This document shows, piece by piece, positions 1 through 64,000 of a stretch of DNA of 64,000 nt. This stretch comes from Fidelibacterota bacterium. GTDB lineage: Bacteria; Pseudomonadota; Alphaproteobacteria; Rhodospirillales; Rhodospirillaceae. The notes under the pieces were generated by a model. It was not told the origin of the DNA. It ran no database searches and worked only from the letters and a program-made list of their open reading frames with translations. Position 1 is the first letter of the stretch. The number at the start of each line of letters is the position of its first letter. Made by a program: the position numbers and the translations under genes. Location of the stretch: NCBI GenBank assembly GCA_947476895.1, contig CANJRX010000001.1, forward strand, positions 372,865 through 436,864. The letters are read 5' to 3'.

Positions 1-668
1 CAATCCACCTTTTCTGCCAGAAGCGTCTCAACCGTGTCCCAGAACAACGGGCTATGGTTCATGTGCTTAAGGTGCGCGACTTCGTGGGCCGCCACGTAAG
101 TCAGCACGTTCGGTGGCGCCAAGATCAGCCGCCACGAAAATGAAAGTTTGCCGTCGCGCGTACAACTGCCCCAGCGCGAGCGCGTATCGCGCACGGTGAC
201 GCGTGTGATGGTCACGCCTAAGGCTTTGGCAAAGTCGTGAACGGCGGGCGTTAAAGCCTCGCGGGCTTCAACCTTCAGCCAATCGCGCAAACGCCGCGCC
301 GTATGCTCGGTGCGGCCGGTCACGAAAATCTCAGGGCCTTCGCGCCAGACGCCGCCTTTAGCTTCGGGCTTTAAGCGAATCACATGATCCACGCCGCGAA
401 AGGGAACGCTCAGGCCATCCGCAAACGCGATGCGCGGCGGCAGCCTCTCCAGGTGCTTGGCGATCCAATCTGTTTTACTCGCGAGAAACGTCATGAGCAG
501 CTTGTCACTGGCCCGTGGTGGGCGCACCAGCACGACGCAGCCGTTGATGGGGTCCACACGCAAGCTCATGCGCCGCGCGCGTGAATTGACGTCCACCACA
601 ACACGATCCGCGAGCGCGGTATCCAGAGCTTTGGCAAGTCCGGTGTGGCTAAGAAGCAGTGCGGTCAT
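1..668 (-). CDS. YgjP-type (DUF45/M48-like) metal-dependent hydrolase, 3' end cut by window
   Basis: The reading frame starts with ATG at 668 and stays open to the window edge, giving at least 222 residues, so the C-terminus is missing. Near the end it carries the zinc motif HEVAH (about residues 195-199), preceded by the family's SRWGSC block (about 164-169) and followed by HMNHSPLFW. This is the standard arrangement of YgjP-like predicted metallopeptidases. The family fold is known but the cellular substrate is not. It lies 3 nt after the YcgN-family gene on the same strand, so the two may be cotranscribed. The identification is firm; the function is family-level only. Confidence 0.88.
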   Translation of the reverse strand, partial: MTALLLSHTGLAKALDTALADRVVVDVNSRARRMSLRVDPINGCVVLVRPPRASDKLLMTFLASKTDWIAKHLERLPPRIAFADGLSVPFRGVDHVIRLKPEAKGGVWREGPEIFVTGRTEHTARRLRDWLKVEAREALTPAVHDFAKALGVTITRVTVRDTRSRWGSCTRDGKLSFSWRLILAPPNVLTYVAAHEVAHLKHMNHSPLFWDTVETLLAEKVD

Positions 669-671
669 GAC

Positions 672-1109
672 TTAGAGAATGCGCGATGTCGTGTGCTCAT
701 GCAAAGGCCCCGCATCGCGTTCCGAGATGCAGCGGCCTTGCATTGAAATGCCGGCCGTATGCACGCTGGTGGCATCACCGCTGATCAACGGATGCCAAGC
801 CGCCAAGTCCTTGCCTTCTTTGAGAAGCCGGTAAGCGCAGGTGTGCGGCAGCCAATCGATCGTCTTGAGCGAGGCGGGGGTCAGCACGACGCAGTCCGGC
901 ACCAGGGCTTTGCGCCGCGCGTAATTCCCGCAGCGGCAGCTCGTCGTATCCAACAAGCGGCACGCAACATTCGTGGGAGTCAGCGAGCCGTTCTTTTCAC
1001 GGATTTTATGCAAACAGCATTTGCCGCAGCCGTCGCACAGGCTTTCCCATTCGGCCTGACTCATTTGCTCGAGGGATTTTTCGCGCCAGAAAGCTCGAGC
1101 AGGGCTCAC
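672..1109 (-). CDS. YcgN family (UPF0260) cysteine-cluster protein
   Basis: The product has 145 residues. The N-terminal motif CDGCGKCC (about residues 26-33), with further cysteines (CRCGNY near 58, CVVL near 73), is the CxxCxxCC signature of the zinc/iron-chelating YkgJ/YcgN superfamily, and the length fits UPF0260. The biochemical role is unknown. Its ATG overlaps the stop of the upstream SCO1-like gene (ATGA-type overlap at 1106-1109), so it is translated from the same transcript as the copper chaperone. Two more distant relatives of the superfamily lie at 37.5-39.2 kb. Confidence 0.85.
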   Translation of the reverse strand: MSPARAFWREKSLEQMSQAEWESLCDGCGKCCLHKIREKNGSLTPTNVACRLLDTTSCRCGNYARRKALVPDCVVLTPASLKTIDWLPHTCAYRLLKEGKDLAAWHPLISGDATSVHTAGISMQGRCISERDAGPLHEHTTSRIL

Positions 1110-1723
1110 GAGGCGCTAAGCTGCCGCAGGCGGGCGGCGATGTCTTGCGCCGTCGCATCTTTGTCAAAGTGCGCGAGATATTTGCCGTCGCGATCCATCA
1201 GGTAGACGTAACCTGTGTGGCTCACGGTGTAGTCGCCGGTGTCTTTGCCGTCGCCGTCTTTCACCGGCACTTTGGCCGCGTAGACCTTGTAGCTTTGCGT
1301 GGCGGTCTTCACCTGTTCGGGCGTTCCCGTCAGCGCGACGAAACGCGGATGAAAGGCGGCCACATAAGCCGCCATGGCCTCCGGCGTATCGCGTTCGGGA
1401 TCGAGCGTGATGAACACTGGCTGCACATTCTCAGCAGCCGGACCGGCTTCTTCCAGCGCGTGGGTGATGATCTGCAGTGTCAGGGGGCAGATGTCAGGGC
1501 AATGGGTGAAGCCAAAGAACACCAGGCTGTAGTGGCCTTGCAGGCTCGCCTCGGTCACAGCGTTGCCTTTGGCATCCATCAGCAAGAAGGGCCCGCCGAT
1601 AGCGACCGTGCCTGTTCCGGTCACGACCTGCGGCTGCGGACGCACGCCCGGCAGATACAGCGTCAGGATCAGCGCCATCGCGCCTAGGAGGGCAACCGCA
1701 ACGGCAATACGTTTGGCGATCAT
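1106..1723 (-). CDS. SCO1/SenC family copper chaperone
   Basis: A 205-residue protein with an N-terminal membrane anchor (residues about 5-25) and a thioredoxin-like domain outside the membrane. The copper site is visible: CPDIC (C75 and C79) and the distal histidine in VSHTGY (H169). SCO proteins deliver copper to the CuA centre of cytochrome c oxidase or act as thiol reductants. The position directly after the cytochrome c maturation genes fits a role in building the respiratory chain. There are 6 nt between the ccmI stop (1730) and the ATG at 1723. All three ligand residues are present, so it should be functional. Confidence 0.92.
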   Translation of the reverse strand: MIAKRIAVAVALLGAMALILTLYLPGVRPQPQVVTGTGTVAIGGPFLLMDAKGNAVTEASLQGHYSLVFFGFTHCPDICPLTLQIITHALEEAGPAAENVQPVFITLDPERDTPEAMAAYVAAFHPRFVALTGTPEQVKTATQSYKVYAAKVPVKDGDGKDTGDYTVSHTGYVYLMDRDGKYLAHFDKDATAQDIAARLRQLSAS

Positions 1724-1729
1724 GTGGTG

Positions 1730-3130
1730 TTACTCGAGCGACTGAATGCCGCGCTCCACATAGGCCTTCAGCGGCGAGTCGGCCGGCATCGTCGCCAGCG
1801 CCTGGGTCCATGCCGCGCGGGCACCTTCTTTGTCGCCGGTGCGCACCTTCGCCAAACCAGAGACGTAGAGCGCGTCAGGTTGCTTGGGGTCCAGCTGCAG
1901 AATGCTTGCGGTGGCATCGGTCACGTATTGGGGCAGAGCGCCTTCACCGGCCACGTCAACCGTGGTCATGAGGGACGCGAGGTACTGCATGCGCGGCTCA
2001 AGATCCGTGGGCTTCAGGGCGACGGCTTTGCCATAGGCGGTCTTCGCGCCGTCGAAATTCTTGAGCACGACGTAAGAGCGGCCCAGCATCATCCAGCCGT
2101 TGTAATCATCGGGCGAAGCTTCCAGGCGCGTGGCAAGGCCCGCGACCATCTGCTCGACCTTGGCTTTGGTCTCGGGCGTCATTTCGGTGGAAGCCGCCGC
2201 TGCCGGCGGTGCACGACGCGGCGCCATGGGGCCAGCGGTCATGACGCGGGCCAGGGCCACTTCTTCGCGGGGAATGAAGTCCAGCGCGTGCTGCGGCACG
2301 ACCGTCATCGGCGGCAGGTTCGCCGTCGTGGCGACCTCGGCCATTTTCTCTTTCACCATGGTGGCCCACTGCGCTTCGGCCGGCGCGCCGTCGGTCAGCT
2401 CGCGCCAGATGGCGATGGCGTTCTGAGGTTTGCCGAGATCATTCTGTTCAATGCCGAGGTAAAACTGCGCCCGCGGTTCGCCGCGATCGATTGTCAGGGC
2501 GCGTACAAAGGCGTCGTGGCCGTCCTTGCCAACCTTGCCGTCTGCGGCAAACACTGTGGCTTCACCGAAACCGGCGTAGTTTTCAGCGTTGGGGTCCAGC
2601 TCGACAACTTTCTTAAATACGTTCACAGAATCGGTGAAGCGCCCCACCATGGCGTAGCTGCGCGCGAGCAACGTCGCGGCTTCGATGTCGTCCGGCGCTT
2701 GCGCAACGCGCGCGGCCAGCTGTTCCAACATCTGGTTCATCTCGGCTTCTTCGCCCTGCTTTTCAGCCGTTTGAATGTTGGGCGTGCCGACCTTCAGATA
2801 GATACCGGCGGCCAGCGCCGGAACAGCGACGATCAAAAGTCCGATGATCGCAACACGGCGCCAACGCGAATCTGTCGTGGGTGTTTCATTTGCTGTTGGC
2901 GCTTTTTCGACGGCCAGAATGCGGCGCTGAATTTCAAGGCGCGCAGAACCGGCTTCTTCTTCCGTGAGAACGCCGCGCTCAACGTCGCGGTCGACTTCCT
3001 TCAGCTGATCCTGGAAGACCGTGAGGTCATAGGTCGCGCGGTCGGGCGCAGCGACGGGTTTTTTCAACAACGGCCATGACAAGATGGCAATGGCCGCCAG
3101 CGCGACCAGCGCAATGATGAACCAGATCAT
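1730..3130 (-). CDS. ccmI: Cytochrome c maturation protein CcmI
   Basis: A 466-residue protein. The first transmembrane segment is at residues 1-22 and a second lies at roughly 95-115, followed by a long periplasmic region with TPR-like helical repeats (for example LLARSYAMVGRF and MMLGRSYVVLKNF). This is the CcmI/NrfG layout. CcmI binds the C-terminus of apocytochrome c and hands it to the CcmF-CcmH heme lyase. The start overlaps the end of ccmH by 4 nt, so the genes are translationally coupled. The C-terminal TPR region is well developed. Confidence 0.93.
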   Translation of the reverse strand: MIWFIIALVALAAIAILSWPLLKKPVAAPDRATYDLTVFQDQLKEVDRDVERGVLTEEEAGSARLEIQRRILAVEKAPTANETPTTDSRWRRVAIIGLLIVAVPALAAGIYLKVGTPNIQTAEKQGEEAEMNQMLEQLAARVAQAPDDIEAATLLARSYAMVGRFTDSVNVFKKVVELDPNAENYAGFGEATVFAADGKVGKDGHDAFVRALTIDRGEPRAQFYLGIEQNDLGKPQNAIAIWRELTDGAPAEAQWATMVKEKMAEVATTANLPPMTVVPQHALDFIPREEVALARVMTAGPMAPRRAPPAAAASTEMTPETKAKVEQMVAGLATRLEASPDDYNGWMMLGRSYVVLKNFDGAKTAYGKAVALKPTDLEPRMQYLASLMTTVDVAGEGALPQYVTDATASILQLDPKQPDALYVSGLAKVRTGDKEGARAAWTQALATMPADSPLKAYVERGIQSLE

Positions 3131-3603
3131 GATGCTTTATCTCCAGAATCGGAAAGGGATGCCTCAGCTAGGGAAGCAAGGGCCTGTTCTTCCTCGGGCG
3201 TCAAAGGCGCGACGGCTTGGCCGCGCAACTGCAGCCGCGAGGCCACCACAAAACCGCCGATGACGAACACGAGCAAAGGCCCGAACCATAAAATCAATGT
3301 GCTGGCCATGAAGCGCGGCTTCAACAGCACGTAATCGCCGTAACGGCTGACCATGTAATCGAGGATCTGCTGATTGGAATCTCCAGCCGTGATGCGCTCG
3401 CGCACCAGGATGCGCATATCGCGCGCGATCTCAGCATGGGATTCGTCGATGGTCTCGTTTTGACACTGTACGCAGCGAATGCCCTTGCTGACGTCGCGCG
3501 CACGGGCTTCCAGCGCAGGGTCCTTCAGCATTTCCTGCGGTTCGACGGCCAGCGCGGCGGTCGAGAGGAATAGTGTGGCGGCTAAGAGGGCGAGACGCTT
3601 CAT
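3127..3603 (-). CDS. ccmH: Cytochrome c maturation protein CcmH (CcmL type)
   Basis: I place the start at the ATG at 3603, which overlaps the ccmG stop by 4 nt, giving 158 residues. An upstream extension in the same frame is possible but would remove the signal peptide from the N-terminus. Residues 1-20 form a Sec signal peptide. The redox motif RCVQC (C44, C47) follows, then a helical domain and one transmembrane segment near residue 110. CcmH reduces the apocytochrome CXXCH cysteines and works with CcmF and CcmI in heme ligation. Confidence 0.94.
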   Translation of the reverse strand: MKRLALLAATLFLSTAALAVEPQEMLKDPALEARARDVSKGIRCVQCQNETIDESHAEIARDMRILVRERITAGDSNQQILDYMVSRYGDYVLLKPRFMASTLILWFGPLLVFVIGGFVVASRLQLRGQAVAPLTPEEEQALASLAEASLSDSGDKAS

Positions 3604-4178
3604 TTTTTCAACTGCGCGATCAGCGGGCGAATCTTGTGTTCCCAATCGGCGCGCGTGATGACGCCGTTTTGCTTGTAGCGGATCACGCCTTGTTTATCGA
3701 CCAGGAAGGTCTCGGGTGCCGCCACGACGCCGAGGGCAATCGCAGCCTTGCTGGCGGGGTCTTGGCCAACGCGGGTGTAGGGGTCGCCGTTCTTTGCGAG
3801 CCAGCCGAGGCTCTTGGCCGGCTCGTCGCGCCAGGCGATGCCGTGAATAGGCACTTCGCCGGTCGCAGCGATTTCCATCAGCACCGGGTGTTCGTAGGCG
3901 CAGGCGACGCACCATGATCCCCAGACGTTGATCAGGCTGACTTCGCCGTTCAGATCATTGCGGCTTAAGGCCTGGCCACGACCGGGCAAAGCCTGCAGAT
4001 CGAAATCGGGGATGGGCGTTGAGATCAGCACGGTAGGTAAAAGCTTCGGATCGACCGCGCCGGTTTCGATGTCGAGCAGGCGCTTCACGAACACGCCGCC
4101 CAAGGCCAGGATCGCGACCAAGGGGATGACGTAGGGCCAGCGTTTTGGCGCGGGCGCTGTGGCGGGCGTCTCAGCCAT
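3600..4178 (-). CDS. ccmG: Thiol:disulfide interchange protein CcmG/DsbE
   Basis: A 192-residue protein from the ATG at 4178, 2 nt after the ccmF stop; longer in-frame starts run into ccmF and are not needed. An N-terminal membrane anchor (about residues 14-33) precedes a thioredoxin fold with the active site WCVAC (C90, C93). Membrane-tethered CcmG keeps CcmH and apocytochrome thiols reduced in the periplasm. The central dipeptide VA is unusual but compatible with the variable WCxxC of this family. The gene ends in a 4-nt overlap with ccmH. Confidence 0.94.
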   Translation of the reverse strand: MAETPATAPAPKRWPYVIPLVAILALGGVFVKRLLDIETGAVDPKLLPTVLISTPIPDFDLQALPGRGQALSRNDLNGEVSLINVWGSWCVACAYEHPVLMEIAATGEVPIHGIAWRDEPAKSLGWLAKNGDPYTRVGQDPASKAAIALGVVAAPETFLVDKQGVIRYKQNGVITRADWEHKIRPLIAQLKK

Positions 4179-4180
4179 GA

Positions 4181-6175
4181 TTATTCCGCTGCCGCCGGCA
4201 AGGCAGCGCCGGTGCTTATGGCCGCGCGCTGCGGCGCGCCGACGCGGTGTCTGCGGTCGGTGAGCGACACCAGGCCGCCCAACGCCATCAGCAACACGCC
4301 GTACCACAGGAAGGGCGTCATAGGCTCATAGTAGAAGCGTGTGGTGAAGGACTCCGTAGCACCTTGGGCTTCGCCCAAGACAGCGTGCAGGTCAGCGCCG
4401 AACGTGGTGTGCACGTTGGTATAGGACAATTGCTGCGGCGGATCGCTGTACATGCGCAGTTCCGGATGCATGGTGGTGACGGTCTTGCCGTTCTTCGCTA
4501 CCAGCATCGTCGCTTGGCCCGCTTCGTAGTTGGGGCCTTGCACCATTTTCACGCCTTCAAAGGTGATCGTGAAACCGCCGATCTCGACGCTTTGACCAGC
4601 CGACATCGTCTGAATGCGTTCTTGTTTCCAAGCACAAGATCCGCTGACGCCAGCAATCAGCAACGCCATGCCAAAGTGAGCCAGGGTCATGCCGTGGGCA
4701 GCACGCGGCAGATTACCGATGCGCGCAAAGGCTCCGGACTTTGTCAGCTTCACGCGGTCGGCCCATTCGCTCAAGGTCGCAAGGCCAAGCCACATCGCTG
4801 TGCCGAGGCCAATCGCGCCGCCAACGTCGGCGACGCTAGCCGCGCCATTGATGAGCAGTGAGAGCGCCACCATAGCCACAGCACCGCCGGCTGCGACTTT
4901 CACGCGGGCGAGAGCGCCGGCGAGATCACCGCGCTTCCAGGCGAGGCGCGGACCAAAGCCCAAGAGCAACACCAAGGGCACCATCAACGGAATGAACACG
5001 CCGTTGAAGTACGGTGCGCCTACGGAAATTTTGTTGTCCGTCAGCACTTCGAACACCAGCGGATACAACGTGCCCAACAGCACTGTCGCCGCGCCGGTAG
5101 CCAGCAGCAGGTTGTTGATCAGCAAGCCGCCTTCGCGGCTGATGGGTGCGAACAAGCCGCCCACTTGCAGACGCGGCGCGCGGATGGCGTACAGCGTCAA
5201 CGACCCGCCGATGGCGATGGCGAGCAGTGTGAGAATGAACACGCCGCGTGTCGGGTCGGCGGCGAAGGCGTGCACGGACGTGATCACGCCCGAACGCACG
5301 ATGAAGGTACCCAGCATCGAGAGCGAGAAGGTGATGATGGCCAGCAAGATGGTCCAGCTTTTCAAAGCTTCGCGCTTTTCGACCACGATGGCCGAATGCA
5401 GCAGCGCTGTGCCGGTCAGCCACGGAATGAACGAGGCGTTCTCGACCGGGTCCCAGAACCAATAGCCGCCCCAGCCCAGCGTGTAATAGGCCCACCAGCT
5501 ACCAAGGCCGATGCCGAAGGTCAGAAATAACCATGCCGCCAAAGTCCACGGGCGCACCCAGCGCGCCCAGGCAGCATCGACGCGGCCTTCGATCAGCGCG
5601 GCGACGGCGAAGGAGAAGGCCATCGAGAAGCCGACATAGCCCAGGTAGAGCATGGGCGGATGAATAGCCAAGCCGGGGTCTTGCAGCTGCGGGTTCAAGC
5701 CCATGCCGTTTTCGGGCACGGGGAAAATGCGCAGGAAGGGGTTCGAGGTGAACAGAATGAACGCGATGAAGCCGACGCTGATCATGCCTTGCACGGCCAG
5801 GGCGCGGGCTTTCAAGGTCGGCGGCAGATTGCCGCCAAAGGCCGCGACACTCGCGCCGTAAATCGCCAGGATGCTGACCCACATCACCAGCGAACCTTCG
5901 TGATTGCCCCAGACGCCACTGATTTTATAGATCAGCGGTTTGGTCGTATGAGAGTTCTGATAGACCGCGACGACGGAGAAGTCAGACGTCACGAACGCAT
6001 ACATCAGCGTGAAGAAGGCGGTGAGCACTAACACTAATTGCAGCAGCGCTGCAGGCTTCGCCACGCCCATCAGAGCCGCGCTGCCGCGGGCCGCGCCGAC
6101 CATCGGCACAATCGATTGCACCAAGGCCACGACGAGGGCGAGGACGAGCGAAAAATGCCCAAGCTCGATGATCAT
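4181..6175 (-). CDS. ccmF: Heme lyase CcmF
   Basis: A 664-residue polytopic membrane protein of the usual CcmF length. It carries the tryptophan-rich WWD heme-handling motif (GGYWFWDPVENASF, about residues 235-248) and a C-terminal periplasmic domain before the last membrane segment. CcmF receives heme from holo-CcmE and, with CcmH and CcmI, forms the thioether bonds. It lies between ccmE and ccmG in one minus-strand operon. I see no sign of damage. Confidence 0.96.
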   Translation of the reverse strand: MIIELGHFSLVLALVVALVQSIVPMVGAARGSAALMGVAKPAALLQLVLVLTAFFTLMYAFVTSDFSVVAVYQNSHTTKPLIYKISGVWGNHEGSLVMWVSILAIYGASVAAFGGNLPPTLKARALAVQGMISVGFIAFILFTSNPFLRIFPVPENGMGLNPQLQDPGLAIHPPMLYLGYVGFSMAFSFAVAALIEGRVDAAWARWVRPWTLAAWLFLTFGIGLGSWWAYYTLGWGGYWFWDPVENASFIPWLTGTALLHSAIVVEKREALKSWTILLAIITFSLSMLGTFIVRSGVITSVHAFAADPTRGVFILTLLAIAIGGSLTLYAIRAPRLQVGGLFAPISREGGLLINNLLLATGAATVLLGTLYPLVFEVLTDNKISVGAPYFNGVFIPLMVPLVLLLGFGPRLAWKRGDLAGALARVKVAAGGAVAMVALSLLINGAASVADVGGAIGLGTAMWLGLATLSEWADRVKLTKSGAFARIGNLPRAAHGMTLAHFGMALLIAGVSGSCAWKQERIQTMSAGQSVEIGGFTITFEGVKMVQGPNYEAGQATMLVAKNGKTVTTMHPELRMYSDPPQQLSYTNVHTTFGADLHAVLGEAQGATESFTTRFYYEPMTPFLWYGVLLMALGGLVSLTDRRHRVGAPQRAAISTGAALPAAAE

Positions 6176-6205
6176 ACTTTTATTCCTGCGGTCTATTCTT
6201 GCGGT

Positions 6206-6703
6206 CTATTCTGACGTGGGCGCGGTCGAGACCGGCTTCACGCCTTGCGCGACCGGCGCGCCGTCTTTTCCCGTGCCTTCTTGCCAGCGCCCGCTTTTCT
6301 TCAAGGCGTCAGCCACTTCGCGCGGCATGTATTTTTCGTCGTGCTTCGCAAGCACTTCGCTCGCAACAAAGGTGCCGTCGTTTTCAATCTTGCCTTCGGC
6401 GATGATGCCTTGGCCTTCGCGGAACAGATCGGGCAACAGGCCAACGTATTTGATGTGCAGCGTATTCGTCATGTCGGTGACGGCGAAGGAAACATTCTCG
6501 CCGTCCTTCACCACGCTGCCTTCTTCCACCAAGCCACCAACACGGAAGCGCTGCGTCGGATTGATTTTGCCTTCAGCAACGTCGGTGGGGCTGCGGAAGA
6601 AAACGATGTTGTCTTGGAACGCGGTTAGCACCAAAGCCGTACCAACGCCGAGACCCAAGAGACCCAGGATCACAAAATAAAGGCGACGTTTTTTACGGGT
6701 CAT
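6206..6703 (-). CDS. ccmE: Heme chaperone CcmE
   Basis: A 165-residue protein with an N-terminal anchor (about residues 8-27) and an OB-fold periplasmic domain. The covalent heme-binding histidine is in the HDEKY motif (H121, with Y125 as axial ligand), as in classical CcmE. It carries heme from the CcmABCD complex to CcmF. The start overlaps the ccmD stop by 4 nt. The short acidic/Thr-rich tail after the MPREV segment is variable in the family. Confidence 0.96.
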   Translation of the reverse strand: MTRKKRRLYFVILGLLGLGVGTALVLTAFQDNIVFFRSPTDVAEGKINPTQRFRVGGLVEEGSVVKDGENVSFAVTDMTNTLHIKYVGLLPDLFREGQGIIAEGKIENDGTFVASEVLAKHDEKYMPREVADALKKSGRWQEGTGKDGAPVAQGVKPVSTAPTSE

Positions 6704-6867
6704 GCGCCATCTCCGCGTCTAGCAGATTTAAGGGCTTCGAACTCGCGCGTGCGCGCGTTTAAGCCGCGCAATGTCGTGACAAGAACGCCGACGAGGCCAA
6801 GGGTCACCAAGCCATAGCAGGGCCAAATCCAAGCCGCGTATCCGCCCATGTTGAAATATTCGGCCAT
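6700..6867 (-). CDS. ccmD: Heme exporter accessory protein CcmD
   Basis: Starting at the ATG at 6867, 4 nt after the ccmC stop, this gives 55 residues, the normal CcmD size. The sequence begins MAEYFNMGGYAAWIW, which is the family's hallmark start, followed by one transmembrane helix and a charged cytoplasmic tail. CcmD helps release holo-CcmE from the CcmABC complex. A longer in-frame start would overlap ccmC and lacks family support. Confidence 0.92.
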   Translation of the reverse strand: MAEYFNMGGYAAWIWPCYGLVTLGLVGVLVTTLRGLNARTREFEALKSARRGDGA

Positions 6868-6871
6868 AGGG

Positions 6872-7627
6872 TTACTCCGCTGCCTGACCAAGCGCGTCAC
6901 CGACGGCGGCTTGGCTCAAGCGCGCGTTCCGGATTTTCGCCGCCAGCAATTCGCTGCGCAGGCGCAAGATCAGAACCGCGAAGAAATACATCGTGAAGGC
7001 GCCGAGCATGACGAACAGCGGCAGCAAGATCGATCCGTCGACGGATGATTTAACGCCGTCACCGCCCAGCTTCATGATCGACGGCTGGTGCAATGTGTTC
7101 CACCACGTCACCGAGAAGTGGATGATCGGGATGTTGATCGAACCGACCAGGCACAAGATGGCAGCGGCTTTATCGCCGCGCTCGGAATCCTCAAAGGCAT
7201 CACCCAGCGCGAGATAGCCGAGATAAAGGAAAAACAAAATCAGGAAAGAGGTCAGGCGCGCATCCCAGACCCAGAACGTGCCCCACATGGGTTGGCCCCA
7301 GAGCATGCCGGTGACCAGCGCAAGGCCTGTGAATACCGCGCCCATGGGCGCTGCGGCTTTGGCGGTCAAATTCGCTATGGGATGACGCCAGATCAGAAAG
7401 GCCGCGCTGCCGCCGGCCATGGTGCCGTAGACCATCAAGGCGAGCCACGCCGATGGCACGTGGATGTACATGATGCGCACGGTCTCGCCCTGCTGGTAGT
7501 CGGGCGGCGAGGTGACCAACGCGATCGGCAAGCCGATCACAAACAGAATCACCGCGAGCCCCGCCACCCATGGAAAGATGGCGTTGGCGATGCGCATGAA
7601 CTGCGTCGGGTTGGCGAACCTGTGCAC
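6872..7627 (-). CDS. ccmC: Heme transporter/ligase CcmC
   Basis: A 251-residue, six-helix membrane protein with the WWD-type motif (GTFWVWDARLTS) and flanking conserved histidine regions (HVPSAW and WWNTLHQP). CcmC attaches heme to CcmE. It opens the ccmCDEFGHI part of the cluster. The 176 nt between it and ccmB leave room for a separate promoter, so the transcription unit may start here rather than at ccmA. Confidence 0.95.
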   Translation of the reverse strand: MHRFANPTQFMRIANAIFPWVAGLAVILFVIGLPIALVTSPPDYQQGETVRIMYIHVPSAWLALMVYGTMAGGSAAFLIWRHPIANLTAKAAAPMGAVFTGLALVTGMLWGQPMWGTFWVWDARLTSFLILFFLYLGYLALGDAFEDSERGDKAAAILCLVGSINIPIIHFSVTWWNTLHQPSIMKLGGDGVKSSVDGSILLPLFVMLGAFTMYFFAVLILRLRSELLAAKIRNARLSQAAVGDALGQAAE

Positions 7628-7803
7628 GGATTTTCCTCGGCCAGCCTACTTAAAAAGTGCCGTTGGTTTATCGCAGGCGGTCTAGAGCCGCCACAGTTAA
7701 TAGCAGTCTTAAATATAGGCCCTTTGCAGGCGATTCCGAGCGTCTTCAAGGTTTTGAATCGTATACAGTTTGTAACCTTGGCTTCAGCCGGAAATTCGAG
7801 CTG
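7628..7803. other. Gap between ccmB and ccmC
   Basis: This is the only sizeable gap in the ccm cluster. It holds an imperfect hairpin (GGCGG and CCGCC arms around 7676-7694) and AT-rich stretches. I could not identify a promoter with confidence. It may mark an internal start for ccmC or partial termination after ccmAB. Confidence 0.3.
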
Positions 7804-8463
7804 TTACTCGGCCGCTTGCCGCAGTGCAGCAGAGGCCGCCCAGGGGCACAATGTGAGCGCCAAAATGGCGAAGCCGGCGAGGATCAGCGGTGTCACCGGC
7901 ACGCCTGTGATGGCGCCTTCAATCACCGCCGTGCCGAAGATCAAAACCGGGATGTAAAGCGGCAGCACCAGCAGCGACAACAACACGCCGCCGCGCCGTG
8001 TCCCCAACACCAGCGCCGCACCAACTGCGCCCACCAAACTCACCGTCGGTGTTCCGAGCAACAACGCCAACATCAAAGGCACGTAGCCTTCCGCCGGCAG
8101 ATGCAATGTCACGGCCAGAACGGGTGACATGATGATGAGCGGTACGCCCGTCGTCAGCCAATGCGCGGTGACTTTTGCGAGCACAACAACGGGTAACGGC
8201 GCGCCGCTCAAGATGAGTTGGTCGAGCGTGCCATCTTCAAAATCGACTGTAAAAATGCGGTCTAATGACAATAGGGCCGCGAGCAACGCCGTCACCCACA
8301 CCACGCCCGGCGCGATGCGCGCGAGGATGTTGGCCTCGGGTCCGATGCCGAAAGGAAACAACACGGTGGCGATGGCGAAGAACGCAATCACGGTCAGGCT
8401 GTCGGCGCTCTGACGAAGTGCGAGACGCAAATCGCGCGCGAGAACGGTCGTGAAGACGCTCAT
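7804..8463 (-). CDS. ccmB: Heme exporter permease CcmB
   Basis: A 219-residue membrane protein with six predicted helices and the family's early RDLRLALR segment and central FEDGTLDQL motif. CcmB is the permease partner of the CcmA ATPase in the CcmABCD complex that releases heme-loaded CcmE. The ATG at 8463 overlaps the ccmA stop by 4 nt, so the two are coupled. Confidence 0.94.
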   Translation of the reverse strand: MSVFTTVLARDLRLALRQSADSLTVIAFFAIATVLFPFGIGPEANILARIAPGVVWVTALLAALLSLDRIFTVDFEDGTLDQLILSGAPLPVVVLAKVTAHWLTTGVPLIIMSPVLAVTLHLPAEGYVPLMLALLLGTPTVSLVGAVGAALVLGTRRGGVLLSLLVLPLYIPVLIFGTAVIEGAITGVPVTPLILAGFAILALTLCPWAASAALRQAAE

Positions 8464-9134
8464 TCTTCTTCACTCCAGTGCGCCGCCGTCGTGGGCGTGA
8501 ACGCACCGACATCTAGCGTCATGCCATCATCGACAAAGGCCGAACCGTGACTGGCAATCACCACTTGGCCGCCGCTGGCGCGGTGATCGGCGATGGCGCG
8601 GGCGAGGGCGGCGAGCGAGGCGTCGTCGAGGGCATTGCCGGGCTCATCCAGCAGCCACAATGGGGCAGGGGCCACCAGTAGACGAGACAGCGCTAAGCGG
8701 TGGCGTTGGCCAGCCGAAAGCAAGCGCGCCGGAAAGGTCTCAAACCTTTTCAAATCAAAGGCTTGTAATGATTTTTGGAGCGCGGATTCGTTGGTTTTCC
8801 CGGCCCAGAGCGACATCCAAAACGACAGGTTTTCGGCGACCGTAAGGGCGGGTTTCACGGCGTCCAGGTGGGTGACAAACCTGAGCCGCGCCGCATGGGC
8901 GTCGGGATCGTCGATGGCCTGTCCGTCCCAGGCCAAATGTCCGGCGGAAGAGGGCGTCAGCCCCGCCATCAACCGCAGCAAAGTGGTTTTGCCACTGCCG
9001 TTATGACCGCGCAGAATCAGCGCACCGCCCGGCGGCACCGCGAAATGAAGCCCTGCGAACACCAAGCGTCCGCCGCGGCGGCAGCTCAAGTTGGCGCCCG
9101 AAAAGGTCTGCGCTGTGAAGGTTTTCTCGACCAT
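8460..9134 (-). CDS. ccmA: Heme exporter ATP-binding protein CcmA
   Basis: An ABC ATPase of 224 residues from the ATG at 9134. A second ATG at 9146 is equally possible, and neither has a clear Shine-Dalgarno sequence. Walker A is GHNGSGKT (about 43-50), the signature is LSAGQRHRLALSRLL, and Walker B is LWLLDEP. ATP hydrolysis by CcmAB drives release of holo-CcmE. It is the first gene of the minus-strand cluster and is divergent from acnA. Confidence 0.93.
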   Translation of the reverse strand: MVEKTFTAQTFSGANLSCRRGGRLVFAGLHFAVPPGGALILRGHNGSGKTTLLRLMAGLTPSSAGHLAWDGQAIDDPDAHAARLRFVTHLDAVKPALTVAENLSFWMSLWAGKTNESALQKSLQAFDLKRFETFPARLLSAGQRHRLALSRLLVAPAPLWLLDEPGNALDDASLAALARAIADHRASGGQVVIASHGSAFVDDGMTLDVGAFTPTTAAHWSEEE

Positions 9135-9458
9135 GAGGCGGACCATAGCGGGGCGCGCTGTTGATTTCGCTGGGAATTTTTTGCGGGCCCCGAAAAGGCT
9201 GCCGCCCGCGAGACGCTGTGTATAAGCGTCTAAATATTTAAGCCATACAAGGGCTTGTGCGAATCGTTTGCGATGCAACCCCCTGGACTTTGGCCGGCGG
9301 ATGTGGCTGATTCACCTCGAAACCGGATCAACCGGTCGCGGGTGGGGGACGATCCGCGTGCACGTCAGGGGCCGCTACACTTAAAGCCATTTCCTGGCCA
9401 CACATCCCCCAACCGTCTCCGGCCCTTAGATGTAACGCCAGTTCGTGAAGGAGCCTCC
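9135..9458. promoter_or_regulatory. Divergent ccmA / acnA intergenic region
   Basis: This 324-nt region must hold promoters for both directions. A small inverted repeat (ACCGG-atcaa-CCGGT, about 9321-9335) could be an operator or a leader hairpin for acnA. An in-frame extension of acnA reaches 9255, but the classical AcnA N-terminus and a good ribosome binding site (GAAGGAG at 9447-9453) point to 9459. I could not assign -35/-10 boxes. Confidence 0.4.
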
Positions 9459-12149
<2,691 letters not shown>

Positions 12150-12167
12150 TCGCCCGTATCCAATAAG

Positions 12168-12200
12168 AAGCCCCGTACCGGAAGGTGCGGGGCTTTTTGT
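12168..12200 (+). terminator. Rho-independent terminator of acnA
   Basis: An 11-bp stem (arms AGCCCCGTACC and GGTGCGGGGCT, one G-U pair) with a four-base loop, followed by TTTTTG. It lies about 20 nt after the acnA stop. Confidence 0.9.
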
Positions 12201-12211
12201 TTGTCTGACAA

Positions 12212-12312
12212 AACGACCCCCACCTGACCTCCCCCTTTCAGGGGGAGGAAAAACAAAGACGCCCCGTCCTTTATTCTCTCCCCTGTAAGGGGAGGGTTAG
12301 GGAGGGGTCGTT
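12212..12312. repeat. Intergenic cloverleaf-like inverted repeat, copy 1
   Basis: A 101-nt element bounded by perfect 9-nt inverted arms (AACGACCCC at 12212-12220, GGGGTCGTT at 12304-12312). It encloses two C/G hairpins (CCTCCCCC/GGGGGAGG at 12228-12248 and CTCCCC/GGGGAG at 12278-12294). It sits between convergent genes and ends next to the lepB stop codon. A related, larger element lies at 55936-56104. It looks like a non-coding extragenic palindromic repeat of the type scattered through many proteobacterial genomes. Confidence 0.7.
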
Positions 12313-12313
12313 A

Positions 12314-13054
12314 CTAATGCACGCTCGCAAAAAACCGCTCAGGCCGGAAAGATTCGACCAACGCATCGAGGGGCCACACGCCCACATCGACATCGCGCGA
12401 GTACATCACGCGGTCGACGCGGCCCAACAGATATTCCGACGCGACGAAGCCCACGCCACCGCTTTCGGCCGAGGCGCGGCTATCCAGTGAGTCGTCGCGG
12501 TTATCGCCCATCATGAAGTAACTATCATCGGGGACAGTGAACTCGCGCGTGGAGTCATAAAGCGCGTCGTCGGACTGCTCGTAAATGGCGTGTGTCACAC
12601 CGTTCGGAAGGGTTTCTGCGTAGCGCGTCACATTGCGCCCGCGCAGATCGAACTCTGTGGTTTCAGTCAGGGTGCGCGGCACGATCTCGCCGTTGATATA
12701 AAGCCGGCCTTCGCGCATCTGGATTTTGTCGCCGGGCATGCCGATCAGCCGTTTCACATAATTGATTGATGTGTCGCGCGGCAGCTTGAAGACGACGATA
12801 TCGCCGCGTTGGGGCGGCTTATCCAAAATGCGGCCTTCGAAGTTGGGCATCAGATTAAAGGGCGCGGAGTATTTGCTAAAGCCATAGGTGTATTTCCCGG
12901 CGATCAGTGTATCGCCCACCATCAGCGTCGGGATCATCGAAGCGCTGGGCACATTGAACGGTTCGGCGGCCACCGTGCGGATGACGAGGGCGAACAGCAG
13001 CGCCGTCGCGACGGCGCCAACTTCACGCAGCAAGGATTTTGGCAGGCTCATCAT
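12314..13054 (-). CDS. lepB: Signal peptidase I
   Basis: A 246-residue membrane protease that cleaves Sec and Tat signal peptides. After an N-terminal membrane segment (about residues 12-30), the catalytic serine is in VPSASM (S39) and the general-base lysine in VKRLIGMPGD (K101). The C-terminal GDNRDDSLDSR box is also present, so all conserved boxes are intact. MM at the start leaves a one-codon ambiguity. It is 81 nt downstream of htpG on the same strand. Confidence 0.95.
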   Translation of the reverse strand: MMSLPKSLLREVGAVATALLFALVIRTVAAEPFNVPSASMIPTLMVGDTLIAGKYTYGFSKYSAPFNLMPNFEGRILDKPPQRGDIVVFKLPRDTSINYVKRLIGMPGDKIQMREGRLYINGEIVPRTLTETTEFDLRGRNVTRYAETLPNGVTHAIYEQSDDALYDSTREFTVPDDSYFMMGDNRDDSLDSRASAESGGVGFVASEYLLGRVDRVMYSRDVDVGVWPLDALVESFRPERFFASVH

Positions 13055-13135
13055 CCGGTCCCGTAAGCTTCAAGGTGGCAGGACCATATCGCAGATTGGT
13101 CCGCGGCCTCCTGACCTCTTTGTAATTGAATCGGC

Positions 13136-15013
13136 TTAGAGGCCCTTTTCCAGGAACATGGACATGCGTTTGGCGAAGGCCGCCGGATCGGGCACAGCCT
13201 CGCCTTCCACAATGCGCGCCTGATCTAACAGCAGATGCGCCGCGTCGTTAAGGTCCGCGCCTTCCACACCGTTCAGGCGCTTGATCAGGGTGTGCTTGGG
13301 ATTGATCTCCAGCACTTTACGGATCGGCGCAGCATTTTCGCCGTGCTGTTTCAGCATGCGGGCGAGATGCAGGCTCATGCCGCCGGTGTCGGCCACCAGG
13401 CACACAGGGCTGCCGGTGAGACGCGTGGATACGCGTACGTCGGCCACGGCTTCGCCTAAGCTTGCTTTGATTTTCTCAACCAGCGCTTTGATGTCATCGG
13501 ACGGCTCTTCTTTGGCGTCATCCTTTTTATCTTCGCTCTTGATTGCATCTAAGTCGGTGCCGGCTTCGGCGACGGACTTGAAGGATTTCTTTTCATAGGT
13601 GCCGACGGTGGGGACCCAGAATTCGTCGATGGCGTCCGTGAACAGCAGTACTTCAATGCCCTTGGCGAGGAAACCTTCCACCTGCGGGCTGTTCTTTAAG
13701 ACCGCGGCGTTATCGCCCGTGATGTAATAAATCGCCTCTTGGCCTTCCTTCATGCGGCTCGCGTAGTCCTTGAGGCTGGTGAGCCCTTCCACGGCCGTGG
13801 ACTTGAAGCGCGCGAGTTCCAGCAAGTCGTCGCGGCGTTCATAGTCTTCATACAAGCCTTCTTTGAACACCGGCCCGAAGGCGTCCCAGAACACGTTGTA
13901 TTCTTCTGGCTTCTCGGCGCGGTCTTTCAGGTCTTTCAAAAGGCGTTTGACGATGCCGCTTTGGATTTTGCGCAACAGCGGATTGTTCTGGAGAATTTCG
14001 CGGCTGACGTTAAGCGGCAAGTCCGGTGAATCCACCACGCCCCGCACAAAGCGCAGAAAGCGCGGGATGAGACCTTCAAGCTGGTCCGAGATGAACACGC
14101 GGTTGACGTAGAGTTTCACCTGACCTTTGCGGTCGGGATTGAACAGATCGAAAGGCTTTTGCGTCGGGATGAACAACAGCGCCGTGTATTCGATAGCGCC
14201 CTCGGCGCGGTAATGCAGCGTGTGCCATGGCTCATCAAAAGCGTGAGCGACGTGGTGATAAAATTCTTTGTATTGCTCGGGCGCGACTTCGTTTTTGCTA
14301 CGCATCCACAAAGCTGAGGCGCTGTTCAAAGTCTCCGCTGTGTCTTTATCGGCCTCGATCGGATCGAGGATCACCGGCAAGGCGATGTGGTCGGAATAGG
14401 TCTTCACGATCTGGCGCAGGCGGATCGGATCCAAAAAATCTTCGGCGTCAGCTTTCAAATGCAGCGTGATCTTCGCGCCGCGCCGGGCGTCGGCCTGTTC
14501 TGCGACCGTGAAAGCGCCTTTGCCGTCGCTGGCCCAGATCCAGCCTTGTGCGTCGCCGGCCTTGCGTGAGATCACTTCAACTTTGTCGGCCACCATGAAG
14601 GCGGAGTAAAAGCCCACGCCGAACTGGCCGATGAGGTTCGTGTCTTTTTTGGCATCGCCGACGGACTTCAGGAACTCCGCCGTGCCGGATTTGGCGATGG
14701 TGCCGAGGTTGGCGATCAGCTCGTCATGGTTCATGCCGATGCCGTTGTCGTTGATGGTCAGCGTCTTCGCATCTTTGTCGACCGTCAGGTGAATCGCAAA
14801 AGCGTTGCCGCCGTCTTCCAGAAGCTTCGAGTCGGTGAGGGCCGCGTAACGCAGCTTGTCACAAGCATCCGAAGCATTGGAAATCAGCTCCCGCAGGAAA
14901 ATCTCGCGATTTGAGTAAAGCGAGTGCACGACAAGGTCCAAAAGCTTCGCGACCTCTGCCTGGAATTCGCGAGTCTCTGGCTTGGCATTTTCCGCAGATG
15001 TATTTTTTGTCAT
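13136..15013 (-). CDS. htpG: Molecular chaperone HtpG (Hsp90 family)
   Basis: A 625-residue protein of standard HtpG length. The GHKL ATP site is visible: REIFLRELISNASDA near the N-terminus, then NDNGIGM, and GQFGVGFYSAF further on. The middle domain contains LNVSREILQ. HtpG is an ATP-driven cytosolic chaperone. The upstream region holds a plausible heat-shock-type promoter, which fits the family's usual control. Confidence 0.97.
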   Translation of the reverse strand: MTKNTSAENAKPETREFQAEVAKLLDLVVHSLYSNREIFLRELISNASDACDKLRYAALTDSKLLEDGGNAFAIHLTVDKDAKTLTINDNGIGMNHDELIANLGTIAKSGTAEFLKSVGDAKKDTNLIGQFGVGFYSAFMVADKVEVISRKAGDAQGWIWASDGKGAFTVAEQADARRGAKITLHLKADAEDFLDPIRLRQIVKTYSDHIALPVILDPIEADKDTAETLNSASALWMRSKNEVAPEQYKEFYHHVAHAFDEPWHTLHYRAEGAIEYTALLFIPTQKPFDLFNPDRKGQVKLYVNRVFISDQLEGLIPRFLRFVRGVVDSPDLPLNVSREILQNNPLLRKIQSGIVKRLLKDLKDRAEKPEEYNVFWDAFGPVFKEGLYEDYERRDDLLELARFKSTAVEGLTSLKDYASRMKEGQEAIYYITGDNAAVLKNSPQVEGFLAKGIEVLLFTDAIDEFWVPTVGTYEKKSFKSVAEAGTDLDAIKSEDKKDDAKEEPSDDIKALVEKIKASLGEAVADVRVSTRLTGSPVCLVADTGGMSLHLARMLKQHGENAAPIRKVLEINPKHTLIKRLNGVEGADLNDAAHLLLDQARIVEGEAVPDPAAFAKRMSMFLEKGL

Positions 15014-15090
15014 GACGACTGACCTAATGTTCCGATTCTTGGCATTTTATTTGATACGGAAGGCCCTTGCAGGACCGCCGACGGGGCCAG

Positions 15091-15120
15091 ATATGAGATG
15101 TAGAGCGGCTTCTGGCAAGG
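15091..15120 (-). promoter_or_regulatory. Possible RpoH (sigma-32) promoter of htpG
   Basis: Read on the minus strand, CCTTGCCA (complement of 15113-15120) and CTCATAT (complement of 15091-15097) are separated by 15 nt. This resembles the CTTGnnn / CYTATnT boxes of alphaproteobacterial RpoH promoters. The -35 is imperfect, so this is a suggestion. Confidence 0.35.
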
Positions 15121-15304
15121 GGCTAAGCGCCGCACCCCGCGCATGTTCCCGCTTGCGTTCCATTAAGCCCAAATATTTTTCATTTGTAGGAGTTGCTCTC
15201 ACAGCCCGAATAGGCCCATGATTAGATCCCGACGACGAGTGATCACTGTTTAGAATCGCTCTTCTTCGCCGGGCGCCCGTTCAACTTCAGCGGAGCCTTT
15301 ACAT

Positions 15305-15691
15305 ATGCAAGTCCCCGTCCAAATCAGCTTTCACGGCATCGATAAATCGGATGCGGTTGAAACCCGTATCCGCGAGAAAGTCGCCAAGCTCGAACAATTC
15401 TTCGATCGCATCACCGGTTGCCGCGTCGTGGTGGAAAAACACCACAGCAGCCGCAGCAATCTCGTCACCAAGGACCAGCCCTTCCACGTCTCTATTGTTG
15501 TGGAAGTGCCGGGCGAAGAGCTGGTTGTGAAGCGCGACCCCAAAAGCCACGAAGCTTTGAAGGATCATCAGGACGTCAACATCGCCGTGCGCGATGCGTT
15601 CGCCGCAATGCAGCGGCGCTTAAAGGAATATGTCGATCGCAAGTGGCGCAAAGCACGCCATAACGCCGACCCTGCTCCCGAAATGATCTAA
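15305..15691 (+). CDS. hpf: Ribosome hibernation promoting factor, S30AE family (short)
   Basis: A 128-residue protein containing one S30AE/YfiA domain (VQISFHGIDKSDAVETRIRE at the N-terminus). It lacks the C-terminal dimerisation domain of long HPF. Such proteins bind the 30S subunit at the A and P sites and silence ribosomes in stationary phase. The C-terminal tail is basic (RKWRKARH). It is divergent from htpG across a 291-nt gap. Whether it is best called Hpf or YfiA cannot be settled by eye. Confidence 0.85.
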   Translation: MQVPVQISFHGIDKSDAVETRIREKVAKLEQFFDRITGCRVVVEKHHSSRSNLVTKDQPFHVSIVVEVPGEELVVKRDPKSHEALKDHQDVNIAVRDAFAAMQRRLKEYVDRKWRKARHNADPAPEMI

Positions 15692-15746
15692 GTGAGATAA
15701 TTTAGGTCTAGCCGACACCCACATCCTCTAACTATGAACGGCGGTT

Positions 15747-18275
15747 ATGACCGCTGCCTCTCGCTTTAAGCCCGGTCCGCCGCCTCATGGCGGCGGACCC
15801 GGCATCACCGCCGTGTTGGGTCCCACCAACACCGGCAAAACCTATCTCGCCATGGATAGAATGCTGGGTCATGCCTCGGGCATGATGGGATTTCCGCTGC
15901 GGCTTTTGGCGCGGGAAAATTACGACCGGATCGTAAAGCTGCGCGGCCACGGCGCTGTCGCCCTGATCACCGGCGAAGAAAAGATCATCCCGCCCAATCC
16001 GCGTTATTTCATCTGCACGGTCGAAAGCATGCCGCTTGACCGGCAAGTGGCATTTCTCGCCATTGATGAAATTCAGTTGGCCGCTGATGCCGACCGTGGC
16101 CACGTCTTCACCCATCGTCTGCTGCATGCGCGAGGTCTAGTCGAGACCATGTTTCTCGGGGCCGAGACGGTAAAGCCATTGATCCGGAAACTCGTGCCCG
16201 GCGTGCAGTTCGTCACGCGCCCGCGGTTTTCCAAGCTGCTCTATACCGGTGCTAAGAAACTCACGCGCCTTCCGCGCCGCTCAGCGGTTGTGGCCTTCTC
16301 GGCGTCCGAAGTTTACGGCATTGCGGAACTCATTCGACGGCACCGCGGCGGGGCGGCGGTGGTCATGGGTGCGCTCAGCCCGCGTACGCGCAATGCTCAA
16401 GTGGCGCTCTATCAAAGCGGCGATGTGGACTACATGGTGGCGACTGATGCGATTGGCATGGGCCTCAACATGGACGTGGACCATGTAGCCTTCGCGTCCA
16501 TGTCAAAATTCGATGGCCGCGCGCCGCGCCCGCTGGCGGCATCGGAAGTGGCCCAAATCGCCGGCCGCGCCGGGCGGCATATGAACGAAGGCACTTTCGG
16601 CGTCACCGCCGACATCCCCGACATCGATCCCGATATCGTCACGCGCGTCGAGACCCACGAGTTTCCGCCGCTGAAAGCGTTGTTCTGGCGCAATGCTGAG
16701 CTGCGGTTCACGTCTCTCGAAGCACTGATTGGTTCCTTGCGGCAAATGCCGCCGTCGCCGTCTTTGATCCGCCCACCGCCAGCCGATGATCAACTGGTTC
16801 TGGAAGCCATGACCAAAGAGCCCGACGTCAGATCGCGCACCGAAGGGCCGGATCGTCTGCGCTTGTTGTGGGATGTGGCGCAGGTGCCCGACTTCCGCAA
16901 AGTTAAACCCGAGATGCACGCCCGCTTCATGGCCCAGGTGTTTCAACACCTGACGCAAGGCACCTATACATTGCCCGAAGATTGGGTGGCGGGGCAGGTA
17001 GAGCGTATCGACCGCACCGACGGCGACATGCATGCGATTATGGACCGCATCGCCGCCATTCGCACCTGGACCTATCTCGCCCATCGCGGCGATTGGATGG
17101 AAGAAGGCCTCGCCTGGCAGGATCGTACGCGCGAGGTCGAAGACCGGCTTTCGGACGCGCTCCACGAAAAACTCACCAAGCAGTTTGTCGACAGCCGCAC
17201 GTCACATCTGGTCAAGCGTTTGCGTGGCGATGATCTGATGTCTGCCGATGTGGCCGAAGACGGCGCTGTCGCTGTGGATGGTCATCACCTGGGCCATCTC
17301 GAAGGCTTACGCTTCAGGGCCGAACGTACCGGCTTGCGTACCGCCGATCGCGCGGTGCTGGGCGCGGCCAACGCGGCGTTGCGTCCTGTGATCGCCGCGC
17401 GTATCGACGCCATCGCTGCATCCGCCGACGAAGACCTCACGCTCGATGACGCAGCCAATATTGTTTGGCGCGGTGAGCCGGTGGCTTCGCTCACGGCCGG
17501 AATTGAAAGTCTGAAGCCGCAGATTTCAGTGCCGACTGACGAACGTGTTGAAGCTCATGCGCGTGTACGTGTGGAAGCGCGGCTGCGTGAATGGCTGGCA
17601 GCCCACATCGCGAGAGTTTGTGCGCCTTTAGTAAATGCGCGCGCGGCAACGGTTACCGCACCCGTGCGGGGCATTGTCTTTCAGCTGGCTGAAAATCTCG
17701 GCGTCATCCGCCGCACGGAAGTTGAATCGCAGCTCGCACTTTTAAAGGACGACGAGCGCAAAACTTTGGCGCGCCTCGGTATTCGGTTCGGTTTAGATCA
17801 CGTATTCTTCCCGGCATTGCTGAAGGCCGCACCCATGCGCTTGCGTGGATTGTTGTGGATCGCAGCCCACCGGGGCACCGATGCGCCGCCGTCTTTACCG
17901 GCTGTGGGGCGCGTCTCCGTGCCGCTGGTGAAGAATGTACCCGACACTTTCTATGTCGCTTGCGGTTATCGCCCCATCGACACCACAGGCTATCGCATCG
18001 ATATGCTGGAACGCTTTGCCGGCGAGGCCCGCAAACTCGCGCGTGCAAAAACCCCCGTGTTTCCGCCGGCGCTGTTATCTTTGCTCGGCGTCACCGTGGA
18101 AGTGGGCGTAACAGTGCTGAAGACCTTGGGCTTCAAAGCGAGGCTTACGGAGGCTGGTCTTGTGTTCAGTCTGCGCCGCCGCACACCGCTCCATATCAAA
18201 GCGCAAAGCCTGACTGCGCCGTCGGCAATTTCCGACTCTCCTTTCGCGAAGCTCAAAGTCCTCATCTCCTCATGA
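15747..18275 (+). CDS. Suv3-like superfamily 2 RNA/DNA helicase
   Basis: An 842-residue protein. It has Walker A GPTNTGKT (about 25-32), a DEIQ motif II (about 109-112), the motif VI-like QIAGRAGRH and a Suv3-type domain between the RecA lobes and the C-terminus. Relatives of mitochondrial SUV3 helicase are common in alphaproteobacteria; the bacterial substrate is not well established. The stop overlaps the start of the S4-domain gene (ATGA at 18272-18275), so the two RNA-binding proteins are made together. Confidence 0.88.
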   Translation: MTAASRFKPGPPPHGGGPGITAVLGPTNTGKTYLAMDRMLGHASGMMGFPLRLLARENYDRIVKLRGHGAVALITGEEKIIPPNPRYFICTVESMPLDRQVAFLAIDEIQLAADADRGHVFTHRLLHARGLVETMFLGAETVKPLIRKLVPGVQFVTRPRFSKLLYTGAKKLTRLPRRSAVVAFSASEVYGIAELIRRHRGGAAVVMGALSPRTRNAQVALYQSGDVDYMVATDAIGMGLNMDVDHVAFASMSKFDGRAPRPLAASEVAQIAGRAGRHMNEGTFGVTADIPDIDPDIVTRVETHEFPPLKALFWRNAELRFTSLEALIGSLRQMPPSPSLIRPPPADDQLVLEAMTKEPDVRSRTEGPDRLRLLWDVAQVPDFRKVKPEMHARFMAQVFQHLTQGTYTLPEDWVAGQVERIDRTDGDMHAIMDRIAAIRTWTYLAHRGDWMEEGLAWQDRTREVEDRLSDALHEKLTKQFVDSRTSHLVKRLRGDDLMSADVAEDGAVAVDGHHLGHLEGLRFRAERTGLRTADRAVLGAANAALRPVIAARIDAIAASADEDLTLDDAANIVWRGEPVASLTAGIESLKPQISVPTDERVEAHARVRVEARLREWLAAHIARVCAPLVNARAATVTAPVRGIVFQLAENLGVIRRTEVESQLALLKDDERKTLARLGIRFGLDHVFFPALLKAAPMRLRGLLWIAAHRGTDAPPSLPAVGRVSVPLVKNVPDTFYVACGYRPIDTTGYRIDMLERFAGEARKLARAKTPVFPPALLSLLGVTVEVGVTVLKTLGFKARLTEAGLVFSLRRRTPLHIKAQSLTAPSAISDSPFAKLKVLISS

Positions 18276-18682
18276 GCACCGAGAAACCTGCGGCCGAGCG
18301 TATCGACAAATGGTTGTGGTTCGCCCGCTTCGGGAAAACCCGCGCCATTGCGCAGAAGCTCGTTGAGCGCGGCCAAGTCACGCTCAATGGTGCGAAGGTG
18401 AAAAAGGTCAGCGCCAGTGTGCGCGTCGGCGACAAGATCGTCGTGGTGCTGGGCACAGTGAAACGCAGCGTCACGATCTTGGGTCTCGCCGAGCGGCGCG
18501 GTCCTGCCGACGAAGCCAAGCTGCTTTATGATGAACCCGCGTCCAAGGAAAAGCTCAATTCGGAACACGCCGCCTTGCCGCTCTATAAGCCGATGCTGAT
18601 TCGCGAGAAGGGCGCAGGCCGTCCCACCAAGAAAGATCGCCGCGCGCTCGCCAAAGAACTTGGCTGGGACTCTGACGATTAA
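18272..18682 (+). CDS. S4-domain RNA-binding protein (HslR-like)
   Basis: A 136-residue protein starting at the ATG that overlaps the helicase stop. The S4 domain runs over residues about 9-70 (RIDKWLWFARFGKTRAIAQ, then GQVTLNGAKVKK), followed by a basic C-terminal tail. HslR/Hsp15 relatives bind stalled 50S subunits carrying nascent chains. The pairing with the Suv3-like helicase suggests a shared role in RNA metabolism, which is an inference. Confidence 0.85.
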   Translation: MSTEKPAAERIDKWLWFARFGKTRAIAQKLVERGQVTLNGAKVKKVSASVRVGDKIVVVLGTVKRSVTILGLAERRGPADEAKLLYDEPASKEKLNSEHAALPLYKPMLIREKGAGRPTKKDRRALAKELGWDSDD

Positions 18683-18692
18683 GAGGGGAGAG

Positions 18693-19316
18693 CTAAGCCC
18701 TAAAAATCAGCGTCAAGTTATTGGCTGGCATGTGCACGGTCTCTTCATGGCGGAAGCCACGCTCTGCTGCTGCCTGCACGACGTCGTTCACATCGCGGAT
18801 ACCCCAGGCCGGGTTGCGCTGTTTCAGCGATTGATCGAATGCGATGTTGCTGTCGGCCAGAAAATCGCCCGCTATGGAATAGGGTCCATAGGTGACGATG
18901 GTCTTCGCCCCCAAAGCTTGCGCGCCGCGAAACAGGTCCAAGGTCGCGGTCCAGGGCGAGATGTGAATCATGTTGATGCAAACCACCGCATCAATCTCTG
19001 CCACCGGCCAAACCGGTTGCGAGACATCCAGCGCCACGGGTGGCGCGAGGTTCGGCAGGTTCGCATGCTGCACATGGGCTGCAATATATTGGCGGGCCGC
19101 AGCATCCGGGTCGCTCGGTTGCCACAACAGATGGGGCAGGGCCCTTGCGAATGTTGCAGCGTGGTAGCCAGAGCCTGCAGCAATCTCGAGCACACTGCGC
19201 CCCATAAAGAGTGGCGGTGACAGCACGCGCCTTAAAACCCCCAGGATGGGTTCGGCGTTGCGCTCTGCGGCAGGCGGCACTTGCAAACCGTTCGCAACCG
19301 TCATGGAATCACTCAT
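18693..19316 (-). CDS. DUF938 (UPF0585) SAM-dependent methyltransferase-like protein
   Basis: About 207 residues from the ATG at 19316; an ATG at 19337 would give 214, and I cannot decide between them. The N-terminal PAAERNAEPI block, the SAM-binding motif VLEIAAGSGYHA and the CINMIHISPW motif are characteristic of DUF938. Substrates for this family are unknown. It faces the S4 gene tail to tail and is divergent from fdxA. Confidence 0.82.
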   Translation of the reverse strand: MSDSMTVANGLQVPPAAERNAEPILGVLRRVLSPPLFMGRSVLEIAAGSGYHAATFARALPHLLWQPSDPDAAARQYIAAHVQHANLPNLAPPVALDVSQPVWPVAEIDAVVCINMIHISPWTATLDLFRGAQALGAKTIVTYGPYSIAGDFLADSNIAFDQSLKQRNPAWGIRDVNDVVQAAAERGFRHEETVHMPANNLTLIFRA

Positions 19317-19432
19317 GGTATTCGGGGGTTTGGGCATCGGCGACTTGACGCAGTGCGTCTAAATCGAATACCCAGAGCTTGTCATCGGCAGTGCCCCACC
19401 GTTGCGGGCAGATGGACAGGAGTTCTAAGGAC

Positions 19433-19768
19433 ATGACCTACGTCGTCACCGAAAATTGCATTAAGTGCAAGTATATGGACTGCGTCGAGGTATGTCCGGT
19501 CGACTGTTTCTACGAGGGTGAGAACATGCTGGTCATCCACCCTGACGAGTGTATCGACTGCGGCGTATGCGAACCCGAGTGCCCGGCCGAGGCCATTGTG
19601 CCCGATTCGGACGAATCTGCCGCCGCCTGGCAAGACATCAACAAGGATTACGCGGAAAAGTGGCCGAATATCACGGCCAAGGGCCCCACCCCGCCAGATG
19701 CGGACGAGTGGAAGGATAAACCCAATAAAAAAGAACTACTTAGCGCCAATCCCGGAAGCAACGCCTAA
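19433..19768 (+). CDS. fdxA: Seven-iron ferredoxin FdxA
   Basis: A 111-residue ferredoxin. The cysteine pattern C9, C12, C17, C21, C25 and C40, C43, C46, C50 is that of the [3Fe-4S][4Fe-4S] ferredoxins of the Azotobacter FdI/FdxA type, with the usual long C-terminal extension. The start at 19433 follows AAGGA closely; a longer in-frame start at 19379 adds nothing family-like. It could serve as an electron carrier for the KorAB oxidoreductase encoded about 5 kb downstream, which is an inference. Confidence 0.93.
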
Positions 19769-19785
19769 GCTTCATCTAGGGCTTT

Positions 19786-19797
19786 AAGAACGTTCTT
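19786..19797. promoter_or_regulatory. Perfect 12-bp palindrome (AAGAACGTTCTT)
   Basis: A perfect palindrome 17 nt after the fdxA stop, flanked by near-symmetric TTA/TAA. It looks like a dimeric repressor operator, but no promoter next to it is evident. It could also be part of an RNA stem. Confidence 0.35.
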
Positions 19798-19856
19798 TAA
19801 TCCACACAGGTGGCTTTCATCTGTTTTTGGACCCTCTTTTGTGATAGGTTAAAACC

Positions 19857-19888
19857 AATCCGTCGGGGAACCGGCGGATTATTTTTTC
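19857..19888 (+). terminator. Terminator downstream of fdxA
   Basis: The stem AATCCGTC / GGCGGATT (one G-U pair, 8 bp) continues into a GG..CC top and is followed by ATTTTTTC. It is about 90 nt after the fdxA stop and separates fdxA from the carD leader. Confidence 0.8.
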
Positions 19889-19968
19889 TCCGACGTCCTG
19901 TGTCAGCCTTTTACGGTAAGTCTTTGTAAAACCGTGATTTTTATGGCGAACGGCGGAGATTAGGAGCA

Positions 19969-20115
19969 TTCGGCCCGTTCTCACACCATCTGTGAGGATA
20001 GGTCAGCCTGAATCTTAGAGTGGAAGAGCCGGACCGCAGGCAGCGGAACCGGCCGTTGGGGGATCAGGCCTCACGGATGACCTAAGTAACCCTGGTATGG
20101 AGTGAGAGACCGAAC
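19969..20115 (+). promoter_or_regulatory. Structured leader RNA of carD with two exclusive folds (candidate cis-regulator)
   Basis: The leader can form a nested helix series: TTCGG 19969-19973 with CCGAA 20110-20114; TCTCAC plus CCAT (19979-19989) with ATGG plus GTGAGA (20097-20107); TAGGTCA 19999-20005 with TGACCTA 20078-20084; GCCTGA 20006-20011 with TCAGGC 20064-20069; GCCGG/CCGGC and CCGC/GCGG at the tip (20028-20053). The outer helix covers GGAG at 20099-20102, the likely ribosome binding site. The words CTCAC (19980, 20070) and GTGAG (19992, 20102) alternate. Neighbouring pairs could instead form two local hairpins: the first frees the GGAG strand, the second would re-pair part of it. 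I do not recognise a known riboswitch class. It could also be an independent ncRNA such as a 6S-like rod. Confidence 0.55.
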
Positions 20116-20646
20116 ATGCCCAAGACAGCAACAACAAAAGTAAAAGAAGTTAAAGCCCCGTTGCCCTTTTCTGCGGGCGACTTCGTGGTTTATCCGGCGC
20201 ACGGCGTCGGCAAAGTAACCAGCGTTGAAGCTCAGACCATCGCCGGCCAGAAAGTCGAACTCTTTGTCATCAGCTTTGAGCGCGACCGCATGACCCTGCG
20301 CGTTCCCGTCCGCAAGGTCGAGAACTCGGGTCTACGTAAGCTTTCGACCCGCAAAGTCATGGAAGCGGCTTTGACGACTCTGAAGGGCCGCGCTCGCGTG
20401 AAGCGCGCCATGTGGAGCCGTCGCGCTCAGGAATACGAAGCCAAGATCAATTCAGGTGATCCGGTGTCGATCGCCGAAGTGGTGCGCGATTTGCACCGCG
20501 GCGCATCGCAGCCGGAGCAAAGCTACAGCGAGCGCCAGATTTACGAACAAGCGCTTGAGCGCCTTGCGCACGAAGTCGCGGCCGTTGAGAAGATCAAACC
20601 CGAAGCGGCCACCGCCAAGCTGGAAAAGCTGCTCAACGCAGCCTAA
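20116..20646 (+). CDS. carD: CarD family transcriptional regulator (CdnL-like)
   Basis: A 176-residue protein with the N-terminal CarD/Mfd RNA-polymerase-interaction domain (GDFVVYPAHGVGKVTSVE, about residues 21-38) and a helical C-terminal DNA-binding half. CarD proteins stabilise the RNA polymerase open complex, notably at promoters with weak -10 elements in alphaproteobacteria. The gene has its own structured leader and its own terminator. The first 17 residues are Lys/Thr-rich and variable. Confidence 0.93.
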   Translation: MPKTATTKVKEVKAPLPFSAGDFVVYPAHGVGKVTSVEAQTIAGQKVELFVISFERDRMTLRVPVRKVENSGLRKLSTRKVMEAALTTLKGRARVKRAMWSRRAQEYEAKINSGDPVSIAEVVRDLHRGASQPEQSYSERQIYEQALERLAHEVAAVEKIKPEAATAKLEKLLNAA

Positions 20647-20667
20647 AGCTTTCGGAGCGAGAAAATA

Positions 20668-20706
20668 AAACGGCCTCGGTGCATCAGCTCGGGGCCGTTT
20701 GCTTTT
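20668..20706 (+). terminator. Terminator of carD
   Basis: Arms AAACGGCC (20668-20675) and GGCCGTTT (20693-20700), followed by GCTTTT, 21 nt after the carD stop. The symmetric A and T runs could make it work in both directions. Confidence 0.82.
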
Positions 20707-20715
20707 GGACACCGC

Positions 20716-21498
20716 ATGAAATTTCTAACCGTATTATTTTTCGTCCTGTTCGCAAGCGCGGCGTTTGCAGCCTCGCCTGATACCTTGCGCGATGGCGGTC
20801 ACGGTCCTGTTGCGACGGTGATTGACGCGGACACGGTGCGCCTTAAAGACGGCAAGGCCGATGTGCGCCTGGTTGGCATTCAGGGACCCAAGTTACCGCT
20901 GGGCCGCAAAGGCTTTGCCAAGTGGCCTTTGGCCGATGAAGCGCGCACGGCGCTGGTTGAAATGCTCAAAGGGCACGAGGTTGTTTTACGCCTCGGCGAA
21001 ACCGCGCAAGACCGCAATGGCCGGATAATCGCCCATATCATGCGGGATGATGGCCTTTGGATTCAGCATGAAATGCTGCGTCTGGGCTGGGCGCGCGTTT
21101 ATACTTTCCCCGATAATCGCCAGCTCGCCGCAGAATTATTCGCGGCCGAAAGCGAAGCCCGTGCGGCGAAGCGCGGTGTCTGGGCCGATACGTTTTATGC
21201 CGTACGCGCCGTAGAACCAGAAGCGCTCTCGAAAGATGCCGGTACATTTCAAATCGTCGAAGGCCGCGTGATGAGCGCCGCGAAAGTTCAGGGCCGCGTT
21301 TATCTCAACTTCGGAAGCGATTATAAAACCGACTTCACGGCGACCATCGTGCCGGAAGCGGTGAGTTTTTTCACCAAAGCCAAAACCGATCCTTTGTCTT
21401 TCAAAGGCAAAACGTTGCGCGTGCGCGGCTATCTCAGGAACTACAACGGTCCGGTGATCGACATCACGCACCCCGAACAGATCGAACTTGTGCCGTGA
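20716..21498 (+). CDS. Exported thermonuclease-family (SNase-like) nuclease
   Basis: A 260-residue protein. Residues 1-19 form a signal peptide (ending AFAA). The staphylococcal nuclease fold follows: IDADTVRLKD carries metal-binding acidic residues, VRLVGIQGPK replaces the usual VRLxGIDxPE, and later ETAQDRNGRIIAH supplies the catalytic arginine region. The second half (about 180-260) is an extra OB-like domain. The GIQGPK substitution at a usual acidic position could reduce catalysis. Its stop overlaps the next gene. Confidence 0.85.
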   Translation: MKFLTVLFFVLFASAAFAASPDTLRDGGHGPVATVIDADTVRLKDGKADVRLVGIQGPKLPLGRKGFAKWPLADEARTALVEMLKGHEVVLRLGETAQDRNGRIIAHIMRDDGLWIQHEMLRLGWARVYTFPDNRQLAAELFAAESEARAAKRGVWADTFYAVRAVEPEALSKDAGTFQIVEGRVMSAAKVQGRVYLNFGSDYKTDFTATIVPEAVSFFTKAKTDPLSFKGKTLRVRGYLRNYNGPVIDITHPEQIELVP

Positions 21499-22109
21499 TT
21501 CTCACGCCTCTCGCCCCAGAAGAATTTCCCCGTGCGCTTGAGGTCTTTGACGCCGGTCTCAACGATCAGCCTATGGCCCAAGCTGTGTTTAGGCGTATTG
21601 CCGCGACGCGCGAATTTTGTCCCGGTTTCAAAGCCGATCTTCATGCGGGGCGTCAAAAAGCCGTCGATCTCGCCGCGCGCATGGGTATTGTGACACTGGA
21701 CGAAGATCCCGCCGTGGCGTTTTCCTGGGATGGCTACATCATCCGCACGCGCTCGGAAACCAGCGTGGTGTTTCATGAAATCGCCCACTGGCAGATCGCG
21801 CCGCCGGCCCGCCGCGCGCTGTATGATTTTGGTTTGGGCGCAGGGCCTGAAAGCGGACGCATCGCGGAAGCGAATGACGTTTGTCGCGTGGACTTCGCAA
21901 TACAAGAAGAGGAAGAAAACCTCGCGTCACTGCTCGGCATTTTGTGGGAGACCGCCCACGATGAGCCAGCCGTGCTGGCCTTCGCCGAACAGAATTGGTT
22001 GGAATGCTACGACCGACCGCACACGCAGCGGCACTTCACCACATATCTGGAAAAGCTCCAGCAGCGCGGCCTTATCGATGCCGCAGGAAATCCGTTGCTC
22101 AGCCCTTGA
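21495..22109 (+). CDS. Elongation factor P hydroxylase (EpmC/YfcM)-like protein
   Basis: A 204-residue protein with a GTG start that overlaps the nuclease stop by 4 nt. The segment HEIAHW (94-99) followed by IAPPARRALYDFG (101-113) matches the E. coli EpmC/YfcM block that I remember as HEISHWCIAG..ARRELVDFG. EpmC hydroxylates the lysyl-modified EF-P, using iron held by such a motif. Only about 30 residues match strongly by memory; the rest is more divergent. EF-P modifying partners EpmA/EpmB are not in this window. Confidence 0.68.
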   Translation: MILTPLAPEEFPRALEVFDAGLNDQPMAQAVFRRIAATREFCPGFKADLHAGRQKAVDLAARMGIVTLDEDPAVAFSWDGYIIRTRSETSVVFHEIAHWQIAPPARRALYDFGLGAGPESGRIAEANDVCRVDFAIQEEEENLASLLGILWETAHDEPAVLAFAEQNWLECYDRPHTQRHFTTYLEKLQQRGLIDAAGNPLLSP

Positions 22110-22215
22110 GGGACTGTTGCATGTATCGGCGAATAGATTACTTTAGCCTGATGTAGCTGGGTTACTTGGTTGTAGTGACCCCTGGAATACACGCATGGCG
22201 AGGGGGAAATCGCTC

Positions 22216-22890
22216 ATGACGGAAGCACAAATCTTCGAGGGCGAAAATCAGTCCTCGGCCGGAAAACCGCGCAAAGCGACGCGCGACAAACGCCTCACGC
22301 CTGATGCGCGGCGCGACGCCATCATGCTGGCTGCCAAGGATCTGTTTCTCTCCAAAGGTTACGCGGCCACCAGCTTAGAAGAAATTGTTGCTATCTCCGG
22401 CGGCTCACTCTCCACCGTCTATCAGCTGTTCGGCAACAAGCAGGGCCTGTGGGCAGCGTTGGTGGCGAAAGTCACCGATATGGTTACCGAGCCGTTGCAA
22501 GACGGCATCATCCATCACGGCGATCCGCGCACGGTCTTGAAAGAATTTGCGCTCAGGCTCGATGCGGTCGAGCGCTCGCGCGATTCAGCGGGCGCGCTGC
22601 GCCTGATGCTGGCCGAAGGCACCAAGTATCCCGAACTCGTGCGTACACTGTTCGCCAAGGGCCCCGACGCCTCGCGGCATATCGTCGCGGCTTATCTGAA
22701 GTCGGAAGTCACCGCAGGGCACCTCAAGATTTCCGACATCGCCATGGCGGTGGAACTGTTTCGGGGATTGGTGTGCAGCGACACCAAATTGCGCAACGCC
22801 TGCGGCGTGTTGCCGCCCTCTACGCCCGAAGATATCGACCGGCGCATCGATGCCGCCGTCGATATGTTCCTTAAGGTCTACAAGGCCTAG
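22216..22890 (+). CDS. TetR family transcriptional regulator
   Basis: About 224 residues from the ATG at 22216, preceded by a purine-rich GAGGGGG; an ATG at 22195 in frame is the alternative. The N-terminal helix-turn-helix is typical (AAKDLFLSKGYAATSLEEI, then GGSLSTVYQLFGNKQGLW). The ligand-binding C-terminal half is AefR-like in length and composition. The regulated gene is not obvious; metC lies downstream after a terminator and the EpmC-like gene upstream. Confidence 0.85.
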   Translation: MTEAQIFEGENQSSAGKPRKATRDKRLTPDARRDAIMLAAKDLFLSKGYAATSLEEIVAISGGSLSTVYQLFGNKQGLWAALVAKVTDMVTEPLQDGIIHHGDPRTVLKEFALRLDAVERSRDSAGALRLMLAEGTKYPELVRTLFAKGPDASRHIVAAYLKSEVTAGHLKISDIAMAVELFRGLVCSDTKLRNACGVLPPSTPEDIDRRIDAAVDMFLKVYKA

Positions 22891-22902
22891 GATTTTGTCG
22901 TC

Positions 22903-22925
22903 GGCGAACGGTCCCGTTCGCCTTT
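22903..22925 (+). terminator. Terminator of the tetR-family gene
   Basis: The arms GGCGAACGG and CCGTTCGCC are perfectly complementary with a tiny loop, followed by TTT. It lies 12 nt after the stop. Confidence 0.75.
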
Positions 22926-22968
22926 GGCCATCTCGCGCCGTTCCTCAGAATAGCTTATATCTACGCCC

Positions 22969-24153
22969 ATGAAGAAAGACACGAAGGTCATTCGGGCGGG
23001 ACTTAACAAGAAGCGCAACGCCGGTGTTGTGAATACGCCCGTGGTGCGCGCCTCCACCGTCGTTTTCGAAACTCTCGCCGCTATGCGCGACGCCGACGAG
23101 CGTGTGCTGAAAAAGAACGAGAAAGTCCTGTATTACGGGCGTCGCGGAACACCCACGCATTGGACCTTGCAGGAAGCCATCACCGATCTCGCAGGCGGCG
23201 CCGATACGGTGCTTGCGCCTTCAGGCCTTGGCGCCTGCACGCTTGCGGTGCTGGGATGCGTAAAAACCGGCGATCATGTGCTGGTGACAGATTCCGTTTA
23301 TGGACCGACACGTTCTTTCTTCGACGGCTTTCTGAAAAACCTCGGCGTCGAGGTTACCTACTACGACCCGCTGATCGCCGGCGGCATCGCCGCCCTTTTC
23401 AAAAGCAACACGACTTTGGTGTTTTGTGAATCGCCCGGCTCGCTCACCTTCGAGGTGCAGGACCTTCCGGCGATTTCCGCTGCCGCCCATAAACACGGCG
23501 CCAAGGTTGCCGTCGATAACACCTGGGGCACACCGCTGTTCTCTAAACCGTTAGAGCTTGGCGCTGATCTTTCGATCGAGGCCGGCACAAAATATATCGT
23601 CGGTCACTCCGATGCACTGATCGGCACCATCACCGGTACGGCCGAGGCCATCAAAGGCGTGCAGAAAGCCAGCGGCGCGCTCGGCATCGCGGTCTCGCCT
23701 GACGACGTCTATCTCGCGACACGCGGTCTGCGCACCCTGTCGGTGCGTTTGCATCAACATGAGAAGAGCGCGCTGAAGGTCGCCAAGTGGCTGCAGACCC
23801 GCGCCGAAGTCGACCGCGTGCTCTACCCGCCGCTGCCGGACGACCCCGGCCATGCCCTGTGGAAACGCGACTTTACGGGGGCCTGCGGTCTGCTCGGCGT
23901 GGTCTTCGCGCGCACCTCTCAGGCCGCGGTCGAAGCCTTTATTGAAGGCCTGGAGTTGTTTCCCTTGGGGTTCTCCTGGGGCGGCTTTGAAAGCCTGATT
24001 GCCCCGGTCAGCGCCGCCGCCGTCACCCGGACCGCTAAGCCCTGGACCGCACCTTTGCCCGGCATCCGCCTCCATATCGGGCTTGAGGATGCGGACGATC
24101 TGATTGAGGACCTGGAGAAGGGCTTCGCCCGCTTCCGGAAGGCCCTCGGTTAA
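22969..24153 (+). CDS. metC: Cystathionine beta-lyase (MetC), PLP enzyme
   Basis: A 394-residue Cys/Met-metabolism PLP enzyme. The PLP lysine is in EAGTKYIVGHSD (K208), with the cofactor aspartate in VDNTWGTP (D183) and the early YYGRRGTPTHW block that is typical of MetC. It splits cystathionine to homocysteine, pyruvate and ammonia for methionine synthesis. It is a single gene with a short upstream region following the tetR terminator. Confidence 0.9.
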   Translation: MKKDTKVIRAGLNKKRNAGVVNTPVVRASTVVFETLAAMRDADERVLKKNEKVLYYGRRGTPTHWTLQEAITDLAGGADTVLAPSGLGACTLAVLGCVKTGDHVLVTDSVYGPTRSFFDGFLKNLGVEVTYYDPLIAGGIAALFKSNTTLVFCESPGSLTFEVQDLPAISAAAHKHGAKVAVDNTWGTPLFSKPLELGADLSIEAGTKYIVGHSDALIGTITGTAEAIKGVQKASGALGIAVSPDDVYLATRGLRTLSVRLHQHEKSALKVAKWLQTRAEVDRVLYPPLPDDPGHALWKRDFTGACGLLGVVFARTSQAAVEAFIEGLELFPLGFSWGGFESLIAPVSAAAVTRTAKPWTAPLPGIRLHIGLEDADDLIEDLEKGFARFRKALG

Positions 24154-24394
24154 GGTCCTGCCATCCTCGGTCCCCGGGTCCGGATAGGTCTTGCAGCCTC
24201 GCGCAAGATTGTTTAACCCCTGCAGCCCATCCCTAGAGAAGAAAGCCCTTGGCGGCGCTGTTATGCCGATTTCGAAGGCGCTTTTCGGTTAAATCATAGC
24301 CCCTTATGGGCTAAAGTGTTTCTCGGGTGAGGGATCGTTGTTGAACGCGGTTGCGCGCAAGAGTCGCCGCACCCGCCGGGAGATTTTGAGACCC
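24154..24394 (+). other. Gap before korA
   Basis: A 241-nt region. A perfect hairpin TAGCCC-cttat... GGGCTA (24297-24313) lies 82 nt before the korA ATG and could be a metC terminator or part of the korA leader. An in-frame TTG extension of korA reaches 24338. No clear promoter boxes were identified. Confidence 0.35.
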
Positions 24395-26281
24395 ATGAAT
24401 TTACAAACCGACGCCCGCAAGGGCGCGCCCGGCGACGGGTCAGTGAATAAGTCCGAGCTCGATTCCGTTGTTGTGCGCTTTGCCGGTGACTCCGGCGACG
24501 GTGTGCAGCTTCTGGGCGCGCAGTTTTCACAAGAAACCGCGCTGGCCGGCAATTCGCTCGCAACCTTTCCAGACTTTCCCGCCGAAATTCGCGCGCCTAC
24601 GGGGACGACCTACGGCGTGTCGGCCTTCCAGATCAATTTCGGTTCGCGCCTCATCAAGACCGCCGGCGACCAGCCCGACGTTCTCGTCGCGCTGAACCCC
24701 GCCGCCCTGATGGTGAATTACAAAGGCCTGCGTAAAGGCGGCCTGGTGATTCTCGATTCCGGCGCCTTCAAAGAAAAAGACATCAAGCGCGCAGGCTTCG
24801 CCATTGATCCGCGCCTGGACGGCACGCTGAAGGAATTCCGCGTTCTCGAAATCGATATCTCGGCGCAAGCCCTCGAAGTCGCCAAGCCTTTTGGTGTTTC
24901 GCAGAAGGAAGCGCTGCGCACCAAGAACCTGTGGACCTTGGGCCTCGTGTCGTGGATGTACGACCGCGAAATGGTTTCCACCATGGACTACGTCACGCGC
25001 AAGTTCGCGGCGGAAGACACGGTGCGCGACGCCAATATCGCGGCGCTGAAGGCGGGTCATGCCTACGGCGAGACTCACGAACTTGCCGGCGACATCGCGC
25101 CGGTTTCCATGCCGAGCGTGAAGGCGGAACCGGGCACCTATCGCCTGGTCTCGGGCGCTGAGTCGCTGGCCTGGGGTTTGGTTGCGGGCGCGCAGCTTGC
25201 GAGCCTTGAATTGGTGCTGGCCTCTTATCCCATCACCCCGTCGTCGCCGATCCTGCACATTCTCGCGAAGCTGAAACAGTTCGGTATCACGACCTTCCAG
25301 GCCGAAGACGAAATCGCCGCCTGCTGCGCTGCCATCGGCGCGTCTTACGGCGGCAAGCTTGGCGTCACGGCGTCGTCCGGTCCCGGCATCGCGCTCAAGA
25401 CCGAAGCGATTGGTTTAGCAATTTCGACAGAACTGCCGCTGGTGATCGTCAACACCCAGCGCGGCGGTCCGTCCACGGGCTTGCCGACCAAGACCGAGCA
25501 GTCTGACTTGTATATCGCTGTGTGGGGTCGCAACGCCGATGCGCCGATTCCGGTCATCGCGTCCAGCTCGCCCGGCGATTGCTTCGATGTCGCCATTGAA
25601 GCCGTGCGCTTGGCCACCAAGTACATGACGCCGGTGATGATCCTGTCCGACGGCTACATCGCCAATGCCGCCGAGCCTTGGTTGATTCCTTCCATGAAGG
25701 ACTACAAGCCCTTCAAGGTGGAATTCCACACCAAGACCGAAGACTTCCATCCCTTTATCCGCGATCCATTCACGCTCGCGCGCGTTTGGGCCGTGCCCGG
25801 CACACCCGGTTTGATGCACCGCATCGGCGGCATCGAGAAGGACTACAACTCCGGCAACATTTCCTACGATCCGGCCAACCACCAAAAGATGACGGATACG
25901 CGCGCTGCCAAGATCGACAATATTGCGAATGATATTCCCGAGCAGACCGTTGCGCTCGGCGAAGCCAAAGGCAAGCTTGCGGTCGTCGGTTGGGGTTCGA
26001 CCTTCGGTCCCATCAACCGCGCCGTCAGCAATATGCGCGATCAGGGCCTGGACGTTTCGCACATCCACATCCGCCATATCTGGCCGTTGCCGCGCAATCT
26101 CGGCCAGCTTTTGAAAAGCTACGAAAAAGTGCTGATTGCCGAAATGAACAACGGCCAGATGGTGACGCTGCTCAAAAGCCAGTATCTCGTCGATGCCAAA
26201 AGCCTGCTCAAGGTTTCCGGCCAGCCTCTCAAGATCGAAGAAGTCAGCAGCGCCATCCGCAGCTTGCTGGGGAGCAACTAG
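24395..26281 (+). CDS. korA: 2-oxoacid:ferredoxin oxidoreductase, fused gamma-alpha subunit (KorA type)
   Basis: A 628-residue protein. The N-terminal gamma domain starts VVVRFAGDSGDGVQLLG (about 25-41). The alpha, pyrimidine-binding part follows (SYPITPSSPILH; TASSGPGIALKTE). With KorB it oxidises 2-oxoglutarate (or a related 2-oxoacid) to the acyl-CoA and reduces ferredoxin. The fused gamma-alpha form with a separate beta subunit, lacking a ferredoxin subunit, is the two-subunit KOR type seen in many aerobes. The TTG at 24338 is an alternative start. Confidence 0.9.
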   Translation: MNLQTDARKGAPGDGSVNKSELDSVVVRFAGDSGDGVQLLGAQFSQETALAGNSLATFPDFPAEIRAPTGTTYGVSAFQINFGSRLIKTAGDQPDVLVALNPAALMVNYKGLRKGGLVILDSGAFKEKDIKRAGFAIDPRLDGTLKEFRVLEIDISAQALEVAKPFGVSQKEALRTKNLWTLGLVSWMYDREMVSTMDYVTRKFAAEDTVRDANIAALKAGHAYGETHELAGDIAPVSMPSVKAEPGTYRLVSGAESLAWGLVAGAQLASLELVLASYPITPSSPILHILAKLKQFGITTFQAEDEIAACCAAIGASYGGKLGVTASSGPGIALKTEAIGLAISTELPLVIVNTQRGGPSTGLPTKTEQSDLYIAVWGRNADAPIPVIASSSPGDCFDVAIEAVRLATKYMTPVMILSDGYIANAAEPWLIPSMKDYKPFKVEFHTKTEDFHPFIRDPFTLARVWAVPGTPGLMHRIGGIEKDYNSGNISYDPANHQKMTDTRAAKIDNIANDIPEQTVALGEAKGKLAVVGWGSTFGPINRAVSNMRDQGLDVSHIHIRHIWPLPRNLGQLLKSYEKVLIAEMNNGQMVTLLKSQYLVDAKSLLKVSGQPLKIEEVSSAIRSLLGSN

Positions 26282-26283
26282 CC

Positions 26284-27309
26284 ATGAACATCACCGTTCA
26301 ACCCGACAAACTTACCGCCAAAGATTTCGCTTCGGATCAGGAAGTGCGTTGGTGCCCCGGCTGCGGCGACTACGCCATCCTGAAAGCCATGCACAAGTCG
26401 CTGGCCGACATGGGCGCCCGCCCGGAAAACACCGTGTTCATTTCCGGCATCGGCTGCTCGTCGCGTTTTCCTTATTACATGGCGACCTACGGCTTTCACA
26501 CGATCCACGGTCGCGCGCCGGCGGTTGCGACGGGCCTGAAGCTCGCGCGTCCTGAACTGGACGTTTGGGTTGTCACCGGCGACGGCGACGCCTTGTCCAT
26601 CGGCGGCAACCATCTGTTCCATGCGCTGCGCCGTAACGTCGATCTGAACATCTTGCTGTTCAACAACGAGATCTATGGTCTTACCAAAGGCCAAGCCTCG
26701 CCGACCTCGCGCGTCGGTCAGCGTTCGCCGTCCACACCCATGGGCAGCATCGACAGCCCCATCGAAGCTTGCACCTTTGCGCTGGGTTGCGGTGCGCGTT
26801 TCATCGCGCGCGGCATCGACGTGCAGGCCAAAGAACTCGACGTGCTGTTCAAACGCGCCCGCGAACACAAGGGTGCGTCGTTCGTTGAAATCATCCAGAA
26901 CTGCATCGTCTATAACGACGCAACCTTCTCCGCCTTCACCGACAAAGACGTGGCCGCCGACATGCAGCTGCACGTCAAACACGGCCAGCCCATGTTATTC
27001 GGCAAAGAGCGCAACAAGGGCCTGCGTCTGAATACGCAGACCTTGAAGCTGGAAATCGTCGTCATCGGCCAGAACGGCGTCGAAGAAAAAGACATCCTGG
27101 TTCACGACGAAACCAATCGCGTGCTCGCAGGCCTTCTCGTGGCTTTGCGTCCGCCAAGCTTCCCGGAAGTGCTGGGCGTGATCTATTGCGATCCCGCGCC
27201 CATGTCTTATGAAGCCGCGGTGAAGGCCCAGGAAGCCCAAGCCAAGCTCAAGGGCCCGGGCGATCTGGACAAGTTGATGCGCACCGGAAACACCTGGTCG
27301 GTCACCTGA
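26284..27309 (+). CDS. korB: 2-oxoacid:ferredoxin oxidoreductase beta subunit (KorB type)
   Basis: A 341-residue protein whose ATG is 2 nt after the korA stop. It carries the CPGCGDYAIL cluster-binding motif (WCPGCG near residue 22), a further cysteine in GIGCSSRFPYY and the thiamine diphosphate motif GDGDALSIGGNH..NNEIYGLTKGQ. It binds TPP and a [4Fe-4S] cluster. Substrate preference between 2-oxoglutarate and pyruvate is inferred from family resemblance only. Confidence 0.91.
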   Translation: MNITVQPDKLTAKDFASDQEVRWCPGCGDYAILKAMHKSLADMGARPENTVFISGIGCSSRFPYYMATYGFHTIHGRAPAVATGLKLARPELDVWVVTGDGDALSIGGNHLFHALRRNVDLNILLFNNEIYGLTKGQASPTSRVGQRSPSTPMGSIDSPIEACTFALGCGARFIARGIDVQAKELDVLFKRAREHKGASFVEIIQNCIVYNDATFSAFTDKDVAADMQLHVKHGQPMLFGKERNKGLRLNTQTLKLEIVVIGQNGVEEKDILVHDETNRVLAGLLVALRPPSFPEVLGVIYCDPAPMSYEAAVKAQEAQAKLKGPGDLDKLMRTGNTWSVT

Positions 27310-27354
27310 CGCCAAATCTTCGGTAATCTGTTTTACACTTAAACCGCCCAAACC

Positions 27355-27386
27355 TTCCGGGCCGTTTCCGCGTGGCCAGCCCGGAA
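27355..27386 (+). terminator. Hairpin after korB, possible terminator
   Basis: Perfect 8-bp arms TTCCGGGC (27355-27362) and GCCCGGAA (27379-27386), followed by a weak ACCTTTGACTTT. The lack of a T run makes termination uncertain; it could be part of the next gene's leader. Confidence 0.45.
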
Positions 27387-27490
27387 ACCTTTGACTTTAC
27401 GTGTAAAAATATCGAAAACTAACGCCAGTCTTAGGGCCTTAGCGCTCCGGGACGCGCCGGTGAACTTACGGCGTGGGGACAAGGTGGCGT

Positions 27491-28081
27491 ATGCCTACGA
27501 ACGTCGAAGAAACAATCGAGGTACTCAATTTCCCCAAAGGGAAAGTCCTGTTCAAACAGGGCGACAAGAGCGACGCGGCCTATATCGTTAATTCCGGCGC
27601 CGTCGGCATGTACCGCGAAGCGCAAGGGCGCAAAGTACCTCTTACCACCGTGCGGCGCGGCGAGCTTTTCGGCGAGATGGCCGTGATCGACGACAGCCCA
27701 AGAATGGCAACAGCGTTCGCGCTGGAAGATTGCGCCATCATGGTGGTGCCCTACCGCATCATGCTGGACAAGCTGCGCAAGGCCGATCCGTTCATGCGCG
27801 CCATCATCAACATGCTGATGAACAACCTGCGCGGCGCGCATGAGAATTATATGCCCAAATCGCGCAGCCTGGCCGATGCCTCGAATATGCTGAGCCGTCA
27901 GTCCGATGTCATCGCCAAGTTTCTGCAACCCGATCTGCCGCCGGCCTTCACCGCCGACATGACGGGGAAACTCAAAAACCTGGAAGTCGTGATCAAAGAC
28001 CTGCGGCGTGTGGCGGCTTTGCACAAAGAAGAAGACAAACGCGACGACGCCAATCCGTCCGAAGCTGACTTGCCGCAGTAG
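27491..28081 (+). CDS. Cyclic nucleotide-binding domain protein without DNA-binding domain
   Basis: A 196-residue protein from the ATG at 27491 (AAGGTGG upstream). Residues about 10-125 form a cNMP-binding beta-roll (FKQGDKSDAAYIVNSGAVGMY, then RRGELFGEMAVIDDSPRMATAFA, the phosphate-binding cassette). The rest is helical and highly charged, with no helix-turn-helix that I can see. It therefore cannot act like CRP on its own. Its ligand and partner are unknown. It may follow korAB in the same direction by readthrough. Confidence 0.8.
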   Translation: MPTNVEETIEVLNFPKGKVLFKQGDKSDAAYIVNSGAVGMYREAQGRKVPLTTVRRGELFGEMAVIDDSPRMATAFALEDCAIMVVPYRIMLDKLRKADPFMRAIINMLMNNLRGAHENYMPKSRSLADASNMLSRQSDVIAKFLQPDLPPAFTADMTGKLKNLEVVIKDLRRVAALHKEEDKRDDANPSEADLPQ

Positions 28082-28082
28082 G

Positions 28083-28604
28083 CTAATCGTAAGTCGGCGT
28101 TTGCTGCCAGCCGTAGCCTACTTCCTTCAGCGGCACGCCCGCGAAGTTTTGCACCATCTCCGCGACCGGTTCACCGCCCAGCTTGGCGTAAAAACGCCGG
28201 TACGGGCTTTCGGCCAGAACCCACACAAAAAGACCGTTAAGCCCGCTTTGCGCCAGCCTGTGCGACGCAGCCATGAACAGCCGCCGGCCATGGTTCGCCC
28301 GCTGATGGGTGCGCAAGACATAGAGGGATGAAATCTCGGCCTGATAGCGGTCGTCCTGGTGGCGCAACGGACAGGCCGAGACGAAGCCGATAATGCGCTC
28401 GTCGTGGTCTTCGCTGACCAGCACCGTGAACCCTGGATCTTTGCGTTCCAAAAGACGAAGCCAAACGACAGTCCGGTTTTGCACCGTCATGGAATCAAGA
28501 TAGGCCTTGGGGATAATACCGCCGTAACTCGACCTCCACGTGTCTACGTGCACCTGAGCGATGGCGGCGGCATCGTCGCGTTCCGCGGGGCGAATTGTCA
28601 GCAT
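28083..28604 (-). CDS. GNAT family N-acetyltransferase
   Basis: A 173-residue protein with the GNAT fold: the N-terminal IRPAERDDAAAIAQVH strand-helix, IGFVSACPL (strand 4) and the acetyl-CoA loop YVLRTHQRANHGRRLF (about 93-108). The substrate cannot be predicted. It converges tail to tail with the cyclic-nucleotide-binding gene (1 nt between stops). Confidence 0.82.
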   Translation of the reverse strand: MLTIRPAERDDAAAIAQVHVDTWRSSYGGIIPKAYLDSMTVQNRTVVWLRLLERKDPGFTVLVSEDHDERIIGFVSACPLRHQDDRYQAEISSLYVLRTHQRANHGRRLFMAASHRLAQSGLNGLFVWVLAESPYRRFYAKLGGEPVAEMVQNFAGVPLKEVGYGWQQTPTYD

Positions 28605-28770
28605 GATGGTTTCATTTTAGTCCCGATACCGGGCGTTCACAAACGCGCGTGCAACGCTGCCGGAATCACAAGGATCGTTCAAAACCCGCGTTCTTTAGCG
28701 TAGTCTGTACCGCAGCAGGGCAGGTGGAGAGTCCGTTCGCGGATATGCCCGGCTGGTTTGGGGGGCTTTG

Positions 28771-30024
28771 ATGCCGCGTCGCGCTGCCGTGGCTTTTATC
28801 TTGCTGACAGTTTTGCTCGACGTTGTAGCCATGGGGCTGATAATCCCCGTGCTGCCGGCGATGGTCGTGCAATTTATGGCGGGCGACACGCCCGCCGCCG
28901 CCGCGATTTACGGCATCTTCGGCATCGCCTGGGCGGCGATGCAATTTCTGTTCTCGCCGCTCGCAGGCGCTTTGTCTGATCGCTTCGGCCGCCGCCCGGT
29001 GGTGTTGATTTCAAACTTCGGGCTTGGCCTCAGCTACGTGCTGATGGCGTTGGCTCCCAACCTTGTCTGGCTGTTTGTAGGCCGCATCATCGCGGGCATC
29101 ACGGCCAGCAGCATCTCAGCGGCGACCGCCTATATCGCCGATGTTGTGACACCGGAAAAACGCGCGAGCTCCTTCGGTTTGATCGGCGTTGCCTTTGGCC
29201 TTGGCTTCGTACTGGGCCCCGCTTTAGGCGGTGTGCTGGGCGCGGTCGATTTGCGATTGCCGTTTTGGACCGCCGCGGGATTGAGCTTTGCCAACGCGGT
29301 CTATGGTTTGTTCGTGCTGCCGGAATCCCTCACGCCCGAGCGCCGCCAAAGCTTTTTGTGGCGTCGCGCTAATCCGGTGGGTTCACTCATTCTCCTGCGC
29401 TGTCATCCGGAACTCTCGGGCCTGTCCATGGTGCACTTTCTCTACACCCTGGCGCACAACGTGTTCCCCAGCGTTTTTGTGCTTTACGCGGTTTACCGTT
29501 ACGGCTGGGAGGAACGCACCACCGGACTGGTCATCGCGGCTTACGGCCTTGCCAGCATCCTCGTGCAAGGTTTCCTGGTGAAGCCTTTTGTCGCGCGCTT
29601 CGGAGAGCGTATGGCGATCATGACGGGCCTCTGCTGCGCTGTTCTAGGCTTCGTGATGTACGGCGCTGCGTCCAGTGGCGCTATGTTGTGGATCGCGATT
29701 CCGGTCATGGCGTTGTGCGGCCTTTATGGCCCTGCGTCGCAAGGTCTTATGAGTCACCGCGTCAGCCCATCCGAGCAAGGCCAGCTGCAGGGCGCACTCA
29801 GCAGCATCATGGGAATTACCGGCATGGTTGGGCCGGGCGTTTTCACGCTGACCTTCGCGCACTTCATTTCACCTGAGCGCAGCGATAGCGCCTACACGCC
29901 GGGCGCACCGTTTCTTGTTGCGGCGGGATTAGTGGTGATCGCAGGGATTCTCGCTTGGCGCGTGACCCGGCCGGCAACCTTGGACGCGGCCATATCGCCA
30001 GCAACACCGCCCTTAAATACCTGA
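28771..30024 (+). CDS. MFS drug-resistance transporter (TetA/class-B-like)
   Basis: A 417-residue, 12-helix major facilitator protein. Motif A is clear between helices 2 and 3 (GALSDRFGRRPVVL), and the N-terminus (FILLTVLLDVVAMGLIIPVLP) is that of the TetA/multidrug H+-antiporter group. The ATG at 28771 is preceded by TTGGGGGGC; a TTG one codon earlier is the alternative start. The exported compound cannot be inferred, and no dedicated regulator is adjacent. Confidence 0.87.
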   Translation: MPRRAAVAFILLTVLLDVVAMGLIIPVLPAMVVQFMAGDTPAAAAIYGIFGIAWAAMQFLFSPLAGALSDRFGRRPVVLISNFGLGLSYVLMALAPNLVWLFVGRIIAGITASSISAATAYIADVVTPEKRASSFGLIGVAFGLGFVLGPALGGVLGAVDLRLPFWTAAGLSFANAVYGLFVLPESLTPERRQSFLWRRANPVGSLILLRCHPELSGLSMVHFLYTLAHNVFPSVFVLYAVYRYGWEERTTGLVIAAYGLASILVQGFLVKPFVARFGERMAIMTGLCCAVLGFVMYGAASSGAMLWIAIPVMALCGLYGPASQGLMSHRVSPSEQGQLQGALSSIMGITGMVGPGVFTLTFAHFISPERSDSAYTPGAPFLVAAGLVVIAGILAWRVTRPATLDAAISPATPPLNT

Positions 30025-30065
30025 AATTTCGCGCAAAATTTTTCCATAATATTTTAAATTCGGCC

Positions 30066-30093
30066 CTTGAAAATATGAGGGCCCTTCCCAAAT
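30066..30093 (+). promoter_or_regulatory. RpoH (sigma-32) promoter of the hsp20 gene
   Basis: CTTGAAA (30066-30072) and CCCAAAT (30087-30093) are separated by 14 nt. This is a close fit to the heat-shock consensus CTTGAAA / CCCATnT. Transcription would start near 30100 and give a leader of about 120 nt. Confidence 0.7.
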
Positions 30094-30149
30094 GGGTTGG
30101 GCAACGGATGCCTATCGGGTCCGTTGAGTTGCGGCCTCACGGCGCAGCC

Positions 30150-30218
30150 GGTGTTGAAGGACCGAGGTGGTTCTTCAGCTAAATGCGCCCTCGGTATTGC
30201 TCATTGGAGGATATCACT
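30150..30218 (+). promoter_or_regulatory. ROSE-type RNA thermometer in the hsp20 leader
   Basis: A 7-bp hairpin (ACCGAGG 30161-30167 with CCTCGGT 30189-30195) is followed by the diagnostic ROSE stem TTGCTC-ATTG-GAGGA (30197-30211). There the anti-Shine-Dalgarno TTGCT pairs with AGGA, leaving the G opposite G that is known to make ROSE heat-labile. Such elements repress small heat-shock genes at low temperature in alphaproteobacteria. Confidence 0.75.
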
Positions 30219-30674
30219 ATGCGTAGCTTTGACCTTTCCCCGCTTTTCCGTGCGTCCGTCGGTTTCGATAACCTCGCCCGCGTCTTTGACGCCGCGACCC
30301 GCCTGGACGACTCTCATTTTTCATATCCGCCGTACAACATCGCGAAAGCCGGTGAAGATGCATATCGCATCACCTTTGCCGTCGCGGGCTTCGGCGAGAA
30401 CGAACTCGACGTTAATGTTGAAAACAACACGCTCACTGTGCGCGGCAAAGTCGCGCCGGAAGGCGAAGACACTGCGTATCTTTATCGCGGCATTGCCGGA
30501 CGTTCCTTCGAGCGTAAGTTCGAACTCGCGAACCATATCCAAGTCAGCGGCGCGCGTATTGAAAAGGGCCTTTTGCACATCGACCTTAAGCGCGAAGTGC
30601 CGGAAGCCTTGAAGCCGCGTAAAGTCGCAATTACCGCCACGAAAGAGCAAACAACGCTCGCGCACGCTGCTTAA
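30219..30674 (+). CDS. Small heat shock protein, Hsp20/IbpA family
   Basis: A 151-residue alpha-crystallin-domain chaperone. The N-terminal MRSFDLSPLFRASVGFD and PPYNIAKAGEDAYRI segments match the IbpA branch, and the domain ends near RGIAGRSFERKFELANHI. ATG 30219 is preceded by GGAGG (30206-30210) inside the thermometer stem, which fixes the start. It holds unfolding proteins for refolding. RpoH promoter and ROSE element indicate heat control at two levels. Confidence 0.94.
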   Translation: MRSFDLSPLFRASVGFDNLARVFDAATRLDDSHFSYPPYNIAKAGEDAYRITFAVAGFGENELDVNVENNTLTVRGKVAPEGEDTAYLYRGIAGRSFERKFELANHIQVSGARIEKGLLHIDLKREVPEALKPRKVAITATKEQTTLAHAA

Positions 30675-30698
30675 TAAGTGGCTGCGTAAATAACAAAA

Positions 30699-30729
30699 GG
30701 GAAGCGGCGGATTTTCACCGCCGCTTCCC
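30699..30729. terminator. Long hairpin between convergent hsp20 and MBL genes
   Basis: A perfect 12-bp stem (GGGAAGCGGCGG / CCGCCGCTTCCC) with a 7-nt loop. The flanking bases (AAAAG on the left, weak T content on the right) suggest a bidirectional terminator that works better for the minus strand. Confidence 0.7.
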
Positions 30730-30823
30730 ACTGTCTTTCAGTCTCCCCGCGCCCCGCGTCCTTTTCAGATGGACCTCCTCCCGGAAGCCCCACCATCTCA
30801 GGACGTGGGCGCGGTTCTTTTTT

Positions 30824-31732
30824 TTAAGCTTTCAATGAACGATAAACGAGGCGCACGAAGTTTGTCGTGGCCTGTTCGTTGGCGCCGGCTTTCTGTTCCA
30901 GATCCTGAATAGCTTTGGCGGCGACGGCTTCGTCTTCCGTCTTGCCTTCGGCAATCAGCTTGGCGACACGGTCGCGCGCCGTGGCGAGCATGTCGCGGTA
31001 GTCCTGCACCTGGGCTTTGTTCAACAGCGGCCCATGTCCTGGGACGATCTTGGTGTCGGCGTTACTGAGTTTGAGATAGCTGTCCACGGCGGCAATGATG
31101 CCTTTGATGTTGCCGTTCACGGCCACGTCGATATTGGGATAGCGCCCGCCTAAGCTGACGATGTCGCCTGTGGCGAGCACGTTGGCGTCGGCAAAAAAGA
31201 CCGCGCTGTCGCCGTCGGTGTGAGCGTTCTTCTCGTGGATCACTTGCGCGCTACGGCCTTTCACGATGAGCACCGTGGACGGCGATGTGTAGACCTGCTT
31301 GGGAACACCACCGGGTGCAGCCGGCGCAGTCTTCGCACCTGTCAGCGCGTTGGTCGTTCCTTCGGTCAGGCGTTTGGCCACGTTGGGATGGGACACGAGC
31401 GCCGCACCTTCTTTGGCGAAGGCTTCGTTCCCGCCGGTATGGTCGCCGTGATAGTGCGTGTTGACCACAAACTTCACCGGCTGCGGCGATAAGGCCGCCA
31501 GCGCAGCTTTGATTTTGTCGTGCAGGAGCGCGAACTGCGTATCGACGAGAATGATGCCGTCGTCGCCGATGGCAGCCGTGATGTTGCCGCCCTGGCCGGT
31601 CAGCATATAGGTCTTGTGACCTAGGTCCGTGGCCTTGATCTCGACCTGAGAATAGTCGGGGGCGGTCTGCGCAAAGGCCGAACCCGAAAGAAACAGAGCC
31701 GCCGCGACGGCAGCCGCAAATGTGCGTTGCAT
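30824..31732 (-). CDS. Exported metallo-beta-lactamase-fold hydrolase
   Basis: A 302-residue protein from the ATG at 31732, giving a normal signal peptide (residues 1-21, ending SAFA). The zinc motif HYHGDH (93-98) is intact, and downstream GDSAVFF and VPGHGPLL supply the other ligands. It resembles the periplasmic SoxH/quinoprotein-associated MBL group, not true antibiotic-resistance enzymes. The substrate is unknown. The upstream leader contains a GGGCGC/GCGCCC hairpin (31753-31771). Confidence 0.85.
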   Translation of the reverse strand: MQRTFAAAVAAALFLSGSAFAQTAPDYSQVEIKATDLGHKTYMLTGQGGNITAAIGDDGIILVDTQFALLHDKIKAALAALSPQPVKFVVNTHYHGDHTGGNEAFAKEGAALVSHPNVAKRLTEGTTNALTGAKTAPAAPGGVPKQVYTSPSTVLIVKGRSAQVIHEKNAHTDGDSAVFFADANVLATGDIVSLGGRYPNIDVAVNGNIKGIIAAVDSYLKLSNADTKIVPGHGPLLNKAQVQDYRDMLATARDRVAKLIAEGKTEDEAVAAKAIQDLEQKAGANEQATTNFVRLVYRSLKA

Positions 31733-31882
31733 GGTTTTTTCCCTTCCTGATAGGGCGCTGATTTTGCGCCCCCGCGCGCCAAGACACAATGTCCGCAAAA
31801 CACCACCGCAGGTGCGAACAATTTCCAGGACACAGCGTTTATCCCCCGACAGTTCTATAACCCGATCAGCGGAGGCTCCATC

Positions 31883-32086
31883 ATGAGTGACAATGTAAAC
31901 GGCGGCGGCGGCGGTCTGTATTTTGTCGTAGGCGGCTTGGCCGTGGTAGTTTTGGGCTTGGTTCTCTATTTCGGCGGTTTCGTCGGCGGTCCCCACAGCG
32001 TGAGTTCGAGCTCAACCACCGTTGAGCGCACTGTAACGCCCGACTCCGCCTCCACGACCACAACGACGACAAAAACCGCACCCTAA
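31883..32086 (+). CDS. Small single-span membrane protein with Ser/Thr tail
   Basis: A 67-residue protein with a glycine-rich start (about 6-11), one transmembrane helix (about 12-34) and a Ser/Thr-rich, low-complexity tail. CGGAGG precedes the ATG by 7 nt, and a strong terminator follows, so it is a genuine independent gene. I do not recognise a family. Function is unknown. Confidence 0.72.
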   Translation: MSDNVNGGGGGLYFVVGGLAVVVLGLVLYFGGFVGGPHSVSSSSTTVERTVTPDSASTTTTTTKTAP

Positions 32087-32112
32087 CTTTTCGCGGCTTT
32101 ACGGCAATCCTT

Positions 32113-32151
32113 AAGTCCCGCGCCCGTGTAACGGCGCGGGACTTCGTTTTT
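32113..32151 (+). terminator. Terminator after the small membrane protein gene
   Basis: A perfect 12-bp stem AAGTCCCGCGCC / GGCGCGGGACTT, then CGTTTTTG. It isolates the small gene from the transporter that follows. Confidence 0.9.
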
Positions 32152-32212
32152 GCGAAGCCCTAAGATGATCCCCAGGGGACGGCCCGCCGGTAAAGCGGGC
32201 ATGGGGGGGTTC

Positions 32213-33634
32213 ATGAAATATCCTGCGACTGGTGATTCTTTCATCGCGCGCATCGCTGTGCGCAGCTGCGCCTGGTGCGAACGCTGGGTGCCTGACGCCT
32301 ATACCGTGGTGGTTCTGGTGGTCGCTGCCGTCGCTGCCGGTGCGCTGGCGCTGGGCGCTGGCCCTGTAACGGTCGCCAAAAGTTTCGGGGATGGTTTCTG
32401 GAGCCTGATCCCCTTCACGATGCAGATGACCTTCATCATCATCGGCGGGTATGTAACAGCCGACTCGCCGCCGGTGGCAAAGCTCATCCAGCGCGTCGCG
32501 GCGATTCCCAAAACACCGCGTGGCGCGATTGTGTTAGTAGCGGTTTCAAGCATGGCGCTGGCGCTCATTCACTGGGGGCTGTGCCTGGTGGTCGCGAGCT
32601 TGCTTGCGCGCACGCTTGCGCAGCGCAGCGATCTCAAAATGGATTACCGCGCGGCCGGTGCGGCGGCCTATCTCGGCAATGGATCGGTCTGGGCTTTAGG
32701 TTTGTCGTCTTCCGCTGCTCAGCTGCAGGCCAATCCCGCCAGCATGCCGCCCAACATGCTTGCGGTGACAGGCGTGATCCCCTTCAGCGAAACAATTTTC
32801 CTGTGGCAGTCGATGGTGTTGGCCGCTGTTGTAATCGTCGCGTCCACCTGGACCACGTGGTCGACCGCGCCAGACGCAGCACATACGCGCACCGCGCAGG
32901 ACATGGGCGTGGATGTGCATCAACAACTGCGCGCACCTCTGGTCCGTACGCGCCCCGGCGAGTGGCTGGAGTTCAGCCCGTTGCTGACGATCTTCGTCCT
33001 CGCCATGGCCGTGGTGTGGTTGATCGATCAAATCGCGCGCAACGGCGTGATGCTCACGATCTCCAGCCTCAACAACTACAACTTCATTTTCTTGATGACG
33101 GGCTTGGCCCTCCATTGGCGACCGCGCCGCTTTTTGGATTCCGCCGCGCGCAGCATGAGCAGCGTTGCCGGTGTCTTGATTCAGTTTCCTATGTTGGGCG
33201 CGATCTCGATGATGATGACCGGCGCAAAGAACGCCGAAGGCGAAACCGTGGCCGGTGTGCTCGCGCGCCTGTTCAGCGAATATGCAGCCGGCCCGGCCTT
33301 CGCATTTGTGGTGGGAATTTATTCGGCTTTCCTGGGTCTCCTGGTGCCGTCGGGCGGCGGCAAGTGGGTGATCGAAGCGCCCTACGTCATGCAGGCCGCC
33401 AATGAAATGCAGTACCACCTGGGTTGGACGGTACAGATTTATAACGCCGCCGAAGCGCTGCCGAACCTGATCAATGCCTTTTGGATGCTGCCGGTCCTGG
33501 GCATCCTGGGCTTAAAAGCCCGTGAGCTGATTGGCTTCACCTTTGTACAACTCATGGTCAACCTGCCGGTTGTGCTCGTGCTTTTATGGCTGCTCGGTAT
33601 GACGTTGAATTACCATCCGCCGGTTATGCCGTAA
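32213..33634 (+). CDS. Short-chain fatty acid transporter, AtoE family
   Basis: A 473-residue membrane protein (about 10-12 helices) from the ATG at 32213, after a G-rich ribosome binding site. VPSGGGKWVIEAPYVM, QYHLGWTVQIYNAAEALPNLINAFWMLPVLGI and SFGDGFWSLIPFTMQM are typical of AtoE-type acetoacetate/short-chain fatty acid carriers. It is 43 nt upstream of the aldolase/dehydrogenase fusion, suggesting one unit that imports and processes a small organic acid or hydroxy compound (inference). Confidence 0.83.
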   Translation: MKYPATGDSFIARIAVRSCAWCERWVPDAYTVVVLVVAAVAAGALALGAGPVTVAKSFGDGFWSLIPFTMQMTFIIIGGYVTADSPPVAKLIQRVAAIPKTPRGAIVLVAVSSMALALIHWGLCLVVASLLARTLAQRSDLKMDYRAAGAAAYLGNGSVWALGLSSSAAQLQANPASMPPNMLAVTGVIPFSETIFLWQSMVLAAVVIVASTWTTWSTAPDAAHTRTAQDMGVDVHQQLRAPLVRTRPGEWLEFSPLLTIFVLAMAVVWLIDQIARNGVMLTISSLNNYNFIFLMTGLALHWRPRRFLDSAARSMSSVAGVLIQFPMLGAISMMMTGAKNAEGETVAGVLARLFSEYAAGPAFAFVVGIYSAFLGLLVPSGGGKWVIEAPYVMQAANEMQYHLGWTVQIYNAAEALPNLINAFWMLPVLGILGLKARELIGFTFVQLMVNLPVVLVLLWLLGMTLNYHPPVMP

Positions 33635-33677
33635 CAGCCTGTTGCCCTAAACCGGCAAGTCGGCGTATCAACGCTTC

Positions 33678-35723
33678 ATGAAAAGCAAGTGGTCCGACGA
33701 AGACGCTAACCGCACCATCGCGCGCTATGCCCAGCAGGGCGTGAACGCCGATATCGCCCTCCGGGTTTATACCTCGCAGCTTTTAGGCCGTGATCCCGCA
33801 CTGGTCTTGCATGGCGGCGGTAACACCTCGGTCAAAACAAGCGTACCTGATCATCTGGGCCGTCCGACCAACGTGTTGTGCGTAAAGGGCTCCGGCTGGG
33901 ACATGGCCGAGATCGAGCCGGCTGGCTTGCCCGCCGTGCGTTTGGAGCCGATTGTTGAGTTGCGCGCCCTCGCCAAATTATCCGACGAAGACATGGTCAA
34001 TCTTCAGCGCGTCAATCTATTGGATTCAGCCGCGCCGAATCCCTCCGTCGAAACTTTGTTGCACGCGTTCTTGCCGCATAAATTTATTGATCACACGCAC
34101 TCCACCGCAGTGCTGGCGGTCAGCGATCAGCCGGACGGCGATGCGTTGTGCCGCGAGGTTTATGGCAAGCGCATGGGCCACGTGCCGTACATCATGCCGG
34201 GCTTCCTGCTCGCCAAACGCGCTGCCGAAGTGTTTGAGGAAGATCCCTCCGTCGAAGGCCTGATCCTCGAAAAGCACGGCATTTTCACCTTCGGCGACAC
34301 GGCCAAACAAGCTTACGAGCGCATGATCGACAAGGTCACGCTGGCCGAAGATCGTTTGCAGAAAGGCCGTAAGGCCGTGTTTGCGCCCGCGGCGTTGCCA
34401 AAGACCCTTGCGCTCGCTTCGGCTATTGCACCCATCTTGCGCGGTCTCGCGGCGCACTGCGATGGCAAGAAGCTGCATCGCATGGTGTTTGATTTCCGCA
34501 GCAACCCCGCGATTCTCAATTACGTAAACGGCAAAGACCTCGCGCGCTATGCCCAGGTCGGCGTGGTCACGCCCGATCACACCATCCGCACGAAGAACAC
34601 GCCGCTGATCGTGCCGGCACCTGATGCCGAAAATATCGCGGCCTTCCGCGATGGTGCAGCTAAGGCGTTTGCAGAATTCACAGCGCGCTATCACGATTAT
34701 TTCCGCCGCAACAATGCGCACCAGGACCCCAAGAAGGTGGAACTGGATGCGGTGCCGCGCGTCATTCTTGTGCCGGGTGTTGGTTTATTCGGCGTGGGCG
34801 CCAGCAAGTCTGCGGCGAAGATCGCGTCCGACATCGCCGAGAATACCATTCAGACCATCACCGACGCTGAAGCCATCGGCTGCTATGAATGCCTGAGTGA
34901 AGGCGATCTGTTCGATATGGAATATTGGTCGCTCGAGCAGGCCAAACTCGGCAAAGGCAAAGAAGCCAAGCTCGCGCGGCACGTTGTCGTCGTCACCGGC
35001 GGGGCCGGCGGCATCGGCCAGGCCACGGCGCAAGCGTTCAAACGCAAAGGCGCTGAAGTCGCTATCCTCGATCTCGCGGGCGATGCACTTACCGCCGCAG
35101 CAAAACTGCTGAAGTGCGCCGCTGTACCTTGCGATGTGACCGACGCGGCTGCTGTGAAAACCGCGTTCGCCAAAGTCGCCGAGACGTTCGGCGGCGTGGA
35201 CATCGTTGTCTCCAATGCTGGCAAAGCCTGGCAGGGCAAGATCGGCACAGTCGACGAGCAAACCATTCGCGATAGCTTCGAGCTTAATTTCTACGGCCAT
35301 CAGCGCGTGGCGCAGGCGGCCGTTGAGGTCATGAGCAAGCAAGGCTTCGGCGGCGTGCTGTTGTTCAACGTCTCTAAGCAGGCGCTCAACCCCGGTCCCA
35401 ACTTCGGACCCTACGGCTTGCCGAAAGCCGCAGCCCTCGCACTCATGCGCCAGTACGCCATCGATCACGGCGCTGAAGGCATTCGCGCCAACGCAGTCAA
35501 TGCCGACCGCATTCGCTCAGGTCTGCTCACGGACAGCATGATCGCCGAGCGCTCAAAGGCGCGCGGTCTGACCGAGCAGGATTATATGGGTGGAAATTTG
35601 TTGGCCCGCGAAGTCACGGCCGACGATGTGGCCCAAGCCTTTGTGAATATGGCGCTGGCGGACAAAACCACCGGCGCCATTCTCACCGTCGACGGCGGCA
35701 ATATCGCCGCCGCCCCGCGTTAG
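33678..35723 (+). CDS. Bifunctional class II aldolase / short-chain dehydrogenase
   Basis: A 681-residue fusion. Residues about 1-430 are a RhaD/FucA-type class II aldolase domain with LHGGGNTSVKT (44-54) and the zinc pair in DHTHSTA (H139, H141). Residues about 435-681 are an SDR domain with the TGGAGGIGQATA nucleotide motif, SNAGKAW and catalytic YGLPK. The fusion is known from rhamnose or fucose and other hydroxy-acid pathways. Here no sugar kinase or isomerase is nearby, so the substrate is open. Confidence 0.88.
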   Translation: MKSKWSDEDANRTIARYAQQGVNADIALRVYTSQLLGRDPALVLHGGGNTSVKTSVPDHLGRPTNVLCVKGSGWDMAEIEPAGLPAVRLEPIVELRALAKLSDEDMVNLQRVNLLDSAAPNPSVETLLHAFLPHKFIDHTHSTAVLAVSDQPDGDALCREVYGKRMGHVPYIMPGFLLAKRAAEVFEEDPSVEGLILEKHGIFTFGDTAKQAYERMIDKVTLAEDRLQKGRKAVFAPAALPKTLALASAIAPILRGLAAHCDGKKLHRMVFDFRSNPAILNYVNGKDLARYAQVGVVTPDHTIRTKNTPLIVPAPDAENIAAFRDGAAKAFAEFTARYHDYFRRNNAHQDPKKVELDAVPRVILVPGVGLFGVGASKSAAKIASDIAENTIQTITDAEAIGCYECLSEGDLFDMEYWSLEQAKLGKGKEAKLARHVVVVTGGAGGIGQATAQAFKRKGAEVAILDLAGDALTAAAKLLKCAAVPCDVTDAAAVKTAFAKVAETFGGVDIVVSNAGKAWQGKIGTVDEQTIRDSFELNFYGHQRVAQAAVEVMSKQGFGGVLLFNVSKQALNPGPNFGPYGLPKAAALALMRQYAIDHGAEGIRANAVNADRIRSGLLTDSMIAERSKARGLTEQDYMGGNLLAREVTADDVAQAFVNMALADKTTGAILTVDGGNIAAAPR

Positions 35724-35729
35724 AAATAT

Positions 35730-36527
35730 CTAGTCTTTCGAAGCAGGCTTCAGGCCGCTCGCTTCAATGGCCTTATATGCCTTGGGCGATGCCAGATAGG
35801 CGATCAGCGCTTTGCCGGCGTCGGGCGATTTCGAGTTTGCCGAAATGCCCGCCGAGAACACCGTCAACAGCTGCACCTGTTCAGGAATCAGGCCGACGAT
35901 GTCGATGCCATGCACCGCCTTCAGTTCGCTCAGCTGCTGGAAGCCGATCTGGTTTGTGCCTTCGGCGACACTTTCGCCAACGGGCGTGGCTTCTACTTTG
36001 TGAGCCTTAGTAGCCATTTCCGCCTCGATGCCCATTTTTTTGAACATGGTGGTCGAGATGTATACGCCGCTGGAGCTATCCGAGTAGCCGATGGATTTTG
36101 CATTCAGCAGAGTCTTCTTGAAGGCGTCCATCGACGAGATGTCGGGTTTCGGCGCGCCCTGCTTCACGGCCATCGCGATATAGGAATGCACCAGATCAGT
36201 CTGGCTGCCGGCAACCGCCAGCTTCTTCTCAACCAATGAGTCGAGCGCGCTGCGCGCCATGATCACCACATCGGCGGTTTCGCCGCGGCTCAAACGGTTC
36301 GGAATCGCTTGCGGCGTCGCGCCCATGGAAGGGCCGCTGACGTAAACGAGTTTGTGACCCGTCTGCTTTTCGAAATCTTCTTTGACCTTGTCATAGACGG
36401 GCGTGAACGCGCCCGAAATCATGACGGTCACTTCAGCAGCGGCGGCGACACCGCGCGCGCCAATGGCCAGCATCAGTCCTGCGGCGATCGTTAGTACAAA
36501 CCGGCGCGATACAAAATATTTACTCAC
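35730..36527 (-). CDS. ModA-like periplasmic substrate-binding protein (orphan)
   Basis: A 265-residue protein with an N-terminal signal peptide (residues about 1-30) and the type 2 periplasmic-binding fold of the molybdate group (MISGAFTPVYDKVKEDFEKQTGH; GETADVVIMARSALD; GYSDSSSGVYIST). No ABC permease or ATPase is adjacent, and Mo-binding residues cannot be verified by eye. Homologues without transporters are common and their ligand is uncertain. It is preceded on the same strand by a GNAT gene 12 nt away. Confidence 0.8.
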   Translation of the reverse strand: MSKYFVSRRFVLTIAAGLMLAIGARGVAAAAEVTVMISGAFTPVYDKVKEDFEKQTGHKLVYVSGPSMGATPQAIPNRLSRGETADVVIMARSALDSLVEKKLAVAGSQTDLVHSYIAMAVKQGAPKPDISSMDAFKKTLLNAKSIGYSDSSSGVYISTTMFKKMGIEAEMATKAHKVEATPVGESVAEGTNQIGFQQLSELKAVHGIDIVGLIPEQVQLLTVFSAGISANSKSPDAGKALIAYLASPKAYKAIEASGLKPASKD

Positions 36528-36539
36528 GGTATCCTCCCA

Positions 36540-37037
36540 TTAGATCTGCAACGTTTTGCTCAATATCAGGCTGCGATAGGTTTTGCCGTCCCATTGAACG
36601 CTATCGACCGGCCTATATCCTCGTCGACTATACCACTGAACCAGATGAAGGGCGCTCTCAGAAGTATCCAGGGCCAGCTCCCGGGCGCCCAAAGCCAAAG
36701 CGCGATTTTCCGCCAATTCCATTAAGCGGCCGCCGATTCCCCCGCGCTGCACTGCGGGTAAAACACAGAATTGCCCAAGACCCGCCACAAAATCCTGATC
36801 GTACCAAAAACAGCCTGTCGGATGTCTGCGCACCAGGATCGTGCCCACGATCTGTGCGCCATCCATCGCCACATAACATTCCCCGCTCGCAATCCGCTCA
36901 CGCGTGACGTCTTCAGAGTGGTCGACGGCGGTGTAGTTAAGCCCCAGCTTATCAAGCGCCGCATAAGCCGCGTGCAGAAGCGCGGTCAGCTCGGCCACAG
37001 AATCTGTCGGGGCTAAGGCGCGAAGGAGAATCGTCAC
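36540..37037 (-). CDS. GNAT family N-acetyltransferase
   Basis: About 165 residues, with a GTG start at 37037. The reading frame continues further upstream but only through the tRNA-Leu gene, so that part is not coding. GNAT hallmarks: the acetyl-CoA loop VQRGGIGGRLMELAE and the final WYSRRGYRPVDS. The substrate is unknown. No Shine-Dalgarno is evident near 37037, so the exact start is uncertain. Confidence 0.78.
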   Translation of the reverse strand: MTILLRALAPTDSVAELTALLHAAYAALDKLGLNYTAVDHSEDVTRERIASGECYVAMDGAQIVGTILVRRHPTGCFWYDQDFVAGLGQFCVLPAVQRGGIGGRLMELAENRALALGARELALDTSESALHLVQWYSRRGYRPVDSVQWDGKTYRSLILSKTLQI

Positions 37038-37057
37038 GACGCTTTTTTCATTAAAGT

Positions 37058-37148
37058 TGGTGCCCGCTCCCGGACTTGAACCGGGACGCCACGATGAAGC
37101 GGCTACGGATTTTAAGTCCGTTGCGTCTACCAATTTCGCCAAGCGGGC
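37058..37148 (-). tRNA. tRNA-Leu (anticodon TAA), CCA encoded
   Basis: On the minus strand the acceptor stem GCCCGCT / AGCGGGC, the D arm with TTGGTAGACGC, the anticodon stem ACGGA-CTTAAAA-TCCGT (anticodon TAA), a long variable arm (GCCGC/GTGGC) and the T arm CCCGG-TTCAAGT-CCGGG all fold. The long variable arm confirms a class II tRNA. CCA is encoded at 37058-37060. Confidence 0.95.
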
Positions 37149-37222
37149 ACACGAGGAAGTCATCTGGGTAGCGCGGGCACACCCTAACGGCAGGGCGGCG
37201 GAAGGGCAACGGCTGTGGCGCG

Positions 37223-37462
37223 TTACCGGCTGTCAACCCATTTCAAAGCGCACTCAGGGCCATTGTTCAAATCGCATTTGATTGTCATGCGTGGCAGCGC
37301 CCTTTGCAGATTCCCCTTGGCATAATAATCCATGTCGAAATCGACAATTTTGACGCTGATCGGGCCGTCGGCCCGCGCGGGCTTTGACAGCTGCGTCGAT
37401 ACAAGATCAATCACCAGGCACACGGAGATAACATTGAGGACAGTTTTCGAATACTTATCCAT
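37223..37462 (-). CDS. Small hypothetical exported or anchored protein
   Basis: A 79-residue protein from the ATG at 37462, with AAAGGGG eight nt upstream deciding the start. The N-terminus (SKTVLNVISVCLVIDLVS) is a signal peptide or anchor, followed by a small domain with two cysteines (IKCDLNNGPECALKW) that could form a disulfide. I do not recognise a family. Confidence 0.6.
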   Translation of the reverse strand: MDKYSKTVLNVISVCLVIDLVSTQLSKPARADGPISVKIVDFDMDYYAKGNLQRALPRMTIKCDLNNGPECALKWVDSR

Positions 37463-37551
37463 GATCGATGCCCCTTTACGCTGTTGAGGCACACATCTTC
37501 AACTGCCGCTGTGGCAAATCTACGGCGTTATCGCGGCGGCCGTGAAGCAAT

Positions 37552-38349
37552 CTATATGGTCGGACGGATGGCGTTGGCGAGGCCGTCGACGATCTTGGTC
37601 AAGGGCGTTTCCCCCTGATCCAGGCGGTCGATGGCGACGGCGTCGAAAATCGGCTCGCCCGCCAGCCAGCGCTGTTCGGAATCTTCACTGGCCAGCGCGA
37701 TCTCTAGCGCATGGGTCAGCTCATAATTGCGGTAGGCAAGCCCCGCCACCTGCAAGGCTGCGCGCATCATAATGACGACGTACGACCGCAAGCCCCCAAG
37801 ACTTGGCGGTGCGGCGAAAGGTTCAGAGATGCCGCCCAGAAAAATCCGCTCGCAGCTTGGCAGGGACGTGGACAAAACCGCGCGACAGACGACGGGCCGA
37901 TGCAGATATTCGGTGCAGGCGTGATTGTCGAGGATCGGGCAGATCACGCGGTTCACTTCGCGCTCTAACTGCGGCATGGATTTCGAGCGCGCCGCGGCCA
38001 CGATTACCCGCGCATGTTTTTCCTTTTTGCCGCGCACCGCTTGAGCCAGGCAAAACACCTCCGGCAACGTCGTGCTGACATACGTTGTGCAGCAGTGCGA
38101 GCAGCCGCGCGCGCAGGCGACGGGCTCTTTAATGTGTTGCGTGATGTTGGCGTCGATCAGTTCTTCGGCGAAGGCCGCCATGCGGCTGGCCCGGTCGGGA
38201 ATCGCGGGGTTCATCAGCAGCAAGGCCATGTGCCGGGTGTTGGCCTGGATAACGCGGGCATTGTTGCCGGCAATATCGAAGGCTTTGCCGACAATCTGTT
38301 GATCGTCTTTGAGAAGCTGCTCGCGAACGCCTGCGTCGACACGCTCCAT
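37552..38349 (-). CDS. YkgJ-like cysteine-cluster protein, copy 2
   Basis: A 265-266-residue protein (MM start). The motif CARGCSHCC (about 90) and the downstream CTEYLHRPVVCRA match the CxxxCxxCC ... CxxYxxRPxxCR signature of the YkgJ zinc/iron-chelating family. Flanking regions are longer than in typical YkgJ proteins. It is a tandem paralogue of the gene at 38364-39161 in the same orientation, separated by about 14 nt. Metal and function are unknown. Confidence 0.78.
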   Translation of the reverse strand: MERVDAGVREQLLKDDQQIVGKAFDIAGNNARVIQANTRHMALLLMNPAIPDRASRMAAFAEELIDANITQHIKEPVACARGCSHCCTTYVSTTLPEVFCLAQAVRGKKEKHARVIVAAARSKSMPQLEREVNRVICPILDNHACTEYLHRPVVCRAVLSTSLPSCERIFLGGISEPFAAPPSLGGLRSYVVIMMRAALQVAGLAYRNYELTHALEIALASEDSEQRWLAGEPIFDAVAIDRLDQGETPLTKIVDGLANAIRPTI

Positions 38350-38363
38350 CACTCAATCCATTC

Positions 38364-39161
38364 CTAGAGTGTCGGCCTTATGTGATCGACCAATGAATGC
38401 ATCATGGCGGACAAACCCGAAGGGCGCAAATCAGCTGCGTCCATGGGCACGTCTGCAAAAATCGGCTCACCCTTAAGCCAGCACTCCTCGGCATCCTCAT
38501 GTTGCAAAGCCACGGCCAGGGCTTGGTTCATTTCAAAATGCACATGCGGCAAACCGCTGAGAATGAGCGCCGCCTGCATCATGACAACGACCGAAACCCG
38601 GATGTCCGTGGTGTCTTCCAAAAAGGGAAACGGCTCGCCGGTATTTTCTTCGAAAATCCGTAAGCATGTTGGGAGGGAACTTGAAAGCACAGCGCGGCAG
38701 ACCAGTGGTCGCGGTTCATACTCCGAGCAGACTTTGTCTTCCAGAATTGGACACACGACGCGATCGATCTCGCGTTGTGCTTGCGGGACGGCGCTTGAGT
38801 CAGCCGCGGCCTTTGTCACGCGGGCCACCTTTTCAGATTTCCCGCGCACACTTTTGGCGAGGCGCAAGATTTCTGGAATCGTCACGCTGACGTAGGTTTT
38901 GCAGCAGTAGTAACAGCCCTTCGAACAGGCCGCCGGCGCGGTGACTTTCTTATTCATGGTGCTGTCGAGCAGCTGCGACGCGAAAGCGGCTGCGCGGCTG
39001 GCGCGATACTTCATCTTGGTATCCATGAGCATCAAAGCGAGGTGACGGGTGTTGGCCTTTACACCTCGTAAGTCGCCGCCCACATCCAACACCTTGCCGA
39101 TGAACGGTTGATCTTCTTTCAAGATCTGGCGGCGGGTGGTGCGGTCTAATCTTTCGGTCAT
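38364..39161 (-). CDS. YkgJ-like cysteine-cluster protein, copy 1
   Basis: About 265 residues from the ATG at 39161; an ATG at 39170 is possible. It shares with the next gene the same layout: helical N-terminus with KANTRHLALMLMD, cysteine cluster CSKGCYYCC, then ICPILEDKVC-type residues written here as VCPILEDKVC, and CSEYEPRPLVCRA. The two genes are clearly a tandem duplication. The conserved cysteines of both copies are intact, so both may be active. Confidence 0.78.
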   Translation of the reverse strand: MTERLDRTTRRQILKEDQPFIGKVLDVGGDLRGVKANTRHLALMLMDTKMKYRASRAAAFASQLLDSTMNKKVTAPAACSKGCYYCCKTYVSVTIPEILRLAKSVRGKSEKVARVTKAAADSSAVPQAQREIDRVVCPILEDKVCSEYEPRPLVCRAVLSSSLPTCLRIFEENTGEPFPFLEDTTDIRVSVVVMMQAALILSGLPHVHFEMNQALAVALQHEDAEECWLKGEPIFADVPMDAADLRPSGLSAMMHSLVDHIRPTL

Positions 39162-39223
39162 AAGCGGCACATTAATTACGCCGGCTTGATATTGGAAGCG
39201 GGATAGGGCACGAGATGCTCACC

Positions 39224-39958
39224 ATGCCCAATCCAGCCGCCACAGCCATAACCGCCGAAGAGATTCTTGCCCGCGTGCTGTACCGCGACGGCATGGTGCT
39301 GGTCATCAATAAGCCGGCGGGCATGCCCGTGCACGCCGGTTTCGGTGGCGGACCCAATCTGGAAGAGTCCTTCGTGCATCTGACCTTTGGTTTGCCGAAG
39401 CCGCCGTCGCTGGCGCACCGGCTGGACCGCGATACCTCGGGCTGTCTCGTGCTCGGGCGTCACACCAAAGCCCTGCGTGAAGTGGGCGAGATGTTCGCGA
39501 ACGGTGATGTGCGCAAAACCTACTGGGCCGTCGTCGACGGTATTCCGAAAAATACCGAAGGCCGCATCAAGCTCGCCATGAGCAAAGTTGGCGACGGCCC
39601 CGGCTGGAAGATGAAAGCCGATCCCAAGGGCCAGCCCGCCATCACCGATTACAAAGTGCGTGGTGTGTGCGAGACGCCGCGCGGCCCGCGCGCCTGGCTA
39701 GAGCTGCATCCGCACACTGGCCGCACGCATCAGATCCGCGTGCATGTGGCCGAGCTGGGCTGTCCCGTTGTGGGCGATAAGGTCTACGGCCGCATGCCGC
39801 CGGCAGAACCCCTCATGCTTCACGCCCGCGCCATCACCATCCCGCTTCACAAAAAGCGCGATCCGATCCGCGTGCGTGCGCCCATCCCGAACCACATGCG
39901 CGATGATTTGGCGGCTTGCGGATTTATCGAAAAAGACGACGGCAAGAAGTCAGGGTGA
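39224..39958 (+). CDS. RluA family pseudouridine synthase
   Basis: About 244 residues (ATG 39224; ATG 39215 is also possible). The catalytic motif HRLDRDTSG (aspartate in the LDR core), the N-terminal NKPAGMPVHAG and later PHTGRTHQIRVH are diagnostic for RluA/RsuA-type synthases, and there is no S4 domain. It isomerises uridine in rRNA or tRNA; the specific target cannot be told. Its end overlaps the convergent CinA-like gene by 9 nt. Confidence 0.88.
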   Translation: MPNPAATAITAEEILARVLYRDGMVLVINKPAGMPVHAGFGGGPNLEESFVHLTFGLPKPPSLAHRLDRDTSGCLVLGRHTKALREVGEMFANGDVRKTYWAVVDGIPKNTEGRIKLAMSKVGDGPGWKMKADPKGQPAITDYKVRGVCETPRGPRAWLELHPHTGRTHQIRVHVAELGCPVVGDKVYGRMPPAEPLMLHARAITIPLHKKRDPIRVRAPIPNHMRDDLAACGFIEKDDGKKSG

Positions 39959-40705
39959 GGTGCCCATGGTGGGCGTGCAGCCTTTGGCGCGCATCACTGT
40001 AGCCACTTCGTTCATCACGCTGGCGATGGCGGCCTTGTCGGTAGAGCGCGCGACGATGCTGGTGCAGTGACGCCCATCGCGCATGAAGGGATAACTGCCG
40101 ATGCTCACATGCCGATAGCGCGCCTGCATATCGGTCAGCTCGGCGGCGATGTCGCCTTCCTTCACATCCGATTCAACAAAGTTTGAGAACACCGGATCGC
40201 CGCCGCGTAACGTCGGCGCGATGGCTTCGAACATGGCCTGGGCGATTTTAGGAATGCCCGCCATGACGTAAACGTTGCCGATGCGAAACCCCGGCGCGAT
40301 GCTGACCTGATTATCGACCAATTCCACGTCGGGCCCATCAGGTGTCTCGGCCATTTTCAGCCGCGCGGCATTGGGCTCATGGCCGTAGTAGGCCACCAAA
40401 CGCCGCACCGCTTCCGGATGGCGAATGACCTTGCGGCCGAAAGCTTCCGCCACGCAGGCCGTGGTGATGTCGTCGTGGGTGGGGCCGATGCCGCCGGTCG
40501 TGAACACGTAAGTATAAAGCGCGCGGCAGGTGTTCAGCGTTTCAACAATCACCGCCGGTACGTCGGGAATGACGCGCGCTTCCTTCAGGCGAATACCAAG
40601 CTGCGCGCAGCGCTCGCCGAGGAATTTCAGATTGGCATCCTGCGTGCGGCCCGAGAGAATCTCGTCGCCGATGATCAAGAGGCAGGCTGTGGGGGCTTCG
40701 CTCAT
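39950..40705 (-). CDS. CinA-like molybdopterin-binding-domain protein
   Basis: A 251-residue protein consisting of the N-terminal MoaB/MogA-like domain of CinA (IIGDEILSGRTQDAN, TTGGIGPTHDDITTA) plus a short C-terminal extension, without the CinA deamidase domain. Stand-alone versions are common in alphaproteobacteria and have been linked to nucleotide-pyrophosphatase activity of the COG1058 group. It lies 18 nt after the Nudix gene on the same strand. Confidence 0.85.
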   Translation of the reverse strand: MSEAPTACLLIIGDEILSGRTQDANLKFLGERCAQLGIRLKEARVIPDVPAVIVETLNTCRALYTYVFTTGGIGPTHDDITTACVAEAFGRKVIRHPEAVRRLVAYYGHEPNAARLKMAETPDGPDVELVDNQVSIAPGFRIGNVYVMAGIPKIAQAMFEAIAPTLRGGDPVFSNFVESDVKEGDIAAELTDMQARYRHVSIGSYPFMRDGRHCTSIVARSTDKAAIASVMNEVATVMRAKGCTPTMGTSP

Positions 40706-40723
40706 GCGCCCAGTGTCGCCGGT

Positions 40724-41203
40724 CTAAAGCCAATCCTGCAAGAACGGAATCAAGGGTTCGTCGGCGGGCGGCATGGGGTAATCGCGCAAACGCTCGGCCC
40801 TAACCCAGGCCAGTTGTTGGCCTTCCTTGCCGGTCACTTTGCCGCGCCATTGGCGGCAAACGTACAAGGGCATCAGCAAATAAAAGGTCTCGTAGGAATG
40901 CGAAACGAAGGTGAGGGGCGCGAGGCAACTTGCACGTATATCAACACCTAGTTCTTCGTGCAGTTCGCGGATCAAGGCCGCTTCAGGCGTTTCGCCTTCT
41001 TCGATCTTGCCTCCGGGGAATTCCCAAAGACCGGCAAGCGTTTTGCCGGGCGGACGCTGCGCCAGCAGAATGCGGCCATCGGCATCGAGCAACGCGACCG
41101 CAACCACATTCACCGTACGCAAGCCAGCCTTCGGCGGCGCGATGTTCGGGTTGAAGCACCCGTCTTCGCTGTCTAAAGGGTTGCCTACGTTAGGTTCTGC
41201 CAC
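40724..41203 (-). CDS. mutT: Nudix hydrolase, MutT type
   Basis: A 159-residue protein with a GTG start at 41203, two nucleotides after the argJ stop and preceded by AAGG. Longer in-frame starts run into argJ and are not family-like. The Nudix box GGKIEEGETPEAALIRELHEELG is complete. The QRPPGKTLAGLWEFPGG lead-in is typical of MutT (8-oxo-dGTP sanitising). It is likely cotranscribed with argJ. Confidence 0.88.
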   Translation of the reverse strand: MAEPNVGNPLDSEDGCFNPNIAPPKAGLRTVNVVAVALLDADGRILLAQRPPGKTLAGLWEFPGGKIEEGETPEAALIRELHEELGVDIRASCLAPLTFVSHSYETFYLLMPLYVCRQWRGKVTGKEGQQLAWVRAERLRDYPMPPADEPLIPFLQDWL

Positions 41204-41205
41204 CC

Positions 41206-42438
41206 TTAAGTCCTGTAAGAGCCATTGATATCGATGTATCCGTGGGTCAGATCGCAGGTCCACACAATCGCCGCACCGCGGCCGATGCCGACATCGACCT
41301 CGATCAAAATCTCTTTGCCCTTCATGTGCGCGGTCACGGGCGTTTCGTCGTAACCCGGCACGGCTTCGCCTGCGAGCGCAACTTGCACGCCGCCAATAGT
41401 GATCGCAAGCCGGTCGCGATTGGCTTTCTCGCCGGCTTTACCAACGGCCATCACGATGCGGCCCCAGTTTGCGTCTTCACCGGCGATGGCGGTTTTCACC
41501 AGCGGCGAATTGGCAATCGACATGGCGATGCGCCGGGCTGCGATGTCGTTGTCGGCGCCGGTCAATCTGATCTCGACAAACTTCGTCGCCCCTTCGCCGT
41601 CGCGCGCCACTTGTTTGGCGAGATCGATCAGAAGGTCGTCGAGCTTCGCGCGAAATTCTGTCAGCCGCGGATCGACGGCGCTCGACACAAAGCGGTGCTT
41701 GGCCTGGCAGGTCGCGAACATCAACAACGTGTCCGAGGTCGAGGTGTCGCCGTCCACGGTGACGCAGTTGAAACTTTTATTTGCGCCGGCGGTGATCAAG
41801 GTCTGCACAGCGCCAGCCTCTAACGCCGCGTCGGTGAACACGTAGGCCAGCATCGTCGCCATATCGGGCGCGACCATGCCCGAGCCTTTGCAGATGCCGT
41901 TGATGGTCACCGGCACGCCGTCGATGGTCGCGGTCCGCGTTGCAGCTTTTGCAAAGGTGTCCGTCGTCATGATCGCCTTGGCGGCATTGGTCCAATCGTC
42001 TTCCTTTAGCGCGGCATTAATCGCGGGCATGACGTCGGTGATTTTTTCAGCGGGCAAAGGCACGCCGATGGTGCCCGTGGATGAAACGAACACTTCATTC
42101 CGTTTACAGTTAAAAATTCTCGCAGCGGCGCTGACCGTGGCTTCGACGGCCGAAATGCCCTTCTGCCCGGTGAAAGCATTGGCGTTGCCGGCGTTGACCA
42201 CCAGCACGCGGGCTTTCCCGCCCTTCATGTTGGCTTTGCAAAGATCGACGGGTGCGGCGGCCGTCAGCGACTTGGTCACCACGCCGCCGACGGTGGTGCC
42301 TTGCACCATCTCGGCCACCAGGACGTCGACCCGGTCCTTGTAACGGATTCCCGCAGCAGCGCTGGCCAACCGCACGCCCTTTACGGGCGGCAGGGTCGGG
42401 AAGGTGGGGGGCGCTAACGGCGAAATCGGATGGGCCAT
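41206..42438 (-). CDS. argJ: Bifunctional glutamate N-acetyltransferase/ornithine acetyltransferase
   Basis: A 410-residue ArgJ protein. The autocleavage site is in KGSGMVAPDMATML, with the nucleophile T195. It transfers acetyl groups from acetylornithine to glutamate in the arginine pathway (and may start the pathway from acetyl-CoA). ATG 42438 gives the usual length. It is divergent from secA across a 333-nt gap. Confidence 0.95.
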   Translation of the reverse strand: MAHPISPLAPPTFPTLPPVKGVRLASAAAGIRYKDRVDVLVAEMVQGTTVGGVVTKSLTAAAPVDLCKANMKGGKARVLVVNAGNANAFTGQKGISAVEATVSAAARIFNCKRNEVFVSSTGTIGVPLPAEKITDVMPAINAALKEDDWTNAAKAIMTTDTFAKAATRTATIDGVPVTINGICKGSGMVAPDMATMLAYVFTDAALEAGAVQTLITAGANKSFNCVTVDGDTSTSDTLLMFATCQAKHRFVSSAVDPRLTEFRAKLDDLLIDLAKQVARDGEGATKFVEIRLTGADNDIAARRIAMSIANSPLVKTAIAGEDANWGRIVMAVGKAGEKANRDRLAITIGGVQVALAGEAVPGYDETPVTAHMKGKEILIEVDVGIGRGAAIVWTCDLTHGYIDINGSYRT

Positions 42439-42771
42439 GGCGGTGCTCGCGGGCGGGCTAAATTGAGTAAAAAGGGCTGCGCTTCAATGACATAAGCGCT
42501 TGGCGTCGCCAAGCCCCGCCACGGGCGGGCCTTGGTGGCCGAACGCGGGGCTAATTCGGCTAAATCCAGCCTTTTCGGCCGGAAATTTTCGCCTCATAAG
42601 GCCTCAAAATATCAAGGAAATCCGCGGAATCTTGGGGCGGGCTCGTTGACTTCGGGGCACCCAGCTTCTATCTGTTTCCGCGACCATCTACGGTTTTCAC
42701 GTTCAGTCCCTATATCAGTCTTTTGGGGGGCGGGTTCGGCCAGCCCCCCTTTCTCGATCTTTGAGGTAGCT
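42439..42771. promoter_or_regulatory. Divergent argJ / secA region with a G/C hairpin in the secA leader
   Basis: 333 nt. The hairpin GGGGGGC (42725-42731) / GCCCCCC (42743-42749) stands 15 nt before the secA ribosome binding site (GAGGT). The frame that opens at 42532 in phase with secA extends the gene artificially; the accepted SecA start is at 42772. I saw no SecM-like ORF. Confidence 0.4.
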
Positions 42772-45483
42772 ATGCTCGGCGCGCTCGCCAAACGCATTTT
42801 CGGGTCGCAAAACGACCGTCTCATCAAGTCGCTGCGTCCCACGGTCGATGCGATCAACGCCAAAGAAGCCGAAGTTGCTGCTTTGGATGATGAAGGGGTG
42901 CGCGCCCGTACCGCCTGGCTCAAAGGCCGTCTCGAAGCCGGCGAAAGCCTGGACGATATCTTGGTCGACGCTTTCGCCACCGTGCGTGAAGCCGCCAAGC
43001 GCACGCTGAAACAGCGCCACTTCGATACCCAAATCATGGGCGGCATGATCCTGCACCGCGGCATGATCGCCGAAATGGGCACCGGCGAAGGCAAAACCTT
43101 GGTCTCGACCCTGCCGGTCTATCTCAACGCGCTTTCGGGCAACGGCGTGCACGTCGTGACGGTCAACGATTACCTCGCCAGCCGCGACTCTAATTGGATG
43201 GGCCAGGTCTTTAATTTCCTCGGCCTCACCGTCGGCTGCATTGTGCACAACCTCACCGATGCCGAGCGCCGCGCGGCTTACCACGCCGACATCACCTACG
43301 GCACCAATAACGAACTGGGCTTCGACTATCTGCGCGACAACATGAAGTACACGATGGAAGAGATGGTCCATCGCGATTTCAATTACGCCATTGTCGACGA
43401 AGTTGACTCGATCCTCATCGACGAAGCGCGTACGCCGCTGATTATTTCAGGTCCGTCGCAAGACCGCACCGATCTCTATGACCGGGTCGACAAACTCATT
43501 CCGCAGCTGAAGCCCGAGCATTTCGAGAAAGAAGAAAAGCAGCGCTCCATTACGTTCACCGACGCCGGCACCGAATACGCCGAGCAGCTGTTGGCCGATA
43601 TGGGCATCCTGACCGAAGGCGCACTTTACGACCTTCACAACATGTCGCTGGTTCACCACTTAAACCAGGCCTTGCGCGCACACCACATGTACAAGCGCGA
43701 CGTCGACTACCTCGTCAAAGACGGCAAGGTTCACCTGATCGACGAATTTACCGGCCGCATCATGGAAGGCCGCCGCCTTTCCGAAGGTTTGCACCAGGCC
43801 ATTGAAGCCAAGGAAAGCGTCGAGGTTCAAAACGAGAACCAAACGCTCGCCACCATCACGTTCCAGAACTATTTCCGCATGTACCCTAAGCTCTCGGGCA
43901 TGACCGGTACGGCCATGACGGAAGCCGAAGAGTTCGGCGAGATTTATGGCCTGGACGTCGTGGATGTGCCGCCGAACGTCACGCGCATTCGCAAGGATGA
44001 GCACGACGAAGTTTACCGTTCGGCCGACGAAAAGTACGAAGCCATCATCAGGCTGGTGGAAGAGTGCCACGCGCGTCAGCAGCCGGTTCTGGTCGGTACG
44101 GTCTCGATCGAAAAGTCCGAAACCCTGGCGGCACTTTTGGGTAAAACCAAAATTCAGGCTCAGGTCCTGAACGCGAAGTACCACGAGCAGGAAGCCTTCA
44201 TCATCGCTCAGGCCGGTGTGCCGGGTGCGGTGACTATCGCCACCAATATGGCCGGTCGCGGTACTGATATTCAGCTCGGCGGCAACGCTGAAGCGCGCAT
44301 TCAGGCCGACGAAAAAACCAAAGGCAGTCCGCTATCGGAATCGGAAAAAGACGCCATCCGGGCCGATATCCAAAGCAAGAAAGAGATCGCACAAGCCGCA
44401 GGCGGTTTGTACGTCATCGGCACCGAGCGTCACGAAAGCCGCCGCATTGATAACCAATTGCGCGGCCGTTCGGGCCGTCAGGGTGACCCGGGCGCTTCGA
44501 AGTTCTTCCTGTCTTTGCAGGACGATCTGATGCGCATCTTCGGCTCCGAGCGCATGGACGGTATGTTGCAGCGCCTCGGCCTCGAAAAGGGTGAAGCCAT
44601 CATTCACCCGTGGATCAATAAGGCCATCGAAAAAGCCCAGCAGAAGGTGGAAGCGCGCAACTTCGATATGCGCAAGAACCTGCTGCAGTTCGACGACGTC
44701 ATGAACGAACAGCGCCGCGTGGTGTTCGAACAACGCCGCGAAATGATGCAAAGCGACGACCTGTCGGAAATGATCAACGACATGCGCTACCAGAGCATTC
44801 ACGATCTGGTCGCGAAGTTCATTCCCGAGCGTGCCATGCACGAGCAGTGGGATATCGCGGGCCTGCACGAAGAAACCTTGCGTATTCTTAGTCTCGATCT
44901 GCCGTTGGCAGAGTGGGCGGCGGAAGAAGGCATCGCCGACGAAGAAATGCGCGAACGCATCCAGGCGGCTTCGGATGCCAAGATGGCCGAAAAAGTCACC
45001 GCCATCGGTCCTGAACTCATGCGCCGTGTCGAGAAAAGCATTGTTCTGCAAATGATCGACCAGGGTTGGCGCGATCACCTGGCCCAGCTCGACATGCTGC
45101 GCCACGGCGTCAACTTGCGCGCGTACGGCCAAAAACAGCCGATCCTGGAATACCAGCGCGAAGCCTTCAATATGTTCAACGAGCTGATGGCCGGCTTGCG
45201 TGAACGCGTGACCACGTTCCTTTCACGCATTGAAATGCGCAGCGAGCCGCCGCCGGAAGATCTTCAGCCGCAGGCGCGTCAAGCGTTGGCGGTCCATGAA
45301 ACGCCGCGAAACCAAATTGGCGATGGTGGCGCGCCGGAAGCTGCCGTGCGCCGCGTCGCACCCGAGCACCGCAATCCGAACGACCCAACCTCTTGGGGCA
45401 AAGTTGCGCGCAACGAAGCTTGCCCTTGCGGTTCGGGTAAGAAGTTCAAGCATTGCCACGGCGCGGTCGAAGAAGTCGCTTAA
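42772..45483 (+). CDS. secA: Preprotein translocase ATPase SecA
   Basis: A 903-residue protein starting [11 protein letters not shown] with GAGGT upstream. Walker A GTGEGKT (about 104-110), [14 protein letters not shown] and the [12 protein letters not shown] pre-protein-binding region are present. The C-terminal zinc finger ([14 protein letters not shown], residues about 884-897) that contacts SecB and lipids is intact. SecA powers Sec export at the membrane. Confidence 0.98.
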
Positions 45484-45519
45484 GCTTCAATCGCTACAGC
45501 TGCTGAATTCGGAGCGTAG

Positions 45520-46227
45520 ATGACCACCGTCACGGCTCTCCGCCATGTGGCTTTTGAAGACCTCGGGATTCTCGAGGATCTTTTCGCGGCGCGGGCTTGG
45601 CCGGTGTCTTACATCGAGGCGCCGGTCGCGGACTGGAAGGCTTTTGACCCTTTGGCCGCAGACCTGCTGGTCGTCCTCGGCGGACCCATCGGCGTCTACG
45701 AAGAGACTATCTACCCGTTCCTCACATCGGAAATCGCCGCGATCAAAAAACGCCTGGCGGCGGGCAAGCCCACGCTGGGCATTTGTCTAGGCGCGCAGCT
45801 GATCGCGCGCGCCTTAGACGCGCGCGTTTATCCCGGACCGGAAAAAGAAATCGGCTGGAGACCTTTGATGCTCACGGATGCGGGCAAGGGGACGCCCGTG
45901 CGCCATCTCGCCGCCGAACATACCTTTATGTTCCATTGGCACGGCGACACCTTCGATCTGCCGCAAGACGCGACGCTGCTGGCCAGCACGGATGTTTGTC
46001 CCCATCAGATTTATAGCTGGGGCGATTCCACACTCGCGTTTCAATGCCATCCCGAGGTGCGGGCGCGTGACCTTGAAAAATGGTTTGTCGGTCATGCGGT
46101 TGAAATTGCCGCCGCGTCCGGCGTCAACGTGCCGTTTTTGCGCGCCGACACACAACGCTATGCCGCCGCATTAGAGCGCCAGGGCAAGCTGATGTTTACC
46201 GAATGGTTGGACAGCCTGAAGCTCTAA
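45520..46227 (+). CDS. Class I glutamine amidotransferase-like protein (GMP synthase-like domain)
   Basis: A 235-residue stand-alone GATase domain. The triad is visible: nucleophile C89 in GICLGAQ and H177/E179 in CHPE. There is no synthase partner nearby. Similar proteins are annotated as GMP-synthase-like amidotransferases, some acting on glutamyl compounds. It follows secA by 36 nt and converges with ftsY (4-nt overlap). Confidence 0.85.
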   Translation: MTTVTALRHVAFEDLGILEDLFAARAWPVSYIEAPVADWKAFDPLAADLLVVLGGPIGVYEETIYPFLTSEIAAIKKRLAAGKPTLGICLGAQLIARALDARVYPGPEKEIGWRPLMLTDAGKGTPVRHLAAEHTFMFHWHGDTFDLPQDATLLASTDVCPHQIYSWGDSTLAFQCHPEVRARDLEKWFVGHAVEIAAASGVNVPFLRADTQRYAAALERQGKLMFTEWLDSLKL

Positions 46228-47183
46228 GGCTCCGGGCTTAAGCCCATCAGGCTGCGCGCAAAGCTTTGCGACGTGAAGGGCCTTAAGTCGTCTGCGCCTT
46301 CGCCAACGCCGATGTAGTGCACCGGCAATTTGAACTTCTCAGCCAGTGCCACCACGACGCCACCTTTGGCGGTGCCGTCCAGCTTGGTCATGACCAAGCC
46401 CGTCACGCCGACGATGTTCTTGAAAATCTCTACCTGTGAATGCGCGTTCTGGCCAACGGTGGCATCAAGCACCAACAACGTCGCATGCGGCGCGCCGGGA
46501 TCGGCCTTGGCGATGGACCGCGAGATCTTTTGCAGCTCCGCCATCAACACGTCTTTGTTCTGCAAGCGCCCCGCGGTATCGACCAGCAAGACATCGTCGC
46601 CGCGTTTGCGCGCTTCCTGAAGCGCTTCGAACGCAAGGCTGGCAGCATCAGCGCCGGTATCACGCGCGACGACATGGGCGCCGACGCGGCTGCCCCAGAC
46701 TTTAAGCTGTTCTACGGCGGCGGCGCGGAAGGTATCGCCCGCAGCCATGGTCACGTTGAGCCCGTCGCGACGAAACTGTTGCGCCAGCTTGCCGATGGTT
46801 GTGGTTTTGCCCGCGCCGTTGACGCCGACCATGAGAATCACAAAGGGCTTGCGCGCCGGGTCCACGGAAAGCGGCAAGGCGACCGGCTCTAGAACCTTTG
46901 TGATGTCGGCGGCAAATGCAATTCGCACTTCTTCCGATGAAACGTCTTTACCGAAGCGGCTTTTGGCTAATGCAGTGGTCAGCTTAGCCGCAGTGGCTGT
47001 ACCTAAGTCGGCGGCGATCAGAACGTCTTCGAGTTCCGCAAGTGCTGCGTCGTCCAGCTTACTCTTGGTGAAAATGTCCGAGATGCCGGTGACAAGTTTG
47101 GTCGAGGACTTGCTGAGGCCCGATACAAGCCGGTTGAGCCAGCCGCTTTTCTGGGGCTGCTGCGCATCGTCGTTGCCGAACAT
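46224..47183 (-). CDS. ftsY: Signal recognition particle receptor FtsY
   Basis: A 319-residue SRP receptor (NG domain with a short N-terminal extension, typical of alphaproteobacteria). The GTPase motifs are GVNGAGKTTT, the RNA/insertion box DTFRAAAVEQL, DTAGR and TKLDGTAKGG. FtsY docks ribosome-SRP complexes (Ffh gene at 52.3 kb) at the membrane. It starts at the mtaB stop (shared base 47183). Confidence 0.97.
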   Translation of the reverse strand: MFGNDDAQQPQKSGWLNRLVSGLSKSSTKLVTGISDIFTKSKLDDAALAELEDVLIAADLGTATAAKLTTALAKSRFGKDVSSEEVRIAFAADITKVLEPVALPLSVDPARKPFVILMVGVNGAGKTTTIGKLAQQFRRDGLNVTMAAGDTFRAAAVEQLKVWGSRVGAHVVARDTGADAASLAFEALQEARKRGDDVLLVDTAGRLQNKDVLMAELQKISRSIAKADPGAPHATLLVLDATVGQNAHSQVEIFKNIVGVTGLVMTKLDGTAKGGVVVALAEKFKLPVHYIGVGEGADDLRPFTSQSFARSLMGLSPEP

Positions 47184-48466
47184 TAGGCGGTCGCCTGGAC
47201 AGGAGTGTTTGCGGCATGAAGCATATCACTGTCCGCTGAGGTAATACGGATCGTGACGACGTCGCCGGGGGTTTGCGGCGCGGTGAAGCGCACCAGCGCA
47301 TAATGTGCGCTGCGTCCTTCCAAAGCCTGCTCCACGAGAACGTCAGTTGTGGTGCCAACATGCGTGCGCAGCGTTTGCGCGAGCGCATTGCGTCCAATTT
47401 CCCGCAAGCGTGCGGCGCGGGCCTTGATTGTCGGCTTGTCGATCTGGGGCATCTTAGCGGCCGGCGTGCCGGGGCGGATCGAATAGGGGAAGACGTGCAG
47501 ATATGTGAGGCCCGCATCGCTCACCAGCGCGCAGGTGTTTTCAAACATCTCACCGGTTTCGGTGGGAAAGCCCGCAATCAAGTCGGCCCCGAAGACAGCA
47601 TCTGGCCGCAAGCTCCGCACGCGATCACAGAAGGCGATAATATCGGCGCGCGTGTGGCGGCGTTTCATGCGCTTGAGGATCATATCGTCGCCGGCCTGGG
47701 CCGAAATGTGGAAGTGCGGCATAAGGCGCGGCTCATCTGCGATCAACTGGAACAGATCTTCATCGGCTTCCGCGGGGTCGATGGACGAAAGCCGCAAGCG
47801 CGGCAATTCCGGCACGGCTATCAGCAAACGGCGCACCATTTGGCCCAACGTAGGTTGTCCCGGCAAATCGCCGCCGTAGCCTGTGATATCGACGCCGGTG
47901 ATGACGATTTCCTTGAAGCCGGCCTCCACCAGGCCGCGTACTTCCTGCACGATGCGGCCCATGGGCACGCTGCGGTTATTGCCGCGCGCGAAAGGAATAA
48001 TGCAGAAGGTGCAGCGATGATCGCAGCCTTGCTGAACTTGCACAAAGGCCCGCGCCCGGCCGTCGAAGCCTTCGACCAGGTGCTCTGCGGTTTCACGCAG
48101 CTCCATGATGTCGGTGACCAGCACCGTTTCATTGGTATTGGGCAGAAAACTTTCCGCCTTCATCTTGTGCTCGTTGCCCAGCACGCGGTTGACCTCGGGC
48201 ATCGCTGCATAACGCGCGGGGTCCAGCTGCACAGCGCAGCCCGTCGCAACGATATGCGCGTCGGGGTTCTCGCGGCGCAAACGTCGCAAAGTTTGGAGGC
48301 CCTGGCGTTCAGCTTCTTTGGTGACGGCGCAGGTGTTGACGATGATGGCGTTCATCAGCCCGGCGTTACGGGCGTGCGCGCGCATGACTTCAGATTCGTA
48401 GGTATTGAGACGGCAGCCCAAGCTCACCACTTCGGGAGCTTTGTCGGAGGGCTTCATCGCCGTCAC
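47183..48466 (-). CDS. mtaB: tRNA t6A37 methylthiotransferase MtaB
   Basis: A 427-residue radical-SAM enzyme. It carries the N-terminal UPF0004 cysteines (SLGCRLNTYESE, NTCAVT, ATGCAVQ), the radical SAM motif CDHRCTFC and a C-terminal TRAM-like domain. MtaB adds a methylthio group to threonylcarbamoyladenosine in tRNAs reading ANN codons. The start overlaps the dapF stop by 4 nt, so dapF-mtaB-ftsY form an operon. Confidence 0.93.
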   Translation of the reverse strand: MTAMKPSDKAPEVVSLGCRLNTYESEVMRAHARNAGLMNAIIVNTCAVTKEAERQGLQTLRRLRRENPDAHIVATGCAVQLDPARYAAMPEVNRVLGNEHKMKAESFLPNTNETVLVTDIMELRETAEHLVEGFDGRARAFVQVQQGCDHRCTFCIIPFARGNNRSVPMGRIVQEVRGLVEAGFKEIVITGVDITGYGGDLPGQPTLGQMVRRLLIAVPELPRLRLSSIDPAEADEDLFQLIADEPRLMPHFHISAQAGDDMILKRMKRRHTRADIIAFCDRVRSLRPDAVFGADLIAGFPTETGEMFENTCALVSDAGLTYLHVFPYSIRPGTPAAKMPQIDKPTIKARAARLREIGRNALAQTLRTHVGTTTDVLVEQALEGRSAHYALVRFTAPQTPGDVVTIRITSADSDMLHAANTPVQATA

Positions 48467-49308
48467 GCGAGAAGGCCTTTGTCCAGCGTGCCGACAAAGG
48501 ATTCAGCTACGGGTCCCGTCATGATGACGTGGCCGTCGGCGCGCCATTCGATCTCAAGATCGCCGCCGTCGAGCGTCACGGTGGCTTTACGGTCGGCAAG
48601 GCCGCGCCGTGCCGCCGCCACGACGGTCGCGCAAGCGCCCGTGCCGCACGCCAATGTGATTCCAGCACCGCGTTCCCACACCCGCATGCGCAAGTGATTG
48701 CGGGCCAGGACCTGCACGGCTTCTACGTTGGTGCGCTGCGGAAACAGCGCATGATGCTCAAGCTTCGGCCCGACGGTTGCGAGGTCGACAGTTTCCACGT
48801 CGGGCACAAAAAACACCGCATGTGGATTGCCCATGCTGACGCCGACAGGGTCTTGAAGGTCAGCTTCGCCGATGCCGAGGTGCAGCGTGTCGGTTTCCGC
48901 GGCCAGTGGAATTTCTTTCCACTCCGTGCGGGCGGGTCCCATGTCGATTGAAATCAATTCGCCGGCGCGTGTGGCGAGCACAGGCCCGGCCAGTGTCTCA
49001 AGCGTGAGTTTGTCTTTCTTGGTTTCATCCAGCAGCAGGCGCGCAACGCAGCGAAAACCGTTGCCGCAGCTCTCCACCACACCGCCGTCGGAATTGCGGA
49101 TGGCGATATAGGCGTCGCCGCCGTTCCGGGCGCGCTCGATGATCATGATCTGGTCGCAGCCCACACCGGTGCGGCGATTGGCGATCGCGCGCGCGGTTTT
49201 CGGCGTCAGCATGATGTCGGCATTGCGCGCATCCAGCACGACGACGTCGTTGCCGAGGCCGTGCATTTTGCGGAAGAGCAGTCCTTCAGATGTGCTAGCT
49301 GTTGCCAT
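48463..49308 (-). CDS. dapF: Diaminopimelate epimerase
   Basis: A 281-residue enzyme. The catalytic cysteines are in ESCGNGFRC (C81) and LACGTGAC (C221). It converts LL- to meso-diaminopimelate for lysine and peptidoglycan synthesis. The ATG at 49308 faces the nhaA leader. In combination with asd (60.2 kb) it provides two steps of the lysine/DAP route in this window. Confidence 0.96.
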   Translation of the reverse strand: MATASTSEGLLFRKMHGLGNDVVVLDARNADIMLTPKTARAIANRRTGVGCDQIMIIERARNGGDAYIAIRNSDGGVVESCGNGFRCVARLLLDETKKDKLTLETLAGPVLATRAGELISIDMGPARTEWKEIPLAAETDTLHLGIGEADLQDPVGVSMGNPHAVFFVPDVETVDLATVGPKLEHHALFPQRTNVEAVQVLARNHLRMRVWERGAGITLACGTGACATVVAAARRGLADRKATVTLDGGDLEIEWRADGHVIMTGPVAESFVGTLDKGLLA

Positions 49309-49319
49309 GACGCGGTTTA

Positions 49320-49388
49320 TAGGTGCGGGGTTCGTCCATGTCCAGGGACACCCCTCATATATGGTGCTGTTTGAAAGGCGCTAGTTCA
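49320..49388 (+). promoter_or_regulatory. Structured leader of nhaA (candidate ion-responsive RNA)
   Basis: The hairpin GGGGT (49327-49331) / ACCCC (49350-49354) is continued by GTCC/GGAC (49334-49337 with 49346-49349). An outer helix TAG(g)TGC (49320-49326) with GCGCTA (49378-49383) would cover the likely Shine-Dalgarno GAAAGG (49373-49378). Known nhaA-associated RNAs (the nhaA-I/II Li+ riboswitches) are found in front of such genes. I cannot confirm the consensus from memory. Confidence 0.45.
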
Positions 49389-50546
49389 TTGAGTTCAAAG
49401 CAACTTTCGGCCATTGAGGCGTTCTTGAAGGGTGAGGCCACGGCCGGTCTTTTGCTGATGGCTGCCGCTGCCCTGGCTTTGGGCGTCGCCAACTCCCCCC
49501 TGGCGGAGACTTACGCCGCATTCATCGCGTTCCCGGTGTTCTCGCAAACTCTGCTGCACTGGATCAACGACGGCCTCATGGCGGTGTTCTTTCTGCTGGT
49601 GGGACTCGAGATCAAACGCGAAGTCGTGGCGGGCGAATTGTCCACGCGCCGCAAGGCCGCGCTCCCGGTGCTGGCCGCCGCCGGCGGCATGGCGGGACCA
49701 GCGCTCATCTATGTCGCAATCAACTGGGCGTCGCCCGCGTACCTTCGCGGCTGGGCCATTCCGACCGCCACCGATATCGCCTTCGCGCTGGGCATCATGG
49801 CGCTGCTCGGCAGCCGTGTACCGACGTCCTTGAAAGTCTTTCTCACGGCGCTCGCGATCATCGACGACCTGGGCGCCATCGCGATTATTGCGGTTTTCTA
49901 TACCGCCGATGTGTCCACGGTTGCTTTGAGCGGCGCGGCCTTATGTATCGCTGTGTTATGGGCTCTCAATCGCATGAACGTGCGATCCATCAGCGTTTAT
50001 ATGCTGGTGGGCTTAGTGTTGTGGGTGACCGTGTTGAAATCCGGCGTGCATCCCACAATGGCCGGCGTCATCACGGCCATGGCAATTCCTGCGAACGCGG
50101 ACTCAAAGGGCCGTAGGCCGCTCGCGACCCTCGAGCATGCTCTACATCCTGCCGTCGTTTATTTTATTCTGCCGCTCTTTGCCTTTGCAAACGCTGGTGT
50201 GTCCGTCGCCGAACTCACGCGCGATGTGCTGTTCCATCCCATTACGCTCGGCATCGTCTTCGGGCTTTTCGTCGGCAAGCAGGTGGGTGTCCTCGCGGCC
50301 ACATATTTCGCTCGGGCTACGGGATGGGTGAGCCTGCCCGTGGGAGTTTCGGCGCTTCAGTATTACGGCGCGACGCTTTTGACGGGGGTGGGCTTCACCA
50401 TGAGCCTGTTCATCGGCAACTTGGCTTTTGTGGCGGCCGAGAACTTGGCCGAGGTCAAAATCGGCGTTTTAGCCGGTTCGCTAGTGTCTGGAATAGTCGG
50501 CTATATAATTTTACGCGCCGGAACCCGGAAAGCTGGCCCACAATAA
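49389..50546 (+). CDS. nhaA: Na+/H+ antiporter NhaA
   Basis: A 385-residue, 12-helix antiporter. The ion-binding aspartate pair is in IIDDLGAIAII, with VGLEIKREVVAGELS and TDIAFALGIMALLGSRVP as further hallmarks. TTG at 49389 follows GAAAGGCG and gives the usual N-terminus; in-frame ATG 49338 would start inside the structured leader. It extrudes Na+ or Li+ in exchange for protons. A hairpin spans the stop codon. Confidence 0.92.
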   Translation: MSSKQLSAIEAFLKGEATAGLLLMAAAALALGVANSPLAETYAAFIAFPVFSQTLLHWINDGLMAVFFLLVGLEIKREVVAGELSTRRKAALPVLAAAGGMAGPALIYVAINWASPAYLRGWAIPTATDIAFALGIMALLGSRVPTSLKVFLTALAIIDDLGAIAIIAVFYTADVSTVALSGAALCIAVLWALNRMNVRSISVYMLVGLVLWVTVLKSGVHPTMAGVITAMAIPANADSKGRRPLATLEHALHPAVVYFILPLFAFANAGVSVAELTRDVLFHPITLGIVFGLFVGKQVGVLAATYFARATGWVSLPVGVSALQYYGATLLTGVGFTMSLFIGNLAFVAAENLAEVKIGVLAGSLVSGIVGYIILRAGTRKAGPQ

Positions 50547-50561
50547 TAGCCAACTATTATT
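50542..50561. terminator. AT-rich hairpin at the nhaA stop
   Basis: AATAATAG / CTATTATT (8 bp, 4-nt loop) overlaps the nhaA stop codon and lies just before the end of the convergent gene. It is probably a shared weak terminator. Confidence 0.45.
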
Positions 50562-50563
50562 TA

Positions 50564-51259
50564 TTAGCGCGATAATAGGGTGCGCGTGAAGGCGTCCGCC
50601 CCCACGCCGTCCGTGCGGATCGGGGTTTTGGCCGGGAAGGACCTGATGACGGCGTTGCCTTCAGCCGTCATGAACCGGTCGTTCAAATCCAGGACCACGC
50701 GCTTGGATAAATTGATGTGGGGTATGTAGCGGTTCAACGGAAACGAATATCCGCAGCCTAAAAAGGAAAACAGCAGATCGGCCTGCGCTTCGGGTGCGGC
50801 GTTGATGCTGAAAGACTCAATGCCGTTGTCCTTAAACACAGTCCGCGCGATTTCGGTCAGAGTCTCGTTTATCTCATGGAGCGACACATGCTTGCTGTTG
50901 AGCAAAGCCGCGTGCAAGCCCATGCCGCTGCCGACATTGTAAGTGTATTCCAGCGGTTGTCCGCCGGTCACGCTCATCAAATCGAACATGTCATTGACGA
51001 TGTACCACATGGCGCAAAGCACCGCGCCGCGCGGCGGAATGCCGATGATGCCTGTGATCAGCGCATTGATCTGCGCAAGGCTCGGCGACGCGCTGCCAAA
51101 CTCATCCATGGCCGAGACGACCCTGGGTGAAATAATCAGCTTACGCGTGGGCAGTGGCGAGAGATCCAGCACAAAGCCGTTCTGATAGTCTTGGCCGGCA
51201 ATCGTGCGAAAAACGCTTGCACGCAAAGCATTAAAACTAACGGTTTGTGTCGTTTGCAT
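50564..51259 (-). CDS. Unrecognised 231-residue protein with Rossmann/methyltransferase-like motif, copy B
   Basis: A 231-residue cytoplasmic protein. It has no signal peptide and no transmembrane helix, apart from a hydrophobic stretch (VLCAMWYIVNDMFDLM, about 80-95). A glycine motif, NVGSGMGLHAALL (about 108-120), followed by an acidic residue in SLHEIN (E129) resembles motif I of class I SAM methyltransferases; ADLLFSFLGCGYSFPL could be motif IV. I do not recognise the family. It aligns without gaps with the gene at 51364-52059 (about two thirds identical by eye). Confidence 0.7.
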   Translation of the reverse strand: MQTTQTVSFNALRASVFRTIAGQDYQNGFVLDLSPLPTRKLIISPRVVSAMDEFGSASPSLAQINALITGIIGIPPRGAVLCAMWYIVNDMFDLMSVTGGQPLEYTYNVGSGMGLHAALLNSKHVSLHEINETLTEIARTVFKDNGIESFSINAAPEAQADLLFSFLGCGYSFPLNRYIPHINLSKRVVLDLNDRFMTAEGNAVIRSFPAKTPIRTDGVGADAFTRTLLSR

Positions 51260-51363
51260 ATGTTATCCAGCGGTCACTGCTTACCAGAGCAAATCATCGC
51301 CCCGACGTCCGTCTTAGCGCGCGGTTGCGGATGTTTATCACACCCTTTCGTCTCACTTCCAAC
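51260..51363. other. Spacer between the tandem paralogues
   Basis: 104 nt. It contains a leader for copy B on the minus strand; no clear hairpin or promoter box was identified. Confidence 0.3.
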
Positions 51364-52059
51364 CTAACGTGACAACAGTGTTCGCGTGAATATGTTTACC
51401 CCTACGCCGTCATCACGCATCGCGGTTTTCTTTGGGAAGGTATTGATGACGGCGTCGGCTTTGGGACCCGCGTAACGTTTATTCAAATCCAAGAGGGCCC
51501 GCTTGGACAAACGCATGTGTGGCAGATAGTCCGCGAGCGGAAACAAATATCCGCAGGCTAAGAATGAGCACAGGATGTCAGCGGGCGCTTCGGGCGGCGC
51601 GTTGATGCTAAAAGATTCGATCCCGTTGTCATTGAAAAGCGTTCGCGCCGTGGCGTTTCGATCGTTCGCTACCTCGTGCAGCGAAACCCATTTGCTGTTC
51701 AAAAGCGCCGCGTGCAGGCCTAAACCACTCCCGATATCGTAGACATGGTCCAGCGGTTGACCGCCTGTGACGCTCATCACGTCGAACAGATCGTTAACGA
51801 TGTACCACATGGCGCACAACACCCCGCCGCGCGGCGGGACGCCCGTGATTTCGGCGATCAGGGGATTGATGTGGGCAAGGCTCGGCGAATCGCAGCGGAA
51901 CTTGCTAATGGCCGCGGCGATCGGCGCCGAAATGATCAGCTTTCGCGTCGGGAGCGGCGACAGATCAAGGATGAACCCGTTTTCATAGTCCTGCCCGGCA
52001 ATAGCCCGAAAAACACTGGCGCGTAAGGAATTGAAGCTAACGGTACGCGTCGTCTGCAT
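51364..52059 (-). CDS. Unrecognised 231-residue protein with Rossmann/methyltransferase-like motif, copy A
   Basis: 231 residues from the ATG at 52059, chosen because it matches exactly the start of copy B (MQTT.TVSFN); a longer frame from 52077 adds six residues. Conserved with copy B: LRASVFR.IAGQDY, LDLSPLPTRKLIIS, PPRG.VLCAMWYIVND, SVTGGQPL, GSG.GLHAALLNSK, DNGIESFSIN, FTRTLLSR. In copy A the motif is DIGSGLGLHAALL. The middle (residues 46-62) and the stretch after the motif diverge most. Function unknown. Confidence 0.7.
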   Translation of the reverse strand: MQTTRTVSFNSLRASVFRAIAGQDYENGFILDLSPLPTRKLIISAPIAAAISKFRCDSPSLAHINPLIAEITGVPPRGGVLCAMWYIVNDLFDVMSVTGGQPLDHVYDIGSGLGLHAALLNSKWVSLHEVANDRNATARTLFNDNGIESFSINAPPEAPADILCSFLACGYLFPLADYLPHMRLSKRALLDLNKRYAGPKADAVINTFPKKTAMRDDGVGVNIFTRTLLSR

Positions 52060-52339
52060 TTGGGGTTTAACAACCATAAATTGAGTAAAATCGACGGATT
52101 AGCTATCATTTAAGGTCTAATAGCCTGAGAAGTAGGGGTGTTAAAGACTCTATTTGCTGCGATGTAACGAATTGTAACGGGTAGATGCCGCCCGCCTTGA
52201 CTCTCCCCCAAGCCTTCCCGTACATAACCCTCGCTTAAGCCTGACATTTCTGGGTTTTTGCTGCCTCTCGGGGGCCGTCCGTCTGCGATTACGCACACGG
52301 GCGTGTTTCGCTTTTGGCTAAATGGGTTTTGGAAGACCG
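52060..52339. promoter_or_regulatory. Divergent region between copy A and ffh
   Basis: 280 nt upstream of both genes. It should carry both promoters; GGAAGA before 52340 is the ffh ribosome binding site. I looked for a 4.5S SRP RNA (GGAA tetraloop helix) here and saw none. Confidence 0.35.
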
Positions 52340-53791
52340 ATGTTCGATACGTTGACCGACAAGCTGGGCTCAGCCCTCGCGAAGCTCACACGGCGCGGTG
52401 CCTTGACCGAAGCCGATGTGGCTACAGCCATGCGCGAAGTGCGCGTGGCGTTGTTGGAAGCCGACGTCGCGCTGCCGGTGGTGAAAGACTTCATCGCCAA
52501 GGTCAGCGAAAAGGCCGTCGGCGAAAAAGTCGTGAAGTCGGTCACGCCTGGCCAGATGGTCATCAAGATCGTGCACGACGAACTCGTGACGATGCTGGGC
52601 GGCGATCCGGACAGCCAAGATTTCGCTGCGCAGTTTGATTCCGTCGGCATCGATCTCAAGGCGCCGTCACCCGTCGCCGTGCTCATGGTCGGTCTGCAAG
52701 GTTCGGGTAAAACCACCACCAGCGCCAAGATCGCGCATCGCCTGCAGACCAAAGAAAAGAAACGCGTGCTGATGGTGTCGCTCGACACCTACCGCCCCGC
52801 CGCGCAAGACCAGCTCGCGATCCTCGGCAAACAGGTCGGCGTGATGACGCTGCCCATCGTCGCCGGCCAGCAGCCGCTCGACATCGCGCGCCGCGGTTTG
52901 GCCGAAGCGCGTTCGGGCGTGTTCGATGTCGTGATGTTCGACACCGCAGGCCGCCTCACCATCGACGAAGCCATGATGGCCGAAGTCACCGCTGTGCGCG
53001 ATTTGGTGAAGCCGCACGAAACCCTGCTCGTCACCGACGCCATGATCGGCCAAGACGCCGTCATCACCGCACAGTCGTTCAATGAAAAAGTCGGCGTCAC
53101 CGGCATCGTGCTGACGCGCGTCGATGGCGACGCCCGCGGCGGCGCTGCGCTCTCCATGCGCGCCATCACGGGGCGCCCCATCAAGTTGATTGGCGTCGGC
53201 GAAAAGGTCGATGCGCTTGAAGTGTTTCATCCGCAACGTATCGCCGGCCGCATCCTCGGCATGGGCGATGTTGTCGGCCTCGTCGAGAAGGCCGTCGCCA
53301 ACGTCGATCACGAGAAGGCCGAGAAGCTGGCCGCGCGCATGCAAGAGGGCAAGTTCGACTTGAACGACATGCTCTCTCAGCTGCAGCAGATTCAGCGCAT
53401 GGGCGACATGAAGGGCCTTCTGGGCCTCATCCCCGGTATCGGCAACGCGCTGAAGCAGGTGAAGGATTCACAGATGGATCCGAAGACCTTCAAGCGCCTG
53501 GAAGCCATCATTCAATCGATGACGCCGAAAGAACGCCGCGTGCCTGATCTGATCAAGGCCTCGCGCAAACAACGTATTGCCGTGGGCTCGGGCACTTCGG
53601 TGCCGGAAGTCAACAAGCTGCTGAAGCAACATCAGCAGATGGAAACCATGATGAAGCGCATGAAGAAGATGGGCGGCATCGGTGCACTCGCCGGCATGAT
53701 GGGCGGCGCAGGCGGTGGCCTTGCAGGCATGATGGGCGGGATGGGCGGCGGTATGCCGCGTCCCGGCGGTCCGCCATTTGGACGCAAATAG
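52340..53791 (+). CDS. ffh: Signal recognition particle protein Ffh
   Basis: A 483-residue SRP54 GTPase. ATG 52340 is six codons inside the longest frame and has GGAAGA upstream. The G domain shows GLQGSGKTTTSAKIA, DTYRPAAQDQL, DTAGR and TRVDGDARGGAALS. The M domain has methionine-rich signal-binding helices and a Gly/Met-rich tail. Ffh with 4.5S RNA recognises signal anchors and targets ribosomes to FtsY. Confidence 0.97.
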   Translation: MFDTLTDKLGSALAKLTRRGALTEADVATAMREVRVALLEADVALPVVKDFIAKVSEKAVGEKVVKSVTPGQMVIKIVHDELVTMLGGDPDSQDFAAQFDSVGIDLKAPSPVAVLMVGLQGSGKTTTSAKIAHRLQTKEKKRVLMVSLDTYRPAAQDQLAILGKQVGVMTLPIVAGQQPLDIARRGLAEARSGVFDVVMFDTAGRLTIDEAMMAEVTAVRDLVKPHETLLVTDAMIGQDAVITAQSFNEKVGVTGIVLTRVDGDARGGAALSMRAITGRPIKLIGVGEKVDALEVFHPQRIAGRILGMGDVVGLVEKAVANVDHEKAEKLAARMQEGKFDLNDMLSQLQQIQRMGDMKGLLGLIPGIGNALKQVKDSQMDPKTFKRLEAIIQSMTPKERRVPDLIKASRKQRIAVGSGTSVPEVNKLLKQHQQMETMMKRMKKMGGIGALAGMMGGAGGGLAGMMGGMGGGMPRPGGPPFGRK

Positions 53792-53856
53792 ATTTGAGTT
53801 GAGACCACGTTTTTTCGAAACACGTAAATAAAGATAACCAAGGAGAGTAACTAAAG

Positions 53857-54234
53857 ATGTCGCTTAAAATCAGATTGTCGCGCGTCGGCGCGAAAGCCCA
53901 GCCTTACTACCGCCTCGTTGTTGCGGACTCGCGTTATCCGCGTGATGGTCGCTTCATCGAAAAGGTGGGCACCTACAATCCGCGCGTGCCGCACGATCAC
54001 AAAGAACGTTTGGTGCTGAAAGAAGACCGCATCAAGCATTGGATCGGCACGGGCGCGCTGCCCACGGACCGCGTGCAACGTTTGCTGGCCAAGGTCGGCA
54101 TCGGTTCCGCTCCGGAAGTGCATGCCCAGACCAAGCAAGACAAGCCGCGTGCGAAGACCCAAGAACGTCTGCGCGTTGCTGAAGAAGCTGCCAAGAACGC
54201 AGCCGAAGCGGCGGCGAAAGCGGCTGAAGGTTAA
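53857..54234 (+). CDS. rpsP: 30S ribosomal protein S16
   Basis: A 125-residue S16 ([22 protein letters not shown]). The core ends near residue 80 and an Ala/Lys/Glu-rich tail follows, as in other alphaproteobacteria. AAGGAGAG precedes the ATG. It is the head of rpsP-rimM-trmD-rplS. Confidence 0.97.
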
Positions 54235-54237
54235 GCG

Positions 54238-54786
54238 TTGGCTTCGCCCGACGCGCGCGTTTGCCTTGGCGTCGTTGTTGGCGCCAAGGGTTTGCGCGGC
54301 GAAGTGCGGATCAAGAGCTTCACGGAGAAGCCCGCTGATGTCGCTGCTTACGGGCCTGTGACGACGGACGACGGTCGCGAATTTACCGTCACCGTCACGG
54401 GCGCGGCGCAAGGTGTTCTGGTCGGACGCATCAAAGGTGTTGCGGATCGGAACGCGGCCGAGGCTTTGAGAGGTGTGAAGTTCTACGTCGCGCGGCAAGC
54501 GCTGCCGAAGACCGACGATGGCATCTACTACCACGCCGACCTGGTAGGCTTGGCGGCGGAGCTGGAAGGCGGCGAGGCGCTTGGTGTCGTGACGGCGGTC
54601 TACAACTTCGGCGCCGGCGATATGCTCGAGGTGAAGCTGGCGGACGGACGAACTGAGCTACTGCCGTTCAGCGATGCGGTCATCGCCAAGGTCGATATGT
54701 TGAGCGGAAAGATTTTTGTGAATCCGCTGCCCGGGTTGTTTGCAAACGACTCGGACGCGGAGGAGAGATTGAAGGAAGAGGGGTAA
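54238..54786 (+). CDS. rimM: 16S rRNA processing protein RimM
   Basis: A 182-residue RimM with an N-terminal RimM domain ([20 protein letters not shown]) and a C-terminal PRC-barrel. The start is a TTG at 54238, three nt after the rpsP stop; no ATG fits. RimM assists 30S head assembly near S19. The stop overlaps the trmD ATG (TAATG). Confidence 0.93.
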
Positions 54787-55496
54787 TGACATCCGAGGCA
54801 CCCTTCCGTGCCGTGGCGCTCACATTGTTTCCGGAGATGTTTCCGGGACCCTTGGGTGCGTCACTCGCTGGAAAGGCCTTGCAGGACAGGGTTTGGACGT
54901 TGGAAACGGTGGACATTCGCGGGTTCGCAAGCGATAAACACCGCACCGTCGACGACAGTCCTTTCGGGGGCGGCGCCGGTATGGTGATGCGAGCGGATGT
55001 GCTCGATGCCGCCATCGCAGCGTCCCGTCCCAAAGGCACCCCGCTGATCTATCTGACCCCTCGGGGAAAGATTTTGGATCAGACGCGTGTGCGGGCCTTG
55101 GCGGCAGGACCGGGTGTCACTCTGATCTGCGGCCGCTACGAAGGTGTCGATCAACGCCTTCTGGAGGCGCAAGAGGTAGAGGAGGTAAGTCTCGGCGACT
55201 TTATCCTCTCGGGTGGCGAAGCGGCGGCGATCACACTACTTGATGCAGTGGTCAGATTGCTGCCGGGCGTGGTTGGTAAAACAGAGTCGCTTGAGAACGA
55301 GAGTTTCGAGACCGGCCTGTTGGAGTATCCGCACTATACCCGCCCCGATGTTTGGCAGGGACGCGAGGTGCCGGAAGTTTTGAGATCCGGTCATCATGCC
55401 AAGGTTGCGGCATGGCGGCAGGCACAGGCGGAAGAAATTACCCGCGAAAGGCGTCCCGATCTGTGGACGCGTTACGCGAAGACAAAAGCAAACTGA
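54786..55496 (+). CDS. trmD: tRNA (guanine37-N1)-methyltransferase
   Basis: A 236-residue SPOUT enzyme. [13 protein letters not shown] and [14 protein letters not shown] contain the trefoil-knot SAM pocket, and the C-terminal domain that holds the tRNA ends with [13 protein letters not shown]. It methylates G37 of tRNAs and prevents frameshifting. It is translationally coupled to rimM. Confidence 0.96.
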
Positions 55497-55539
55497 CGCC
55501 CCGCTCAAGCAGGGCAAAAGCGAAAAAAGGACGACGAAA

Positions 55540-55932
55540 ATGGATACGCTGCAGACAATCGAAAAAGAATACATGGCCGAATTGCTGGCCAAGCGCGCTG
55601 TGCCGGAATTCACCCCGGGTGATACCGTACGCGTTCACGTGAAGGTCAAAGAAGGCCAGCGCGAACGTACGCAGGCTTACGAAGGCGTGTGCATCGCCCG
55701 TAAGAACGCCGGCGTGAACTCCTCGTTCACCGTGCGTAAAATTTCGTTCGGCGAAGGCGTCGAGCGCGTGTTCCCGCTGTTCGCGCCGATCATCGACAAG
55801 GTCGAGATCGTCCGCAAAGGCCGCGTGCGCCGTGCAAAGCTTTATTATCTTCGTGACCTCCGCGGCCGCGCCGCGCGCATCACCGAAGAAGGTCTCAGCA
55901 GCGGCGAAGAAGCCGCCGCCGAAAAGGCCTAA
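55540..55932 (+). CDS. rplS: 50S ribosomal protein L19
   Basis: 130 residues from the ATG at 55540 (AAAAAAGGA upstream); a longer frame is a false extension. [31 protein letters not shown] and [34 protein letters not shown] are L19 signatures. The Glu/Ala-rich tail is common in alphaproteobacteria. Confidence 0.97.
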
Positions 55933-55935
55933 CTG

Positions 55936-56104
55936 ACTCAACCTCCCCCTCGTGGGGAGGTCGGCGAGCAAAGCGAGCCGGGTGGGGGGTATGTAGCGCG
56001 CGTGTCGCTTTCCTTACTCCCCCACCCCAACCCCTCCCCACGCGCGCGGGGAACGCGCGCTCTATTTGGATAGGCCGGCCTCCGGCCGGACGGGGGAGGG
56101 GCTT
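55936..56104. repeat. Intergenic multi-hairpin repeat, copy 2
   Basis: Between rplS and leuC a C/G-rich element contains CCTCCCC/GGGGAGG (55942-55960), GGTGGGGG/CCCCCACC (about 55981-56036) and GGCCGG/CCGGCC (about 56073-56087). It ends with GGGGGAGGGG opposite CCCCTCCCC. It shares the CCTCCCC-GGGGAGG unit with the element at 12212-12312. It does not look coding and probably acts as RNA hairpins or is a mobile palindrome. The leuC promoter must lie within or beside it. Confidence 0.6.
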
Positions 56105-56123
56105 ATCGTGTGCCGGACTTGTC

Positions 56124-57530
56124 ATGACTCAACCCACCACGCTTTACGATAAATTGTGGAACAGCCACGTCGTCACGACTGACGAAGGCGGCACGTCCGT
56201 CCTCTATATCGATCTGCACTTGGTGCACGAAGTCACCTCGCCGCAAGCTTTCGAAGGCTTGCGCACGGCGGGGCGCAAAGTTCACGCGCCCGCGAAAACC
56301 ATCGCCGTGCCTGATCACAACGTGCCGACCACGGCCGACCGCCTCCAAGTCATCAAAGACCCGGAAGGCCGCTTGCAGCTCGAGATGCTGGAATCCAACT
56401 GCTGCGATTTCGGCGTGCCCTATATCCCCATGAACGATGTCCGCCAGGGCATCGTGCACATCATCGGACCAGAGCAAGGTCTCACGCAGCCCGGCAAGAC
56501 AATTGTCTGCGGCGATTCACATACTTCGACCCACGGCGCACTCGGCGCGCTGGCGTTCGGCATCGGCACATCCGAAGTCGAACATGTTTTGGCGACGCAA
56601 ACCCTCGTCATGAAAAAAGCCAAGAACATGCGCGTGGTGGTGGACGGTAAATTGCCGCCCGGCGTCACGGCGAAAGACTTGGTGCTCGCGATCATCGGTA
56701 AGATGGGCACGTCCGGCGGCACGGGCCATGTGATCGAATTCGTCGGCCAGGCCTTCACCGACCTCTCCATGGAAGGCCGCATGACGGTCTGCAACATGAC
56801 CATCGAAGGCGGTGCCCGCGCTGGCCTCATCGCGCCCGACGACAAGACTTTTGAGTATTTGAAAGGCCGTCCTTACGCGCCCAAAGGTGTCGCGTGGGAA
56901 CAGGCCGTGGCGTATTGGCGCACGCTGAAATCCGATCCCGATGCGGCGTTCGATAAAGAAGTGCATCTGGCGGCGGAAGAGTTAGTGCCTTACGTCACCT
57001 GGGGCACCAGCCCCGAAGACGCGCTGCCGATTACGGCACGCGTGCCTGATCCCAAAAGCTTTGCCGATCCAGCTAAAGGTGCCGCGGCCAAACGTTCGCT
57101 GGAATACATGGACCTCAAAGCTGGCACGCCCTTGGATCAGATCAAGGTCGATAAAGTGTTCATCGGTTCCTGCACCAACGGCCGTATCGAAGACATGCGC
57201 GCCGCTGCCGAAGTGCTCAAAGGCCGCAAGGTTGCGCCCGGCGTTGGCGTGTTGATCGTTCCGGGCTCCGGCCTCGTGAAACATCAGGCCGAAGAAGAAG
57301 GTCTCGACGAAATTTTCACCGCTGCCGGCGCAGAGTGGCGTGAACCCGGCTGCTCCATGTGTCTCGGCATGAACCCCGACATTTTGAAACCCGGCGAACG
57401 TTGCGCGTCCACATCCAACCGCAACTTTGAAGGCCGCCAAGGCATCGGCGGGCGTACGCATCTTGTCAGCCCAGCCATGGCTGCGGCTGCGGCCATTACC
57501 GGTCACCTCACAGACGTGAGGAAGATCTAG
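56124..57530 (+). CDS. leuC: 3-isopropylmalate dehydratase large subunit
   Basis: A 468-residue aconitase-family enzyme. It carries [25 protein letters not shown] and [10 protein letters not shown], with the three cluster cysteines. With LeuD it isomerises 2- to 3-isopropylmalate in leucine synthesis. leuC-leuD-leuB are adjacent and close. Confidence 0.97.
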
Positions 57531-57532
57531 TC

Positions 57533-58150
57533 ATGGAAAAATTCAAAGTTCTGAAAGCCGTCGCGGCGTCGTTGCCCTTGGTCAACGTCGACACCGACAT
57601 GATCATTCCGGCACGGTTTTTGAAAACCATCAAGCGCACGGGCCTCGGCAAATCGGCGTTCTACGCCATGCGCTACGACGAAAGCGGCGCTGAGCGTGCG
57701 GATTTTGTGCTGAATAACGAACCCTATCGCCACGCGAAGATTTTGATCGCTGGCGATAACTTCGGCTGCGGTTCGTCGCGCGAACATGCGCCCTGGAGTC
57801 TCGCAGACTTTGGTCTGCGCTGCATCATCGCGCCCAGCTTCGCCGACATCTTTTACGGTAATTCGTTCAAGAATGGCATTCTCTGCATCACGCTTCCGCA
57901 AGCCGATGTCGACAAGCTCGCGGCCAAAGCCAGCAGCGGCAACACAGCGGGCGGCGAGTTCACCGTCGATCTGGAAAGCCTCACCATCACCGCGCCGGAC
58001 GGCGGTACGGTCAGTTTCACGCTAGACGGCACCAAGCGCACCAATCTGCTGCAAGGCCTCGACGACATTGGTCTCACGCTGCAAAAGGTCGATAAGATCG
58101 CGAGCTTTGAAGAAAAGCAGCGGCGCGAACAGCCCTGGCTTACGGCTTAA
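57533..58150 (+). CDS. leuD: 3-isopropylmalate dehydratase small subunit
   Basis: A 205-residue LeuD, 2 nt after leu[24 protein letters not shown] and the substrate loop [13 protein letters not shown] are intact. It forms the swivel domain of the LeuCD isomerase. Confidence 0.96.
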
Positions 58151-58172
58151 ATCTCAGTCTAAAGGCGCACTC

Positions 58173-59282
58173 ATGACGTCTGCAAAAAACATTCTGCTCT
58201 TGCCCGGCGACGGTATTGGTCCCGAGATTACCGCAGCCGCACGCAAGACCTTCGCCTGGTTCAACGACACCAAGCGCACAAACTTCGTCTTCACAGAAGA
58301 TCTCATCGGCGGCGTGTCTTACGACACACACGGCACGCCCCTGACCGACGCTGCGCTGAAGCGCGCGCAAGAAGCCGACGCCGTGCTGATGGCCTCCGTC
58401 GGCGGACCGAAGTGGGAAACGCTGCCGTTCAAAGATCGCCCTGAACGCGGCCTGCTCGCTATGCGCAAAGGTCTGGGTGTGTTCGCGAACCTGCGCCCGG
58501 CGCTAGTGTTCGACGTGCTCGCCAATGCCTCGCCCTTGAAGCCCGAGATTGTTCAAGGTCTCGACATCATGATCGTGCGCGAGCTTTTGGGCGGTGTGTA
58601 CTTCGGCGAACCGCGCGGCATCGAGACGCTGCCGAACGGCGAGCGCCGCGGTATCAATACGCAAGTTTACACGACGTCAGAAATTCAACGTGTCGCACGC
58701 GTCGCCTTTGAGCTCGCGCGCAAGCGGAGCAAAAAGGTCTGCTCGGTCGAAAAAGCCAACGTCATGGAAAGCGGCGTGTTGTGGCGCGAGGAAGTCACCA
58801 AGCTCCACGACGAATATAAAGACGTGGAACTCGTGCACATGTATGCCGACAACTGCGCCATGCAGCTCGTGCGCTATCCCAAACAGTTCGACGTCATCGT
58901 CAGCGATAATCTGTTCGGTGATTTGCTGTCGGACCTCGCGTCCATGTTGCCCGGATCATTGGGCATGCTTCCGTCGGCCAGCCTTGGCGCCCGCGATTCG
59001 TCGGGCCGTCAGCCCGCGTTCTATGAACCCATCCACGGTTCCGCGCCGGACATCGCCGGTAAAGGCGTCGCGAATCCGTTGGCCATGATTCTCTCCTACG
59101 GCATGATGCTGCGCTATTCGTTCGATATGGCGGCCAATGCCGACCTTTTGGACGCGGCCGTGAAGAACGTGCTGCGCGCCGGCATCCGTACCCCTGATAT
59201 TGCCGAAAAAGGTCAGAACCCCGTCTCAACCCAGGCTATGGGTGACGCGGTCGTTAAAGAGCTGGCCCGCCTTGCCGCGTAA
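58173..59282 (+). CDS. leuB: 3-isopropylmalate dehydrogenase
   Basis: A 369-residue NAD-dependent oxidative decarboxylase. The start at 58173 (AAAGG upstream) gives the expected [12 protein letters not shown]. Further motifs are [38 protein letters not shown] and [15 protein letters not shown]. Longer in-frame starts overlap leuD. Confidence 0.97.
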
Positions 59283-59426
59283 CACCCTGGAATCGTTATA
59301 AAAATCGAGCGCCTGTGATTCTTTGAAACCGCTGGGCCTCCGCGCGACTCGGGAATACCTGAGATAAAACAACAACCTACAGGGCGTGCTGGCGCGCCTT
59401 ATCCGGGGCGTTGGCCCAATCCCGCA

Positions 59427-59455
59427 TTGAAAAAAGTCCCTCACAAGCATATGTA
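59427..59455 (+). promoter_or_regulatory. Possible sigma-70 promoter of the cold-shock gene
   Basis: TTGAAA (59427-59432), 17 nt, then TATGTA (59450-59455, weak -10). It would give a leader of about 118 nt, as expected for cold-shock mRNAs. Confidence 0.35.
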
Positions 59456-59537
59456 AGCCCCGTCAGCTCGCTATGGGGCGACCTCGTTCTGCACTCCTCG
59501 AGAGCTAGTCCCGGTCCCGCCCGTTTAGAAGTTCGGC

Positions 59538-59557
59538 CCGCCTGCATGTGCAGGCGG
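59538..59557 (+). promoter_or_regulatory. Leader hairpin of the cold-shock gene
   Basis: A perfect stem CCGCCTGC-ATGT-GCAGGCGG stands 10 nt before the ribosome binding site TTGGAGAA. Structured leaders control translation of many csp mRNAs; the role here is inferred. Confidence 0.55.
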
Positions 59558-59579
59558 TCATTATTCTTGGAGAAATACT

Positions 59580-59783
59580 ATGCCGGTCGGCACCGTAAAG
59601 TGGTTTAACGCGACGAAGGGTTTTGGTTTCATTCAGCCTGAAGACGGCTCGAAAGATGTGTTCGTGCACATCTCGGCCGTTGAACGCTCGAACCTCGGTT
59701 CTTTGAACGAAGGCCAAAAAATTAGCTTCGATATTCAGGAAGAGCGTGGCAAGTCGGCCGCCGCTAATCTGAAAGCCGTCTAA
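59580..59783 (+). CDS. Cold-shock protein, CspA family
   Basis: A 67-residue single cold-shock domain with RNP1 KGFGFI and RNP2 VFVHI. It binds single-stranded RNA as a chaperone. A strong terminator follows, so it is a single-gene unit. CspA-type paralogues are many; the letter cannot be assigned. Confidence 0.95.
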
Positions 59784-59792
59784 TACCTACGT

Positions 59793-59830
59793 CGCGGGGC
59801 AGCTTCGGGGCTGACCCCGCGTACTTTTTT
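59793..59830 (+). terminator. Terminator of the cold-shock gene
   Basis: CGCGGGG-CAGC / GCTG-a-CCCCGCG (11 bp with one bulge) and then TTTTTT, 10 nt after the stop. Confidence 0.9.
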
Positions 59831-59876
59831 GTCTGCCGCGCTGAAAACTTCAGCGCTGGTCCGTTGGGAGTAGCTT

Positions 59877-60152
59877 ATGGCTAAAGAAGAACTGCTCGAG
59901 TTTGAGGGCGTCGTCACAGATGTTCTTCCCGAAGCACGTTATCGCGTAAAGCTTTCCAACGACCATGAGATCATCGCGTACACAGCAGGACGCATGAAGA
60001 AAAACCGCATCCGCACGCTGGTTGGCGACCGGGTGACCGTTGAAGTGACGCCTTACGATCTCGATAAGGGCCGTCTGATTTTCCGTCACAAAGACACCAG
60101 CGAACGTCCGCCGCAAACGGGCGCGCCGCGTCACTTCACCAAGCGCCGCTAA
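59877..60152 (+). CDS. infA: Translation initiation factor IF-1 (C-terminally extended)
   Basis: A 91-residue S1-fold protein that starts [19 protein letters not shown] and contains [25 protein letters not shown]. It matches IF-1 over the first 72 residues and then has a basic, proline-containing tail of about 19 residues that is absent from ordinary IF-1. It occupies the 30S A site at initiation. It may be one of two infA copies, which I cannot check here. Confidence 0.88.
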
Positions 60153-60160
60153 CGCTTGGC

Positions 60161-60178
60161 GTCCGGCCTAGGCCGGTT
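60161..60178 (+). terminator. Terminator of infA
   Basis: CCGGCC-TA-GGCCGG followed by TTTTG, 8 nt after the stop. The short stem makes it modest in strength. Confidence 0.6.
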
Positions 60179-60250
60179 TTGTAAGTACGCGTTTAGTCGT
60201 CCGGCACAAATAAGCCGAACATTCTAAAACCCAGCAGAGAATAGTGGACG

Positions 60251-61321
60251 ATGGCTATGCCCGACACCTCACGTAATCCCGCACGTCCCGACGGCTATAA
60301 AGTCGCGGTGATCGGCGCGACCGGTAACGTCGGCCGCGAGATCCTGAATATTTTATGGGACCGTAAGTTTCCGGTGTCGCAGGTTTACGCGCTGGCTTCT
60401 GAGCGTTCCGTCGGCCGGCAGGTTTCGTTCGGCGAAGATGAAATTCTAAAGATCCAGGACCTCGAAACTTTCGATTTCAAGGGCGTGGATTTTGCGCTGT
60501 CGTCGCCGGGCGCGAAAGTGTCGGCCATACACAGCCCGCGCGCGGCCGCTGCCGGCTGCATTGTCATCGACAACACGTCGCACTTCCGCATGGACCCCGA
60601 CGTGCCGCTGGTGGTGCCGGAAGTAAATCCCGAAGCCATCGCGCGTTATAAGAAAAAAGGCATCATTGCCAATCCGAACTGCTCGACCATTCAGATGGTC
60701 GTGGCGTTGAAACCTCTGCACGACGAATTCAAGATCAAGCGCGTTGTGGTCTCGACCTATCAGTCGACGTCGGGCAAAGGTAAGTCCGCTATGGACGAGC
60801 TTTTCAACCAGACCAAGGGCATTTACGCCAATCAGCCGGTTGGCCAGACCCAGTCGCAGTTCACCAAGCAGATTGCCTTCAACGTCATTCCGCATATCGA
60901 CATCTTCCTCGACGACGGCGACACCAAAGAAGAATGGAAGATGGTGGCTGAAACGCGCAAAATTCTGGACCCTGCCATCAAGGTCCATGCGAATTGCGCG
61001 CGCGTGCCGTCGTTTATCGGCCACGCCGAATACATCAATATCGAAACCGAAAAGCCCATCACGGATAAAGCCGCGCGCGCTATTTTGTCCAAGGCGCCGG
61101 GCGTCAGTGTGGTCGACCGCCGCATCGATGGCGGCTATGTCACGCCCGCCGAAGTGGGCGGTGAAGATGCGGTTTTCATCTCGCGCATTCGCCGCGACTT
61201 CTCGGTCGAAAACGGCCTGTCGTTCTGGTGCGTTTCCGACAACCTGCGCAAAGGTGCCGCGCTCAACGCCGTACAGATCGCCGAAGTCCTGGTGAAGGAA
61301 TACCTGAGCAGCAAGCGTTAG
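60251..61321 (+). CDS. asd: Aspartate-semialdehyde dehydrogenase
   Basis: A 356-residue NADPH enzyme of the lysine/threonine/methionine pathways. GATGNVGREIL is the nucleotide loop, C144 in NPNCSTIQM the thiol nucleophile, and HANCARVPSFIGHAE carries the active-site His. It links with dapF in meso-DAP synthesis. It ends 3 nt before the convergent LysE-family gene. Confidence 0.96.
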   Translation: MAMPDTSRNPARPDGYKVAVIGATGNVGREILNILWDRKFPVSQVYALASERSVGRQVSFGEDEILKIQDLETFDFKGVDFALSSPGAKVSAIHSPRAAAAGCIVIDNTSHFRMDPDVPLVVPEVNPEAIARYKKKGIIANPNCSTIQMVVALKPLHDEFKIKRVVVSTYQSTSGKGKSAMDELFNQTKGIYANQPVGQTQSQFTKQIAFNVIPHIDIFLDDGDTKEEWKMVAETRKILDPAIKVHANCARVPSFIGHAEYINIETEKPITDKAARAILSKAPGVSVVDRRIDGGYVTPAEVGGEDAVFISRIRRDFSVENGLSFWCVSDNLRKGAALNAVQIAEVLVKEYLSSKR

Positions 61322-61324
61322 CGC

Positions 61325-61987
61325 TTAGGGCTCTAGCTTTAAAAGGCTAAGCGCCGTCGCTGCCAACACCAGCACGCCTGAAAAGGCGATGATGCTGCCT
61401 GAAATGCGGTTCAGCCACGGCAGGCCGCTTTTGACAAATCGTCCGCGCATGATCGTGACAGCGCCCGCCAATATCATCCACCACAGCGCCGAGCCTGCGA
61501 ACACGCCCGCCACCAGCCAAAAGGCGGTCACCGGGGCTGCATAATCAATCGGACCAAAGGCTGCAAAAACGCCGGCCGCTGCAATCATCGTGGCGGGGTT
61601 TGTGATGGCCATGGAGAAGGCGGCGACAAAATCGCGCCGCAAGCTTTTCACCGCAACGGTGCCATTGTTCATCATCACCGGTGCGCAGTAGGTGGTGATC
61701 CCAAGGGCCAGAACCAATAGACCGCCCACGAGCCCGATGACGACCTGATAGTCGAGCACAAAGGCGCTGATGACGGTGATGCCCAAGCCCGCCACCGCGC
61801 CAAAGGCCATGTCGGCCAAGGCCGCGCCCAAGCCGGCGATGACGGCTTGCGTCCATCCCCGCGCCAGCGCGCGCCGAATACAAAGCACCGCCACCGGCCC
61901 AATAGGTGCGGCCAGGGCAAAGCCGACTATGCAGCCGCGCACAAAGGCAAAATCCAGAAAGGCGGGAGTGAAGTTCTCGAAAAACAT
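61325..61987 (-). CDS. LysE family exporter
   Basis: About 220 residues from the ATG at 61987; the longer frame to 62020 lacks support. The LysE/RhtB N-terminus (FALAAPIGPVAVLCIRRAL) is characteristic, with five or six transmembrane helices. It probably exports amino acids or related compounds; its placement next to asd may be coincidental. A hairpin (61321-61354) overlaps the two convergent stops. Confidence 0.82.
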   Translation of the reverse strand: MFFENFTPAFLDFAFVRGCIVGFALAAPIGPVAVLCIRRALARGWTQAVIAGLGAALADMAFGAVAGLGITVISAFVLDYQVVIGLVGGLLVLALGITTYCAPVMMNNGTVAVKSLRRDFVAAFSMAITNPATMIAAAGVFAAFGPIDYAAPVTAFWLVAGVFAGSALWWMILAGAVTIMRGRFVKSGLPWLNRISGSIIAFSGVLVLAATALSLLKLEP

Positions 61988-62089
61988 GCCCTGGCCTCGT
62001 ACACTGTTTCGAAGGCCCACCGCAAGGCTTCCACCTTTCCCGTCGCCCGCTATAAGTGTGTAACGGTTGCGAGATAAAAGGACGGCATC

Positions 62090-62980
62090 ATGTTATCGCC
62101 CTTGAGCGCTAATTTGGCACGGCCCCGGCGCAGCATGCTCTATATGCCCGCTTCGAATGCGCGTGTTTTGGATAAAGCCAAGACCCTCGCTGCCGATGCG
62201 CTCATTTTCGATTTGGAAGATGCCGTCGCACCGGATGCAAAAGCCGACGCGCGCACCGCCGCGGTTTTCGCCGCCGACTCCCGAGGGTACGGCCAGCGCG
62301 AAATCCTCATTCGCGCGAATGGTATCGGGACGGCGTGGTTCAAGGATGATCTCACCGCCATCGCGACGTCTTCTGCCGACGGTGTGGTACTGCCCAAGAT
62401 TGATGGACCTGAAGACTTGCGCCGCGCTGATGCCGTGTTAAGCGCGGCGGGTGCCCCAAATCATCTTAAAATATGGGCCATGATGGAAACCCCGCGCGGC
62501 ATTCTCGCCGCCGAAGCGCTGGCCGCATCGACGCCGCGTCTCGCGGGGTTTCTGATGGGCACCGCCGACCTTTCCAAAGATCTGCATTGCGCTCACCCCG
62601 CCGACCGCGCGCCGATGATCTATGCGTTGCAACACTGCGTGCTGGTGGCACGTGCTTACGGCATTGCAATTGTTGACGGTGTGCATGTGGACCTTGAAGA
62701 CGCCGCAGGTTTTGAGGCCGCTTGCCTGCAAGGCCGCGATATGGGCTTCGACGGCAAGTCGCTCATTCATCCCAAGCAGATCGAAGTTGCCAATGCGTCT
62801 TTCGCGCCTTCTGCCAACGCAGTCGATTATGCGCGGCGCTTGGTTGCAGCGCATGCTGAGGCTGCAGCGCACGGCCATGCCGTAACGCTGCTCGATGGGC
62901 GCTTGGTGGAAGTGTTGCATGTCGTGCAAGCCGAGCGCCTGCTCGCACAAGCCGCACTCATTGCTCAGCTGGAAGCATAG
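62090..62980 (+). CDS. HpcH/HpaI-CitE family CoA-ester lyase
   Basis: A 296-residue TIM-barrel protein of the CitE/Mcl group. The N-terminal RRSMLYMPASN, the metal-site FDLEDAVAPDAK and LIHPKQIEVANASFAP near the end are conserved. Possible substrates include malyl-CoA, citramalyl-CoA or citryl units; no partner subunits are adjacent. The exact assignment is not possible by eye. Confidence 0.85.
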   Translation: MLSPLSANLARPRRSMLYMPASNARVLDKAKTLAADALIFDLEDAVAPDAKADARTAAVFAADSRGYGQREILIRANGIGTAWFKDDLTAIATSSADGVVLPKIDGPEDLRRADAVLSAAGAPNHLKIWAMMETPRGILAAEALAASTPRLAGFLMGTADLSKDLHCAHPADRAPMIYALQHCVLVARAYGIAIVDGVHVDLEDAAGFEAACLQGRDMGFDGKSLIHPKQIEVANASFAPSANAVDYARRLVAAHAEAAAHGHAVTLLDGRLVEVLHVVQAERLLAQAALIAQLEA

Positions 62981-63015
62981 AAAAAGGCGCCGTCGTTGCC
63001 GACGGCGCCCGTTTC
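62981..63015. terminator. Bidirectional terminator between convergent genes
   Basis: GGCGCCGTCG-ttgc-CGACGGCGCC (10-bp stem) with AAAAA on the left and GTTTCC on the right. It serves both the lyase gene and the low-complexity gene. Confidence 0.82.
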
Positions 63016-63028
63016 CCTAACGAAGCAA

Positions 63029-63685
63029 TTACTGACGGTTAACGCTGCCCGACGTCGTCGCCGAACCCGAACCACCGGCACCGATGTTGGCACCGTTACG
63101 GTTGACGTTCGCCGAACCGGACGCGTTGCCGCTGCCGGACGTCGAGGACGACACACCAGTCGAGCTGGTGCTGCCGCTCACAGCACTGCCAACGCTGGCG
63201 CTGCCATTCGCGCCGCCGGAGACAGAAGTCGCGCTGGCGCGATCAACCGTGCCGCCGACCGTACCGCTGGCGCGATTGGCTGTGCCGTTGACCGTACCGC
63301 TCGCACGGTTGGCAGCAGCAGCCGCATCGGCTTCAGCTTTAGCTTTGGCTTCCGCAGTCGCGTTAGCGCCGGCAGTCGCAGCGGTGTTCGCAGCACCCTG
63401 AGCGCGGCCGCTTGTGGACGCGGCAGCGTTTTTAGCACCCGACGCCGTACCATTTACTGTGCTGCGCGCGCCGCTTGTGGCACCGCTCGCATTGGCGCCG
63501 ACGTTGCCGCTGGCGTTACCGGCCGCACCGGCTCCGAGCGAACCACCGCCCATTGAACCCGTGGCCGAACCGGCTGCGCCAACAGCGCCGCCAACGGCTC
63601 CGCCGCCGCCTAAAAGCTGGGCCGAGGCCGGCGCTGCAGCGAAAGCAACCATCAGGGTGGTCGTGAGCAATAATGTTTTCATCAT
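63029..63685 (-). CDS. Exported low-complexity Gly/Ala/Ser/Asn-rich protein
   Basis: A 218-residue protein; AAGGAGA sits eight nt before ATG 63685. Residues 1-23 are a signal peptide (ending ASA). The rest is almost entirely G, A, S, T, N and V with short repeats such as ANRASGTVNGT and GSGNASGSANV, and no cysteine. Such composition suggests a surface or matrix structural protein, possibly self-associating. I recognise no family. Function unknown. Confidence 0.7.
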   Translation of the reverse strand: MMKTLLLTTTLMVAFAAAPASAQLLGGGGAVGGAVGAAGSATGSMGGGSLGAGAAGNASGNVGANASGATSGARSTVNGTASGAKNAAASTSGRAQGAANTAATAGANATAEAKAKAEADAAAAANRASGTVNGTANRASGTVGGTVDRASATSVSGGANGSASVGSAVSGSTSSTGVSSSTSGSGNASGSANVNRNGANIGAGGSGSATTSGSVNRQ

Positions 63686-64000
63686 AAGAACTCTCCTTGT
63701 TGTTGTGTTGAGCTGCGTGTTTCCCGTCCGCGAACTCTTCGTCTTAAATTCCTCGTCTCGAATTTCTAGTCGCAAGTCCTCGTATTAAGCGCGTCCTGCC
63801 AGGATGTTTTTCCCGACGTATGTTCAACGTCGCCATTAAGTCAAAAACGGGTGTGAAATTAGGTTTTATGGAGGCACTTCACCAAAGCCACGCTGAGTTC
63901 TTACGAACCACAACTTTTTCCAGCGTTGGCCGTTAGCCCTTCCGCTTCCTCCGCTAATAAAACTCGGGACGTGGAGGATTTGTTCCGCAACTCTGGGAGA
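63686..64000. other. Right-end region without a recognised gene
   Basis: 315 nt upstream of the low-complexity gene. It should contain that gene's promoter, which I could not place. I see no supported coding region or RNA gene. Confidence 0.3.

What the first reader, a model, noticed from the sequence alone, without database searches (positions are those of the whole stretch)
19969..20115. Two-state structured leader RNA in front of carD
Seen directly: a set of nested helices (TTCGG/CCGAA; TCTCAC+CCAT with ATGG+GTGAGA; TAGGTCA/TGACCTA; GCCTGA/TCAGGC; GCCGG/CCGGC; CCGC/GCGG) spans 19969-20114. The outermost long-range helix buries GGAG, the probable carD ribosome binding site. The words CTCAC and GTGAG alternate (19980, 19992, 20070, 20102), so adjacent words can instead pair as local hairpins (19980-19996 and 20070-20106). 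Mutually exclusive folds around a Shine-Dalgarno are what riboswitches and attenuator leaders look like. I know of no described regulatory RNA for carD/cdnL. An independent 6S-like rod is the main alternative.
Basis: partly seen in the sequence, partly recalled or inferred. Interest (0 to 1): 0.75.

Follow-up and report, generated by a model that had tools for sequence, protein, structure and literature searches.

The report
Structured carD leader, three-way junction
The messenger RNA for CarD, a protein that helps switch on ribosomal RNA genes, seems to begin in this group of bacteria with a long folded leader that evolution has kept in shape by matched base changes and that matches no known RNA family searched, which suggests that CarD output is tuned at the RNA level.

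Summary
The predicted transcript starts near 19857 with a terminator-like hairpin (T1), then a compensated stem (H0 around H1, 19888-19958) and a three-way junction (19960-20085): closing helix PY, arm P0, arm P2-P3. The ribosome binding site lies outside. Free folding gives a three-way junction in 18 of 21 sequences, 152 of 840 shuffles. Against a tree-based null, H0, H1, PY, P0 and P3 covary (covariation reached in 0-4 of 300 simulations); P2 is merely conserved (85 of 300). A covariance model finds it in 23 of 317 genomes of the order, among them 19 of 19 of the genus and 3 held-out genomes of two other genera, each time just upstream of carD. Not 6S, no Rfam match. Whether it switches is unproven: in the window the 5' strand can pair with the start codon region instead, but only 5 of 18 leaders favour such pairing.

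The parts
19433..19768 (+). fdxA-type ferredoxin gene upstream (in-frame ATG inside ORF 19379-19768)
   Evidence: ORF list; name from a recalled ferredoxin motif, not from a family search; the same motif precedes carD in 50 of 69 loci examined (18 without, several of them cut short; 1 without carD motif)
19806..19828 (+). T0: short hairpin ACAGGTG-GCTTT-CATCTGT plus T run, perhaps the terminator of fdxA
   Evidence: read by eye; own-versus-cross z -3.94 for 19805-19813 x 19817-19828; not listed by the terminator scan
19842..19850 (+). predicted carD promoter, extended -10 TGA-TAGGTT; predicted +1 about 19857
   Evidence: inference; TG and TA columns invariant in 24 aligned rows, window included; the consensus promoter scan found no + strand promoter in 19760-20720
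19857..19888 (+). T1: terminator-like hairpin AATCCGTCGG-GGAA-CCGGCGGATT + ATTTTTTC at the predicted 5' end of the transcript
   Evidence: terminator scan, 10 pairs; 7 of its pairs counted, 99.4% of cells paired over 24 rows, rows picked by a pattern for its 3' arm and T run; it hardly varies, so covariation says nothing (p=0.56)
19888..19895 (+). H0 5' strand CTCCGACG
   Evidence: own versus cross p<5e-5; 7 of 8 pairs with double changes; covariation reached in 3 of 300 tree-null simulations
19951..19958 (+). H0 3' strand CGGCGGAG
   Evidence: as above
19913..19935 (+). H1 hairpin ACGGT...ACCGT; loop consensus about TAAGTnnTTGA
   Evidence: top of the unsupervised scan, z -6.94; covariation reached in 0 of 300
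19960..19971 (+). PY 5' strand TTAGG..CATTC, closing helix of the three-way junction
   Evidence: covariation reached in 3 of 300, percentage paired in 28 of 300; z -4.83; present in the free MFE of the isolated region
20075..20085 (+). PY 3' strand GGATG.CCTAA
   Evidence: as above
19972..20004 (+). P0 arm: base GGCC/GGTC, then variable hairpin GTTCTCACA/TGTGAGGAT
   Evidence: base p=2e-4, covariation reached in 2 of 300; free MFE
20006..20011 (+). P2 5' strand GCCTGA
   Evidence: p=0.0024, but conserved more than covarying: 85 of 300
20064..20069 (+). P2 3' strand TCAGGC
   Evidence: as above
20028..20053 (+). P3 hairpin GCCGG.CCGC-AGGCA-GCGG..CCGGC
   Evidence: p<5e-5; z -6.41; covariation reached in 4 of 300
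20022..20027 (+). internal loop, 5' side, consensus GGAAGA
   Evidence: majority residues of the alignments, with exceptions
20055..20061 (+). internal loop, 3' side, consensus GTTGGGG
   Evidence: majority residues of the alignments, with exceptions
20099..20102 (+). Shine-Dalgarno GGAG, outside the junction
   Evidence: GAG invariant in 19 of 19 rows
20110..20119 (+). start region CCGAACATGC, possible competing partner of 19966-19973
   Evidence: P(U-start) 0.68 in the window, >0.5 in 5 of 18; used in the MFE; no covariation
20116..20646 (+). carD/cdnL coding sequence, 176 aa
   Evidence: name taken over from the finding and recalled family motif, no family search was run

Best explanation
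The roughly 259 nt in front of carD are its 5' untranslated region, folded into a lineage-specific structured RNA: a 5'-terminal hairpin T1, a compensated stem H0/H1, and a three-way junction (PY, P0, P2-P3) that ends 13 nt before the Shine-Dalgarno. It acts in cis on carD. Shown: the conserved fold, its compensatory changes, its fixed place before carD. Inferred: the junction folds first during transcription and keeps strand 19966-19973 occupied, leaving SD and AUG open; if the junction is opened, that strand can pair with CCGAACAUG and block initiation, so that whatever binds the internal loop (GGAAGA / GUUGGGG) or changes folding speed would set CarD output. The ligand or protein is unknown.
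For: 34 junction pairs on a MAFFT alignment of 18 leaders: covariation 0.200 versus 0.135 +- 0.011, 0 of 500 shuffles, slid versions 0.040-0.091; T1/H0/H1 in 24 rows 0.234 versus 0.155 +- 0.014, 0 of 500. Tree-based null: covariation reached in 3 (H0), 0 (H1), 3 (PY), 2 (P0), 4 (P3) of 300. Free MFE is a three-way junction in 18 of 21 versus 152 of 840 shuffles. R2 hits 23 of 317 order genomes at E<=0.01, each just upstream of carD when coordinates are compared; six rows are not in the model's alignment: G001 and G004 of the genus, G026, G088, G020 here, and G089 weakly. Structure adds bits over a sequence-only model in 3 of 4 held-out leaders: 43.8/39.4, 42.3/34.7, 38.0/24.3. Long carD 5'UTRs are reported in relatives: 233 nt in Caulobacter, 266 nt in S. 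meliloti (PMC5324124, passages).
Against: No transcript data for this organism; the start is inferred and the promoter scan found none on this strand. The switch step is weak: in 18 full transcripts PY exceeds 0.5 in 4 and U-start in 5; before the start region is made PY exceeds 0.5 in 10; SD openness ranges from 0.02 to 0.96. H0 exceeds 0.5 in the free ensemble in 12 of 18. P2 does not covary beyond the tree null; percentage paired is reached by the null in 28 (PY), 31 (P3) and 10 (H0) of 300. The fourth held-out leader scores lower with structure (22.0 versus 24.0), and the E-values of R2 are lower than those of R3 only for L059. Forcing the model's pair register costs 0-9.5 kcal/mol in 11 genus rows but 12-50 in 11 others, where the register of PY differs. 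The region was bounded after PY was known. In the scan only 7 of the 16 best separate pairs are helices of this model plus T0, and one non-member (19802-19810 x 19962-19974, z -4.72) cannot be a helix of this transcript.
Confidence: 0.6

Rival explanations
1. Passive leader: the folds protect the 5' end and set mRNA stability or a constant translation rate, with no signal sensed.
For: T1 sits at the predicted +1 like a 5' stabilising stem; Magnetospirillum relatives L113 and L115 show a hairpin just after the promoter-like site without a U run (by eye); SD openness is not conserved.
Against: Unpaired positions with a clear consensus (GGAAGA, GTTGGGG, the H1 loop) are more than a passive stem should need.
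Confidence: 0.35
2. Transcription attenuation at T1: the hairpin with six U at about +1 to +32 ends many carD transcripts early, and antitermination or start-site choice lets the rest through.
For: Terminator-like by scan; stem 99.4% paired and five T plus the following C invariant in 24 selected rows; a separate hairpin T0 could serve fdxA.
Against: No competing strand upstream of T1 in the predicted transcript; T1 could simply end fdxA transcription; the U run is missing in some relatives; terminator-like sites were expected 1.5 times in shuffles of the region.
Confidence: 0.2
3. One reading: an outer helix (TTCGG/CCGAA, TCTCAC/GTGAGA, CCAT/ATGG) buries the SD and alternates with local CTCAC/GTGAG hairpins.
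For: The words exist; the MFE of 19960-20120 closes with the start region; U-start probability 0.68 in the window.
Against: p=0.70 for the outer helix, p=0.014 for the SD hairpin; TAGGTCA/TGACCTA no better than shuffles.
Confidence: 0.1
4. An independent small RNA (6S-like or other) that happens to lie before carD.
For: Rod-like reverse strand fold, z -3.42; no 6S locus was found elsewhere in the window's own genome.
Against: The terminator scan lists no site between P3 and carD; no Rfam match over cut-off; R2 hits only before carD among 317 genomes; 6S lies on another contig in 7 of 7 genus genomes with a hit.
Confidence: 0.04

Closest known systems
Riboswitches with three-way junction aptamers (class recalled, e.g. 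purine and TPP)
   Same: Compact three-way junction in a predicted 5'UTR, internal loop with a consensus, possible competition with the start region
   Different: No Rfam model matches; no known ligand; no conserved expression platform found; seen only before carD in a few genera
Long 5'UTR of cdnL in Caulobacter (233 nt) and Sinorhizobium (266 nt), PMC5324124
   Same: Same gene and similar length (about 259 nt predicted here)
Antisense RNA AscarD of mycobacterial carD (PMC8820732, passages)
   Same: RNA-level control of CarD
   Different: Antisense RNA over the coding region, induced by SigF; here a sense-strand leader
6S RNA (RF00013)
   Same: Long paired RNA, linked in theme to RNA polymerase
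   Different: No match here; at another locus in 7 of 19 genus genomes

Membership tests
Cis-regulatory structured 5' leader | conserved secondary structure with compensatory changes | tested here: met
   P2 alone does not pass the tree null
Cis-regulatory structured 5' leader | constant position upstream of one gene on the same strand | tested here: met
   23 of 23 R2 hits at E<=0.01 lie before carD (coordinates). Second carD copies: two exact leader strings absent in 10 of 10 loci, a weak test since some true leaders also lack them
Cis-regulatory structured 5' leader | transcribed together with the gene | not testable with these tools
   only indirect: reported 233 and 266 nt UTRs in two relatives
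Riboswitch | binds a small molecule | not testable with these tools
   needs in-line probing
Riboswitch | conserved mutually exclusive folds of an expression platform | tested here: inconclusive
   U-start >0.5 in 5 of 18; outer helix p=0.70
Riboswitch | matches a known aptamer class in Rfam 15 | tested here: not met
   no match over a family's cut-off in any leader searched (window and ten relatives)
6S RNA | RF00013 match | tested here: not met
6S RNA | independent transcript with own terminator | tested here: inconclusive
   terminator scan lists only T1 in 19760-20720; no transcript data
Intrinsic terminator/attenuator (T1) | GC-rich hairpin followed by a U run | tested here: met
Intrinsic terminator/attenuator (T1) | conserved antiterminator pairing | tested here: inconclusive
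   only by eye: a possible pairing of the T1 3' arm with the H0 5' strand is lost in several rows

The most novel reading that the evidence does not exclude
A new riboswitch-like or protein-sensing leader with a three-way junction controls CarD, giving a feedback from the translation or metabolic state to the factor that opens rRNA promoters, possibly in two stages: early termination at T1 and start codon masking by the released 5' strand.
Probability: 0.25. Interest if true: 0.8.

Novelty: new member of a known kind. Interest (0 to 1): 0.52.

Why it matters
CarD/CdnL activates housekeeping and rRNA promoters in alphaproteobacteria (PMC8407463 and PMC5324124, passages). Controls on it described in the passages I saw are proteolysis by ClpXP in Caulobacter (PMC5324124, PMC10769358) and Clp plus an antisense RNA in mycobacteria (PMC8820732). 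A conserved folded leader on its mRNA would be a further control layer on a master factor for growth and could explain why carD has long 5'UTRs in alphaproteobacteria. The structure gives exact pairs to break and restore.

Tried and rejected
Rejected: 6S RNA. Rfam, permissive: in 19750-20750 three sub-threshold matches, one of them (STnc560, reverse strand, 13.6 of 55 bits) over the first part of the leader; in ten relatives four sub-threshold matches, of which only RF02450 on L058 (31.7 of 60 bits) overlaps a carD leader; I take these as chance. RNAalifold on the MAFFT alignment A1 gave a poor consensus of 12 pairs, I think because strands are misaligned. My own first model, a helix P1 between GGGTC (around 20001-20004) and GACC/ACCC downstream, had only p=0.021 and was given up when the closing helix PY appeared in the scan. 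R1, built with P1, still found carD leaders; 4 of its 19 hits in 297 order genomes (E 0.016-0.022) show no carD motif in their loci and I count them as noise. In the R2 family scan 1 of 25 hits (G086, E 0.06) lies far from its carD and is counted as noise. R2 finds 23 of the 68 family carD loci; the other 45 gave no match. A strand test by G-U versus A-C cells was weak (93 versus 65). Resemblance of T1 to 16S rRNA helix 45 (recalled sequence) was considered: the 18-nt core is kept in 10 of 24 rows, and the recalled rRNA 18-mer was found in 0 of 19 genus genomes, so it stays an untested remark. In genus g7 (L060-L062) parts of P0 and P3 look recognisable by eye, but R2 gives no hit there and R3 only 11.1 bits on L061.

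Rows dropped: A1 has 18 genus leaders plus G066; G004 had not been fetched. A5 (18 rows) drops L019, whose contig ends inside the leader. A4 (24 rows) drops L019, L056 (no match to my T1 pattern) and L058 (left out by me, 24 of the 25 found). One search adds 3 of 4 held-out leaders; L056, only partly matched, was left out. L055 (G066) is probably a stray genus-g1 contig in a g7 MAG, so it is not evidence for g7.

Literature: searches listed no paper on structure in a carD or cdnL leader (listed 20 of 74, 20 of 31, 12 of 97, 4 of 5, 3 of 3, 6 of 6 and 8 of 274 papers); the library holds open-licence papers only. Papers seen: PMC5324124, PMC8407463, PMC10769358, PMC8820732 as passages; PMC5069720 one passage, unrelated; PMC3616915 searched for carD without an occurrence; the rest as listings. 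That R. sphaeroides CarD represses its own promoter is recalled, not seen.

Full report
What was asked. The finding is a proposed two-state leader RNA at 19969-20115 before carD. The words and the gene are there. The span itself folds only slightly better than shuffles on the + strand (z -1.63, 14 of 200). In the window the only Rfam match over a cut-off is a tRNA at 37061-37148; the permissive scan of 19750-20750 gives three sub-threshold matches.

Relatives. The window lies in G000, contig 1, of a genus with 19 held genomes. Named relatives found with the CarD protein (best 80 of 569) include Rhodospirillaceae and Rhodospirillales MAGs, Magnetospirillum, Thalassospira and Azospirillum. A ferredoxin motif precedes carD in 50 of 69 loci. 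I collected carD upstream regions from the family. In the genus the distance from the ferredoxin stop to carD is 334-369 nt in most and 426 and 496 nt in two, and conservation is patchy.

Anatomy. Reading downstream from the ferredoxin gene (ends 19768): a short hairpin T0 (19806-19828, by eye); a promoter-like extended -10 TGATAGGTT (19842-19850), TG and TA invariant in 24 aligned rows, although the consensus scan finds no + strand promoter here; T1, a terminator-like hairpin (stem 19857-19880) with six T, beginning at the predicted +1; then H0 (19888-19895 with 19951-19958) enclosing H1 (19913-19917 with 19931-19935); then the junction 19960-20085; then 13 nt, GGAG at 20099 and AUG at 20116. 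The predicted leader of about 259 nt compares with 233 nt in Caulobacter and 266 nt in Sinorhizobium (PMC5324124, passages).

Which helices are real. Four tests. (b) An unsupervised scan of 7328 window pairs: 51 pairs are below z -3.5 and 2 above +3.5. Best are H1 (-6.94) and P3 (-6.41); PY (-4.83), H0 (-4.58), P2 (-3.96), T0 (-3.94) and P0 (-3.78) are among the 16 best separate pairs, but 9 of those 16 fit no helix of the model, and one of the 9 (z -4.72) is impossible in this RNA; the scan alone does not prove PY. (c) Counts on plain MAFFT alignments: junction 78.4% of cells paired, 14 pairs with double changes (5 of 500 shuffles reach this), pair types reached by 32 of 500, covariation 0.200 against 0.135 +- 0.011 and 0 of 500; T1/H0/H1 covariation 0.234 against 0.155 +- 0.014, 0 of 500; TAGGTCA/TGACCTA 56.1% paired, 242 of 500. 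(d) Simulation along a tree with independent sites: covariation reached in 3 (H0), 0 (H1), 3 (PY), 2 (P0), 4 (P3), 85 (P2) and 66 (TAGGTCA helix) of 300. Examples of compensation seen in the rows: PY CGTTCG/CGGACG, CATTCG/CGGATG (window), CGTTCG/CGAACG (L021), AAAT.CGCG/CGCGATTT (L018), CGTCTCG/CGGGATG (L029); H0 CTCCGCCG/CGGCGGAG, CTGCCG/CGGCAG (L018), CTTTGCCGT/ACGGTAAAG (L025), CTCTCGCGT/ACGCGGGAG (L024).

The fold. Without any constraint the minimum free energy structure of the junction region is a three-way junction in 18 of 21 sequences, 152 of 840 shuffles (the region was bounded after PY was known; exceptions L015, L058, L059). The window's own isolated region gives it, with mean pair probabilities 0.82 (PY), 0.96 (P0), 0.76 (P2), 0.99 (P3). 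In whole transcripts H0 exceeds 0.5 in 12 of 18.

Distribution. Model R2 (34 pairs, 18 rows) finds 25 of 73 family genomes at E<=0.1, of which 24 are carD leaders and one (G086) is not, and 23 of 317 order genomes at E<=0.01, all carD leaders: 19 of 19 of the genus (G001 and G004 not in the model's alignment), G066, and G026, G088 and G020 of two other genera, also not in the alignment. The scans use strict filters, so weak members may be missed. Structure adds bits over a sequence-only model in 3 of 4 held-out leaders and loses 2 bits in the fourth. Second carD copies in the genus lack two exact leader strings in 10 of 10 loci.

How it may work. Shown: a conserved RNA fold, fixed before carD, that leaves the SD outside. 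Inferred: cis control of carD. In the window the PY strand has probability 0.89 when the RNA stops at -18; in the full transcript PY falls to 0.01, pairing with the start region rises to 0.68, and the AUG is free only 0.18. That gives an order-of-folding switch: junction first and start open, or junction lost and start covered. Across 18 leaders this is not general (PY >0.5 in 10 before the start is made and in 4 full transcripts; U-start >0.5 in 5), so I hold a true switch at about one in four. T1 at the very 5' end is a second possible control point; it may equally be a stabilising stem or a terminator for read-through from the ferredoxin gene.

What it is not. 6S RNA: no match here; in the 7 of 19 genus genomes with a 6S hit the locus is on a contig other than the carD contig, and none was found in the window's own genome. 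Rfam: no consistent family in ten relatives. Print: searches list no description of a structured carD/cdnL leader, within an open-licence library and capped lists; PMC10769358 (passages) finds promoter control not sufficient and proteolysis important in Caulobacter, with 0 occurrences of the word UTR.

Verdict. The novelty is a new RNA family of a known kind, a structured 5' leader, on a gene of global importance.

Noticed in passing
window 19857-19888; 24 rows of alignment A4: A terminator-like hairpin sits at the predicted carD transcription start, with five T and the following C invariant in the selected rows; Magnetospirillum relatives L113 and L115 show a hairpin there without the T run (by eye).
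   Followed up: partly
window 19913-19935: The H1 loop consensus TAAGTnnTTGA is still recognisable where the stem is lost (g7, L060-L062), so it may also act at DNA level or bind a protein.
   Followed up: no
L012 (end of G001:C5) and L019 (end of G001:C54): In G001 the two halves of the carD leader appear at two contig ends, broken near the P0 arm, perhaps an assembly break at the hairpin.
   Followed up: no
L055 (G066:C252): A genome placed in genus g7 carries a carD and leader typical of g1 plus a second partial carD on another contig (C181); probably a stray contig.
   Followed up: partly
L030-L033, L035-L041: Several congeners have a second CarD-like gene, 45-75% identical to the first; two exact leader strings are absent from 10 of these loci.
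   Followed up: partly
window 19802-19810 x 19962-19974: Strong own-versus-cross pairing signal (z -4.72) between a stretch upstream of the predicted promoter and the leader; unexplained.
   Followed up: no
window 19960-20120, - strand: The reverse strand folds better against shuffles (z -3.42) than the sense strand (z -1.63).
   Followed up: no
G000 and the other 18 genus genomes: A recalled 16S helix 45 18-mer is absent from all 19 assemblies; the rRNA 3' end may be missing or different there.
   Followed up: no
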